Of a stretch of 64,000 nt of DNA, positions 1 to 64,000 are shown in pieces. Location: the NCBI GenBank assembly GCA_021014325.1, contig CM037469.1, forward strand, positions 18,995,701-19,059,700, given 5' to 3'. The notes beneath the pieces were generated by a model that was given only the letters and a program-made list of their open reading frames with translations, was not told the DNA's origin and ran no database searches. Position 1 is the first letter of the stretch. Each line of letters starts with the position of its first letter. This DNA is from Plazaster borealis. Lineage: Eukaryota > Echinodermata > Asteroidea > Forcipulatida > Labidiasteridae. The position numbers and the translations under genes are program-made.

Positions 1-811
1 GCAGCAGTCACAGCAATACGATTTAACCATTACCTCAACAGGTAGGACATCAATGAACAGGCAGATAAACCACTTTGTGGAGCAAACCTAAAGCAGCAGC
101 AGCAGCAGCAGTCACAGCAATACGATTTAACCATTACCTCAACAGGTAGGACATCAATGAACAGGCAGATAAACCACTTTGTGGTTGCACCGAGTAGGGC
201 AGCAGCAAACCTAAAGCAGCAGCAGCAGCAGCAGCCACAGCAATACGACTTAACTATTACCTCAACAGGTAGGACATCAAGGAACAGGTAGGATATCAAG
301 GAACAGGCAGATAAACCACTTTGTGGTTGCACGGAGTAGGGCAGCAGCAAACCTAAAGCAGCAGCAGCAGCAGCCACAGCAATACGACTTAACTATTACC
401 TCAACAGGTAGGACATCAATGAACAGGCAGATAAACCACTTTGTGGTAAAGCAGCAGCAGCAGCAGCAGCAGCAGCCACAGCAATACGACTTAACTATTA
501 CCTCAACAGGTAGGACATCAAGGAACAGGTAGGATATCAAGGAACAGGCAGATAAACCACTTTGTGGTTGCACCGAGTAGGGCAGCAGCAAACCTAAAGC
601 AGCAGCAGCAGCAGCCACAGCAATACGACTTAACTATTACCTCAACAGGTAGGACATCAATGAACAGGCAGATAAACCACTTTGTGGTAAAGCAGCAGCA
701 GCAGCAGCAGCCACAGCAATACGACTTAACTATTACCTCAACAGGTAGGACATCAATGAACAGGCAGATAAACCACTTTGTGGTTGCACCGAGTAGGGCA
801 GCAGCAAACCT

Positions 812-844
<33 letters not shown>

Positions 845-868
845 ACAGCAATACGACTTGACTATTAC
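1..868 (-). repeat. Minisatellite made of copies of a TBC-gene exon end plus CTG tract
   Basis: Read on the minus strand, this is an array of at least seven copies of the 3' part of the adjacent exon (869-1041). Each copy encodes TKWFICLF(I/L)D(V/I)LPVE, keeps the 5' splice site GAG|GTAATAG, and is followed by a (CTG)n tract. Copies of the core start near positions 59, 163, 306, 427, 547, 667 and 764. Some units also hold a CTTTAG|GTTTGCTG stretch that looks like a 3' splice site, so a unit could in principle act as an exon. Units near the exon differ by multiples of three (about 96, 120, 132 bp) and stay open for about 168 codons, reading as Cys runs; farther out a 5'-truncated sub-repeat breaks the frame. 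The array runs off the left edge. Confidence 0.9.
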
Positions 869-3399
869 CTCAACGGGTAGGACATCAAGGAACAGGCAGA
901 TAAACCACTTTGTGGTTGGTATTGACCAGGGTACTGCCTCTTTCTCCATCCTCTGAGCCACTGCAGGGAGTTTTTGTTTGACCAGCTCCCCTAGTACCTC
1001 TTGGTCAGTCTTCAGCCCGGTCATCTGAGGGGTGTAGTATGCTATACAAAAAAAATTTAAAAATCACTTCAGTTTCAAATGATGAAATTCTTGCAGATTT
1101 TGTCCAATCTGTGTGTTGCGTACATACATATATGCACTCCCACTCACCACATTATCATAGATCAGGCTGGAAAAGTGCATCTATTATTCAACATCATGAG
1201 GATGATATTGAATGGTCAGACAGTAGGAGGGTTGACTGTGTATTGTGTAGATACACCACATAATATTATATTGCTATCTGGAATAGTACATCTACATATT
1301 CAAACTATGTGGATGATATTGAATGGTCAGACAGTAGGATTAGTACCAAGCTACATCATTGAATCTAAACAAATCATAACCAAAGTTGCTGCACACAGGC
1401 TAAAAGGTAATGACTTTGAGTTTGACGAACCAGGTAGAATATTTTTGACCAGGGTCTCCAGCAGAAAAAAGCAACTCTCTTCATCTTTGAGGATGAGTAG
1501 CATGAGTGCTACGATAAAGTTGAGCCCCTGGCAGTAGCCGTCCGCCCGGTGATGATGAGAGAACGCCACCAGGACGTTTTGCAGGGAGGTGCGTTTACTG
1601 ACCGTAGAATCGTTACAGAAATAGATGTTCTCTGGGAATGTGCGGTGAAGATCTGACAAAAGAACAAACAAAACCAGAAAAACGCAACAAGTCAAACAAA
1701 AACAGTATCAACATGAATAGCTTGAAATTCTAGGGATTTATTACTTGAAAGTTTGAATCAAAGGGCATAAATGTATTAATTTGTTATATTTGTAATAATC
1801 TCATACTCAAATTGGCTAATTCTGATTAGATAGGGATCATAACATGGATGCTAATTTAAATCTTTCAAAATCTGATATTTGACTTGCAGGGTACATGGTA
1901 ATTTGGGTTTATTAGCATAAAACTCTCCAAGGTTGCCATTTATACACATAGGATAGAAGAATCAAATTATGGTTACTCAAGGACGTATGCATTGTAGACA
2001 GCTAGGCCATGGGAATTAGGACGACAAGAAAACCCAACCAACCTGTTTTTATTACCTAGACAAACCCAACCAACCTGTTTTTATGACCTAGACAAACCCA
2101 ACCAACCTGTTTTGATGACCTAGACAAACCCAACAAACCTGTTTTTATGACCTAGACAAACCCAACGAACCTGTTTTGATGGCCTAGACAAATTCAACCA
2201 ACCTGTTTTGATTGCCAAGACAAACCCAACCAACCTGTTTTGATGGCCAAGACAAACCCAACCAACCCGTTTTGATGACCTAGACATACCCAACCAACCT
2301 GTTTTGATGACCTAGACAAACCCAACCAACCTGTTTTGACGACCTAGACAAACCCAACCAACCTGTTTTGATGACCTCCATCAGCTCCGCATCTTTAGGT
2401 CCATCCAGAAGTCTTTGGTACATGCCTGGGTTTTGTTCTTTAAGTGCTTCGGCTCCACTGAGGTACATCCACACCAGACCTCGGTACTCGTTGGAGATGC
2501 CCTTACGGACGTAACGTTTTACTGTTGGGATAATAAAGCTAATGAGAAAATTTTGATAAGCAGTTGCCCAAGCCGATTAAATCAGCCCAATTTATAATGC
2601 ATTTATAGTGGCTACAACACACTGCGTGACCTCAAAATGATTCAAGTTTTGACACTTGTGTATGCCTTGACTGCAGTCAGTGTCTTGCTCAAGAACAGAA
2701 GTGCCACAAGTGGGACTCAAACCCACACTCTGCCCATCAGAAACACCAGAGCTTGAGTCTGGTGCTCTTAACTGCTCGGCCATGACACGTCACAAAGCCA
2801 AGGTTAAACAAAATGCTCCTCATGAACATACATTGTGAATGACAAATTATAAAACTATATCGACTAATGTTATCAGAAATTATGTTTTTGTTAACCTTAG
2901 TATCCCCCGCTGTCTTTAGCTAGAGACCCTCCTGAATCCTCCACTCTATGGTCACTCAATACCAAAATGTTTGGACATGGATAAGATTGGTATGCCTTGG
3001 CCAGTGATAAGCAATTGTTAGTTGAGCCTACAGTCCCAAATCCTCTAAAATCAGACAACACCCTAAAGAGGATTTTGGAGGATTTGGCTGGGTAAGAGTG
3101 TAATTTCAATTTTGCGACTATTTATGTTTGTTGAGATCATTCAAGAAGTCACTAAAAGAATCCCAGACTTCTTCTCCCTGTGGTCAGTGTAACACAAGTA
3201 ACCATGGACATCTTATCTGAATACAGAGGTTTGTACAAATGTACCTTTGAATGATTTCTTGATGTTTTTCTTTCCATCCATGACCTTGTCCCATTTTCCA
3301 GCTCTCCTTGCCAACACACTTAGATACTGTGACATGAATTGCTCGTAAGTGTCATAATCGAAGTCGTCTGGCCGCCTGAACCCATAGGCATCAATCTCA
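869..3399 (-). CDS. GRTP1: TBC-domain Rab GTPase-activating protein, GRTP1-like (partial, 4 exons)
   Basis: Four coding exons on the minus strand: 3399-3245, 2521-2363, 1652-1431, 1041-869, joined with phases 1, 1, 1, and ending at a codon boundary. They read in frame as the N-terminal and central part of growth-hormone-regulated TBC protein 1. Landmarks seen: YGFRRPDDFDYDTYEQF at the start, KRYVRKGIS, the arginine-finger motif IxxDxxR as IKTDLHR (spanning the 2363/1652 junction), the glutamine-finger motif YCQGLNF, GLKTDQEVLGELV and KWFICLFLDVLPVE. TBC proteins stimulate GTP hydrolysis by Rab GTPases in vesicle traffic; both catalytic fingers are kept, so activity is expected. The last exons (after LPVE) lie beyond position 1. 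The first exon with the start codon was not recognised; only a few residues are missing compared with the vertebrate protein. The 3' ends of exons 2521-2363 and 1041-869 are both duplicated into arrays in the following introns. Confidence 0.88.
2027..2376 (-). repeat. 32-bp minisatellite derived from the exon end and 5' splice site at 2363
   Basis: About eleven tandem copies of a 32-bp unit. On the minus strand the unit reads CTAG, GTCATCAAAACAG, GTTGGTTGGGTTTGT. GTCATCAAAACAG is the last 13 coding bases of the TBC exon ending at 2363, and GTTGGT is its 5' splice site, so every unit repeats the exon end and donor; the unit also supplies a CTAG that could act as an acceptor. Copies differ by a few substitutions. 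The first copy on the minus strand is the functional exon junction itself. Confidence 0.88.
2646..2789 (-). mobile_element. tRNA-derived SINE head
   Basis: On the minus strand: ATGGCCGAGCAGTTAAGAGC (A box region), ACTCAAGCTCTGGTG, then a B-box-like GGGTTTGAGTCCC and the SINE body start CTTGAGCAAGACACT. The head resembles a long-arm tRNA such as tRNA-Leu(CAA). The same head is at 32050 (plus) and 63746 (minus). The copy is truncated at its 3' side. Confidence 0.75.
2895..3105 (-). repeat. Dispersed repeat, also at 56940-57260
   Basis: About 150-180 bp here match, in reverse, the segment around 56980-57125 (shared words include TGTAGGCTCAACTAACAATT and TTGGTATTGAGTGACCATAG). Both copies carry the same short open frame, but it has no start context, splice signals or known domain. 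I read it as a transposon-derived repeat of unknown class, lying in the intron between TBC exons 3245 and 2521. Confidence 0.6.
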
Positions 3400-5837
3400 C
3401 TGTGGGAGAAGAAAACAAAATAAATGTTGAGTTTGAAAGATGTCCTGTTATTCCTAAGCTCTCTCTGTGCAGCACATGCAGAGCTATGATAGATGAGACC
3501 CAGCACCTTGTAAGGGTTTGAAAGGACAAATTGAGGGATAATGAAATTTCTTGTCAAAAATAGTGATTCATTTCCTTTCACTTTCGTTTAAAAATAAAGG
3601 TACATCATTTTAACACAAATCATTTTACATTCTCATCCTCTACTTTCTGCTATAAGCAAAGCCATGAAATTGGGACCCTATATTTCTGCTACATGTACAG
3701 TATGTATAATATTGTTTAAATGTACCGTTCCTCTGTTGGTCTGGTAATGGACTTTGTGGCCCGTACAAATGTTCACAACCATTTATAGGCACTCTGTTTT
3801 TTTTATTAAAGCAAGTGTCCTGTGTGAGTAAATGTGACCTTGTCCCTGCATGTACAAAAAGGACATTCCTGCTGCTTGTTTATTTCACTGCCCTGGTCTA
3901 CGTAATGGTTTTTTCCCCTACGTTTAGTCCGTTCACAACTTCTACTTTAGTGAATACTTCATTAATCATTGTTATTTTTGGATGAACAAAGACAAATTGA
4001 CAAGAGCAGGATCTGAACCTGCAACGTTCTGTATGTACGTTATGTGTACATGCATACTGTAAAAGTACAGTAACTCTCTTGATGGAGCAATACCAGCAGG
4101 ACCAGGAAACAATACTAGCAGTAAAGTCAATATTAGTTTAGTATCCTATTGAAAGTGTATTTACCACGATCATATTGCAGATTGGCACCAAATCCATGGT
4201 GGATGATATTAAATGGTCAGACTGTATGGTAGGAGGCCTATTTTTCCCCAAAAAACAAGAAGGCTTGCTAGAATGGGCTTCAGGGCCCCTGACATGCCCG
4301 AAAGTGAAATTTCATTCTGGCTGTTAATGTATCCTTGCTTTGTTTCACATGAAGGACATTTAGGAATTGACTCTATTTTTAACTATTACAAAATAACACC
4401 CAGTATGGCCTATTCACATCCTGACTAAATTGTTTACAAATTTGGACAGGTATCCGGTATTACTCATTACAGGAAGAGCAAAGACAAAATCAACAAGGAA
4501 ACACTGTATTTTTGCACAGCCCACATTTAATTGGTGTGATAACATTGGTAAGATTAAAAATATATAAATGTTCAAAGATTTGCAATATGGAATACAGATT
4601 GCCATGGTCGGAAACTTCCCTTGAAATATTTTTGCTTGACATGCTACAGGCTTTGAGAAATAAGTAAAATAATTAACTTTGATCTCATGAGACCAAAACC
4701 CGATTAAAAACTGTGAATTAAGCTTAAAACCTTTAAAGCTAATTGTTATTTCTTGCAGTTTTGGGTCACGTAAAGTAAGGTGGTCTCTAGTGTTGGTCAA
4801 TTACCAATGTTGTCCGCATGCTTTAAATGTTAACAGACCCCCACTACAATAACAAAAATAACTAAATACACAAATAACTTTAACAAAAAGAAAAGATATA
4901 ATATAAAAAAGAAAGAAAAAAGGACACATTTAAAAAAAAAAAAAAAAAAGTAACATAAAAATAAACAATTAAATACAATAAAATAATGTACATACGTGTA
5001 TACGTAGGCCTACATATATAATTAAATAAATCATTTAAAAAAAAAAAATAGAGGACCAAAAAATTTAGACCATTAAAATAGGCCTACAAGAAATAAGTAA
5101 ATTGTAAATTGTAAACAATAATCCATTGATTGCTGAAGCCAGTTTCACACACCGATATCAATTTGCATAACTATGCAAATATACAAATCAGTTTGCTTTG
5201 CAATTTTTGTTGACTGGTTAAGGTGAAGTTAACTGTGGCCCTATATCTTTATATAGTATTACACTGGAATTTTTAATTAACGATAGACACCTACTCAATG
5301 ACAGAGAAACAGTAGACATTCATGAATACAGGAGGCGAGGGGGACAGATGTCTGGCTGGTATCCCACAACACATGCCACAATTAATGACAAATCAATAGT
5401 ATTCATTTTGATTGTGAATCTGGAATTAGGACAATGCACAATGCAAACATAGTTTAACACTACCTGTACATTTGTTTGTATCTCAAGGTTGTGTCACGAG
5501 ACATGGTTGGGTGGTAGGCCTAGTGGGTGGGGGTGGTTACATATGCTTTCTCACCTCTGAAGGTTTCTGTGAAGATCATAATTTTATGCATATTTTAATA
5601 TCTAATCAAAGTTTAGATGGTACACTGTACACAGTTCTAAGTTCTCATGGCAGTAGTTCCTGCATGATCATGTTTTTTTAAAATTATTTTTATTTATTAA
5701 GATTGGAGATAATTTTTAACAGGAAGGTTTGGTTTCTGTAGAGATTCCACAAAGAAAAATTTTCTATTATATTTTTACAAAATTCAAGTCTTGCTAAAAA
5801 TCCAGTTACAACAAAATAAAAGAGTAGATCCAGAGGT
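3400..5837. other. Non-coding stretch upstream of the recognised TBC exons
   Basis: No exon could be supported. It should hold the missing first exon or first intron of the TBC gene. It contains AT-rich sequence with A-runs (4931-4949, 5037-5049) and near 3995-4055 a minus-strand tRNA-like B box (GGTTCAGATCC), probably an old SINE remnant. Confidence 0.5.
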
Positions 5838-5907
5838 AGGACCTAGCCCTGGTAGGACGTCAGTGTACCCCTGCACTATGCAACGGAGGAGTCCAACCTG
5901 GGCTAGG
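5838..5907. mobile_element. Very short MITE with CTAGCCC ends
   Basis: Begins CTAGCCCTGGTAGGACGTCA and ends GGAGTCCAACCTGGGCTAG, an imperfect inverted repeat of about 20 bp around a 30-bp centre. The flanks GTAGGAC (left) and GTAGGGC (right) could be a decayed target duplication. Its two ends match the ends of the 8972-9590 segment, so it looks like an internally deleted relative. Confidence 0.6.
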
Positions 5908-6482
5908 TAGGGCCTTCATGTTTTATGTGACTAGAAAAAATCAGAAAAATCATCAGTGTGAGGGAATTACAAAAATAAATAAATAAAATAATTACTAATC
6001 TGTGAATAAGGCCATAATAACAAAAATACACTGTTTAGCGTCCTTCCTTTTCAAACTTCAAAGGTCCCCCTTTCCAATCACTCAAAACAATACACCATCA
6101 TCTATTGTGGGAACTAGGGATGGGCATCTAGCCTGAATCCAATGATGCACTTTCCCTTTTAATTAATTACAAATCAAATAATGACAGCTTACAAAAAATA
6201 ATGAAAAAGGTTAAAAATTCCTTGGCTTTGGCTTATTAACTTTTATTATTATAATAACAGGCTACCACTATACCTACCATCCAATCATAATAATTTTAAT
6301 TAGTTTATTAATTATTAAACATTGTAAACAAATAAACAATAATGTAAGAAACAATTAATTATGGAAAGTGGGAATATAGGTGCTGAGAAATATCGACCGC
6401 TGTGTAGATGTTTTTTTAACGGTTTCAACAGCAACGCTTTGACAGCAAGCTTCACTGACAGTGGCAAATGCAATGGTGATGG

Positions 6483-6773
6483 GACCCGTCCGGCGTATAT
6501 TTTTTTTACACCGCAGCGAGGGGTTTTGTACTGTAACACTGTCAATTCCGTCTTGAGATAGGAGACTAGGTCTAACCCTAAACCCTAACCCTAACCCTAA
6601 CCCTGACCCTGACCCTGACCCTGACCCTAACCCTAACCCTAACCCTGACCCTAACCCTAAACCTAAACCTTTATAGGCATAAATGTTTGTAGTCTCATCT
6701 CAAGACAGGAATTGACAGTATTACAGTACAAAACCCCTCGCTGCGGTGTAAAAAAAAAATGCCGTCCGTCGCA
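6483..6773. mobile_element. Foldback element with telomeric-repeat loop
   Basis: Two arms of about 80 bp in inverted orientation (left about 6490-6568, right about 6688-6768) share TTTTACACCGCAGCGAGGGG, TTTTGTACTGTAA and GTCTTGAGAT with only a few mismatches. The central loop is almost entirely CCCTAA-type telomeric repeat. The arms would form a long stem. It lies about 450 bp upstream of the DAW1 start codon. Confidence 0.8.
6574..6671. repeat. Interstitial telomeric tract (CCCTAA/CCCTGA)n
   Basis: About 15 hexamers of CCCTAA with a central block of the CCCTGA variant and CCTAAA variants at the edges. CCCTAA/TTAGGG is the telomere repeat of deuterostomes. It sits inside an inverted repeat, which argues for spread with that element rather than a chromosome fusion scar. 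Confidence 0.85.
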
Positions 6774-6774
6774 T

Positions 6775-7210
6775 GTGTGTGGCACCATGGAGCACGGACG
6801 CCCGGCGGGGCTGACGATGACCTCGCGCAAAGAAGACAGTACACACGGCCTATTTCTCGGAACTACTGCAGGGCTAGGTGAGGTAAGTTACAGAACAACT
6901 CCCTGCTCTTTCAAGCATGGCATGGCCTAACAATTAAACCAACGATTACGTCCTCTCACAATGAACTAGTAAAAGAAACACTATTCTGAATTACAACTTG
7001 AAACACGCCTACCTTCGAATAAAATCAGCGCTGGGCTGGGCGTTTGAGGCACCGCCTGTAGCCGCCATGATGTTTGTTGTGTATTGTATAAACGTTGGTG
7101 GCGCTGTTTACTCTACAGCAACCAAAAATTCCGCCATACATCTCTGTAAAAATTGGTGCCGTTGTCAAGCATTATTCGTTACGTTTTTAGGATAAAAAGC
7201 TGGTTGAATT
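6775..7210. promoter_or_regulatory. Putative divergent promoter region between the TBC gene and DAW1
   Basis: The interval is CpG-richer than its surroundings near 6775-6840 and lies directly before the DAW1 start codon, with the minus-strand TBC gene on the other side. An AG|GTAAGT donor at 6882/6883 follows a short open stretch with ATG at 6787 and could end a non-coding first exon. No TATA box stands out. The promoter assignment is positional inference. Confidence 0.4.
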
Positions 7211-10200
7211 ATGAGGTTAAAACGATTTTTATTGAGGTACTATCCACCAGGTAAGATTTAGCCACTTTTTAGCTGGTCATGATTATCTAAAGTTGGAGAA
7301 ATTGGATAGATCCAAAAAATTACTTTGCCAATTTTCGTATGTTGAAAATGCCTGGCCATGCTGCATGAAAACTTTTTCAAAATCGTCAATTGATTTGATA
7401 GATTTTTGATTAATTCCATCGGTTAGTGGATGGAGGTACGGTTGGTGTTAAAAAATGTATGCATGAATGAATTTGTTAAGTTTATTATCAATATGGTTGA
7501 CTTCGTTCATGACTGATTTTGAATAAAGTTATTGGTCATGTTGGTCATTCACTTCAGTCAGTTAAAAGCATTAGCATGGTAAGCATTGTAAGTCACTCCA
7601 CAAGTTTTATCTTTCATTCAAGGTTACATTCAAATTTAATTTTATAAAAGTATAAAACAATGAATATGATTGCTGGAAAAGTTGTGGACTCTGTAAAATT
7701 TCAACACGATTTAAATCCATTCTGCTGTCACACTAGCTCTGCGCAAAATCAACTTGGGGTGGGTTACACGTTTAACTTCCGATCCATGTATTGCGTGATC
7801 GTTTCACACTGCCAGGCTACACAGATCGGAGCGGGACGCGTCACGACGCAGCAGGACCATCATGACGCGTCGCGACTTGTCACGTCCACATTGCGACTTG
7901 TCACGTCCACATCGCGTCATCTCCGTGGTAATCTCAACTGCCAACATGGCGGCTCTTCCGGCGATTTGAATGTTCGCCATGTACATGTATTTAATTTAAA
8001 CAATATATGGAGGAAAACAATTCGTAAAGAAAGCACTCGAAAATGGAAAGAATGCTAGAGATTCTACGGCATTTTTGAAGGGTGGAGCAACTTTTGTGCA
8101 TGCAGCAACTTTTTTCTAATGCGGCGAGCCGGCGATTTTTGTTTTTTAACACGCTTAATCCAACTACAGTGTGCGGTTGGCACCTAGCCCACCTTGTTGA
8201 GCTGTAATGGCTCTCTTTTAACATTGGTCTTATAACACTCACCATTACAGCCCACCATCCATACATGTCTTAAACGCGTAGTTTAAAAGTACGAGCAAGT
8301 CGTACCTCTTTGATCGCAAATTTCTCCCACTTATAGTATTTTATATACTCTTACGTATGATTCACTGCCTGCTGATCGTGAGAAGTCAGGGCACCCGGCT
8401 GATCTGTTCGCGCGTGTGTGTATGGCGTATTATGAATATGCATCAGATGACGTCACGGGAAGCTGTAGTACTTCGGAGCTCGATGTGTGCGCGCGTGCAT
8501 GACAAGTCATGAATATGCATAAGGTGACGTCGCACGGCGCTTCCTGTAGGCTTCCTCGCTCGTGCATATTCATGAACAGCCGGGCGCCCTGACTTTCTCA
8601 CGATCAACAGGCAGTGAAGCAGAAGTTAAATGGCGGCCCCGTTACGAGACGAACTTCAATGTAATTTTTGTACACAATTTTTTTTTGCCATTTTCAAATC
8701 ATCATATCTGGACTAAGGCATCATTTGGTGAGCCCTGGAATATGTCAAAAAAATTGTAAGGATGTAAGGAACAAAGTGAGGGAGGTTGGAGTAGTATGTG
8801 ATGTTTATAAGTGGGACAAATTTGCGATCAAAGAGGTACGACTTGCTCGTACTTTTAAACTACGCGTTTAAGACATGTATGGATGGTGGGCTGTAATGGT
8901 GAGTGTTATAAGACCGATGTTAAAAGAGAGCCATTACAGCTCAACAAGGTGGGCTAGGTTGGCACCATGCACACTTAGCCCTGGTAGGACGTCAGTCAGT
9001 GTACACTGACGTCCTGGGTATAAAGCGCCTCTACAATGCGAACATATTTTGAATTAATGTTTTTCATAATTTTACCTGATTTAAGAAGCTGAAATTCCGT
9101 TCATATATTCTTTATGTCCGTAACTCACTATTGATGGGTCCAACAATAACAATTTCGTCCACGAATGACATTATTCTAGCAAATAAGTCCGAGTTGTGCA
9201 CTACTGTTTTTATCATCGTGTACCAATTGACTGTGTAGGCTCAGGCGCGCATGCGCGACATGCATAGCAACCTGACCGACTTCCGCTATTCAAAGGACGC
9301 ACATGCGCTGAAGCATTCACGTCTTGTCAGTTTCGGCCTGTCGCCGAGAATGCATAAATTTCCATTTTATTTTCACAATAATGTCATCCAAGGATAAAAT
9401 TGGCAATTCTGAATAGAGCAGGCGTAAGGTTCAGGACACAAGGAACATGTGAGTCAAGTTTCAGCTTCCTCGAAAAGGTAAAAATATGATAAAAAATGGT
9501 TATAAATTTTTTCGCAATGGTACGGGACCTTTATACCCTGGACTCCGTCGCGTTGTATGCAACGGAGGAGTCCAACCTGGGCTACATGCTTACTCAACAC
9601 AGATCAAAAATGAACCCAGGTGTTCACAGTACGGCTTTCGACACGTGTTGGATTTTTCAACATGGATCGAGAATTCTCAACCCACATCTCGAGCAGGGTT
9701 GGTTTCAACACTGATCGAGCGCTCTACACAGATCAACACCGAGTTGAAATGTTGTAGTGTGAAAAGGTCAGAACAGATTACACTGATCGGTTCCGCGTCC
9801 AACACGAAGATTTTCTGTAGTGTGAAAAGGCCTATACTCTGTTATCATTGTAGACCCTGTGCAGTGCCAGTGGACGCAGCGCCCGGTGGCCAGGATAGAT
9901 GGTGCCCCTTCACTCACTTTTTCATTTAAAATTCCTAGAATATTTTGGCATATTTGTATTAATTTAGTAAATGGTAATATTGGGCCGAATTCATAAAGAG
10001 TAGCAATTGCCTTTTCTAGGCTTTTGCTTACATCTTCATACATAAAAATAAGCAGTTGCAAGCAAGCAAAAGTTTCTAGTTTTAAGCAAAAGCAAAAGCT
10101 TGTTTCTTGCAAGCAAAGGCCACCTTGATTAGCAATTGCCTAAATACGTATACATAACAACAACCTTTTGCTAGTGTTATTCAGCAATTGCTTGCAGTGT

Positions 10201-13200
10201 TACAAGATCCCTACATGGTAGCTTGACCTCTCACTTGTTCGTGATTTACAAACAACTTACAGAGAAGATTCCATCATGTTTATGGAAGTTTGTCTTCAAA
10301 AGTGTAGATGTTGGATGGCCAGGATCTGTTCACGATTCCCGCATCTTCCAAACATCGGAAGTACACAATGCAGTCTCAACAAATGTGAACGGTTTCCTTT
10401 TTAGGGATACTGGATACGGATATAGCTCCCTACCTCATGAGACCCTACAGTAATCCCGCGACTCCTTCCCAGAGGATCCTCAACAGGATTCTTTCAAGTA
10501 AAAGCTTCACATTAACGCATGCCTCATCGCACACGAATAGCGCTTTATTAATAACCTACAAGCAATTGCTGGGCAAGCTTGAGAAAAAGCAATTAGTCAA
10601 AGCAAAAGGTTATTTGTATATTTGTAAGCAATTGCTTTTGCTTCAGCTTCTGCTTGATGAACTTTTGCTTTTGCTCGGTGCCTGTGCTCATAAGCAATTG
10701 CTAGTTTTTATGAATTCGGCCCATTGTAATCATTCATAGACTTCGATAAGTCACAATCTTAGTAAAAGAGAGCAAGTAATTTTTAAAATCCTTGGTCAGT
10801 TTGGTGCTCCCCCTCCCCGAAGGCGGCATCTAGGGCACAAGCCCCCCTCCCCTTAGCCCCCCCCCCCAGCTACGCCACTGTCCCTGTGTGAAAAAATATA
10901 ACCATGAATGATTAACTTGCAGATGAGAGAAAAGTAAGTACATGTAGAATGTTCATATTTTACAAAGAAATAATTGAAGCTTTCTGTCTGTACTTATAGG
11001 TATCATTTTGGAATATGAGCAGTCTAACATCATCAAGACAAAGTCTATTGACCTCTTGGATCTCAAGCCAGAGTAAGAAATAAATTATTAACCCTCTAGC
11101 ACTAGTGCATAATTGAACAGAGTCAATTGGTGTTTTTCACTACCATTTAAAACTGAAGGCAACATGTGAAATTTCCAGGGCAGTTACAGGCATTTTGAGG
11201 ACTAACAGGTTAACACTATTATTGTCATTCTTGCATCAAGGAAAAAGAATAACTAGTTTTAGTTATTATTTGTGTTGTACCCATACACCGATGTTTGTTA
11301 AACGCTGTATACTCTGTACTTTCCCCAAGTCCTGTGAAAATATCCACAGGCATATCACTCTGATGGGAATCAAACCACCAACCGTTGTTATTTTAGAGCA
11401 GATGTCTGACCACTAGAACACCCAAGCTTGTCCAGTAGCTAGAGGCAGTTTTAATCCTATATTTTAGCAGCGGGTATGGCAACATTTTTTAGTGTTAATC
11501 ACTAAAGTACATGTACAGTAAAACCTTGTTATAAAGAGCACTGTCATAAAGAGGTTCTGCTTATAAAGAATACATTCTGAAGTCCTGAATCTCATTTCTG
11601 CTTTGTGTTACTTTGTTTTGCTGTCCTCTTATAACAACATTCCTGTTATAAAGAGGTCATTTGGCCATTCCCAGTGATCTTGTAACGAGAGTCACTGTAC
11701 ATGTATACAATGTGGTAAAATTCAGTTCTTCAGATCATACATTGGTGTTTTATATGATACACAATTTATACACATGAAAAAGGGCAAACTACTTCTGTGT
11801 TAAGATGCAGTTCCTTTAATTCTTAAGAATTTTGATAAAGAACTGTGTTAATTTTGAATTCTTTCTTGATGGGCTCCTTTCAAGGAGTGACATCGACGCC
11901 ATTCTGGATGAGATTGTCAGTAAGGAGCCTCTAGTCACAGCTAATCGTACATCACAGGTCAGACAGCTGATAGAGAGACTGCAGCAGAAGATTGGCCTGA
12001 ATGAAGAGCACACGTTCTACCTCTTCAAGGTAAACTTCTTGAGTATCTTGAAATGTGCGTCACAAAAGTCAGAACGCTGGTATTCAGATCGTTTAAGTAT
12101 ATCAGCATATGTCATGTACGTACATTGACTGGTCCGTTGGACCGCCTTTACTTTCCATGGGAGCATTCAAAATGCCATGTGGGAGTATTTTCATATTTTG
12201 GCAAAATGTCTCGATCTAACACAATGTTCTGGCAGTCCAGTGGATCGGAGGTGTATGCCAACATGAACGTTCCTTTGTCCCTAGAACTTGCCCGACTTGT
12301 ACAAGTTTGGGAATAAATGTTGAATGCGACAGCCACTTTTTCACTCATTGTCATAAAATAGTATCTTATTTCGGGCCTGGAATTTCATCTTTGAGAGGGC
12401 AAAGCCATTTGCATTTCCATAGGAAAATCCTAAAGTCTATGGGGAAATGTTGAAGGGGCACCAATGCCAGAACCAGGGCAACAGCGGTCATGGTGTCTGT
12501 GGCCTCTGTTGTAATTCCAGGCTTGTTATTTACCCAGGTTATGTTTTCGGTCATAACTTAAAAAGTGGTAGTCAGTTACAGCATCTTACCCCAACTTGGT
12601 TGGAAATGCATTTCCTTTCCCAAATACCAATAATTTACTTTCATTTGAAGTGGGGTAAGCAAGTAATTTGACTGATCCATTAAGTAGCATGTTTTGGCCG
12701 AGCAGCTAGTGTATCAATTTCAAGTTTTAATGGCTTAGTCTTTGCAGTGTGGGTTCAAATACTGTTGTGACACTTGTGTTCTAGGGCATGATACTTTCCT
12801 ATACTTGCATCTCATCACCCTGGAGTGAATAGGTACTTGCGAGGGTAGAGATGGTTAATGTGAATGATAAGCAACCTGTATGCCCAATGACGCCCATTTG
12901 GTTGTCGGTGCTGCATACTCCGAAGGAGTTGAGATGGCCCACTGAACAGGGATTAATAGTGTAAGTCCCTTTGATACAATGTTCAAAAGTCGGTAATAAA
13001 TGCCTATTATTATTATTAAGCCACACCCACTGCGGAAGCTGTCCTTACCTGGAATCATTGAGGGTAGTTCTCGAGTCCAGATTCAAGTCAAGTTATCACA
13101 TAAAAGTCATAACCCATGACGCAAAAATCAAGTGCAAACATAATTGTATCAGGTTGTTGTAAAATATACTGAGACTTGTTAATTGTTCCTTTTCGTTAAT

Positions 13201-16200
13201 ACACCCCCCCTTTCTGCTTGACAAATAATTCTATGACAATTAATACTCTGTTAACAGGCACTTCGAGCACACATCCTCCCTCTGACAAATGTTGCATTCA
13301 ATAAATCTGGCTCCAGCTTCATCACTGGCAGCTATGATAGAACCTGTAAGGTATGGGACACGGCCTCGGGGGAGGAACTCCACACATTGGAAGGGCACAG
13401 AAATGTAGTGTATGCCATAGCGTTCAATAATCCCTACGGGTGAGTTTTCAGTTAATGTTTGTAAGATTAAATGATGTTATTTATTGCATTGAGGATAAAG
13501 AACAGTGTGATTTGGTTTTGCCTGACACCAATGACCGAGTTTGATTAAATTTGTGGGTCCTGTTCATCCACAATTGTCTGAGGCACACTATACCACTTTC
13601 ATCTAAATGAACTCCTCCAAAAACGAAAACAAACTGGCACTGCCATTTTCTCATGGTCGTGTTGACACGACTAGAGTCTTTCGCACTTCAGTGCACATGC
13701 GCTGCGTACATCACAAACCAACCACTTATTAACCATTGGTCCTTGCTCATTAGTCCTTACCCATCGAACTTGCTCATGGTATGAATATAAAAAGTGCTTT
13801 CTGAGTCCTGCGTGCAAACAATTTACAGGTACTGTTGGCAAAGTTTGTTTATTGTTGTTCATACTACAGAGTAACCCCTAACCGTCACACTAAACATACA
13901 TGTAGGCAGTTTGTACTACATGTAGGAACAAAAACAGTATGGATATGCACATGCTGCTTTCTAATATTTTTTGGCAGCCGCCTTTTTGGAGAAAAACATC
14001 TCTTGTGCTGAGTAACAAAATGTTCAAGGTGCCCTCCCAGCTAGTTTACCTGAAGGATTCGGTGCATTAAATCATGACCTTTGACCTGCTCTGAAACTAG
14101 GTGCATAAATTATGAGCTTTTGAAACAACCACATGTGACCTATTCAGAGGCTCTGGCTTGAATATCTTTGAGCCTCAGCCAAACAGGTCAAAATTTGTTG
14201 GATCAAATCTTTCAGGGAAACAATGAGAGTGTAACAGGTTGCAACATAAAAAATGTAAAAAAAAAAGGATTTTCTGGCAACATTTTTTTATGGAATACAG
14301 GGATAAAATAGCAACTGGATCGTTTGACAAGACGTGTAAGTTATGGAGTTCAGAGACTGGGAAATGCTACCACACATTCCGGGGACATACGGCTGAAATT
14401 GTAAGTACTTTATTTTTTGCTTTGTATTTTGCCCCTTCAACAAATGAATCCAGCTACTTTTTGTTTCCCCTGGGAGTTGAGATGATTCTAGAAAAGTATT
14501 AACTTCTTGGTGTATTAACTCTCCTACTCTTGGTCACATTTCAGTCAGAACTAAGTAGTTTGCAGGTTTTCTGAATCTACCCAGGTCAAATTTGTTGGTC
14601 CATTACCCGCTGAAAACCTTTTGCTGCACGTTTTGTCAAAAAGGAAATTCAAAAAATAAAATCACAATGTTTCCAACATCCCAATTAATTTACAAGACAC
14701 TGAGACTTATCAGCAATCTGACCGGGGATGTTTCTAGAATTAAATCGCATGCTATTTTCCCATTATGTTCCTTTCAAGTATACAGTATATAGAAGTAGAA
14801 CAACCATTTACAGGCAGTATTCACGAAGCAACAATTGTAGTGGAATGGATTACAGTGGTGCATGATTTAATAACGAATTACATCGTTTTTGAATTAGTTT
14901 AGGATTTGTTTTTAAGTCATCTGAGTTCCTTTTTTTGTTTATAGAAACTGGATTTATGGGTACATAAACCTTAAAATGTTCATTGTCGAATTCTGATCAT
15001 GATGGAATCGCAGATCACAGTTGTATGATATTTTTTTCACATTGTATATGGATAGACAGGGCATTTATTTTTGTTTAATACAATGGTACTTCCAGGCTTC
15101 CACACAGGTCCCTGACCGGTATTCACCTCAGGTACCCGGCTCGAAAATTACCCATGGATGCAGGACAAGTTCTTATAACTTTGAACAATCTACACAGCAA
15201 AGTGGATATTTTATCACATGGAGTTACCGCAAACTGAAGATGCATTTTTCTGTTATTTTATTCAACCTTGTCATGAGTCTTTTTAGGTGGCATAGGTTGA
15301 ATTCTTTGCATCCACTGAGATGGTTCTAGAAAGAAACAAGTAAACGTCTTAGTTATTGTTGGGAGTATTTGAAAACAGATCAACTTTGTTGTCTTGTTAA
15401 TGCCAGGTGTGTGTAGCCTTCAATCCACAGAGTACCATACTTGCCACAGGTAGTATGGACACAACTGCCAAGCTGTGGGACGTGGAGTCGGGGGATGAAA
15501 TCTCAACATTAGCTGTGAGTATTACAATACAGGCAGTAGAGCTCAACTTCACTACCCTGGGCAGCGCACTGTATCGACCCCTCTCAGCACTAACATGACT
15601 AACCTCTGGAAGGGATGCACTGACAAGCCTAACTGAATTGTTCCGTATATTTGCCCATTCAAGTTACACAAATTCCAGGGGTTATAATAATGATAATAAT
15701 ACTATATAGTCTTATATAGCGCACGTATCTACCAATAAGGTGCTCAAGGCACTCGAACAAACAGAAGCATGGGTGAGCAAGTAATGCTGGGAAAAAATGG
15801 CGCAGTGAGATCGATCACCCATGAGGTAGAGTAGACCTTCATCATGCAGCCATCTTGTTTCTTTCCCATTCAAATCAGTGAAATCATGGGAGTGGAAATA
15901 GTCTGTCCCTTTTTATTTTACCACAGACATCTATGGGTCTAATTGATTTTGACATTTGACCCGAATAGGCTTGATTGTTTTTTCTCTGCCACAGGGACAT
16001 TCAGCAGAAATCATCTCCTTGTCGTTTAATACAACTGGGGATAGGATCATCACAGGATCGTTTGATCACACCGTCTCTGTCTGGGATGTACACTCTGGCA
16101 GGTAAGAGCTGAATCAGACAGTCATTATTAGGGAACAATGGACCAGACAAACAGGCAATAGTAGGGGCAAGAGTTTAGTTGAGCAACATTGACTGTAGTC

Positions 16201-18684
16201 AGTACTCGGATGGGAACAAATTTGTTTTGGCATGGTTCGGACAGCTAGTCTGGGCATGTATAGTTAAGCTCTGTGGTCTGTGGTCAATACTTGGATGGGA
16301 GACATTTCTTGATAAATCTTCTTCTCTTGTCCCTCCTTCCCAGACGGATCCACACACTAATCGGTCACAGAGGAGAAATAAGCTCCGCCCAGTTCAACTA
16401 CGACTGCTCATTGATCGTCACTGGTTCTATGGATAAATCCTGCAAGATATGGGATGCTAGTAATGGAAAATGCATTGGTACCCTGCGGGGCCATGAAGAC
16501 GAGGTTCTAGACGTTGTATTTGATTTTACCGGACAGTACATCGCATCTGCATCAGCAGACAGTAAGTTGGTTTTCAACATGTTGAGGGTTAAAAGCTATT
16601 TCATGTAGATCTGAGAGCTACCAACCTCCTGCAATTTCAATTATTTGTTGTTGTGTTTTTTGTGCAGGTACAGCCAGAGTGTACAATGCTGTCACCCATA
16701 ACTGTATAGCTAAGCTGGAAGGTCATGAAGGCGAAATATCAAAGGTAATCTTTCATTAAATTCTCTCTCCCTCACCCCCTTGCCAAGTGCACCCTTTCGT
16801 CCTGTCCCTGTTTCAGGAATGTGAAATTTCAGCTTTTTATCTGAAATCAGACTTTTATGTCTGCCTGGTGAAAAGAAAGCAGTTGTTTTCTTCTAAATGA
16901 AGAAGTTCTGGTGCACTTATGAGGCTAGTCCAAAAATCTGCTTTGCGCTGTCTCCAATGTTGCTCTTTACCCCCTGTTTGCCACAAGTAACCCAGTAGTC
17001 CATGGTGTAGTTGATGTTGCTTTGGACTGTTGATGAGCTGGGCTCAATTTCATGCCTAATGCTTCCTGTGGAATTTTGCACGTGAGGTCGCCATTCTCCA
17101 CTTACAAGGCTTAGTCCCAAATTTCTGCACTGTGTAAGCAAAGAAAGTTCTAGTTAAATAAAGTGTGCAAGCACACAAGCAAACTTCCATGGTAACCTGA
17201 AAATTACGCTTGTGTTAAGTGCAAATTTGTCTACTGTCTTAAGTGCCGGTTTCTTGTGTAAGAGTAAAGCAGAACAATGAAATTGTACCTTGCTTATTCT
17301 TGGCAGCAGGCTGGCTTCATCATACAGAAGCCCAATACACATCTTATTCTCGGCAGCAGGCTGGCTTCATCATACAGAAGCCCAATACACATCTTATTAT
17401 TGGCAGCAGGCTGGCTTCATCATACAGAAGCCCAATACACATCTTATTCTCGGCAGCAGGCTGGCTTCATCATACAGAAGCCCAATACACATCTTATTCT
17501 CGGCAGCAGGCTGGCTTCATCATACAGAAGCCCAATACACATCTTATTATTGGCAGCAGGCTGGCTTCATCATACAGAAGCCCAATACACATCTTATTAT
17601 TGGCAGCAGGCTGGCTTCATCATACAGAAGCCCAATACACATCTTATTCTCGGCAGCAGGCTGGCTTCATCATACAGAAGCCCAATACACATCTTATTCT
17701 CGGCAGCAGGCTGGCTTCATCATACAGAAGCCCAATACACATCTTATTCTTGGCAGCAGGCTGGCTTCATCATACAGAAGCCCAATAGTAAAATATACAC
17801 ATCTTATCTGAATCACAATTGATATCCCCCTCAGCAAAAGTGAGATTATCCACATGTGGGCAGTGGTGGTTTTACTTGTTTTATACTTGGACTGCTGGAA
17901 TCACAATTTTTGTGCTGCATATTCTGAGATAAATAATCAAATAGCAAATCTCATATGTTCAATCCCATGTGAGTTACCACAGAGTTGCCCTTATACAGCC
18001 TAGGCAGAAACTGTTTTCTGGCCTGATACTTCACAGAGACAATGGGAGGCAATTAATGCCCCCCAGTATTTGCCTTAGTGCCCCTGTAAATGTTTTAGTT
18101 GAAATTTATTTTTTACCTCATGGAGTTACTTGCCCTCCATACAAGAACTGAGTATCAGGCGTTGATTTGGAGAAAGCTCCCTAGTTTATCATAAATTGAC
18201 CTAATACCCCGTTGATCTTTTTCTCTCTCCTACAGATCAGCTTCAACCCTCAAGGCAGTAAGTTACTGACAGCAAGTTCGGACAAGACTGCCAGGCTGTG
18301 GGATCCACTGACAGGAAAGTGTCTGCAAGTGCTAGAAGGACACACGGACGAGATCTTCAGTTGTGCGTTCAACTATGAGGGCAGTATTATCATTACAGGT
18401 CAGTGGAGATGACTATGATTTATTTTTGCCTTACACTCATGTATGAGAGAGAACTGCACACTCGTTGCTTTACGAGACCTTTGGAGAAAAATCCAACCAG
18501 ATGGAAATCAAAACCATGACCTTTTGAATTGTAGAACAGGGCTGCATTCCGCTTGTGCAAACATTGCAAATGTTCAAGGCCACAAATGGTTAAAAGCTTG
18601 TTATGTGGACAGTTTTGATAACAATTCTTTTCATTTGTTCGTTCTTCAGGAAGCAAAGATAACACATGTCGAATCTGGCGGTGA
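7211..18684 (+). CDS. DAW1: DAW1 (dynein assembly factor with WD repeats 1; WDR69/ODA16), complete
   Basis: Eleven coding exons: 7211-7250, 11000-11072, 11885-12029, 13258-13439, 14301-14400, 15407-15514, 15995-16101, 16344-16561, 16668-16744, 18236-18398, 18650-18684. Every junction is GT-AG and in phase, giving 1248 bases, or 415 residues plus stop, which equals the length I recall for vertebrate DAW1. The protein starts [14 protein letters not shown], has a helical N-terminal region containing [13 protein letters not shown], then WD40 repeats forming a beta-propeller (examples: [54 protein letters not shown]) and ends [11 protein letters not shown]16/DAW1 is a cargo adaptor linking outer dynein arms to intraflagellar transport, so it acts in cytoplasm and cilia. 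No defects were seen. Intron 1 (3.7 kb) carries several transposons and intron 9 a minisatellite. Confidence 0.97.
7815..7975. other. GC-rich block with duplicated 21-mer in DAW1 intron 1
   Basis: A CpG-rich patch contains two copies of GCGACTTGTCACGTCCACAT in tandem (about 7870-7911) and, at about 7942, CCAACATGGCGGC, which matches the YY1 consensus. It could be a second promoter or part of a mobile element; neither is shown. Confidence 0.35.
8184..8957. mobile_element. 774-bp non-autonomous DNA transposon with ~150-bp inverted repeats and 8-bp TSD
   Basis: The ends are CTAGCCCACCTTGTTGAG and its reverse complement, continuing as near-perfect inverted repeats of about 150 bp (8184-8333 against about 8812-8957). 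A second inner pair of inverted arms (about 8360-8400 and 8578-8618) and several TGACGTCA/TGACGTCG sites fill the centre. The element is flanked by GTTGGCAC on both sides (8176-8183 and 8958-8965), an 8-bp target duplication as made by hAT or P superfamily transposases. No coding capacity was seen. Confidence 0.85.
8972..9590. mobile_element. Probable related element, CTAGCCC/TTAGCCC ends
   Basis: It begins TTAGCCCTGGTAGGACGTCA and ends GGAGTCCAACCTGGGCTA, the same termini as the 70-bp element at 5838-5907. The interior is unique and non-coding. The boundaries are inferred from that comparison only; no clear target duplication was found. Confidence 0.5.
9982..10722 (+). mobile_element. PIF/Harbinger transposon remnant with 3-bp TSD
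   Basis: Terminal inverted repeats of about 30 bp start GGGCCGAATTCATAAA and end in its complement, flanked by ATT on both sides (9979-9981, 10723-10725). Subterminal regions are rich in AGCAATTGC words in both orientations. The centre keeps a fragment of a Harbinger-type DDE transposase. Confidence 0.85.
10223..10453 (+). pseudogene. Harbinger (HARBI1-like, DDE_Tnp_4) transposase fragment
   Basis: The open stretch includes [19 protein letters not shown] and [13 protein letters not shown]. These match the second and third catalytic-aspartate regions of PIF/Harbinger transposases (typical GWPGSxHDSRxF and GDSxYPL). About 75 residues remain of a protein that is normally 350-450 residues, and the N-terminal and C-terminal parts are gone, so it is inactive. 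In the third motif the usual GDS is RDT. Confidence 0.8.
11340..11410 (-). mobile_element. tRNA-like SINE fragment
   Basis: On the minus strand the segment holds CTAGTGGTCAGACATCTGCT and a B-box-like GGTTTGATTCCC, the arrangement of a tRNA A box and B box. It is short, with no tail visible. It lies in DAW1 intron 2. Confidence 0.45.
12374..12522. mobile_element. MITE with GGCCTGGAATTTCA ends
   Basis: Starts GGCCTGGAATTTCA and ends TGTAATTCCAGGC, an inverted repeat of about 13 bp. The interior (CTATGGGGAAATGTTGAAGG, GTGTCTGTGGCCTCTG) recurs at 46437-46560 and 49295-49580, so this is a three-copy family in the window. Confidence 0.65.
12692..13018 (+). mobile_element. Old tRNA-derived SINE, full length
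   Basis: Begins TTTGGCCGAGCAGCTAG, has a decayed B box GGGTTCAAATACTG, the common body words GTGACACTTGTGTTC, GGAGTTGAGATGGCCC, and a tail of ATT repeats at about 13006-13018. It is the same family as 32050-32468 but clearly more diverged. It lies in DAW1 intron 3. Confidence 0.7.
15683..15850 (-). mobile_element. SINE 3' part
   Basis: TGATAATAATACTATATAG and CTTATATAGCGCACGTATCT match the 3' end of the tRNA-SINE family seen at 35690 and 62870 (AATAATACGC...CTTATATAGCGC). Only the tail side is present. It lies in DAW1 intron 6. Confidence 0.55.
16170..16312 (+). mobile_element. 5S rRNA-like fragments (5S-derived SINE or 5S pseudogene)
   Basis: Two nearby stretches resemble the 3' half of 5S rRNA: GTCAGTACTCGGATGGGAAC near 16198 and, better, TTAAGCTCTGTGGTCTGTGG followed by TCAATACTTGGATGGGAGAC near 16264-16304. 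The second keeps the internal promoter C-box region. The 5' half of 5S is not convincing. It ends about 35 bp before the acceptor of the DAW1 exon at 16344. Confidence 0.6.
17292..17790 (+). repeat. 50-bp minisatellite in DAW1 intron 9
   Basis: Nearly ten tandem copies of a 50-bp unit beginning GGCAGCAGGCTGGCTTCATC. Copies are almost identical and differ mainly at one to two positions (TATTCTC, TATTATT, TATTCTT), which marks recent expansion. Because 50 is not a multiple of three, all three forward frames are open through it; these are not genes. Confidence 0.95.
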
Positions 18685-18789
18685 AGAGAGTCGTCTCATC
18701 TTGGAATGAAATGCATCCTTTGGAAAGAAAAGACATTAATGCTGGCCTGTCCATTGTTCTTGTAAGATGATTGTGAATTTTATTTAAGC

Positions 18790-18795
18790 AATAAA
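18790..18795 (+). terminator. DAW1 polyadenylation signal
   Basis: AATAAA 106 bases after the DAW1 stop codon, the nearest canonical signal. Confidence 0.7.
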
Positions 18796-18799
18796 GATA

Positions 18800-21765
18800 A
18801 AAACTGGGTAAACTTAAAAAAAACCCACCCTAAACCCTCACTTGTCTGTTCCCATAAGCAAGTTTTACTTTGTTTTTGATGGATTCAGTGCTGCGTGTCC
18901 AAAACAGCCATGCTGGCCCCAGGCTGACATATTGATAACTAAAGGACGTGCGCTTCGGATGCTTTGCAGTGTCGTTTCCAAAATAATTGTTCCCGCCCTT
19001 GAAATCTGGCATTTCCTTTTCCATTTCAAACCCATTACCCCAACCATTCTAGACTCAAGGATTCACTAAAAATTCCTGTATTTCTAAGAAAAATCACTTT
19101 GAAATGGTGAAATTTAGGTTAGTTTATGAAGTAACATTTTGCTTTGGAGCTGGAAGTGGTAAAAAATGTCTTGAGCGTGCAATGAGTGGCCACATGCTTG
19201 ACAGATTGACTACCACAGGGTCCAATTTCATTGAGCTGCTAGGATTCTCTTGAGGATTTTTCAAAACTGGGGTGCATTCTGGATCCATATTTTTGAAGTG
19301 TGCCCTGAATGTGTTGAATTGAAATTTGGTCCTCAGAATTGTTTTTTGCTTCTATGTATCTTTGGTTTTAAAAGCCCTACTGTGCAAACTGGGGCATTCT
19401 AAATGGTTTAATTTTTACGATTTTTGTGAATTTGATATAAAGTATAAAACCCCCCCAAACTATTTGTTTTTGTGTGTGTTTATCGGCCACAAGTTGCACA
19501 TATTGGCCTGCAATGTGTGTATCGACCCATTATTCCTGCATACTGGCCCGATACACTAGCTTGTGCATTGGGAGAACCCTGGCCACTTTATAAGCAGGAA
19601 ATTTTGCTTGATAATTTCCTGCTAAGCAAAAAGGAGCACAAAACCAGTCACAGATGATACATGTGAAGTGGTATTTTGGCTGCCAGGTAAACATATTCTG
19701 GTAAGCAATATTTGTGCGTGTGCTTTATTGCTTCTTTTTAAAGCAACTATGAAATTGGGCTCAAAATAAGGAGATGCAAAATGCTGTTGAGTTTTAGTTA
19801 CCTGAGAAACATGTCCTAATGGGGGCGGGGGGGGGGGGTTGCATTGCTAGGAATACTTATTGCAGTAAAGCAACTAAGTACTAAATATTAAAGGTGCCAT
19901 TTTGTTGTGTTTTCACTGAACAATTCAGGGCTGCAAACACTCACCTTTGACCCAATTGTGGCAGAAAATCTAAGTGAGTTTGTGTGACCTTTCACTGAAG
20001 GTGCTTTGTGATGGATTCATTCCATGCGCATTTCTACACACACTTGAGTTTTAGTCTAGACGATATGTGTTGACTACATTGTAGCATAGCAATTGTGTAA
20101 TGTCCATAGAGCTACATATATTGACTAGATCGCTAAATTGCACTGCGTTTTGAAGTCATATGGGCGCATCCACGTTTGTGTACAAACGTTCCATTAAATA
20201 ATTAATTTAGTCCTCATCAGTGATGCACAAGTGTCAAATATGTCTAGGTCCAGGAGACTTGTGTGCATGTGTGCATGTGGAATGAAGAGTTTCTTGTAGC
20301 TCTCTAGTCACTATGTGTAAATGTAGCTCCTTGATAATGTCTCATTATTCATTCTGACATACAATTCAGGAATTTTCTGAAATCACATTTCCTCCTAGAA
20401 CAGTTGTCTTCTCTTTTAATCATAATGCAATAATTTTTATTGAAACCGTTGTGGAACTTTAGTAAAGCGCTTGTAAGTTGTTATCTCAATATTTATCACT
20501 GACCAAATCAATGTGTTACATATAGTATTTCTATGATTCTGGACTGCTTCCTTCCTGTGGCCTTTCAAAGTTTTAGAAGATGTTTTAGTTTTAGTACAAA
20601 TTGATAGCTTCTCTTTCATTTGCATATTATTTCTAATGACCTTTTGACCTTCTGACCTTTTCATGGCTGTTATGCATTATGGTAAATGGCAAGAAGTTTC
20701 AGACTTTGCCAGAGCATGTCTTATAATATGTCAGTAAACAAACAATCGTTTATTTTCAGTGGTCAAGATCTCTAAACCAGGAACCAATTTCATGACTCTC
20801 CTTACTGTAAGCGATAAATCAGGGCTTATAACAGCAGAAAAAAACAGGTTAGCAAGGAATGTATTTAACACCTGACAAAGGATGCTTTGCTTATTCAGTT
20901 AGCGCAGAAAATTGGCGCTAACCATTTAAGTGGTAAATGCTAGTGCCCATACGCACAGAATTCCACAGTAAGCAGAGCCATGAAACCAGGACTCAATTTC
21001 TGCTTATCCAGAAAAAAAGGCGACATGCATCAAATATAATTATGGGTTTTATTGGTGGATTTGAAGAATCTTTATGATTGCTTGATTTTCAAATGATATT
21101 CCGTCCATATCACATAAATTTGATTAATATTCTATTCAATAATATTTTATATCTATTGTAATTATGTGACATGCTTTCATGGAGAATAATGTCAGTATTT
21201 TCACATCATTCTGCGTGCCATTTATTGTACCTTTACTTTGTGCTCATAAGGGACTTGTTTAAGTTGAATAATACCATGGAAGATTGAAGCATTAAAGAAA
21301 GTATTACAATACTGTACATTACATAAGTGAGTGTAATTAGTTTGTACTTCAAACCCTCAGTGCAAAGTTGGTTCCAATTTACAAATTAGCCAGAGTTAGG
21401 TGCAAAATATAGCATCTTGCAAATAGTAAACCTAATTCATATTGGTAAAAATGATTGGAACAATTGCTGCCCTAATGTACACTAAGGCTATTTGAATTGG
21501 TGGCTTCGGCTTCGGCTACAGCTACGGCTATTATTAGGGTTGCTGCTAGGGCAGTTGTTGTTACTTCTCTGGCAGACCCTTGAATATATCATTAGTGTTT
21601 ATCTTGTTTATTTTCTTTGTATGTCAGTGCTCAGTGCTTCCATAGTCAAAATAAACATGTCTTTATCCTGAGAGGCAAATTTTCCTTTCATTTGGATCAA
21701 TTTTTAATTTTTTTAAATCACCAAAAAGCCTAATATACCACCTATCTAGTTTGCCGGATGGTATT
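18800..21765. other. Intergenic, no gene seen
   Basis: Only short meaningless open stretches. A G-run (about 19824-19838) and a GGCTTCGGCTTCGGCTAC-type short tandem near 21503-21530 are the only local structures. The left edge may include more DAW1 3' UTR. Confidence 0.5.
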
Positions 21766-21769
21766 AAAC

Positions 21770-21957
21770 AATATTCCAATTGCAGATTATTCTTCCTGTG
21801 TGGACATAACCGCTCAAGTTTTTCGGCAAAAACGCTACTACCTTTTGAAATGAAATTTCCACAGGTTAGTTTTATGGTATATATCTACAGCTATAATTAT
21901 AGGATTGAAACAAACAGTGGGTTCCAATTACCAAACGTATACAATCCCTTTAATACT
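21770..21957 (-). mobile_element. TTAA-type MITE copy (family A)
   Basis: The right end reads TTACCAAACGTATACAATCC then CTTTAA, and the interior has GCAGATTATTCTTCCTGTGT and ACAGGTTAGTTTTATGGTAT. The same sequence is at 31085-31236, 36333-36710 and, inverted, 46856-47080, where the intact end is TTAA then AGGGATTGTATACG. TTAA target sites are typical of piggyBac and Kolobok transposases. Confidence 0.7.
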
Positions 21958-22567
21958 GTATGTACATTTATTGTGCGTATTTAATGTCATTGATTGACTG
22001 TACCCCGCCTCCGCATTGCTATGACATTCGTGTTTTGGGGTACCTCTCTTGTAGCTTGCCACATTGTACATTTGTCAGGAAAAGATTGTTAGTTGTTTGT
22101 AACGATTTACTTGTTGAAGGGAGTTCTTTAGAAGGGACACGAATTGTTCATAATATTTGAAATGAACATTATTGTGATTTCGATGGACTTTATAGGCCTT
22201 TTGTTTTCTCTTTAATTTTCAGAGAGCCATGATAGCCATAATGTCTCGCTTTTTTTGTGTGCTTTTTTTGTGGTTTCAATCTTCCAAAATGTAAATACAA
22301 TGCAGAATAAACTGATCTGATAACTACATGTATACAGAATCTCTGACCTTTTTGTCGTCACTAAAAACCCTACATAACCTGATGATCAATTCGGTTACAT
22401 TTGTCAATATATTTTTGTAACAAGCATACCTGAAATTATAAATTAAATTATGAAATTATTTTAATTTATTTCCTGAGAAAAATTCTGCTTTACATTTTGG
22501 CATCACATTTAAATTTGGACAAAGTTTTTAAAAGATGACATCATAAGTACTCTAGTGCTACTTTGCC

Positions 22568-23927
22568 TCACTCAAGGTTCCCATATGCCACGTGTCGTCG
22601 TCTCTTCTTCACAATATAAACACTAATACCCATGATGATAGCAACACCTCCGATTACCCCAATGACGATACCTACTACCATCCCAGTATTACTAGGGGAG
22701 GGGGTGGGTTTTGTAGCAGGAGGGGTGGTTATAAGGGTCACTGTTGTACCATTTTCGAGTTCAGTTGTGCTTGGGAAAGTGCTGTTCACAGTAGTCATAA
22801 CCATGGTGGTCACATTCCCAGTTGTATTTGAGGGTGAAGTAGTCATGTTAGCGGTGCTTGGTTGTTTGGTGGTTACATTTGCTGTGGTGGGCAGTTCAGT
22901 GGTCACTTTTGCTGTGGTCATCTTGGCTGTGGTGGGCTGTTCAGTGGTCACTTTTGCTGTGGTGGGCTGTTCAGTGGTCACTTTTGCTGTGGTCATCTTG
23001 GCTGTAGTGGGCTGTTCAGTGGTCACTTTTGCTGTGGTTGGTTGTTGGGTGGTAACTTTTGCTGTGGTTGGTTGTTTGGGGGTCACTTTTGCTGTGGTCC
23101 TAACTGTAGTGGCTGCAGATGGAGACATTGTTGGTATAGTAGTCCCTTTAGCTGTGACTGGCGTTGATGTGCCCTCGCTATTTATATCCAAAGCACACTC
23201 TGTATTCATGAAAAATATACACTGTTCTGCATCACAAAACTCTTTTCTTATTGCATCCATGTCTCCTACAAATTTTTATGATGAATCATTTGATAGTCTC
23301 CGTGATGCAATATTAGTAAATTCTAGGTACACCAAGATGATGTCCAGCATTTTGTTGCAATTGGGAACCTCAGTTCTTGAGACCGGTCTCAAGAAAGACC
23401 CGATTAGTTGACATCTTGGCTGTTTCCCGGTCTCTGTCAATTTAAAAGTTGGTGTCGGTCTTAAGCAAAGGTCTTGGGGTCTTAGGTCGAGACCTTTATT
23501 TCATAATCATCCCAAAACAAACAAAACTAGAGAAAGGAATGCAAAAGACCTAACAGATTGTTGGAGGTGTATTTCAAGCTGGCCCTGCGGTGTTTTTTCC
23601 CCCATACAATATAGTGGCTATGTGACAACGTGAAGCATGAGCGAAGCCATGGGGAAAAAGCAGTGGTTCAGCATAAAAAATCCATTAAAAATAAAGAAAG
23701 TTGGCTTAGAAAATTGTTTTATTGTTTACAGTACAGATTAATCTGCGTCCCGGTCTTAGTCTTATGGTATCGATGGCAAGGTCTCCGTTTCGGACATTGA
23801 GGTCTGTGTTTCTGGACACTGAGCTCTCGGTCTCCGTATCGGCTTCCGATTTTTTTGTTACAATTACAACACTGTTAAACTTACCCAGCATGAGGATGAA
23901 AACTAGGAAGCATCTTAAAGATTTCAT
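22568..23927 (-). CDS. Mucin-like type I membrane protein with LAMP/endolyn-like tail
   Basis: Two exons on the minus strand: 23927-23885 (MKSLRCFLVFILML, signal peptide, phase 1 donor GTAAGT) and 23265-22568, joined in frame, 246 residues. After a short N-terminal segment with three cysteines (FCDAEQC...ECALD) comes a Thr-rich stalk with imperfect TTAKVTTEQP repeats (O-glycosylation), N-x-T/S sites, a Ser/Pro stretch, one transmembrane helix (about residues 206-229) and a short tail KKRRRHVAYGNLE. YGNL fits the YXXphi lysosomal/endosomal sorting signal, and the tail resembles LAMP tails. No luminal LAMP domain is present, so this could be an endolyn/CD164-like sialomucin or a LAMP relative that lost its domain. 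It lies head to head with the LAMP-like cluster. An extra near-identical first exon is at 27178-27220. Confidence 0.78.
22860..23110 (-). repeat. Coding minisatellite, Thr-rich stalk repeats
   Basis: Imperfect tandem units of 30-39 bp encode TTAKVTTEQP and TTAKMTTAKV variants inside the membrane mucin exon. Unit number is likely to vary between alleles, as in other mucin stalks. Confidence 0.8.
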
Positions 23928-24916
23928 CTTGTAAGTTCCCGTGAATCACTTAGTAAACCTGATGACATGCAGAAAGCTCACAGCATGTGTAATGGCCACT
24001 ACTCTTTCCTATCACTGTTTGTTTCACTTCAACAGTGCATTAATGAGAAGATATTATATCAGACCAAAGGGTCAATTTTTATCTAAACTGATAAGCATAA
24101 ACATAAATTACATGCAGCAAATCTGCTTAACAGGTAGGGGCTGTGATTTGTCTATATGAGATTACCCAAGCATGGTATGATGCAAGAATGATCAGTTTAT
24201 CTGTGGGATTGTGGCCATAAATGGATTAAGATTTGCTGCAGTGTAAATAAGTGCCTTGGTGTTGTTAGATTGGTTATCTGTATGATACTGATTTGTTCAG
24301 TCAAGGTTCAGTTTGGAAAACTTCTAAAGAGGTTTCATTTTGCAAAGGTTCAAAACTTCCTTCATGGTACAACACCCTGAATTATAACACCCATACTTAG
24401 ATTCTGCCTTGTGATTGGTAAAGAGTGCGTCACATGATGTTGTATTTTTACTAGGAAGCTGCGCAAGCGCTAAATACCATATAAAACAAAAATGGCTGCT
24501 TTTACTCGTGCTATGGTTAAAACAATGACTCCCCGACCATGCTATTTTCCCGAGGAAATAAAAGGCTCTGGGGGTCAACTCGGGAGTCAAAGTGGGATTA
24601 AGTAAACCTTTAAAAAATGCTGGAGGGAAAATAAAAAACAAACAAACACAAGGATAACATTCAGATACAAAGAAGGCTGAATTTCTAACTTTATAATAGG
24701 CCATTTTTTTATTAAAGAATTACAAAAATATATTTATGTTTATATTGATCAAAAATTAGTTGTTGGAAAGAAACTAATTTTCTGATCTTCGCTTTAATAA
24801 TTACAAAAACCCAATCAGAATTGATACATTGAGGAGGTATTTAAAAATCATAATTGTGATAGTAATAGTGACTTTTATAGAATAGACCTTTCCCATAAAA
24901 TATGTAAATTGCACAT

Positions 24917-24922
24917 CACGTG
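24917..24922. promoter_or_regulatory. CACGTG E-box in the divergent region (also 28211-28216)
   Basis: ATCACGTGTG contains the CACGTG core recognised by bHLH-Zip factors; TFEB-type CLEAR sites (GTCACGTGAC) drive lysosomal genes in vertebrates. The flanks match only partly. A better match, GCACGTGAC, is at 44148-44156, about 1.3 kb upstream of the second LAMP-like gene. Functional use is inference. Confidence 0.3.
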
Positions 24923-25756
24923 TGCACACTAACACTACTGGTTGGCAAAACGAGGGAACATTGTACCATGATTTTTATGGGGCTGATGGTGATGTGATCC
25001 TTTCTCTATGGTCTGACAAGTGCACAACTCTGAGGCGTTTGCCAACCAATTGTACGCATGCGTGAATGTAATTACGATAATCATGGCAGGTATAGGACCT
25101 CCATGGTAGTACATTGTAAAATGTTTGAGTTTGTCTGTCTTTTCAACGTTCAAATAGTTTCGGGCTAACTTTGCCTTAATTGTAATGACAACTGCTAACC
25201 AACCAAAAGGGAGTATGTTATAAATGAAAACAAGTGGCCTGACGATTCGACCCTAGCAGATCGTCTTCCTCGAAGGAGAGGCATCCGAATGTTTGATTGA
25301 AATCGAAAGATACACGTAAGTGCGTGTATATGGTCGATCCCATTGCTTGCTGACCGACTTTGTTTGGACCTACAAATTATAGTTTTCCAAACTGTACTTT
25401 GTTAGAATTTGCATTAAGATTTTTCCCGTGACGTGTGATTGTTCACCGTTGGTGACCCCAAAGGGACACCGATCATATTCATGACCCACAAAATTAACCA
25501 CTTGCTTGTGTACAAGTCGTGAATAATGACGCCAATATTTCCGAGAAAATTAACGACACTTACTACAACAAGTCGAGGTTATTAACAACTATATCGACGG
25601 CAATGAATCCTTCAACAAACAACTCAAATTTTTTCAAATATATTTTTTGGTAATTAGCCTTTCCAACCGACCTTTTCTCCATAGAGACTGAACATCATGT
25701 TATTATCCAAAGTGGAACACAGCCTGTGGTCTGTTTCAATTATGGGTAGTTTTCAT

Positions 25757-25793
25757 GAGCCAAAATTGCTACAAGTTCTAGCAATTTTGGCTC
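25757..25793. other. Perfect 15-bp hairpin with 7-base loop
   Basis: GAGCCAAAATTGCTA, then CAAGTTC, then TAGCAATTTTGGCTC. A second identical hairpin is in duplication copy 2 near 29051-29087. No known RNA family is recognised. Confidence 0.8.
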
Positions 25794-26727
25794 GGGGCAT
25801 CCGAGGGCGTCCCATCCCCTAGTGATCAGAGCAAGGGTTTGGCGTGGTGAAAAGGATTTGGTGCAGCAGGTTGTGTTAATGAACCATACGTTCTTAACCT
25901 CTGGACCAACCTGGAGATGCCCAAAATAGTAAATAATGACAACGTGGTGATTAATACAATGCCTTGTCACACTATTTGTCTCTTTCATTAATTTGTTGGT
26001 GTGCCTTCTTTATGTATTTTTTTGTAAACATCTTATTTCTTTTTGTGTTATACTTTTCGAAGTCTACGGGAAATAATTCTACCTCCGCGCTACAATACTG
26101 TCGGGTAATCCCAGCTATAACTGCCTGTAACACTCAAGTTGGGACTGCTCCATAAAACTGCAGTTACGATTCTTAAGTTGTCTGTGCTCATCATCTGGAC
26201 GTTGAGGGCGAAGTTGGAAAAGCTTTCTCTGAGCGCGGAGCTATACGAAAACGGTCCACACGCTGGACTACTATGAGATAGGAAGGGTTGTAGGCCTACG
26301 TTTTTCACAGGACAACTATTTTCTTGCACGGGTGTCTCAGACGTGATACCTTTTGTACCCTGCAACTTCTTGCCCATTAAAAAAACAAACTGAAACATAC
26401 ATCTAAGTCATTAACACAAATTTAAATATTGTATGATCCCTTTAACTTGATGCATTAAAAAAAAATTAATGGCCTTGACATTATCAGCCTTAGAGTTGTA
26501 CTATAGAGGAAAACTGCTTTTGTGCAGTGTAGTGTTCAATGTGTACATATGTACATGACATGGCCGAACCTGTACATCCATTGTGACGCTGTGTTGAAGC
26601 ATAGAGAAAGGACCCAGTTGAAGGAAGTAGGCCTGCACTCTGAATTACTCGTAATCTTCTCGAATTGAGACAGGGTGAAATGGATAGGGCCTACCGTTTG
26701 CTCAATCTGTGGTTACATCAGTTTGTT

Positions 26728-26790
26728 ATGATGGCAGTCTTCAGGAGTGTGTTTTTCTATCTTCTGTTTATAGAGACCTTTATTTCATAA
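26728..26790 (+). pseudogene. Orphan, truncated LAMP-like signal-peptide exon
   Basis: An identical copy of the start of the first LAMP-like exon (30022), MMAVFRSVFFYLLFI, is cut by the duplication junction after GTTTATA and runs into ETFIS and a stop, without its 5' splice site. Its upstream region is a full duplicate of the intact gene's promoter side, so it may still be transcribed but cannot make the protein. Confidence 0.9.
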
Positions 26791-29700
26791 TCATCCCAAA
26801 ACAAACAAAACAAACAAAACTAGAGAAAGGAATGCAAAAGACCTAACAGATTGTTGGAGGTGTATTTCAAGCTGGCCCTGCGGTGTTTTTTCCCCCATAC
26901 AATATAGTGGCTATGTGACAACGTGAAGCATGAGCGAAGCCATGGGGAAAAAGCAGTGGTTCAGCATAAAAAATCCATTAAAAATAAAGAAAGTTGGCTT
27001 AGAAAATTGTTTTATTGTTTACAGTACAGATTAATCTGCGTCCCGGTCTTAGTCTTATGGTATCGATGGCAAGGTCTCCGTTTCGGACATTGAGGTCTGT
27101 GTTTCTGGACACTGAGCTCTCGGTCTCCGTATCGGCTTCCGATTTTTTTGTTACAATTACAACACTGTTAAACTTACCCAGCATGAGGATGAAAACTAGG
27201 AAGCATCTTAAAGATTTCATCTTGTAAGTTCCCGTGAATCACTTAGTAAACCTGATGACATGCAGAAAGCTCACAGCATGTGTAATGGCCACTACTCTTT
27301 CCTATCACTGTTTGTTTCACTTCAACAGTGCATTAATGAGAAGATATTATATCAGACCAAAGGGTCAATTTTTATCTAAACTGATAAGCATAAACATAAA
27401 TTACATGCAGCAAATCTGCTTAACAGGTAGGGGCTGTGATTTGTCTATATGAGATTACCCAAGCATGGTATGATGCAAGAATGATCAGTTTATCTGTGGG
27501 ATTGTGGCCATAAATGGATTAAGATTTGCTGCAGTGTAAATAAGTGCCTTGGTGTTGTTAGATTGGTTATCTGTATGATACTGATTTGTTCAGTCAAGGT
27601 TCAGTTTGGAAAACTTCTAAAGAGGTTTCATTTTGCAAAGGTTCAAAACTTCCTTCATGGTACAACACCCTGAATTATAACACCCATACTTAGATTCTGC
27701 CTTGTGATTGGTAAAGAGTGCGTCACATGATGTTGTATTTTTACTAGGAAGCTGCGCAAGCGCTAAATACCATATAAAACAAAAATGGCTGCTTTTACTC
27801 GTGCTATGGTTAAAACAATGACTCCCCGACCATGCTATTTTCCCGAGGAAATAAAAGGCTCTGGGGGTCAACTCGGGGAGTCAAAGTGGGATTAAGTAAA
27901 CCTTTAAAAAATGCTGGAGGGAAAATAAAAAACAAACAAACACAAGGATAACATTCAGATACAAAGAAGGCTGAATTTCTAACTTTATAATAGGCCATTT
28001 TTTTATTAAAGAATTACAAAAATATATTTATGTTTATATTGATCAAAAATTAGTTGTTGGAAAGAAACTAATTTTCTGATCTTCGCTTTAATAATTACAA
28101 AAACCCAATCAGAATTGATACATTGAGGAGGTATTTAAAAATCATAATTGTGATAGTAATAGTGACTTTTATAGAATAGACCTTTCCCATAAAATATGTA
28201 AATTGCACATCACGTGTGCACACTAACACTACTGGTTGGCAAAACGAGGGAACATTGTACCATGATTTTTTATGGGGCTGATGGTGATGTGATCCTTTCT
28301 CTATGGTCTGACAAGTGCACAACTCTGAGGCGTTTGCCAACCAATTGTACGCATGCGTGAATGTAATTACGATAATCATGGCAGGTATAGGACCTCCATG
28401 GTAGTACATTGTAAAATGTTTGAGTTTGTCTGTCTTTTCAACGTTCAAATAGTTTCGGGCTAACTTTGCCTTAATTGTAATGACAACTGCTAACCAACCA
28501 AAAGGGAGTATGTTATAAATGAAAACAAGTGGCCTGACGATTCGACCCTAGCAGATCGTCTTCCTCGAAGGAGAGGCATCCGAATGTTTGATTGAAATCG
28601 AAAGATACACGTAAGTGCGTGTATATGGTCGATCCCATTGCTTGCTGACCGACTTTGTTTGGACCTACAAATTATAGTTTTCCAAACTGTACTTTGTTAG
28701 AATTTGCATTAAGATTTTTCCCGTGACGTGTGATTGTTCACCGTTGGTGACCCCAAAGGGACACCGATCATATTCATGACCCACAAAATTAACCACTTGC
28801 TTGTGTACAAGTCGTGAATAATGACGCCAATATTTCCGAGAAAATTAACGACACTTACTACAACAAGTCGAGGTTATTAACAACTATATCGACGACAATG
28901 AATCCTTCAACAAACAACTCAAATTTTTCAAATATATTTTTTGGTAATTAGCCTTTCCAACCGACCTTTTCTCCATAGAGACTGAACATCATGTTATTAT
29001 CCAAAGTGGAACACAGCCTGTGGTCTGTTTCAATTATGGGTAGTTTTCATGAGCCAAAATTGCTACAAGTTCTAGCAATTTTGGCTCGGGGCATCTGAGG
29101 GCGTCCCATCCCTAGTGATCAGAGCAAGGGTTTGGCGTGGTGAAAAGGATTTGGTGCAGCAGGTTGTGTTAATGAACCATACGTTCTTAACCTCTGGACC
29201 AACCTGGAGATGCCCAAAATAGTAAATAATGACAACGTGGTGATTAATACAATGCCTTGTCACACTATTTGTCTCTTTCATTAATTTGTTGGTGTGCCTT
29301 CTTTATGTATTTTTTTGTAAACATCTTATTTCTTTTTGTGTTATACTTTTCGAAGTCTACGGGAAATAATTCTACCTCCGCGCTACAATACTGTCGGGTA
29401 ATCCCAGCTATAACTGCCTGTAACACTCAAGTTGGGACTGCTCCATAAAACTGCAGTTACGATTCTTAAGTTGTCTGTGCTCATCATCTGGACGTTGAGG
29501 GCGAAGTTGGAAAAGCTTTCTCTGAGCGCGGAGCTATACGAAAACGGTCCACACGCTGGACTACTATGAGATAGGAAGGGTTGTAGGCCTACGTTTTTCA
29601 CAGGACAACTATTTTCTTGCACGGGTGTCTCAGACGTGATACCTTTTTGTACCCTGCAACTTCTTGCCCATTAAAAAAACAAACTGAAACATACATCTAA

Positions 29701-30067
29701 GTCATTAACACAAATTTAAATATTGTATGATCCCTTTAACTTGATGCATTAAAAAAAAATTAATGGCCTTGACATTATCAGCCTTAGAGTTGTACTATAG
29801 AGGAAAACTGCTTTTGTGCAGTGTAGTGTTCAATGTGTACATATGTACATGACATGGCCGAACCTGTACATCCATTGTGACGCTGTGTTGAAGCATAGAG
29901 AAAGGACCCAGTTGAAGGAAGTAGGCCTGCACTCTGAATTACTCGTAATCTTCTCGAATTGAGACAGGGTGAAATGGATAGGGCCTACCGTTTGCTCAAT
30001 CTGTGGTTACATCAGTTTGTTATGATGGCAGTCTTCAGGAGTGTGTTTTTCTATCTTCTGTTTATAG
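26774..30067. repeat. 3.3-kb tandem duplication, copy 2
   Basis: Nearly identical to copy 1: I count about eight differences, of which five are one-base run-length changes, two are substitutions (near 28894 and 29096) and one is a 9-bp gain in an ACAAACAAA tract near 26812. This means a very recent event or an assembly artefact. Confidence 0.95.
27178..27220 (-). CDS. Duplicate first exon of the minus-strand mucin gene
   Basis: Same 43 coding bases as 23885-23927 (MKSLRCFLVFILML, GTAAGT donor), lying in duplication copy 2. It is 3.9 kb upstream of the shared second exon and could splice to it in phase, so the gene may have two alternative promoters and first exons encoding the same peptide. 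Confidence 0.7.
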
Positions 30068-33000
30068 CAGGAAACCTATCCACATGTACCCATGGTAAGT
30101 TACTGCTGGATAAAGTAGGACTGCTTGGACCTATATAGGCCTACTAAATGGACACCCTGTACAAAATGCAAGATCATTATGCGTACGCCGCGTTGTAGGT
30201 TGTTTTGTTTGTAGACTTCCGTGACGTGACGTGTAATTTCTATGGAACATATCAACCATGAATGCTTATTCTTCTGTAAAGCTGAACATGATAGCACAAG
30301 CCTGAAGGAAGGAAATTTCCTTCATCCAAGGTCATATGGTCAGATGGTACAAAATATTGATCTGAATGTGATTAACAGTAGGACACTGTGCCTGTTCCCA
30401 ACTTTACAATCGTACCAACTATAACTGGGGTCCCAGCTTGAGTTTCAATTTATAGCTGGGATCCAGAGATCTCGTGCAGGAAAATCGGATCATGATCGGA
30501 CCAGGGGAGCATTGGTTGGATTGCTTGTGTAACCTGGGGGGGGGGGCGGCTAAAGCCCCCCCCGCCCCTCTTTCCCAGCTCAATCGGGCAATCAAGTAAT
30601 CCCAGCCAGTTGGGCCGTCCCAACTATAGTTAGGATGATTCTACAAGATGGACGGAACAGGCCTACTGCATTTACATGCTGGCTTGTGCTCTTTATGTTA
30701 TGTGGTCGGTGCAATCATCAGAGAAATGTGGTCAAAGGGTTAGGGTCATGTTCTGAACGGTAGCCTACCGTTCAGAACATCCCTGTGACCTACCGTTCAG
30801 AACACGACCCCAACAAGCTTTGACCACATTTCTCTGTCATTGCACCGACCACATACTACAACTATTTTCTTGCACGGGTGTTTCAGACGATATAACTTTT
30901 GTACCCTGCAACGTCTTGCCCATTAAAAAAACAAACTAAAACATACATCTAAATCATTAACACAAATTTAGATATTTTAAGATCCCTTTAACTTGGTGCA
31001 TTGATGGCCTTGAAATTAGTTGTACTATAGAGGAAAACTGCTTTTTTTGCAGTGTAGTGTACAATGTAGGCCTACATGGCCATTTTGAGAAACATTTCAC
31101 TTCGAAGTACTGCGGTTATGGAAAAAGATATCACTATCTGATCAGAGTGTGTATTCCATTTTGCAGATTATTCTTCCTCTGCGTGGACAAACCGCTCCCA
31201 ATTTTCGGCAATACCAACGTATACAATCCCTTTAAGCAGGCTAAGTTCACGGTGGCACATTCACATGGCAGCATGGAGGTAGAACTCTACCTCCATGGTC
31301 ACAGCAACGTAAATTACACGGCAGGAGCAGGTTACCGGATGCTAATTGCTATAGACAAACGAGATTGCATGAACGATTTTTAATGTGCTTACAAAAATGT
31401 CAGGACTTGTTAATATACCAGGGTAATAAACTGTGAATTTGTATTGGTCGCGAACCAATCACGCGATGTTCTACAAAAAAGACTCATGTATATGATGGCC
31501 AGGGAATGGGTAATTATTTACATACTGTGCCGAAGGGAACAGTGAAGCAATATTTCTGTCCCAACCACCGCCATATTGTTATTGTTGATTACAATTCGTT
31601 CGCCACGGATCGTGTGCTCTTTTAAAATGCCAATTTCGTCGTAATAATGTTTGACGACTGACAACAGATCGCCTCCTAAGAAGAGGTTTCTCTCCTGTTC
31701 CAAAGACGAGATCAGAAAAATTAATGTGATCTTCGACCGAAATTCCTTCAATTAAATTTGTTAATTTCATGTTAAAGTGTTTGAATTTGTTCAATTAAAC
31801 AACGAAATGCAATGTTCAACAATAAATCAATATATGGCTAGCTGAAGTAGCATTTATCAGCATTAGCAATTTCTTAAAAATGTTTTTAAGCTATCGGTTA
31901 TGATGTCTTCAATGTATTTAGAGACCCTTGAAACGATTTAAAGATATCTCTAAAACATTAAGGCGATATCAGTTAGCGATATACCTTTTCCAATGCCATA
32001 TTTCAAAGTTGGGTTGGGCTAATTTATTTATTCATAGAAAGTCTTCGGACAATAAAATAAGAGCACCGGACCCAAGCTCTGGTGTTTCTGATCAGCAGAG
32101 TGTGGGTTCGAGTCCCGGTCGTGACACTTGTGTCCTTAAGCAAGACACTTAACCATTATTGCTGCGTCCTTCGGATGGGACGTAAAGCCGTTGGTCCCGT
32201 GTGTTGTGTAATGCACGTAAAAGAACCCAGTGCACTTATCGAAAAGAGAAGGGATTCGCCCTGGTGTTCCTGGTTTGATTGGCTGCATACTGCGCCACAG
32301 CACCTTGTAAACCATTACATGGTGCTATGTAAAGGAGTAGGTCTCATACTTATACGTATCCCCACATACCTTGCAGGAAAATACTGAATGTTGAAGCGCC
32401 TTGAGCGTCACTGAGTGACGGATACGAGCGCTATATAAGAAGCCATTATTATTATTATTATTATTATTAATAATATATATATATATTTAATTCAGTCCAG
32501 GCAAGACACAAGTTTGAGAAACTCTAAAGATGTGTCAGACCTAATTTTAACAAGAGAAAAAAACATCATAACAATTAGAAATTAAAGTAAATACTAATTA
32601 CCGGCAGCTTAAAATTTAAACAAACAACGGTTAAAACCAGAAAAGAAGCACAATGCTTAAAGTTGTCTTCGATGATGCCCTCATACGTAAGGATATTGAC
32701 CCCATTTATGTGCACGAACGTGTGTTTTTGTTTGAAGGAACTTCCACGGATACCCCAACAGTCAGTATCGGGAGTACTTCTCATGCGACAATCACAACAC
32801 CAACGACCATGACAGCAACAACCAAGCCGATGACAACCCAAAGCACACCTGTGATGACCACCACCACCAAGCCAAAACCAACGGGACCGCCGGTGACCGT
32901 ATTTCCACCGTCCACCACGGTTGGGAATTGGACACTGAAAGACGAAAAGGGGAACATCTGCATGCGGATGTCTTTTGCTGCCCAAGTGAATGTGTCATAC

Positions 33001-36000
33001 ACCAAAAATGATGGATCAGTAGGTTCACTGTTTGTTTGTTTGTTTGTTTTTTACGCCCGCAGCCCTGGAATTAGCGTAAAAGGCTATGCAGTCATACTGC
33101 TGGAACTTTCAACATTATGTGAACCCGTGATGGGGCAAAGAATAATAATGGGGTTGAAAGACATTTGCAGTGGCGCCAAGCCGGCGAGATTTTTTTTCCT
33201 ACGAACTTTTTTCCCCCCATTGCGACAAACTGTGTACAAACTTCTTTTGATAGCGCCCTCTTTTGAATCATCCTCCTCCAGCCCATGTTAATTTCCCGTA
33301 TTTATGGGGACAAAAAGTTCGTAGAAAAAAAAGCCGGCCAGCGGGGTGGGGTTGGGGTGGGGGTGGGGGTCCAGAACCCTTGCCCACCCCACCCCCTCAT
33401 AAAAATGTCTGCTTACGACAGTGGACATTTGGGTCTGGGGACATGAAACATGAAACATGAAATGTGTTTATGGAGGGTAATTGACCAATGTAGCCAAAAG
33501 GTTACGGGAGCATATGGGTTTGGGGAGAACTGTTCAAGGAAGGAAGGGTCTAAGACGTTTTAGGTGGACTCGTTCATGGTTTTGCCATGTTCACTGTTTT
33601 GCAATTTTGTACATTTCCAGGCTGTGATAACTTCTAGAGACTTACATATTAGTTTGTAATTTTACGTTTTTGAAGGTTTTGGCTTTTTAGTCCAATAGTT
33701 TTAAACCAATGACACGTTGGTGTCTTCAGTTTCTCCTGAAGACGAGCAGAGTATACTGTTCGAAACGCCGAGACCCCACCGGCTCTTTTTAGAGCCAACA
33801 CTCCCACAAAAGAGTTTTTACACATGGTTTTCCCTCAAGTTTACTATTTATTTTAGTTACCAATGACACGTTATCATCATTTGACTTGGTACATTAGACA
33901 GGAACGGTTACAGGTAACCTGAGTCCAACAGGGGCTGGTGTCACCACTACTTGTGAAAGTGGCAAGCCGGGTCGAGACCTTAAAGTCTCATTCTCTAAGT
34001 TAAACGACTTGAGCTTCACACTGTCCTTCAAGAAGGCGTCTGGGCAATATTCTCTCATTGAGGTGGAAACATCTTGGAAATACGACAGTCGTTTCGTCGA
34101 CTCTTCACTTATTGGTATTTATAATAATCAGTATTTTCAGACGTGTTGCACTAACCGTGCTACAGATGCCTTCCTCCACCCTTCCCCTTTCCCCTTCCCC
34201 AATTTCTCCTCACCGATTTCTTTCAAGCAATGCACAATCGACGTACACATCATTTAACTGCATGTGCAAGCCTGGCCAATCTTGAAAACAATGTTTTTGT
34301 TGTTGACATTTTTAGTTTGGGCAAGCTCGCTCACTGTAACTAATTTCCGTAATTTTACGGTGTTTTACCTGGGTGCCAAACAATTACCCTAAAATTTACG
34401 GGTAGGCTACCGTTTCTTTGTTTTAACGTAACAATAAATTCTAACAATGAATTCTTACACAACAAATGCCGTTTATTATGTGGCGTGGAATTTTACGGTA
34501 TTTACTTGGCACCGATACTACGTGATATCACACTGAAAAATGAGTTGACATTTTGTTTGCTTTAATCCAACTGGGTTTTGCACACACAAAATTTACCGAT
34601 GATTTTATTTGGTGTCCATCCTGTGTTCAGGTTTCTCGTCTGAAAGTCTTGGCGTTGGTAACTTTCTTGATCAGTCGGTAACATTGGGAAAATCGTACTC
34701 GTGTGTCAAACCGCTCAAAGTCGTCACAGGGGCAGCGACCGTACAGCTGTGGGATATGAACCTGCAACCATTTGCTGAAGAAGCCGGCGGCAACTTTGGA
34801 GAAGGTAATCACTTGTAAATTTCGAGAACAACAAACATGAGAGAAAAAATAGGGGGATAGGGAAAAACTTGCGAATAATCTTACAGCAAGACCAACTGAT
34901 TCAAAATGATTTGTACAAAATGACTGTATGTTAAAACCCATGTAAATCTCTTTGGACTGCTATTCCACTGAACCTCAGACTATAGACACTCTCTCAGCTT
35001 CAAAACTAACTTGAATACACACTTGTTCAGTCTTGGTTTTAAGTACCGTCAACCAAAGTTCCTTTTCTATGCGCCAGGGGTGTCTATCTGACAGACATGG
35101 CGCAGTAATGTGCATTGTTATTATTATTATTATTATTGTTATTATTATTATTATTAATTATTGCATGTAGTATGATGACACCGTCAATGAGATGAAAACA
35201 TCCTCAAATAATTACCTGGAGACGACGACATGTTGAAAGTAGGATGTCATCTTCCTAGAAACTTGTTCTTGGGATGTCGACATATTAAAAGAGGATGCCG
35301 TCTGCTTCCCAAGATAATTTTTCTTGGGATGTCGACATCATGAAAGTATAGGATATCGTCTTCCAGACATAATTTTATCCCAGAATGTTTATCACCGTAT
35401 ATAGGCCTATACGACAAATTATCTTGCCCAAGACGACATCCTACTTTTACGATGTCGACATCCTCAAATAAATTCTTAAGAAGTCGACATCTTACTTCTA
35501 TTATTTCGACAATCTATAGATGAAAATATCGGGAAGACGACATCTTACTTTAGGATGTCATCATCCCGAGATAAATTATCTCGGGATGTCGACATCTTAC
35601 GTTTATGGTTTATCATCCTGAAGTAAATTATCTCAGGATCCCATAAGTTGAATGGAACTTCCAGAGCTCCGTACGATGTAACTTTCTTAATGGTAATAAT
35701 ACGCATTTCTTATATAGCGCTTTATCACACCCGAAGGCGTCTCAGAGCTCATTATTTTTCTAAAAGTTGCGTTGAGCTATGTTCGAAATATAACACCCAT
35801 TTATTTAAAAGCCCCATGTACCAGAAAACATCGGGGCAAACCCCTTCTTTTAACATGTAAGTGTACTAGGTTCTTAGGTTTTCAACACTCGTAATTTAAT
35901 AAGTTTGGTATTCTTTCTGTTTCTAGCCGAAACCTGCCACGCTGCGGTGAGTTTTATCGGCATCATTGTAGCCGCTGGTTTTCTCCTCATCGGTGTCGTC

Positions 36001-36069
36001 ACTGGGGTTGTTATAATAGTGGTGAAGAAACGGAAGAGGTCAGCTGCCGCACCGTACACAAATTTTTAA
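30022..36069 (+). CDS. LAMP/CD68-like lysosomal membrane glycoprotein 1 (complete)
   Basis: Five exons: 30022-30094 (signal peptide, starts MMAVFRSVFFYLLFI), 32738-33018 (Thr/Pro mucin stalk, then NWTLKDEKGNICMRMSF), 33898-34114, 34631-34804 and 35927-36069; phases 1, 0, 1, 1; 295 residues. One LAMP luminal domain has the four expected cysteines (ICMRM, TTCES, YSCVK, ETCHA) and the family motif LWDMNLQPFAEE. A transmembrane helix follows and the tail is KKRKRSAAAPYTNF, close in length and charge to vertebrate LAMP tails, with YTNF as the YXXphi signal. One mucin stalk plus one LAMP domain is the layout of CD68/macrosialin. LAMP-family proteins coat the lysosomal membrane. The start of exon 33898 was chosen because it alone keeps phase; the 34114 donor (GTATTT) is weaker. 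Confidence 0.9.
30299..30330. repeat. Imperfect palindrome of a short family
   Basis: CTGAAGGAAGGAAATTTCCT followed by TCATCCAAGG is a decayed palindrome related to the perfect 36-bp palindrome at 45543-45578 and to 61620-61640. All three are in introns of LAMP-like genes. Confidence 0.55.
30533..30568. other. G-run/C-run hairpin
   Basis: A run of about ten G followed by CGGCTAAAGC and a run of C; it can form a GC hairpin or, on the G strand, a quadruplex-like structure. In intron 1 of the first LAMP-like gene. Confidence 0.5.
30697..30855. mobile_element. Foldback MITE with TATGTGGTCGGTGCAAT ends
   Basis: Two arms of about 65 bp in inverted orientation (TGTGGTCGGTGCAAT, AGAGAAATGTGGTCAAAG, TGTTCTGAACGGTAG and their complements) enclose a short centre with a further copy of CCTACCGTTCAGAACA. 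The flanks suggest a TA target site. No coding capacity. Confidence 0.75.
30858..31070 (+). repeat. Older, diverged third copy of the duplicated segment's 3' part
   Basis: Matches 26317-26535 and 29608-29830 (ACTATTTTCTTGCACGGGTG, CTTGCCCATTAAAAAAACAA, ATAGAGGAAAACTGCTTTT) with more substitutions and gaps than the two recent copies show. It therefore predates the 3.3-kb duplication. Confidence 0.8.
31085..31236 (-). mobile_element. TTAA-type MITE copy (family A), deleted
   Basis: Contains GCAGATTATTCTTCCTCTGC and ends ACGTATACAATCCCTTTAA; the interior is shorter than in the other copies. Confidence 0.6.
32050..32468 (+). mobile_element. tRNA-derived SINE, near full length
   Basis: tRNA-like head AGAGCACCGGACCCAAGCTC, B box GGTTCGAGTCC at about 32106, body with AAGCAAGACACTTAACC, ACGTAAAGCCGTTGGTCC and CACGTAAAAGAACCC, 3' end GAGCGCTATATAAGAAGCC and an (ATT)n tail. 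It lies in intron 1 of the first LAMP-like gene, 270 bp before exon 2. Confidence 0.85.
33170..33345. mobile_element. Foldback repeat with GCCGGC ends
   Basis: AAGCCGGCGAGA plus CCTACGAACTTTTTT on the left is mirrored by GACAAAAAGTTCGTAG and AAAGCCGGCCAG on the right. The interior TTGATAGCGCCCTCTTTTGA matches, inverted, the segment at 42905-42960. Confidence 0.6.
33733..33815 (+). other. Hammerhead-like core followed by a histone-type 3' stem-loop
   Basis: CTGAAGAC, GAGCAG, AGTATA, CTGTTC, GAAACG reproduces the hammerhead ribozyme core (CUGANGA, stem II of six pairs with one G-U, GAAA), with GGTGTC upstream able to supply stem III and the cleavage triplet. A closed stem I is not evident, so this copy is probably dead. 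About 20 bases later GGCTCTTTTTAGAGCC is a perfect match to the animal histone mRNA 3' hairpin shape, followed by CCCACAAAAGAGTT, which resembles the histone downstream element. No histone coding sequence is near. Probably a retroelement tail in intron 2 of the first LAMP-like gene. Confidence 0.55.
34330..34530. mobile_element. Probable MITE with TTACGGT/ACCGTAA ends
   Basis: TTTTACGGTGTTTTACCTGG and GTGCCA on the left are mirrored by TTTTACGGTATTTACTTGGC and ACC on the right in part-inverted arrangement. AT-rich and non-coding; boundaries approximate. Confidence 0.4.
34940..35155 (+). mobile_element. 3' end of a non-LTR retrotransposon
   Basis: In two frames the segment reads LWTAIPLNLRL and then, after a frameshift, NTHLFSLGF, the pattern LWNSLPxxLR...KTHLFSLxF that ends many CR1/RTE-like reverse transcriptase ORFs. 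It is followed by a GTGCATTGTTATTATT tail. It is frameshifted and 5'-truncated. Confidence 0.65.
35205..35645. repeat. Block of direct and inverted GGATGTCGACATC repeats
   Basis: Words such as GGATGTCGACATC, AAAGTAGGATGTC and ATAATTTATCTC with GACGACATCCTACTTT recur in both orientations about every 50-60 bp. This is a foldback/inverted-repeat rich element of unknown class in intron 4 of the first LAMP-like gene. Confidence 0.55.
35690..35800 (-). mobile_element. SINE 3' end
   Basis: GTAATAATACGCATTTCTTA and TATAGCGCTTTATCACACCC match the 3' part of the SINE at 62862-63746. 5'-truncated copy. Confidence 0.6.
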
Positions 36070-36332
36070 CTCGTTTTGACACCTTAAACTTTCATAAACA
36101 CGGAAAAGTGCGTGAATTGATTGAAGCATGAATCCGGTTTTATTAGAGGCATTATTTACTCTTTAAAATATTATTCAGTTTGGTGGACAGAAAAAAACCC
36201 TGAAATTGTGCGTATAATACTGTCCAGATCTTGGTTCGTTTTTTGCAAGACCTTTGTGTGGGGAGCATTATTTTGTGTGAATTGCGTTAATTTAGGCGGA
36301 AACATTTCTCATAACAAAACTATAAAATCAAA

Positions 36333-36710
36333 TTTAAAGGGAATGTACACGTTTGGTAATCACTCATTAAATTAATGGCAAAAAAAACTACTTGGTTAGA
36401 AGTACAGCATGCAGCTTTTTATAAAGCATTTTGAGAATCAATTTATTTCTTAGTAATGTGGTTATGGAAAAAGATATTAGTTGTTATCCCCCAAAATTTG
36501 AATCTGAGAAATGTTACTGTCAGATACGTTTTTTAGATTGTATATTCCAGTTACGGATTATTCTTCCTGAATGGACATAACCGCTCCAGATTTTCAGCGA
36601 TATCTCAAAAACGCGACCACCTTTTGAAATAAATTTTCACAGGTTAGTTTGATTGTATATCTACAGGTACGTTTTAAAATAGGATTAAAACAATAGAACG
36701 GTTGAAAAAA
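36333..36710 (+). mobile_element. TTAA-type MITE copy (family A), longest in the window
   Basis: Begins TTTAAAGGGAATGTACACG and TTTGGTAATCAC, includes GTGGTTATGGAAAAAGATAT and GGATTATTCTTCCTGAATGG, and fades out near 36710. It lies 260 bp after the first LAMP-like gene's stop codon. Confidence 0.65.
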
Positions 36711-36789
36711 AATTCAGATTAAGATAATGGACGATTATTGATGTGTGAGGAAAACCCCAAATAGGGGAAAATCCACACAATAATATTGG

Positions 36790-39700
36790 GAATATTGGGA
36801 AACCCAATTCACAATGCAAGGCTCAGTTCGGGATTCGAATCAGGGTCATTCGGTAGGGACTGGAAACCCAATAAAAAATGCAAGGCTCAGGTCGGGGATT
36901 CGAACCAGGGTCAATCGGTAGGGACTGGAAACCCAATCCACAATGCAAGGTTTAGGTCCAGGGATTCGAGTCAGGGTCAATCGGTAGGGACTGGAAACCC
37001 AATTCACAATGCAAGGCTCAGGTCAGGGTTTCGAACCAGGGTCAATCGGTAGGGACTGGAAACCCAACCCACAATGCAAGGCTCTGGTCAGGGATTCGAA
37101 CCAGTGTCAATCGGTAGGGACTGGAAACCCAATAAAAAATGCAAGGCTTAGGTCGGGGATTCGAACCAGTGTCAATCGGTAGGGACTGGAAACCCAATAA
37201 AAAATGCAAGGCTTAGGTCAGGGATTCGAACCAGGGTCAATCGGTAGGGACTGGAAACCCAACCCACAATGCAAGGCTCAGGTCAGGGATTCGAACCGGG
37301 GTCAATCGGTAGGGACTGGAAACCCACTCAAAAATGCAAGGTTTAGGTCAGGGATTCGAACCAGGGTCAATCGGTAGGGACTGGAAACCCAATCCAAAAT
37401 GCAAGGCTTAGGTCAGGGATCCGAACCAGGGTCAATCGGTAGGGACTGGAAACCCAATCCACAATGCAAGGCTTAGGTCAGGGATTCGAACCAGTGTCAA
37501 TCGGTAGGGACTGGAAACCCATTCCACTATAGGTCCAGGGATTCGAATCAGGGTCAATCGGTATAGGGACTGGAAACCCAATCCACAATGCAAGGCTTAG
37601 GTCAGGGATTCGAACCAGGGTCAATCGGTAGGGTCTGGAAACCCAATCCACAATGCAAGGCTTAGGTCAGGGATTCGAACCAGGGTCAATCGGTAGGGTC
37701 TGGAAACCCAATCCACAATGCAAGGCTTAGGTCAGGGATTCGAACCAGTGTCAATCGGTAGGGACTGGAAACCCATTCCACTATAGGTCCAGGGATTCGA
37801 ATCAGGGTCAATCGGTATAGGGACTGGAAACCCAATCCACAATGCAAGGCTTAGGTCAGGGATTCGAACCAGGGTCAATCGGTAGGGACTGGAAACCCAA
37901 TCCACAATGCAAGGCTTAGGTCAGGGATTCGAACCAGGGTCAATCGGTAGGGACTGGAAACCCATTCCACTATAGGTCCAGGGATTCGAATCAGGGTCAA
38001 TCGGTAGGGACTGGAAACCCAATCCAAAATGCAAGGCTTAGGTCAGGGATCCGAACCAGGGTCAATCGGTAGGGACTGGAAACCCAATCCACAATGCAAG
38101 GCTTAGGTCAGGGATTCGAACCAGGGTCAATCGGTTGGGACTGGAAACCCAATCCACAATGCAAGGCTTAGGTCAGGGATTCGAACCAGGGTCAATCGGT
38201 AGGGACTGGAAACCCAATCCACAATACAAGGCTTAGGTCAGGGATTCGAATCAGGGTCAATCGGTAGGGACTGGAAACCCAATCCAAAATGCAAGGCTTA
38301 GGTCAGGGATTCGAACCAGGGTCAATCGGTTGGGACTGGAAACCCAATCCACAATGCAAGGCTTAGGTCAGGGATTCGAACCGGGGTCAATCGGTAGGGA
38401 CTGGAAACCCAATCCACAATGCAAGGCTTAGGTCAGGGATTCGAATCAGGGTCAATCGGTAGGGACTGGAAACCCAATCCACAATGCAAGGCTCAGGTCA
38501 GGGATTCGAACCAGGGTCAATCGGTAGGGACTGGAAACCCAATCCAAAATGCAAGGCTTAGGTCAGGGATTCGAACCAGTGTCAATCGGTAGGGACTGGA
38601 AACCCAATCCACAATGCAAGGTTTAGGTCGGGGATTCGAACCAGGGTCAATCGGTAGGGACTGGAAACCCAATCCACAATGCAAGGCTCAGGTCAGGGAT
38701 TCGAACCAGGGTCAATCGGTAGGGACTGGAAACCCAATCCACAATGCAAGGCTTAGGTCAGGGATTCGAACCAGGGTCAATCGGTAGGGACTGGAAACCC
38801 AATCCAAAATGCAAGGCTTAGGTCAGGGATTCGAACCAGGGTCAATCGGTATAGGGACTGGAAACCCAATCCACAATGCAAGGCTTAGGTCAGGGATTCG
38901 AACCAGGGTCAATCGGTAGGGACTGGAAACCCAATCCAAAATGCAAGGCTTAGGTCAGGGATTCGAACCAGGGTCAATCGGTAGGGACTGGAAACCCACT
39001 CCAAAATGCAAGGCTTAGGTCAGGGATTCGAACCAGTGTCAATCGGTAGGGACTGGAAACCCATTCCACTATAGGTCCAGGGATTCGAATCAGGGTCAAT
39101 CGGTATAGGGACTGGAAACCCAATCCACAATGCAAGGCTTAGGTCAGGGATTCGAATCAGGGTCAATCGGTAGGGACTGGAAACCCAATCCAAAATGCAA
39201 GGCTTAGGTCAGGGATTCGAACCAGGGTCAGGGATTCGAACCAGGGTCAATCGGTAGGGACTCGAAACCCAATCCACAATGCAAGGCTTAGGTCAGGGAT
39301 TCGAACCAGGGTCAATCGGTAGGGACTGGAAACCCAATCCAAAATGCAAGGCTTAGGTCAGGGATTCGAACCAGTGTCAATCAGTAGGGACTGGAAACCC
39401 ATTCCACTATAGGTCCAGGGATTCGAATCAGGGTCAATCGGTATAGGGACTGGAAACCCAATCCACAATGCAAGGCTTAGGTCAGGGATTCGAACCAGGG
39501 TCAATCGGTAGGGACTGGAAACCCATTCCACAATGCAAGGCTTAGGTCAGGGATTCGAACCAGGGTCAATCGGTTGGGACTGGAAACCCAATCCACAATG
39601 CAAGGCTCAGGTCAGGGATTCGAACCAGGGTCAATCGGTAGGGACTGGAAACCCATTCCACTATAGGTCCAGGGATTCGAATCAGGGTCAATCGGTATAG

Positions 39701-40485
39701 GGACTGGAAACCCAATCCACAATGCAAGGCTCAGGTCAGGGATTCGAACCAGGGTCAATCATTAGGGACTGGAAACCCAATCCACAATGCAAGGCTCAGG
39801 TCAGGGATTCGAACCGGGGTCAATCGGTAGGGACTGGAAACCCAATCCAAAATGCAAGGCTCAGGTCAGGGATTCGAACCAGGGTCAATCGGTAGGGACT
39901 GGAAACCCAATCCACAATGCAAGGCTCAGATCAGGGATTCGAACCAGGGTCAATCGGTTGGGACTGGAAACCCAATCCAAAATGCAAGGCACAGGTCCAG
40001 GGATTCGAACCAGGGTCAATCGGTATAGGGACTGGAAACCCAATCCACAATGCAAGGCTCAGGTCAGGGATTCGAACCAGGGTCAATCGGTTGGGACTGG
40101 AAACCCAATCCAAAATGCAAGGCACAGGTCAGGGATTCGAACCAGGGTCAATCAGGTAGGGACTGGAAACCCAATCCACAATGCAAGGCTCAGGTCAGGG
40201 ATTCGAACCGGGGTCAATCGGTAGGGACTGGAAACTCAATCCAAAATGCAAGGCACAGGTCAGGGATTCGAACCAGGGTCAATCAGGTAGGGACTGGAAA
40301 CCCAATCCACAATGCAAGGCTCAGGTCAGGGGTTCGAACCAGGGTCAATCATTAGGGACTGGAAACCCAATCCAAAATGCAAGGCTCAGGTCAGGGATTC
40401 GAACCGGGGTCAATCAGGTAGGGACTGGAAACCCAATCCAAAAGCAAGGCTCAGGTCAGGGATTCGAACCGGGGGTTACAGAGGT
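36790..40485 (-). repeat. 65-bp satellite with a Pol III B-box-like core in each unit (about 55 copies)
   Basis: Tandem units of 65 bp such as GGGATTCGAACCAGGGTCAA plus TCGGTAGGGACTGGAAACCC plus the AATGCAAGG spacer. On the minus strand each unit reads CCTGGTTCGAATCCC, the tRNA T-arm/B-box consensus (GGTTCGANTCC). A shorter variant with ATTCCACTATAGGTCC replaces a unit near 37524, 37784, 37964, 39067, 39403 and 39658, giving a higher-order pattern. Copies are about 95 percent alike. Open frames over this block are repeat artefacts. Confidence 0.95.
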
Positions 40486-41842
40486 GAAATAACCCACCTG
40501 AGTGTCATGTGCATGTTATCATGTTACCCACATGTGGTAAAAACTTTACCTTTAGGCGTATGTTGGTAAAGAAAAACGCATTTGCAACCTCTAATGTGAG
40601 CTTTTTGTTCAATAAAGTCTTGCAATACACGTAAGTAAACTTTAAGAGGAATTTTGCCTTGTCCTTTAAAATACCCAGGGAAAATACGAATTTATGTACA
40701 TATAGTCTTAACTGGTTTTGTTTCAGTTTGTTAGTTTTTTTAAGTGGAGTAGTGACCTTTTATACAGATTTTATAATTATTTTTACTGAAATGCTTTGGT
40801 TGTTGTCCTGATGTAAGTAAATAGGTGTGAAAAGTGTTTTTTTTTGGTACATTCACCACTTACTGAAATATATCACCGGGCTGAGTAGACTTCTTATCAT
40901 GTAATCGAGATCTAATTGCTGCGTACATTAAATTTGAATTGCCTCAAACTATCGTGTGTATGTTCGAGTTACATTTAACAATAAAGCACCTGATAATGTG
41001 GTAAAGATGTGGTAAAGATGTGGTATAGCCTATAGGACTAGATGATAAAGAACACTCTTTGTTCTTTCCATGAAAGGACAAAACTTCGTGGTAGGACGAT
41101 ACATTTCTTTTCAAAAAATATGGACTTTTTGACAGTGTGTAGCGTGTCTAGGTACCACACAGGGTTTGCGCCGCTGCTCGCAGACATTGTGTGGTTTGTG
41201 TTGCCCCTTTTCTCCTTTTTCTTTGAAGATTATTTTAGCAGTCTGTGGACTCGTTTTTAACATCATTATTTATCATGCATTCATGTAAATTGAACTTAGT
41301 ATCACAAACGTGTACATTTTGAATTTCTTTCCCCCCTTTTATTGGAGAAGGAACAACACTCTACTATTGCGCAATACCACATCCACCCACCATCACCCCT
41401 GATTTACAGTTTACGCATTCGCTCCTAAAGCCTGGGGAAATGGTTGACGAAACCTGATTCACTCTGGTAGTGGTACGAGGCACTTGTACTTCAGAAAAGG
41501 AAAAACCGGCAACGGCCTTCAACTTTGATTGTAGTTATTATGATCTAGTAGTTCTTTTCATAAACTTTGCGTGCCTAAAAACCTGCTAAACACCATATGA
41601 ATACATTTGAAGTATTAACCGTTTAAAGGGGTTGTGGGATACTGTTTGGGTTTTGTTTATGTTTGTTGTGTTTGTTTGTTTGTTTGTTTGTTGCGGGTGT
41701 TTGTTGTTTTATTTGTGCTTTATTTTTTTGCTTGACTGTTTCAATACATAACTATGGGTAGGCCTACACCGTGTTATAATCTCTGTTTCAATGCACACCG
41801 TGTTCTCTTTTTGTTGGCTATGTCGCGGTAGCCTATCTGCAC

Positions 41843-42067
41843 TGCAAAAAAATAACACTTTTCGGTGTTACTATAGAGGACTACAGCAATTTGGTGTCAT
41901 TTTAACACTTTTGGTGTTATCATTTACACCCATGGGTACACCATGGGTGTAAAGAATAACACCAATGTGTTAAGATAACGCCCACAATTTTAACACCGGT
42001 GAAAATTCTCGGTGTTGTCCTCTAGTAACACCGGGGTTGTTAAATGAACACCAGTTTTTGCCGTGTT
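41843..42067. mobile_element. Foldback MITE rich in GGTGTTA words
   Basis: ACTGCAAAAAAATAACAC and GGTGTTACTATAGAGGAC at the left are mirrored by GTCCTCTAGTAACACC and TGAACACCAGTTTTTGC at the right. The centre ACACCCATGGGTACACCATG is itself nearly palindromic. Non-coding. Confidence 0.7.
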
Positions 42068-42749
42068 ATGAAATGAATATGTTGAAAGATGTTTTAAAAT
42101 TAGAATTTAAGGAGTCACACAAATATCCCTCGAAATCATGTGGTTTACCTTTACTTCGTGAACTATAACACGGTCGAATTTCGGGAGTCAACAGTTTGAT
42201 GGCGCCGGACCGTGTGTTTGCGAATTGAAAAGGAAAAAACCACTAAATGTTGAGAGATATCTGTATAGGCCTACACTTGAATCGTTATATTATACTTTTA
42301 AAACATCTTTCCAACCATTTGAAAACTAACGCTTTTTATAGCCAAAGCTACACACTGAGTCCACCCACCATAAATAAATTCTTACGTTTTGTTGAGGCAC
42401 TATTATTCACTTTTGCGCGATGGCAGTAAGTTTAATTGACAATGTGCTTTTGAGCATTTCCCCTAATCTTTATAATCACATCCGCTCGACATTTTTTACC
42501 GATCAATCATCCCGATCGACAAAGCGAAAGTACCAGTCCCATAATATGCAAAAGAATGAGCTATAGGGCCTATTGCAGGGCGAAGTTTGTGAAGTCTGCC
42601 ATGAGTCTTCCTCCATGTTTGATAAAAGCAGCGAAACTGGTGCCGCTAACCGACTCATTGATACACCATGATCAATATGTCTCAGTTTGAGTATAGGCCT
42701 ACTTTGATTCTAAATTTTCATTGTAAATCCTCTATTTACAGCATCAGAA

Positions 42750-42835
42750 GGACGAAGCAATTAAACGAAGTGTCTTGCGCGAGGGCACAAGTTCCATGAC
42801 CGGCGGGGACCCGAACCCGGCCACCCTCTATAAAA
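42750..42835 (-). mobile_element. Truncated tRNA-derived SINE head
   Basis: AGTGTCTTGCGCGAGGGCAC, then GGGACCCGAACCCGGCCACC, corresponds to the reversed body start and B box of the SINE family. Confidence 0.55.
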
Positions 42836-42879
42836 CTATCCGGTGTCATCGGTAAATCTGTCCCCCGGAGATTCCCCAT

Positions 42880-43010
42880 GTTTGGGGAAATAATAGTAAC
42901 ATGGGCTGGAGGAGGTTGATTCGTGAGAGGGCGCTATCAGAAGAAGATTTGTACACAGCGCTCGCCATAAAATGGGGACAAAATCTCACGGGGACAGAAT
43001 CTTCGGCCAC
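42880..43010 (-). repeat. Dispersed repeat, inverted match to 33225-33310
   Basis: ATGGGCTGGAGGAGGTTGAT, GAGGGCGCTATCAGAAGAAG and TTTGTACACAG match the reverse of the 33225-33290 segment. Confidence 0.6.
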
Positions 43011-45424
43011 ACCGCGGCCGGCACTTGAGTACAGTAGGCCTATACATTAAAATAAAAATTGATGTTACCCGGTATTGTTTGGCTCGCTGCCGGAAGGTAA
43101 ACTTTGTGAACCACCAGGATTTTCCAAGAGGCGTGGGAAGAAGTAGTTTTAATTCCTTCTTAGATTATTATAGATTATCTCGTTTTAACTAGAGATTAAT
43201 TGTAAATTCGAATGTTGAGAATTTAACTTTAATTTCCTTTTTTAGATTGCTGGAACAACATACCATTGTGTTTGCCTCGCGCGATGCTTCGCTGCAACAT
43301 TCATAATGTATTTTAGACTCTAAAAATGTGCAATAGTTTCCACAATAAGGTGGTCTTTTTAAAATTGGCTGTTAAATACTGCCTGAAGGAAAATCCGGGT
43401 TCATTTATTTGTTTGGTTGTGAACTCAATTCAAACTGGAGGTTCACGGTAACACCAAGTATAGGCACAAACTGTTGTGAGATATGTCATTCGATGGCGGA
43501 CAGGGAGCATCGTTTCTCAGAAACACACATAGGACTACTCACAAAAGAATGTAAATTCATTGTGTTAGGCCCTATATACTTCAATCAATCCTATAGCAAT
43601 TCTTCATGTAGTTGCACATTGGCCAAAGGGATCAGTACGTTGTTTCAGCGGGTTCTGAAAAGAACCAGTGGGAGTGTAACGTTCGATCGGTCCGTTATCC
43701 GATCGTCTTCATGAGAAAGCTTGGCAAATCATGGGTAGAGTGGCCTATTCCTATCTACGCACTGGTGTGTATATGATCCTGTGTGTGATCCGTATTGAAA
43801 AGTGCGGGAGAATTTTTGTTGTCAAGGGTGGGCATACAGTCTTAAAACCAGAGTGTTGGACAATATGAAAAAGTAAAATTTACATTGTCAGAGATAAATC
43901 TAACATACTATAATGTTGTAGGCCTACTCCTTTTTAATCAGATGAATTTAAATTTTACAAAGAGTTGTCACTCCGCCGCACTTTTAAGTAGGGGTCTATA
44001 CACATAAAACACGTAGTAGGTCCTACTTCAAAGGAAAAAGTTACCAGCCAAATCGAGCGTGCAACGTTTGTCGGCGCCAGTCAACGCACGCTACTGAAAT
44101 ACCGATGCGTCACCACTACAGCTTTATGATTACGCAATCTTGTAGCAGCACGTGACGGAACGGAAGCGAGCGCAATTAGTGTGTATGGCAAACAACATAC
44201 CAACTCGACCCACACTCACGGCACATTGTTAATTATTGACTGCTTTCTCACTGTTGTAAATTCCTTGAACGCAACCACCGATCTGGATGGAGTTCATGTC
44301 GTAGGAGGTCCTGTTTTCAGGGCGTCCCTGAAATCGATGCAAATCTTTTACCTCTCTGCGCGCGATGTAAACAGTCCCTAGATACAATTTTTGTGGTTTG
44401 ACTTGCCAAGCAAAGAGTCTCCTCTCCTTTGACCAAAACTTAGAATTATGTGAGGCTCCACTGGCAAGTTGCACTTGTATTGCAAAAATTTGTGGTATTT
44501 TAGGCATTTCTACAAGGTACAAAAATATGTCATACTGTCGGGGCCATAAAAAAAATTTTGCCCGCCGAAAAAGTTTCATCGAACAATTTTTCAATTCACA
44601 ATTCACGATGATAAAATCATGTGACTTAAAATTCTGCTGAGCATTCTGGGGAAAAAATACAGAGGCTTAAAGAAGCCATGTGCCTTATATCATTTTCTAA
44701 CAGTCTGGAGAATTTTTTTTTAAACCCTCATATCATTTATTATTAATAACATTAAAATTTAAACATTGGCTTGGTGATTCAAATATCACTGTTTATTGAT
44801 ATGCTTTATTATAAATGTTAAGAAACATAAAAAGATTCAAAACTTTTTAAAAAATCAGATTTGAAAGCCAAGACTTATTGACACTTTTTTTTTTTAATTT
44901 TTTTTTATTATAGTTTTTGCAAATTACCATCGTAATTTTTAAAATTAAATAAAAAATATTTTGAATAAAATGAAGACAACTGCTGGCTATAGAGTCATAC
45001 ACAACGTCTCACAGAACACTTGAAGTCACTGCAGATGTTTCTTCTGCGTATGGCTTCACCAGGGCACCATACTTTCTTGTTTGCCTCGAAAACAGGTAAA
45101 ACTCAAAACAAATGGGACGCTATTGAAGTCATCGAAGATCGGTGCGTGGTGTGAAAGTTTCAATGTCTATCAAGTTTTAATATATTTTTACATACTTCTT
45201 ATAAACAAAGGAAGGTAATTAGGGCATCAGTTGATATATGGCATCATTATTTGTTTTTTAATTTAAAGAAAAAGGCATAGTACATCGAAAACCGGACACG
45301 GGAGGATGTAGATCTGGCGGAATTATTCTTAGCGATTAGCCATGCATGGCGATGATGCATATTTAGTGTTCAGTTAGTACGAGTGTATAAGCCAGGCTGG
45401 TTCCGTTGCATTTCCGGCTCTAAA

Positions 45425-48400
45425 ATGAAATCCTTCGCTGTTTCTGTTCTGCTGCTCGTCGGAGCACTTCTACTTGGTAAATATAGTTCATATGCCCACC
45501 CTTATGTAACATAAAGTCTGTTAAATACATCTGTCATTGTCAGACCATGGAGGAAGGAATATTCCTTCCTCCATGGTCAGATGGTGTTTTACCATTGGTG
45601 TGGAGAAAATAAGGAAATGTTCATTAACAACGCAGTAGTACACTACACTACCCTAGTGATCACTAAATCAGTGATCACCACTCAACAAACCATATACCAG
45701 ATATAGGCCTGTATGTATTGGAGCTTGAATTGAAAATGGGAGTGAAACATTTGGACACGGACAGCATGTTAAAAGAAAAATGTACACCAATTGAACACAA
45801 TGTTAACAAACACTGTCGGAATGTAAATTTCTACTGGAACATTTCAAGGGGCATGGAGGCAATTGCTGCTGTAATCCCCATGAAGTATAAGGCCTACAAA
45901 TGTGTTGGGACGTGAACGAAAAAGGGACTGAACAATCAAGACACCAACAAATAAAAAAACTAGGCCTACACATACTTAGGATATTTTTCTCCACTCCTTC
46001 CGGACAGGTAAGACCCAAAATTTTCTTACTTCGGGGGGATTAAAGTGGCAGCCGCCTCCGGAATTTTACCCGAAACTCGAACTAAAATGAAAATCTATTA
46101 TGAATTTTCCTCAAACAGCCTGCACAAAAGAATGACCATAATAAGTAAACAGGCAGTAAAAATTAGAAGCACAGTACAAAGTATTGCATAGCCTGGCATT
46201 TTCCTCTTTTTTTTTGACAAATTGTAGTGTATGCCTATAGTACTCTCTGACCTTTGAACTCTCCAACCAAAAGAAAAGTGGTTGAACACGTGACTTATAA
46301 AGGGAATAGGAGTTGTTATTGTTGTTGTTGTTTTTTTTTGGGGGGGGGAACAGAGGAACTAATCAACTCAGTCGTTATGTTTCAGTCACAAAAATCGGTT
46401 TATGTTTTTTGTTTAACCGATGCAGAGCACCTTTATTCAGGCCTGAAGTTACATGGAGGCCACAGAGGCCATCCATGCCTGTGTTGTCGCTGGTCTTGGC
46501 CTTGGTGCCCCTTCAGAAGTTTCCCATAGACTTTCCAATGGAAGTGCCCTTTTGCAAAACGGAAATGTCTGTGCCCTACTTGTATTATTTATAAGCTTAT
46601 TTCGATTGGAGCAGTCTGGATTTTTGAGCATAAATCTCCTTCAAGGATTGGAGCTGGTTGGAACTATAATCAGCAAGCTTTCAGATTGAAACATGTCTCA
46701 ATGTATTTATCCTGTCTACCAGGGAATGCTCTTTGCTGTCTTCATTTCATAGACAAGGTGACATGGTCTATTTAAACATGTGATTAAGTGATAGTGTTGC
46801 AGTCCTTTTATACTCCTTTCTTGTAATAAAACCCTAATGGACGAGGTCCTTAAAGGGATTGTATACGTTTGGTAATTGGAACCCACTGTTTGTTTCAATC
46901 TTATATAGTTCTAGATATATACCATAAAACTAACCTGTGAAAATTTAATTTCAAAAGGTGGTAGTGTTTTTGAGATATTGCCCAAAATCTGGAGCGGTTA
47001 TGTCCACGCAGGAAGAATAATCTGCAATTGGAATACACAATCTGAGAAACGTTACTGTCAGTAACGCTTCTGATCCGTCTGAATCCCTTTTGGCCAAGCT
47101 GCATAAGACCCCAATACTTCTCTTTCAAATCGGCGTGATGACCCCTAAATCCTCCCACAGTAGAAACCTACTATGGCCCATTCCTTCTGGATCTTCCTCC
47201 ACTGCAATGTCCTTAAAATCCCAGTCCTTTTGAATCCTTCACTTTGGCAAAGAGGATACAGAAGGATTTGGGCTAGTAAGGGTTTTAAGGGTAAGGGAGT
47301 TTGTCCATATTGAAAGGTATCTGTGTGATGGTTCAATTTAAATTTCTATTGGAACATTCACCAAAGCATTGACCTGGGGCATGGAGTCAATTGCCTCTAT
47401 AAAGTATCAGTGTCAAATTTCATAGAGCTGCTTACGGAAAAAAAGTAGCTAAGCATAACAAAATAATGCTTACCAGGGTAAGTTTACCAGCAAAAATACC
47501 ATGTCACATCTTGTTTAGCAGAAACAGGTTACCAGCCAACATTCCATACAGTTTACACGGTTGCCTCTGGTGCTGCACTCAGTTTTTGCAATGAAATTTG
47601 CTAAGCAGCACTTTCTGCCTTGCAGCTTTATGAAATTTGACCCTGCTCGTTTTTGCTAAGCAGAAATTTTGTGCTGCTTAAGTTGCTCTATGAAATTGGG
47701 CCTAGGCATTGGGTTGTTGTAGTCAATTCTTGTGTCCAGACACGACCCCTACAACACACCATTAGTTGGAAATTCAAACCATGTTCAGACATGGTACATG
47801 TACTTAGATTCTCATTCTCATGAAAAGTTCAGAGCGTGATACTATCATTTTTCTACTTCACCCTGTGTTTTATTTGATTCAGATTCAGATTCAGATTCAG
47901 ATAATTTTATTGGTCCATATTAAGGGAATTCAGTTTTTCGGCGTTGCATAGAGCACATGAACAATCTACAATAGAAAATAATATACACAGATAGATAATA
48001 CACAGTAGCACATTTACAAAGACGTAGTCATATGGAAACACGGATAAATATCGATTTTACATAGTAGAATAATAAAGAAAATAAATGGACTTACAACAAT
48101 TGAAAATGAACAATTGCGCAGAATAAAACGGTATATAAATAAACTAGGAATAACATATTATAGAATAGGGTATTATTTATTTACTTTGCTCGTGATAGTG
48201 GAACATTTGGTTGAAAGGAAAACGGTACAATGCAATTGATGAATAGCGAAGTGATAGGATACAGGCCAATTCAATTTGACTGGAGTTGTTCATTGTATTT
48301 ACGAATGGAAAGCGGGACAAAGGAATTAAGGAATCGTGAAGTTCGAGCCTTCATTGATCTGTACCGCTTTCCCGATCGCTTTAGGGTATAGCAAGGATAA

Positions 48401-51400
48401 AGGGGGTGATTACCATTTTGTGATAACTGTTTCAGAATTGTATGAACGCATTCCTGTTTCAATCTGTCACTTCGCCATTCATCTTGCCAGCATGATTGGC
48501 TACTCTCTGCAATTTCTTAAAATACTCCTGTCTGCACCCACCATACCAAACCACACAACTAAAAAGCATTACACTTTCTATTACTGAGTTATTTGAGTTA
48601 TAATTGTAAATTTTCTTTATCCTGACGACAGGTTACTGTTCAGGGGCCATCAATGGCACTGATACAACTCCAGCAACTCCAATGACCACAGGCATTGTTC
48701 TAACAACAGTAATGAACAACACTGGATCTCATAATGACACAAAACCCACAGCAAACGGGACAACTACTGAAACACCAACTGATCATCCAAACATTACAGA
48801 AAAGGCGGTTACGACAACAGAGGGCAGCAATACAACTACCATGTCTTCCGGCAATGCAACAACAAACATGTCATCCATGCCTACTCAACCTACCACACCT
48901 CGTCCACAGACCACACCCGCTGCGCAGACCACACCCACTGTGCCGACCACGCCCAAACCTGAGATGTCTTGGAAGGTGATGAACGGTAACGAGACCTGTC
49001 AGTTGATGCGGTTCGCATTGACCATCAAATACTACAACACAAAAGGCATGGTAAGTTAATACTCTTAACTTAATAATGGCCAATTGGTGCCTATCACTCA
49101 GTCATCAGGAAATCTCTCAATCGCATGTTCATGTACATGTTTATCATATCCCCTAACATCTGCAATGCATGGCCAGGGGTGGATCCAGAAAGTAATTTGC
49201 TGAGGGGTCTGAGAGTCGTTTTCAGCAGTGCTGCCAGCCACTAAACCTGTGTGTCAACAATTGCTTAGATATTGGACCAATAGGCATGGGAGTGGCAGGC
49301 CTGGAATTTCACTTTTTTTCTAGCAATGCATAGGTCATGGGTTCGAATCCCACCTGAGTGATTTGCCTGTGGTTTTTGTGTGCAGAACTCGGGAAATATT
49401 GAGTATACCTTGCTTAATACACATTGGTGTAAGGGTAAAATATAAATTATATTCTTCATCCCCGATGCAAAACTAACATCTATTAAGACGGTTTTCATTA
49501 TGCAAAGGGCACTTCCATTGGAAAATCTTAAAGAAACAGACGCCATTGCCTCTGTGGCCTCTGTGTAATTCCAGGCCTGGAATGGAGGAAACATACAGTA
49601 GTACCCCCTGGATCAGCCACTGCACATACATGTATCTACAGAGATTACACTATTAGTGTTAAACACTTCGACTTGAGCTAATAGCAATAACAAAGGAAAG
49701 TTAAGCGTCCCTCACTCTCTTTCACCAGGCTAAGTCTTCAATGTTGTAAGTTTACTTACTTTCCCCCAAAAACGTGTTGTTTTTTGTCTAAATTGGTAAA
49801 AAGAAAACTGCTTCTTTTCATTCTCCAGCTAACTGATGTGAACGTGTCAGTCCCATTTGAGGAGCCACTTTCAAATGTAACCGGTGACTGCTCCTCTCAG
49901 GAAAAGAGAACATTTGCCATTAACTTCTACCCAGATAGCAATAGGAGTTGTGACCCCTGGGCCATGCGATTTGTATTCAAAACTGTCAACTCGAATGCAT
50001 TTCATTTGACCTCTCTGTCATTTGAGTTGAAATACGACGACCGTTTTGATACTATTGAAGAAGGTAAGTTAGAATCTTTAAAATTGTCAACTTTAACACA
50101 TTTCATTTGACCTCTCTGTCATTTGAGTTAAAATACGATGACTGTTTTGATACTACTGAAGAAGGTGAGTTGGAATCAAGCAACAATAGACCCATTGCAT
50201 ATGAAGACACACTCTCAAAATGGAGGCAGATCATTGGACGATAGCTGTTCTTTGTGCGTAAAAACGTGCGCATGACCTCAGCGTACCTGTAGCGTTTCAC
50301 GTTATGCAAGGGGGATCTATTGATTTCTATAGACCCCTTACACAACGCGGAACGTGCCTCCGAACAATGCGCGTCATTTTGGGTGTCAACTCACTTTTGT
50401 GCATGTTTGTATACGATTTTGACACCCAGGATAGGTACATGTGAGTACGCTGCGTGTTGAGCAAGGGGTCTATAGCAGAATCTGAAATGCTAGGTGGCAT
50501 CAGACATAATAGTAATAAAAACTAGACATTCAGTTTTTGTCATGTGACAAAAACAAGGTGTTCGTGGGGAGTGATTGAATGAATATACATTCTACCTTAT
50601 CAATCCAATGCCTGGTCCAGGAGTTATGAATTTTTCAAAAAAATTAACCTCAACTTCTGGTTTGGACCGGAAGTCAAGGTCAAATAGGGGTCACATTTTG
50701 TGTAGCGCGTTTAGTTTATGAAGATGATTTAGATGATGTATGGATTGTAAACCTCCAACAATATGTTGAAACATTAACTTTCACTTTCCGGTTTGAACCG
50801 GAAGTCAAGGTCAAATGAGGTCACAGTGTGTAGCGTTTCTTAAATCTTTGGAGCCCTTTGTGATGATGTATAGATGATAAAAATCCAATGTGTGGCTCAG
50901 GAGTTCTGATTTTTTCAAATATTAAATTTCATCTTCCGGTTTGAACAGGAAGTAAAGGTCAATTGGGGTCACATTCTGTATTATATCGTTTGTGAAGTTG
51001 TTACACACTTGTCCAATGATGTATAGATTGTAAAAATCCATTGTGCGGTTCAGGAATTATGAATTTTGAAACATTAAATTTCAACTTCCGCTTTGAACCG
51101 GAAGTCAGGGTCAAACGGGGTCACAATAAGTGTAGTGTATGTTAGGTTTTATAAAGACCTTTCGGATGATGTATAGATTGTAAAAATCCATTGTGTGGTT
51201 CAGGAATTATGAATTTTGAAACATTAAATTTCAACTTCCGCTTTGAACCGGAAGTCAGGGTCAAATGGGGTCACAATAAGTGTAGCGTATGTTAGGTTTT
51301 ATAAAGACCTTTCAGATGATGTATACATATTGTAGATTGTAAAAATCCAATGTGTGGTTCAGGAGTTACGAATTTTTCAAGTATTACATGGATTATCTTT

Positions 51401-54400
51401 ATGCCGGGGTGCGCAATATAACATGCAGCGATGTTAAATGTATTCCTACATGTAGTTGATGTAAACTGAACTACACGTTCAATGTACATGTATCTATACA
51501 CGTGCTATTACACTATCTCGCGTTATCAAAGTGGGTCAACACAAACGTGCGCTTTAATGCCGGTGGTTATAAGACAAGATGTAAATGTCAAAATGTTGTT
51601 GTTTCTGTGCAAAAGTTTGAGCAGGCTCAACGTTCTACAACCTGATGCAAAAATTATGCTGAAATGATAAGTAGTTTTTGAGATACGAATTTTATGAAAT
51701 TTTAAATTTCCGGGTTGAACCGGAAGTCAAGGTCAAATGGGGTCATACTTTTTGTAGCATTTGTTGAACTCTTAACGACCTATCCGATGATGTATAGATT
51801 GTAAAAATCCAATATGTGGTTCAAGAGTTATGATTTGTTTACAAATATTAAACTTTTATTCCTTGTAATTCAATACCTGATGACGTCATCATGACATCAT
51901 CAAGTTTGTGTCGCTTGATATTTAGGTTCAAATCTCTGATGAGTTTCAATGTAAAACTCAATTTCAATCTTGAGTTATGCTGCAAATAAGCCCCAAAATG
52001 ATGTTTTTCAAGAAAAAACCCCAAAGGCAAACTTTGACCTAGGGGCATGACCGGGAAGGAAAGGTCATACGATTTTGACGTTAACTTTTGAAATGTTGCC
52101 CCGGTCTTGATCTATCACATGCCCAACTATGAACATCATAGCTTTCATATTCAATGAGATACAGCAAATACCAAATGGTCATTTTTCAACTTTAAAAACA
52201 TTGTAATTCGACACCTGATGACGTCATCATGACGTCATCAACTTTGTGCCCTCCTCATATTGAGGTTCAATTGTCTGATGAGTTTCAATGTTTAATTCAG
52301 TTTCAATCTTAAGTTATGCTGTAGAGAAGAGTTCCAGGGAAGAAGAAGAAGATGGAGAAGAAAAAAAAAACAGAACAAAAACAAAGAGGTGTTCGTGCTC
52401 ATATTGCACGAACACCTAATAATAACTAGACATTCAGTTTTTTGACATCACTTAAACTAGGTGTTCTGGTTTTGTGAATAGCAGGTAATTATTAAAAGTT
52501 CAATAAAATAAAATACGTAAATATGGACATGAAAACCACAGCTTTATAACATATATTTTATTTGCACTTCCGGTTTGGACATGAAGTGAGGTCAAACCAG
52601 GTCACAAACAAATAAAAAGAACTTTCACACATCAAACTCACAGCAATGTAATGAATAAATATCAACATAACAAACTTTATGTCTGGATAAGAAATAAGCT
52701 ATGACATCACGATAACCTATGATGTCATCAGTTTCCTAATAAGGTTCTATCAAAGTTTCTTATTTCCAAAAATTCAAATCTTTAGAACTAATTATTATTC
52801 ATTATAACTTTATGCTTAGTTTAAACCCTTTTAAACTTGCAACAAGTTTCCAGTAAAAAATTATATTTTAAAACTTGTCACGGAGAGGGCACTGTTGAAA
52901 ATAATGACGTATTTACTCTTAATCTAAATTGGGAGTCCTAGGGGTCAAACAGCTCTATTTCATACAGAAAAACCCTGTCCAAATTCCAGATCATACTAGT
53001 TAAAGACATCTAAAAAGGCCTGGGAAAATTTTTTTCACTACAACTTCCGGTTTTGACCGGAAGACAAGGTCAATTTTGTCATCTCTTTGCAATTTTAGTG
53101 AAGTAGGTAAATAATCCCTTTCGTAAGATGTATAGATGTCAAAATAGCTAATGTAGTTCAGGAGATATGGTTTTTACAAATATTAAAGATTGAATTAATG
53201 TAAATTGACACCCAATGACGTCATGATGACGTCACTATAGAGATGTCATTTGCTATTGCAGATCTACCTGTGATGTGAAGTTTGAAGTTTATAGAAGTTT
53301 GAAAAGTGAACATGTCTTTGTTAGCAGACAACAAATGCTAACATTTGGGGTCAAACAAAATTGTTAAGATTTTTAAAGCAATCTACATGTATAAACCTTT
53401 GGAATGATAAAATAAGCTTGAAGAATGGTATGGAACACAGATTTTGCAGAATTGTTCACATATTACAATGGGGTGGGAGGGGGGGGGGGTTGCAGGAGCT
53501 TTGTAACCACAACCGTATTGTGTTAATTCTCACGGTTATTGTGTATTACCTCGCAGGGGAAAAACGCATTCATTTAATGTGGCACAAATATCTGTTAAAT
53601 GAATAATTATCTTCTAAGAAGTCAACATTTGTTTATGTCACTCAACCAAACTTTCCTAACCACATCTTTTTGTGTTATTTGACAGGACAATTTGTGTACA
53701 GCTATAGCTCAACTGAGGGTCCACTTGGCGGGGTAGGTGCACCAATTCCCAAATCATTCTCCTGTCCAAGACAGCCCATCTCTTCAGCTGACGAAAAAGA
53801 TGGGCTGAGCATTGTATTTGAAGATGTCGAACTGCAGCCTTTTGCAGAAAAGGCTCAGGAGCAATTTGGAGAGAGTAAGTTAACAATTGTCATTTGTGTC
53901 ACATTTTGCTTAGAAACCAAAGTAACTTGGAGACATACAACTTCTCCATGCGTCTGCGGATTTCTGTTTTGTTCTTTTTTTGGTTTTAATCTGTTATTCC
54001 TTAAAATTCTGCACTTTAAAAAAATGCCGTTCCCCCAATATCCGCAAATTTAAAAAAGTCTGGCTTGGTGGTTGTGTACATGTGTTAAAGACAAGAAACA
54101 CAATGAAGGGTACTGCTTTGCATCCATCACGTCAGCAGTTTTTCCAATGGTTGTAATTTTTGTTCAGGTACCTGAAACCACCCAAAAGTGTTTCAACATG
54201 TGAATGGACAAGCAGGGATAAAATGAAAATAATTTGAGCTGATTCATTGTTTTTTTGTAATATAAATTTCGTTAAAATCACCCTCTAATTCTTATCAATA
54301 ATGAACAGAAAAAAAAGTTTACATGTTGAAACACTTTTGGATGGTTTCAGGCACCATAGCCATAGCAAAAACTGTTGAAGTGACGGTAGATACATTAAAT

Positions 54401-55296
54401 GTTACACTTTATTGTGTTTCCAGACACATTGTACAGCATTTTACAGCATACAGTCTATAACAAACCATCGCCAGATAACGCATAGTGCTTTCGTAGAGTC
54501 TGGCTTCACAGTTTTTGTAATGCAGTGTCATGTGGATACTGTACAAAATTCATCCACATGTTCACGCTGTATAAAACATCGCAGCAAAATTGTTATATAA
54601 TGCCCCATGGCCTATGACGTCTCAAGCTCAAAAAGCTCACTAATGTCAAAAAAGACCTTTCATTGGCTATGAGTTGTGTGTGGCACGTATACACACATTA
54701 GCATTCCCATTGTTTGACCTGAGCATTGTACACCAATGGCTTTTGTATTCAATTGAAGGAATTTATCCACAGTAAGCCAATCAAATTATTGAAATGTGCT
54801 AGTTCTTTTAAAAGCCTACACATCCCAATTTTTATACCATATTATTAAGTCATTCCTCACTCTAAAAAAATTCCTCTATCTATCATATGGTAACTGAACA
54901 TCTGAACTGTTGTACTCTGATTATGCCAGTATGTCTGATCTCATGTAAAGCATGATCAGTTTATTAGTGCAGTCCTCAGTTCTACAAAATCGAACAAGAC
55001 ATGCAGTTTGATTTTGATGGGATAGGGTGGTTATAGGTAAGATGCTACAATCTTACTTTACTTTAATATCTAACAATTATTTTACTTGTATCCCTCCCTG
55101 CCTAGGTGTTTCATGTCCGTATAAGCCAGAAATTCCCAATACAATGCCTGAGCAGAGTAACAGTTGGATGGTTGCTACCATTATAGTTTCTATCATCTTC
55201 AGTGTATTCTTCCTGGGAACGGTTGGATTCTGTTACTATGTCAAAAAGCACAAGGCCAAGCCCAGTGACACGTATGACCTCGTGGAGACCTACTGA
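45425..55296 (+). CDS. LAMP/CD68-like lysosomal membrane glycoprotein 2 (complete)
   Basis: Five exons: 45425-45476 (MKSFAVSVLLLVGALLL, signal peptide), 48632-49050 (Thr/Pro/Asn mucin stalk with about ten N-x-S/T sites, then MSWKVMNGNETCQLMRF), 49829-50063, 53686-53874 and 55106-55296; phases 1, 0, 1, 1, identical to the first gene; 361 residues. The LAMP domain includes FELKYDDRFD, SFSCPRQP and VELQPFAEKAQEQFGE, and the cysteines ETCQ, GDCSS, RSCDP, SFSCP and VSCPY. A transmembrane helix is followed by KKHKAKPSDTYDLVETY, longer than in gene 1, with YDLV fitting YXXphi. Extra cysteines beyond the basic four (GYCSG near the mature N-terminus, RSCDP) are unusual. Intron 3 starts with a 101-bp duplicate of the end of exon 3 and its splice site. 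Confidence 0.92.
45543..45578. repeat. Perfect 36-bp palindrome
   Basis: GACCATGGAGGAAGGAAT followed directly by its exact reverse complement, 66 bp after the signal-peptide exon of the second LAMP-like gene. Related sequences are at 30299 and 61620. Confidence 0.9.
46437..46560. mobile_element. MITE copy, CCTGGAATT family
   Basis: CAGGCCTGAAGTTACATGGA at the left, GGCCTTGGTGCCCCTTCAGA and CATAGACTTTCCAATGGAAG inside; same family as 12374-12522 and 49295-49580. Confidence 0.55.
46856..47080 (-). mobile_element. TTAA-type MITE copy (family A)
   Basis: Starts TTAAAGGGATTGTATACG and TTTGGTAATTGG, followed by AACTAACCTGTGAAAATTTA and GAAGAATAATCTGCAATTGG. Inverted relative to 21770-21957. Confidence 0.7.
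47876..48600 (-). mobile_element. 3' end of a non-LTR retrotransposon with TTCAGA repeat tail
   Basis: On the minus strand the reverse transcriptase C-terminal region is recognisable in frameshifted pieces: SIIESVMLFSCVVWYGG, KKLQRVANHAGK, then ARTSRFLNSFVPLSIRKYN, which match the CR1/RTE-like pattern FIESxLxFxxxxWYG...LQRVVNxAxK...RTxRFxNSFIP. The 3' end is an (ATCTGA)n tail near 47876-47900. It inserted in intron 1 of the second LAMP-like gene, ending about 30 bp from exon 2. Confidence 0.75.
49295..49580. mobile_element. MITE of the CCTGGAATT family with inserted tRNA-like segment
   Basis: Begins AGGCCTGGAATTTCAC and ends GTGTAATTCCAGGCCTGG. Inside, GGGTTCGAATCCCACCTGAG (49338-49357) is a B-box/T-arm sequence, so a tRNA-derived piece sits within the MITE. 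Confidence 0.55.
49979..50177 (+). repeat. 101-bp tandem duplication of an exon 3' end and its splice donor
   Basis: The stretch 49979-50079 (last 85 coding bases of exon 3 plus GTAAGT and a few intron bases) is repeated at 50080-50177 with about 10 percent divergence. The second copy keeps TACTGAAGAAG|GTGAGT, a good donor, but is not in frame with the first and lacks its own acceptor. Confidence 0.9.
50510..53270 (+). repeat. Diverged repeat block with ACCGGAAGTCAAGGTCA units
   Basis: About nine degenerate units of roughly 140-170 bp, each with a form of TTTGAACCGGAAGTCAAGGT then CAAATGGGGTCAC, GATGATGTATAGATTGTAAA and AATCCAATGTGTGGTTCAGG. Cores are near 50665, 50802, 50944, 51099, 51249, 51718, 52050, 52580 and 53057. 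TGACGTCATCATGACGTCAT palindromes occur near 51880, 52210 and 53216. The block is bounded or interrupted by TAATAATAACTAGACATTCA at 50513 and 52420. A hairpin GTGTTCGTGC/GCACGAACAC (52391-52417) followed by CTAG resembles a Helitron 3' end. Confidence 0.75.
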
Positions 55297-56556
55297 GAAG
55301 GCTGTTGTTTTATGTTACAGACTTCTTCGCCAGGTTCCCTATCTACCTTTTTGCTAAATACTGATGTTCCATTTTTTTTATATAAAGGTTCCAGACTTTT
55401 TCCCTGCCAGCCTCGGTTTGGATGCAAAGATTTGATTGGGAGAAAGGAAGATTTTTTGCAACATGATTATTTTTTTTTTCCAGTAGTAATTACATCGGGG
55501 ATAAAGAATATTATTTTACACATATGTTTGATAAGCCTGTACACTGTGTTTCCCGGAATCCTAAAGAAAACAAATTACAAAGGCATAGACCTACTACTCG
55601 ATAGGGATTTGGACCCATGGCCCCTGAATCCTAGAACTAGTGAAGTCTTGACAACTGGAAGACCGATAGTGCCCAGTGACAAGGGGCCAGTTTGAATCCT
55701 GTAATTAGCAGCAGGCACTGTGAAAAAATGTACATAGATGAATCAACTACTTCGGTGACAGAAAACTTTGTTTTGGTTTTACTTTTACACCGGTATTAAA
55801 TAAGCTTGTATACTCAGTGCTTTCCGAGTGTTTTAAAAAATATTTTCTACCGATTAGAATCCCTGACCTCTGTATTCTGTACCATGCTGGTATTTTAAAA
55901 AGAGGTTTAGTCTTGCTGCAAGTTATTCTTTCATACAATATTGTTCTTAAGGGTTAATTGTGTGAAGAAATATAGCACTTTCTATTTTTTTAAATCTGCA
56001 TTTTAGTAAAAAAATATTTACATTTTTAGAAACTTCTTTAACTCACTGAAATATTAGCTCCGAAGAGGAATGCTGGCCAAATTTTTAAGGAATTTTTAAA
56101 AGAGCAGTTAGGAGTGGTTTTATACAACAATCGGGGTAAAGTCTGCTTTCCACCTTGTACAGCTTGGTTGGGTTGAGGGTTATATGCCCCACCCACCCAA
56201 CCACTTGGGTATAAACTGTGCTGTTTTGTTCTAAGCAAAATGTGTCTGTGTTTTCAAAGGCCCTGGTTTAGTTTCAAGGCCATGATAGTGAATAGAAACA
56301 TGTTTTTCTAAAAATTCACCTCGGGGTAAAGCTTACTTTTATTTTATAATTTTGACATTTTGAATAGATGCAATTGTTCTATAAAATCACTCTAAAATTA
56401 TATTGCGGATATTTTATGCCATACCTGCGTTTGCATAATCAGAAAATTATTAATACTTTAATTTGAGCTTTTTTTATTTGCATTTTGTAAAATTATGAAT
56501 TCGAGGACGATTATTTTCAAAAGATTCCTTGTAAATATGAAAATGGAATCGGTACT
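55297..56556. other. Intergenic, downstream of LAMP-like gene 2
   Basis: No gene seen. It should include the 3' UTR; no single polyadenylation site is convincing among several A/T-rich candidates. Confidence 0.4.
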
Positions 56557-56909
56557 TAAAGGGTGTGTACAACATTGGTAATTGCCAAAGACCTGTATCA
56601 AAACTCGATGTGACCCAACATATACATGAAATAACAAACATGTGAAAGTTTAAGCTAAATCGGTCTTCGGAGTCATGAGAAAACAGTGAGAAACCCCCTT
56701 ATGTGTTTTAACTTTTTTTCAAACATCGGAATTTATCCTGCAGGATAAATATTATTATTTTACTCATTTTGTAAAAACTTTGGCATTTCAAGCAAAACTA
56801 TTTCAAGGGAAGTTTTCTACCATGACCATCATTATACCATGTGAGTTATGTGCAAATCTGTGAGCATTTATATTTTCATTCTTACCAATGCTGTACACAC
56901 CCTTTAAAG
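56557..56909. mobile_element. Intact TTAA-flanked MITE (family B)
   Basis: TTAA then AGGGTGTGTACAACATTGGT at the left, ACCAATGCTGTACACACCCT then TTAA at the right: 26-bp terminal inverted repeats with TTAA target site, 350 bp, non-coding. Termini resemble family A (AGGGATTGTATACG...TTTGGTAAT). A second, interrupted copy is at 62705-63954. Confidence 0.85.
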
Positions 56910-56939
56910 ACAAAGTACAGAACTGTAAATCATAAAAAG

Positions 56940-57260
56940 TGGTGTTTGTTTTAAACCTAACACTCTCAAATCCTGCAAAATCCTCTATAGGAAGTTGTCT
57001 GATTTTGGAGGATTGAGGACTGTAGGCTCAACTAACAATTGCTTATCACTGGCCAAGGCATACCAATCTTATCCATGTCCAAACATTTTGGTATTGAGTG
57101 ACCATAGAGTGGAGGATTCAGGAAGGTTTCTGACCAGGTACACAATAAAGTCTTTATTCAGGAAGTTGTCTGATTGTGGAAGGTTATGGACTGTAAGCCC
57201 AAATAACAGTTTCGTATTACTGGGCCAGGCATACCAAACATGTTGGTGTTGAGTGTTGGT
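56940..57260 (+). repeat. Dispersed repeat, longer relative of 2895-3105
   Basis: Three related sub-units (near 56985, 57165 and 57318) share GGAAGTTGTCTGATT and GGACTGTA; the first matches 2895-3105 in inverted orientation. Unknown class. Confidence 0.6.
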
Positions 57261-57261
57261 G

Positions 57262-57959
57262 TTGAGTGACCGTGGAGTGGAGGTTCTCAAGCCGAATACA
57301 CTAGGAAATCCTTTTCAGGAAGTTATCTGATTGCTGAAGATTTAGGACTGTATACCAAGTATTGTTGGCACACAAACAGAGGTCATGATAAAGATATTTG
57401 GCTATAGGGCCAATGTAGGTAGAATAGTAAGTAATTTCAGCCATTTTGAAAGTTGCTTGTTATTTTTAACGATATTTTATCAAGAAATGGAATAGCTTTC
57501 TCATGACATACTCTGACTGTTTGCCAAATTCCATGCTTGTATCATCAAAGGCACAATTCACAGGGCCAATACCAATCTGAGCCCAAGTGTTGTCATCGAA
57601 GGTTTATCCACAAAAGGGCAACATTATTGACTAGAGGTAGAACAATAAAAACATGGTCACAGACTTTGAACCAAGTCTATAGAGTTTAGGATAGTGGAGG
57701 ATTGGTGTCTGTACGAGTACCAGTTCTCCAGTAAAATAATTCAGTCCATCAAGTCTTTTTAGTCAGAGACCTCCAAAGTTACCATTGCTTATTTCGATTA
57801 TGGTTTTGTCTTTGTGTGTCTTTTGTTTGTCTTTCTTCTATGGTCGCCTTGCCAGCCATTTGGATTAGATTTCTTTTTTACATAGGTAGGGTTTGAGGCG
57901 TCTGTCTCCTGAAAAGGTCAAAACCGATGATAGCAGGGATAGGCCTATGAGTAATTGTA
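57262..57959. other. Intergenic, nothing recognised
   Basis: A third weak sub-unit of the preceding repeat near 57318 is the only structure seen. Confidence 0.4.
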
Positions 57960-58256
<297 letters not shown>

Positions 58257-58259
58257 GTT

Positions 58260-59646
58260 GTGACAATCGAAATAAGCCTGATATGAATTTGCAGAAAGTC
58301 CCTGACAAAACACCAGGCATGTGATTTCTCAGGATTCATCCTGATTTCAGGATTTGTCATTGGTCTCCCTGCACCTTCAGATGTTCTTGAAAGAGGCGAA
58401 ATTGACCCGGGGGCACGGACATCAATTTGGGTTGGGGCACGTGCCTCTAGTTACGCCACTGTCATACAATCTCACACCAGAGAACATGCAACTTTTCCCG
58501 TATGACTTGCACTTATCGAGTTCTGAAAGGTTTTTTGTGCTGTTGGTGGATTGAGATCTTATATAGCAGGATGAAAATACAGTAACTTTTTCAAAAACCC
58601 AGTGGAATGCACTTTACTTGTTATGTTTGAATAACCTTAGCTTTATACTCAGAATACCATATTTTGCATGCATTATAATAAGTATATAATTGCTAATTAA
58701 ATAGTCTTTAAACAAATATTTGGATACTTTTTGTGCATATTTTGAGATTTTGCAAATAATATGAAAATTCCTACAGGAGTGTAGGCCTATTATGTCTTTT
58801 TGTGTTATTTCAGATCAATTACTATTTTTTAAAGACATTGGCTAAATTTCATAGAGCTGCTTTTTTACACTAGGCATCGCAGATGAAAGACAAAGAAACC
58901 AATCGGTGAACTACGAGAAAAAAAGAAGTTGGCATAATGGAAATTTTAAGAAAAGGTTAGGCCTAACATAGGCAAGCTGATTTGACTCTTAACCAATTAA
59001 AAAATAAAACCATGCATGTTGTGCAATTACAAAGGTATGTTTTATAATCTTAAATGGCCTTTGATATGACAGGCATATTTCGAATACAATTAAGCTATTT
59101 CTGATTTTTTTAAAGGAAATTGCGTTACTAAATGAAGTGTAGAAGTCTCAAATGTCACTGAAACTTGCATGCCACGAGACTTCGAGTTGGACCTCAAAAT
59201 ATAGCTGTACAGGCCTATCGCATGCTATCTCTTGTGTTTTGTTTTGTCTTTTGTTTGTTTTTTCTTTTGGTTAACTTTGGCCATAGAGCCTAAAGCTGAC
59301 CGATATGGACCACTTATGTTTGGCCTTTGCATCGCTTGACAAAAATTTGGATCCGTGCCGAGATACGATGACGTTCATTACCGAGGTTTGTTGCCCCAAT
59401 AGTTTGGACGATATAATTCACAGCCTATACCAACATTGTCATAAGCGGGGTTTGTCAACACCGACTCAACAGCACGAGGGTATGAAAGTCCATTGATAAG
59501 GTTTATACATAGTTTTACGTGTTATTTCACAAGACAACCTAGTTTTAACTCTAAACGTTATCTAGACAGCATAAGAATCACAAGGTCTGGTGATACTGCG
59601 CCATTTTGCCTTTCTTTCCGTTCTGCGTGACGATACAGGTGGCATC
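58260..59646. other. Upstream region of LAMP-like gene 3, no gene seen
   Basis: Contains GGGCACGTGCC, a CACGTG E-box, near 58436. An open stretch at 59305-59496 has no domain or splice signals that I recognise. No TATA box was assigned. Confidence 0.4.
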
Positions 59647-62600
59647 ATGGCGAACATACCTCTATGCTTTTTTCTGCTGTGTCTGGGTGAGTTTGGAGAG
59701 AAAATAACTTCAAAATATCAAATTTCTGTCCCAGTGTTCCTGTTATAGTATTCTTTATTGCTAAAAGCCAAAAGTACATAAGTACATAAACATAACATCT
59801 TTAGGCAGCTACAGTACAGTAGGTTTTAATCAAATCATGACAAAAACAGAGATAGGACAACCAATATACAAATTCCAAACACTCCATCAGCAAAATTGCA
59901 TATATTTTTTTTCTTGTTAAATATCGACTGTTTTTGAAGGTAATTTACATCATTTTCAGACATGAAAAAAATGTACTTTCAAGTTATACAAAAACATACG
60001 TGACTGAAAGCATACACCCCAAATATCCAGTGAAGTTTCGCCAGGTGCTGTCTCATTAAAAAAAAAAAAAAAAAATCATGTTTTTTATCATTTTGAAGCG
60101 ATGATCGGCCGACCATCGTTTGTACGTCACCATTGCTCTTCCTTTTTTCGGCAGTCACTGTAAACATGTCGTTTGAACATTATTTCATATTAAATCCTAC
60201 CCCGCAAATCCACATTTTCAAAAAATATAAATAATACATCAATTACTTATGATATAAATTTATTTAATGGCCTAGCAACAATGTGGTCAACATGTGTGCT
60301 AAATTTGTGATTTTCCAAGGTGTGGGACCAGCAATTGCGCAAACACCAGAAGTCGCAATCACTGATGTACAAGCAACCACGCTGGGGACTACAATGGCCA
60401 TCGCAACCACCGTAGAGACTACAACGGCCCCAACAACGGCTATGAATGGTACCACTGTTGGTATGACTACAGAAGAGTCCATTTCCACTGAAAACATGAC
60501 GACATATGAAATAGGATCGACTGCCAATATGACGGCTGGAACTACGGCTAACACCACGACCGAGGCCACAACAGTTATGAAAGCGACAACCCGGCCAATT
60601 ACTATGATGCCTGGCCCCACAAGGTACATTAATGTCAGTACTTAGAGGCAATTGAATCCGATAATCAGATTGACAATGACCTCACCCATGTTGATTCCAT
60701 ATTTTCTGAAGTAACCCTAGATGCTGATCATATATGTTCAGGGGCGGATACAGGGGCGCGGGCGTACGTCCCCCCTTTCCGTCAGCAAAAAAGAAGAAAA
60801 AAGATAATACGACAGTAAGCTTTAATTTGAGAAACGATCTTACCCACTATGTTTTTAATGAATATGCATGAAACCAGATAATGCATCAACCAGATCCAAA
60901 CGTGAGATTTGTGGTATTACAATTTTCTTTGAGTAAATTTAGAAGCGTGAAATGGATCAGAAGTGCTTAAAAAGTGTGTCTATTTCTCTGTTTTAGGCAC
61001 ACAGAGGCTTGATTTTTCACCCCTCTAAAGGCCAAAAGCTCAGCTTCCGGGGCTTCGCCCCCTGGACCCCATCAGGGCTTCACCCCTGGACCCCACCATC
61101 GATGTTACAGGAAAATTTTCCAGTAAATTTAGAAGCGTGAAATGGATCAGAAGTGCTTAAAAAGTGTGTCTATTTCTCTGCTTTAGGCACACAGAGGCTT
61201 TATTTTTCACCCCTCAAAAAGCCAAAAGCTTAGAGCTGCGGGGGCTTCGTTCCCCCTCCTGGACCCCCATCAGGGCTTCACCCCTGGACCCCACCATCGA
61301 TGTTACAGGAAAATTTTCCAGTAAATTTAGAAGCGTGAAATGGATCAGAAGTGCTTAAAAAGTATGTCTATTTCTCTGTTTTAGGCACACAGAGGCTTTA
61401 TTTTTCACCCCTCAAAAAGCCAAAAGCTTAGAGCTTATGGGGGCTTCGCCCCCTGGACCCCCATCAGGGCTTGACCCCTGGACCCCACCATCGATGTTAC
61501 AGAAAAATTTCCAGTAAATTTAGAAGATTGATATGGATGTGTATAGCTTAAAAAGTGTGTCTATTTCTCTGTTTTTGGTTAAATATATTGAAAATAATTG
61601 CACTTCATCGTTGGCTCACCATGGAGGAAGGATCCTCCTCACCAACACTTTTTTGTCCCCGAATAAATATTAATTGTAGCCTGCATTTTGATTTTATAAC
61701 TCAGGATGGCTGATTTAATGACTCCTAACTCGAAAATGATGTTTAAATAATGATCTTGCTAAAACAAAATTGGTTAAAGTGGTCAGATATTGCATGAAAC
61801 CACAGAGCATCTAGAATCCGAACTGTTTCGGAGCAATTAAGCGGGCCCGGAACCCCATGCCTTACGGCTTCGCGTTACGCGCTCTCAGGCGCCACAAATT
61901 GCATTCACCATTTGCTGCTTGGTATATTTTCACGCCCCCCACGTTTGGAAAATCCTAGATCCGCCCCTGATTTTGAGTCAGATTGACTCTGGTTATTTTA
62001 AATCTGTTTTTGGTCAGAGTACGGATTTATTCAACATCCACGTCGATGCATTATTCCCCAAAGTGTGTAGCCATTACAACAGTCAGTCATGTGCGGATCA
62101 TGGGCTCAAACTTCGAGGGCTCATTTCCAAATTGAAAATTGTCAGTCAACTTGTTGTAAGATATATTGTCAACGACGTGGGATCAGGGAAATATTTTATG
62201 CATTAGATGCTGTGTGGTGCAATGGACATTTCAAAAGCGTTTAACAAGTTATTTGTTACCAATTTTAAAAACGGGTAGGCCTATCGATTTATTTGCTGTC
62301 AAATTCTGTTTTTTTGTTTGCAGTCGGCGGAAAATGGAAGGGGCGCGCCTGCTGCGCCACCCCCAAATTCGCCACTGGTTCTGTATCATTTTGAATCTCG
62401 AATCCTCGATTTTTTATACTGCTCCAGGGATCGTGAATATTTTACCAGGCGGTGATTGTAATTTTATTGACCCTTTCGATACGAAATGGATCATGGTTTA
62501 AAAAATGGGCTCTGGATCCATGACCCGTTGTGCATTTAGCAAATTACCTGTATGTTAGGATAACGCAGTTGCAGTTCGCTTCGTTTCATTAATTCTTTCA

Positions 62601-62691
62601 CAGATATGAAGTAAACAACACAGACGGGAGGTGTATTCTGATGCAATTCTATGCAAAGATTGACATTAAGTACACGTACTGGGAAGGAAAC
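59647..62691 (+). CDS. LAMP/CD68-like membrane glycoprotein 3 (5' part, runs off the window)
   Basis: Three exons: 59647-59686 (MANIPLCFFLLCL, signal peptide), 60320-60623 (Thr-rich mucin stalk with several N-M/T-T sites), 62604-62691 (YEVNNTDGRCILMQFYAKID, then YTYWEGN before GTAAGT). Phases are 1, 2 and 0. The third exon matches the start of the LAMP domain in genes 1 and 2 (GNICMRMSFAAQVNVSY; NETCQLMRFALTIKYY). Here stalk and domain start are split by an extra phase-2 intron absent from genes 1 and 2; the following boundary has the same phase 0 position. The rest of the LAMP domain, TM and tail would lie beyond 64000. An alternative is that the gene is incomplete; nothing seen argues for decay. 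Confidence 0.8.
60938..61550 (+). repeat. ~190-200-bp tandem repeat, three and a half copies
   Basis: Units start near 60938, 61126, 61325 and 61514 with AATTTAGAAGCGTGAAATGG and include GGGCTTCGCCCCCTGGACCC, itself a small hairpin, and CCACCATCGATGTTACAG. In intron 2 of the third LAMP-like gene. Confidence 0.85.
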
Positions 62692-62861
62692 GTAAGTTAT
62701 AAACAAGGTTTCAAAAAGTTTGTTTTTAGATTCAAAGACCAGTATCCAAATTTAATGTGACTTAAAATGAAATGACAAATTTATGAAAGTTGAAGCTCAA
62801 TCAGTCATCGGAGGTACGATAAAGTAGCAGGAAAACTTATAAGTTTAATAATACATAATAA

Positions 62862-63746
62862 TAATACGCAGCTCTTATATAGCGCTTTATACTCCCGATG
62901 GGTGTCTCAAAGCGCTCAGTATTTTTCCTACAAGGTGGATTTACGTGTTGAAGTATGAGACCTATTCCTTTGCATAGCACCATGTAATGGTTTACAAGGT
63001 GCTGTGGCGCAATATGCAGCCAATCAAACCAGGAACACCGGTGTCAGGGTCTCAGCTATCCGCTGTGCTCAGCTATCCGGATGACATAGCCGGGCATTTT
63101 AGCACGTTGTAGACACTGTCTCAGCTATCTGGCGTGCCCAGCATGCTGTTTATGTCGTGGTCTCCCGTAGGCGTATAATTTTTTGGATTGCAACGAATGA
63201 CCCTCTTCTGATCTTCTGTCGACCCTTCTGCATATGTCCCTCTGTTTAAATAGTGAATGATACTCTTGCTCTTCTCACAAAATTCTCTAAAACAATCCAC
63301 GCATTCTCCGCTCGTATACTTCTGCTCATGGACGCCGCCACATGACAGCTACCTCTCCGCCGCCGGCCCGCCGCGGCCGTGCGGAGAGTACATGTCTTGG
63401 CAACACGACTCAGCACGACACTAAAATGGACTACTTTCGCTAGCTGTGCGCAGACATGGCATGACGTAATGCTACCGTATTTGGTCACCCGGATAGCTGA
63501 CACGCCAGATAGCTGACAACCGCGACACCGGGGCGAACCCCTTCTCTTGTGCACTGGTTCTTTTACGTGCATTACACAACACACGGGACCTACGGCTTAA
63601 CGTCCCATCCGAAGGACGAAGCGTAACATGTGGTTAGTGTCTTGCTTAAGGACACAAGTGTCACGACTGGGATTCGAACCCACATTCTGCTGATCAGAAA
63701 CACCAGAGCTTGAGTTCGGTGTTCTTATTCGCTCGGCCACGACATG
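62862..63746 (-). mobile_element. tRNA-derived SINE interrupted by a MITE
   Basis: On the minus strand: head GTGGCCGAGCGAATAAGAAC, ACTCAAGCTCTGGTG, B box GGGTTCGAATCCCAGTC, body AAGCAAGACACTAACC, then after the insertion CCTGGTTTGATTGGCTGCAT, and the 3' end TATAAGAGCTGCGTATTATT. Matches 32050-32468 apart from the 483-bp insertion. Confidence 0.85.
63042..63524. mobile_element. 483-bp MITE with CAGCTATCCG repeats, inserted in the SINE
   Basis: Both ends carry two inverted copies of a TCAGCTATC(C/T)G(G) motif (left TGTCAGGGTCTCAGCTATCC, right end CCGGATAGCTGACACGCC). Flanked by ACACCGG on both sides (63035-63041 and 63525-63531), a 7-bp target duplication. The interior is CpG-rich near 63350-63390 and has no transposase. 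Confidence 0.85.
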
Positions 63747-64000
63747 TTTATGATTTCACTGTTTTCAAACTTCGTGTTTTGGACTCGCGTGATCAAAACT
63801 ATTGATTCGCTAATTTCTCTGTAGCAGAGCATTTCAAGCAAAGATAATTCAAGCAAATAAGTGGACATTTTCCACCGTGACCATCTTTATACCCTGTGAC
63901 CTGCAAACATTTACATTTTCAAAGTTACCAATATTGTGCACACCCTTTAAAAGTCGAGCGAGTCACTTTATAATGTCATTTTCATTGTACGCTATTTTAT

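What the first reader, a model, noticed from the sequence alone, without database searches (positions are those of the whole stretch)
869..2376. Two independent arrays in one gene, each built from an exon 3' end plus its splice donor
In the TBC gene the exon ending at 2363 and the exon ending at 869 each have their last coding bases and GT donor amplified in tandem in the following intron: a 32-bp unit carrying 13 coding bases, and a 96-132-bp unit carrying about 50 coding bases. Each unit supplies a donor and a possible acceptor (CTAG or CTTTAG), so the arrays are strings of candidate micro-exons. Tandem duplication across AG|GT sites is a proposed route to new introns; here it may be caught in progress. 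Seen: the arrays. Inference: functional splicing.
Basis: partly seen in the sequence, partly recalled or inferred. Interest (0 to 1): 0.85.

Follow-up and report, generated by a model that had tools for sequence, protein, structure and literature searches.

The report
Minisatellites astride two starfish splice sites
In a starfish gene, two repeat arrays have grown over the ends of two exons and copied the exon tail with its splice signal many times into the next intron; this looks like tolerated repeat growth of a kind already described in amphioxus rather than a string of new exons.

Summary
Observation right; interpretation only partly. The gene is GRTP1 (TBC, minus strand) of a sea star near Asterias rubens (97% protein identity). 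Array 1 (2030-2377): 32-bp units with 14 bases of exon 3 plus donor, 11 donors. Array 2 (918 to about 214 bases left of the window): 96-142-bp units with 48 bases of exon 5 plus donor, 9 donors and a decayed tenth. Most copied donors match the true one, but later exon-3 donors shift frame or follow a stop, and 4 of 6 candidate exon-5 cassettes are out of frame. These are 'mirages', exon-boundary minisatellites reported in amphioxus; human analogues exist. A probable third case lies in the window (49979-50177). Among 88 other conserved exons of this genome, 3 carry boundary-spanning arrays. Array coverage at donors (4 of 88) is no higher than intron background (4-7%), so nothing indicates targeting. 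GRTP1 is 32% array, so two donor hits are unsurprising. Best reading: neutral minisatellite growth over donors of existing introns. What is added: such arrays in a sea star, apparently recurrent. RNA use, polymorphism and intron age were not tested; array 2 leaves a few in-frame splice options open.

The parts
2030..2377 (-). Array 1: 32-bp units, each with the last 14 bases of GRTP1 exon 3, its donor and 12 more intron bases; 11 donor copies (2363 true, then every 32 bases to 2043)
1..918 (-). Array 2, the part inside the window: 96-142-bp units, each with 48 bases of GRTP1 exon 5, its donor, a CTG run and, in 7 of 9 units, TTTAG; continues left of the window to about -214 (C15:18995486)
2363..2521 (-). 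GRTP1 exon 3 (donor side at 2363)
869..1041 (-). GRTP1 exon 5 (donor side at 869)
1431..1652 (-). GRTP1 exon 4
3245..3399 (-). GRTP1 exon 2
7015..7068 (-). GRTP1 exon 1, coding part (ends approximate, from the tblastn match)
49979..50177 (+). Probable third case: last 85 bases of a LAMP-like exon plus GTAAGT donor, duplicated in tandem (101-bp period, 2 copies, second donor GTGAGT)
   Evidence: LAMP match marginal

Best explanation
Two separate minisatellites of the 'mirage' kind in the GRTP1 gene of a sea star. In a genome rich in minisatellites, tandem duplications now and then take in the last bases of an exon and its donor. The copy still joined to the exon stays the first donor downstream of that exon and goes on being used; later copies fall inside the intron, so the duplication is nearly neutral and is free to grow, shrink and homogenise by slippage or unequal exchange. 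Shown here: the anatomy, the exon ends by homology, the likeness of the copied donors to the true ones, the frame consequences, the recurrence at other exons of the genome, and no excess of arrays at donors over introns. Inferred: that the first donor is the one used, that the arrays are neutral, and how they grow.
For: Anatomy. Identical 241-bp blocks at 215-455 and 456-696, a mark of recent exchange. The exon-attached copy of exon 5 differs from all 8 further complete copies at the same two sites (CCC/CCT, GTC/GTT), as if kept out of homogenisation. Only the first exon-3 donor gives an in-frame product. In 12 aligned relatives the exons join without array peptide (annotation models, other species). 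Boundary-spanning arrays at 3 of 88 other exons (L046, L049, L073). Array coverage 4 of 88 at donors against 4-7% in introns. In L046, 2 of the 3 copies scored have a stop in the exon part, 19 non-synonymous and 12 synonymous changes. The same structures in amphioxus are reported not to disturb splicing (passages of PMC3087553).
Against: No RNA, population or cross-species DNA evidence was available. Array 2 keeps the frame open past the true donor to base 520, and donors 2 and 3 are in frame. Copied donors of array 2 equal the true one, so first-donor use is assumed. GRTP1 and LAMP copies show no clear coding decay: 8 synonymous and 9 non-synonymous in exon 5, 5 and 3 in exon 3; the LAMP-like copy has 5 amino-acid changes in 28 and no stop in its frame.
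Confidence: 0.83

Rival explanations
1. The arrays are usable splice sites: later donors or unit cassettes enter some transcripts and make GRTP1 isoforms (in-frame extensions of 44 or 76 aa at exon 5, or cassettes of 54 and 72 nt).
For: Donors 2 and 3 of array 2 are in frame, and 2 of 6 candidate cassettes are divisible by 3; 6 of 8 extra donor copies of array 2 are identical to the true donor over the scored bases.
Against: Extensions would put runs of cysteine and a second copy of a helix inside the TBC domain (translation). Array 1 units are frame-shifting and too tightly packed. 12 relatives show no such peptide.
Confidence: 0.08
2. Intron gain in progress: tandem duplication of AG|GT is creating new introns at these places.
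For: Tandem duplication of exonic AGGT is a reported route to introns (passages of PMC3443670), and mirages have been proposed as one (PMC3087553).
Against: Both introns exist and the units hold their donors plus intron sequence; no new intron results unless a unit becomes an exon. Intron age could not be settled: TBC paralogs in the same genome have introns close by but in other phases.
Confidence: 0.04
3. A process tied to splice donors or exon ends (for example at RNA-DNA hybrids or replication stalls) seeds the arrays there.
For: Two donors in GRTP1, a probable third in the window, and 4 donors against 1 acceptor covered among 88 exons.
Against: Coverage at donors is no higher than in introns; donor against acceptor P = 0.37; GRTP1 is itself 32% array.
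Confidence: 0.05
4. Assembly artefact: collapsed or inflated repeats.
For: Two 241-bp blocks are identical; no reads were available to check copy number.
Against: Other units differ by point changes and internal indels, the array ends in a decayed unit, and unrelated loci of the same assembly show the same kind of structure. Copy number may still be wrong.
Confidence: 0.03

Closest known systems
Amphioxus 'mirages' (Adh3, troponin C, globins BflGb6 and BflGb9; similar repeats in PGBD5)
   Same: Tandem minisatellite units spanning an exon-intron boundary, many with AG/GT signals, several independent genes; reported units 10-72 bp (Adh3) and 150-160 bp (globins) bracket the sizes here (passages)
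   Different: A sea star, not a cephalochordate; two arrays in one gene; length polymorphism and normal mRNA, shown in amphioxus, were not tested here
Human internal tandem repeats at exon-intron boundaries in segmental duplications (PMC2812944)
   Same: Minisatellites at exon-intron boundaries, about 30-bp units on average (passages)
   Different: Defined by variation between paralogs, with transcript support for altered introns; neither was available here
Intron gain by tandem genomic duplication of exonic AGGT (PMC3443670)
   Same: Tandem duplication holding AG|GT (passages)
   Different: That route starts inside an exon and yields a new intron; here the donors of existing introns are multiplied

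Membership tests
Mirage (exon-intron-boundary minisatellite) | Tandem units that span an exon-intron boundary and include exon bases | tested here: met
   exon ends by homology
Mirage (exon-intron-boundary minisatellite) | Many units keep the splice signal | tested here: met
   11 donor copies in array 1, 9 in array 2
Mirage (exon-intron-boundary minisatellite) | Normal mRNA splicing is not disturbed | not testable with these tools
   no RNA data; protein models of 12 relatives join the exons normally
Mirage (exon-intron-boundary minisatellite) | Length instability between alleles or cells | not testable with these tools
   one assembly only; identical 241-bp blocks hint at recent exchange
Intron gain by tandem duplication | A new intron bounded by the duplicated AGGT copies | tested here: not met
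   units carry donors of existing introns plus intron sequence
GRTP1 (RabGAP-TBC) | TBC domain and best match to GRTP1 | tested here: met
   PF00566 143.8 bits; 97% to Asterias rubens GRTP1

The most novel reading that the evidence does not exclude
Boundary-spanning minisatellites are pervasive in this sea star (3 of 88 exons sampled, so thousands in the genome if the sample holds), and a fraction of them are used: extra donors or unit cassettes, such as the in-frame 132- and 228-base extensions of GRTP1 exon 5, enter transcripts and differ between individuals, a live supply of new exons.
Probability: 0.12. Interest if true: 0.7.

Novelty: new member of a known kind. Interest (0 to 1): 0.38.

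Why it matters
The papers I saw describe boundary-spanning minisatellites in amphioxus and in human segmental duplications. Finding them in a sea star, at 3 of 88 sampled exons, suggests they may be an ordinary by-product of minisatellite-rich genomes. They are natural tests of donor choice (up to 11 near-identical donors in a row after one exon) and of whether tandem duplication can feed exon or intron birth.

Tried and rejected
A 'beyond chance' claim for two donor hits in one gene was dropped, because the gene is 32% array. Intron age from TBC paralogs of the same genome: inconclusive. LAMP homology by protein search: none of 506 candidates at E <= 1e-5; the Pfam match is marginal, 27.3 bits against a cut-off of 27.2, so 'LAMP-like' and its exon end are tentative. 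Synonymous against non-synonymous counts in the GRTP1 copies are too few to decide; divergence of exon and intron parts gave no uniform pattern (exon 5: 17/421 against 12/200; exon 3: 8/136 against 5/173; L046: 33/246 against 12/237). In one search the LAMP boundary and frame were set wrong; one search gives the corrected comparison. The donor score was trained on 52 donors that I picked by a consensus rule, so it is circular and only good for comparing copies. Species: 560,608,030 bases and 717 contigs resemble Plazaster borealis, 561,050,340 bases and 801 scaffolds (passages of PMC9270726), but the counts differ; not proven. Arrays near L043, L050 and L055 turned out purely intronic; L060 and L071 abut the donor without exon bases. 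Papers looked at (passages) and found not relevant: PMC12783039, PMC3549977. Further survey families (PF00063, PF00118, PF00102) and a DNA search with array 1 did not complete, so the survey rests on TBC and kinesin exons, and whether array 1's unit occurs elsewhere in the genome was not learned.

Full report
What the gene is. Minus-strand exons at 7015-7068, 3245-3399, 2363-2521, 1431-1652 and 869-1041, then exons left of the window at about -487 to -299 and about 4.9 kb left of it, encode GRTP1, a RabGAP of the TBC family. Exons 2 to 5 joined give 236 aa, 97% identical to Asterias rubens GRTP1 and 88% to Patiria miniata over the full query. The window is C15:18995701-19059700 of a 560.6-Mb assembly, so the organism is a sea star close to Asterias; the size suggests Plazaster borealis but the scaffold count differs.

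The arrays. Array 1 (2030-2377) has 32-bp units: the last 14 bases of exon 3, the donor GTTGGT and 12 further intron bases; it holds 11 donor copies. Array 2 starts at 918 inside exon 5 and continues past the window's left end. Its units of 96 to 142 bp hold 48 bases of exon 5, the donor GTAATA, more intron bases, a run of 5 to 9 CTG and, in 7 of 9 units, TTTAG. It holds 9 donor copies and ends at about -214 in a decayed unit that lacks 13 exon bases. Two blocks of 241 bp are identical.

What would happen if units were spliced. In array 2, 6 of 8 extra donors equal the true one in the scored bases and 2 score slightly lower; in array 1, 7 of 10 extra donors are identical to the true one. Past the true donor of exon 3 the frame closes in the third unit, and donors at +32 and +64 shift the frame. 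Past the true donor of exon 5 the frame stays open to base 520, and donors 2 and 3 extend the exon by 132 and 228 bases in frame. Cassettes bounded by TTTAG and the next donor are 73, 92, 92, 73, 54 and 72 nt. So array 1 offers nothing useful, while a few combinations in array 2 could be read, at the cost of cysteine runs and a second copy of a helix inside the TBC domain. In the 12 relatives aligned (of 330 proteins found), the exons join without array peptide. Whether any unit is used in this species is untested.

Is it special to this gene? No. In the same window a LAMP-like exon has its last 85 bases plus GTAAGT duplicated in tandem at 49979-50177; its exon end rests on the open frame and a marginal Pfam match. 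I then sampled TBC and kinesin exons elsewhere in the genome: 60 loci from two family searches, of which 3 are GRTP1's own and were left out, plus 38 exon matches in nine kinesin regions, of which 7 were already counted: 88 exons. Arrays that include exon bases were found at 3 of 88: L046 (donor), L049 (acceptor) and L073 (donor, decayed, judged by eye); 95% interval 0.7-9.6%. L060 and L071 start at the donor without exon bases. Arrays cover 4.4% of positions 0-20 bases past the domain-match end on the donor side (4 of 88 exons) and 4.4-6.4% of positions 60-1500 bases away; on the acceptor side 1.1% (1 of 88) against 5.0-7.1%. The donor-acceptor difference is not significant (P = 0.37). Limits: domain-match ends stand in for exon ends; some loci may be duplicate contigs (L013 and L014 score alike); I picked the nine regions for their number of exons, and two of them hold exons (L050, L060) that I already knew to lie near arrays, which I did not count again.

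Chance and cause. Arrays of period 12 or more cover 32% of the 12.1-kb GRTP1 span, so two of six donors inside arrays is expected in 62-63% of random placements. The simplest account is neutral: minisatellites grow in introns, and growth over a donor is tolerated because the exon-attached donor stays first. The exon-attached copy of array 2 differs from all 8 further complete copies at two sites, as expected if the exon is kept out of homogenisation. In L046, 2 of 3 scored copies carry a stop in the exon part. The counts in GRTP1 itself are too few to show coding decay, and the LAMP-like copy has no stop.

What is known. Minisatellite-like duplications of intron-exon boundaries were named mirages in amphioxus, first in Adh3, then in globins, with troponin C and PGBD5 also named (passages: PMC3087553; PMC3902484). 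The globin paper says they do not seem to disturb splicing and proposes them as a route to intron gain. Human tandem repeats at exon-intron boundaries are described in PMC2812944 (passages), tandem duplication as an intron-gain route in PMC3443670 (passages). Three searches aimed at echinoderms (4, 4 and 10 papers listed) showed no title or abstract start describing this in a sea star; I saw mostly listings, did not open a listed sea urchin paper on repeats in Sp185/333 genes (PMC5103432), and subscription papers are not held. So this is a new member of a known kind, in a group for which I found no report.

Noticed in passing
window 49979-50177 (+): A LAMP-like exon end with its GTAAGT donor is duplicated in tandem (101-bp period, 88% match); the second copy would shift the frame if its donor were used.
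   Followed up: partly
L046 1651-2420, L049 1101-1581, L073 5492-6069: Kinesin exons elsewhere in the genome with boundary-spanning arrays: 168-bp and 103-bp units at donors, a 158-bp unit at an acceptor.
   Followed up: partly
L060 1236-1512 and L071 1882-2311: Arrays that begin within a few bases of a donor but hold no exon bases.
   Followed up: no
window 23779-23828 and 27072-27121; 25701-25778 and 28995-29072: The same repeat and the same peptide recur 3.29 kb apart, which points to a segmental tandem duplication of about 3.3 kb.
   Followed up: no
window 36798-40474: A 65-bp minisatellite with about 57 copies (3.7 kb), the largest array in the window.
   Followed up: no
L009 5619-6790 (C15:18991819-18992990): A 46-bp array of 25.5 copies in the last GRTP1 intron; GRTP1 is unusually rich in arrays, 32% of its span.
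   Followed up: no
window 22869-23098 (-): A minisatellite lying inside an open threonine-rich, mucin-like reading frame.
   Followed up: no
window 58129-58256: A perfect TTA run of 42.7 copies.
   Followed up: no
C571 and C21 (L013, L014): Two contigs give TBC matches of the same score and length, perhaps an unmerged haplotype.
   Followed up: no
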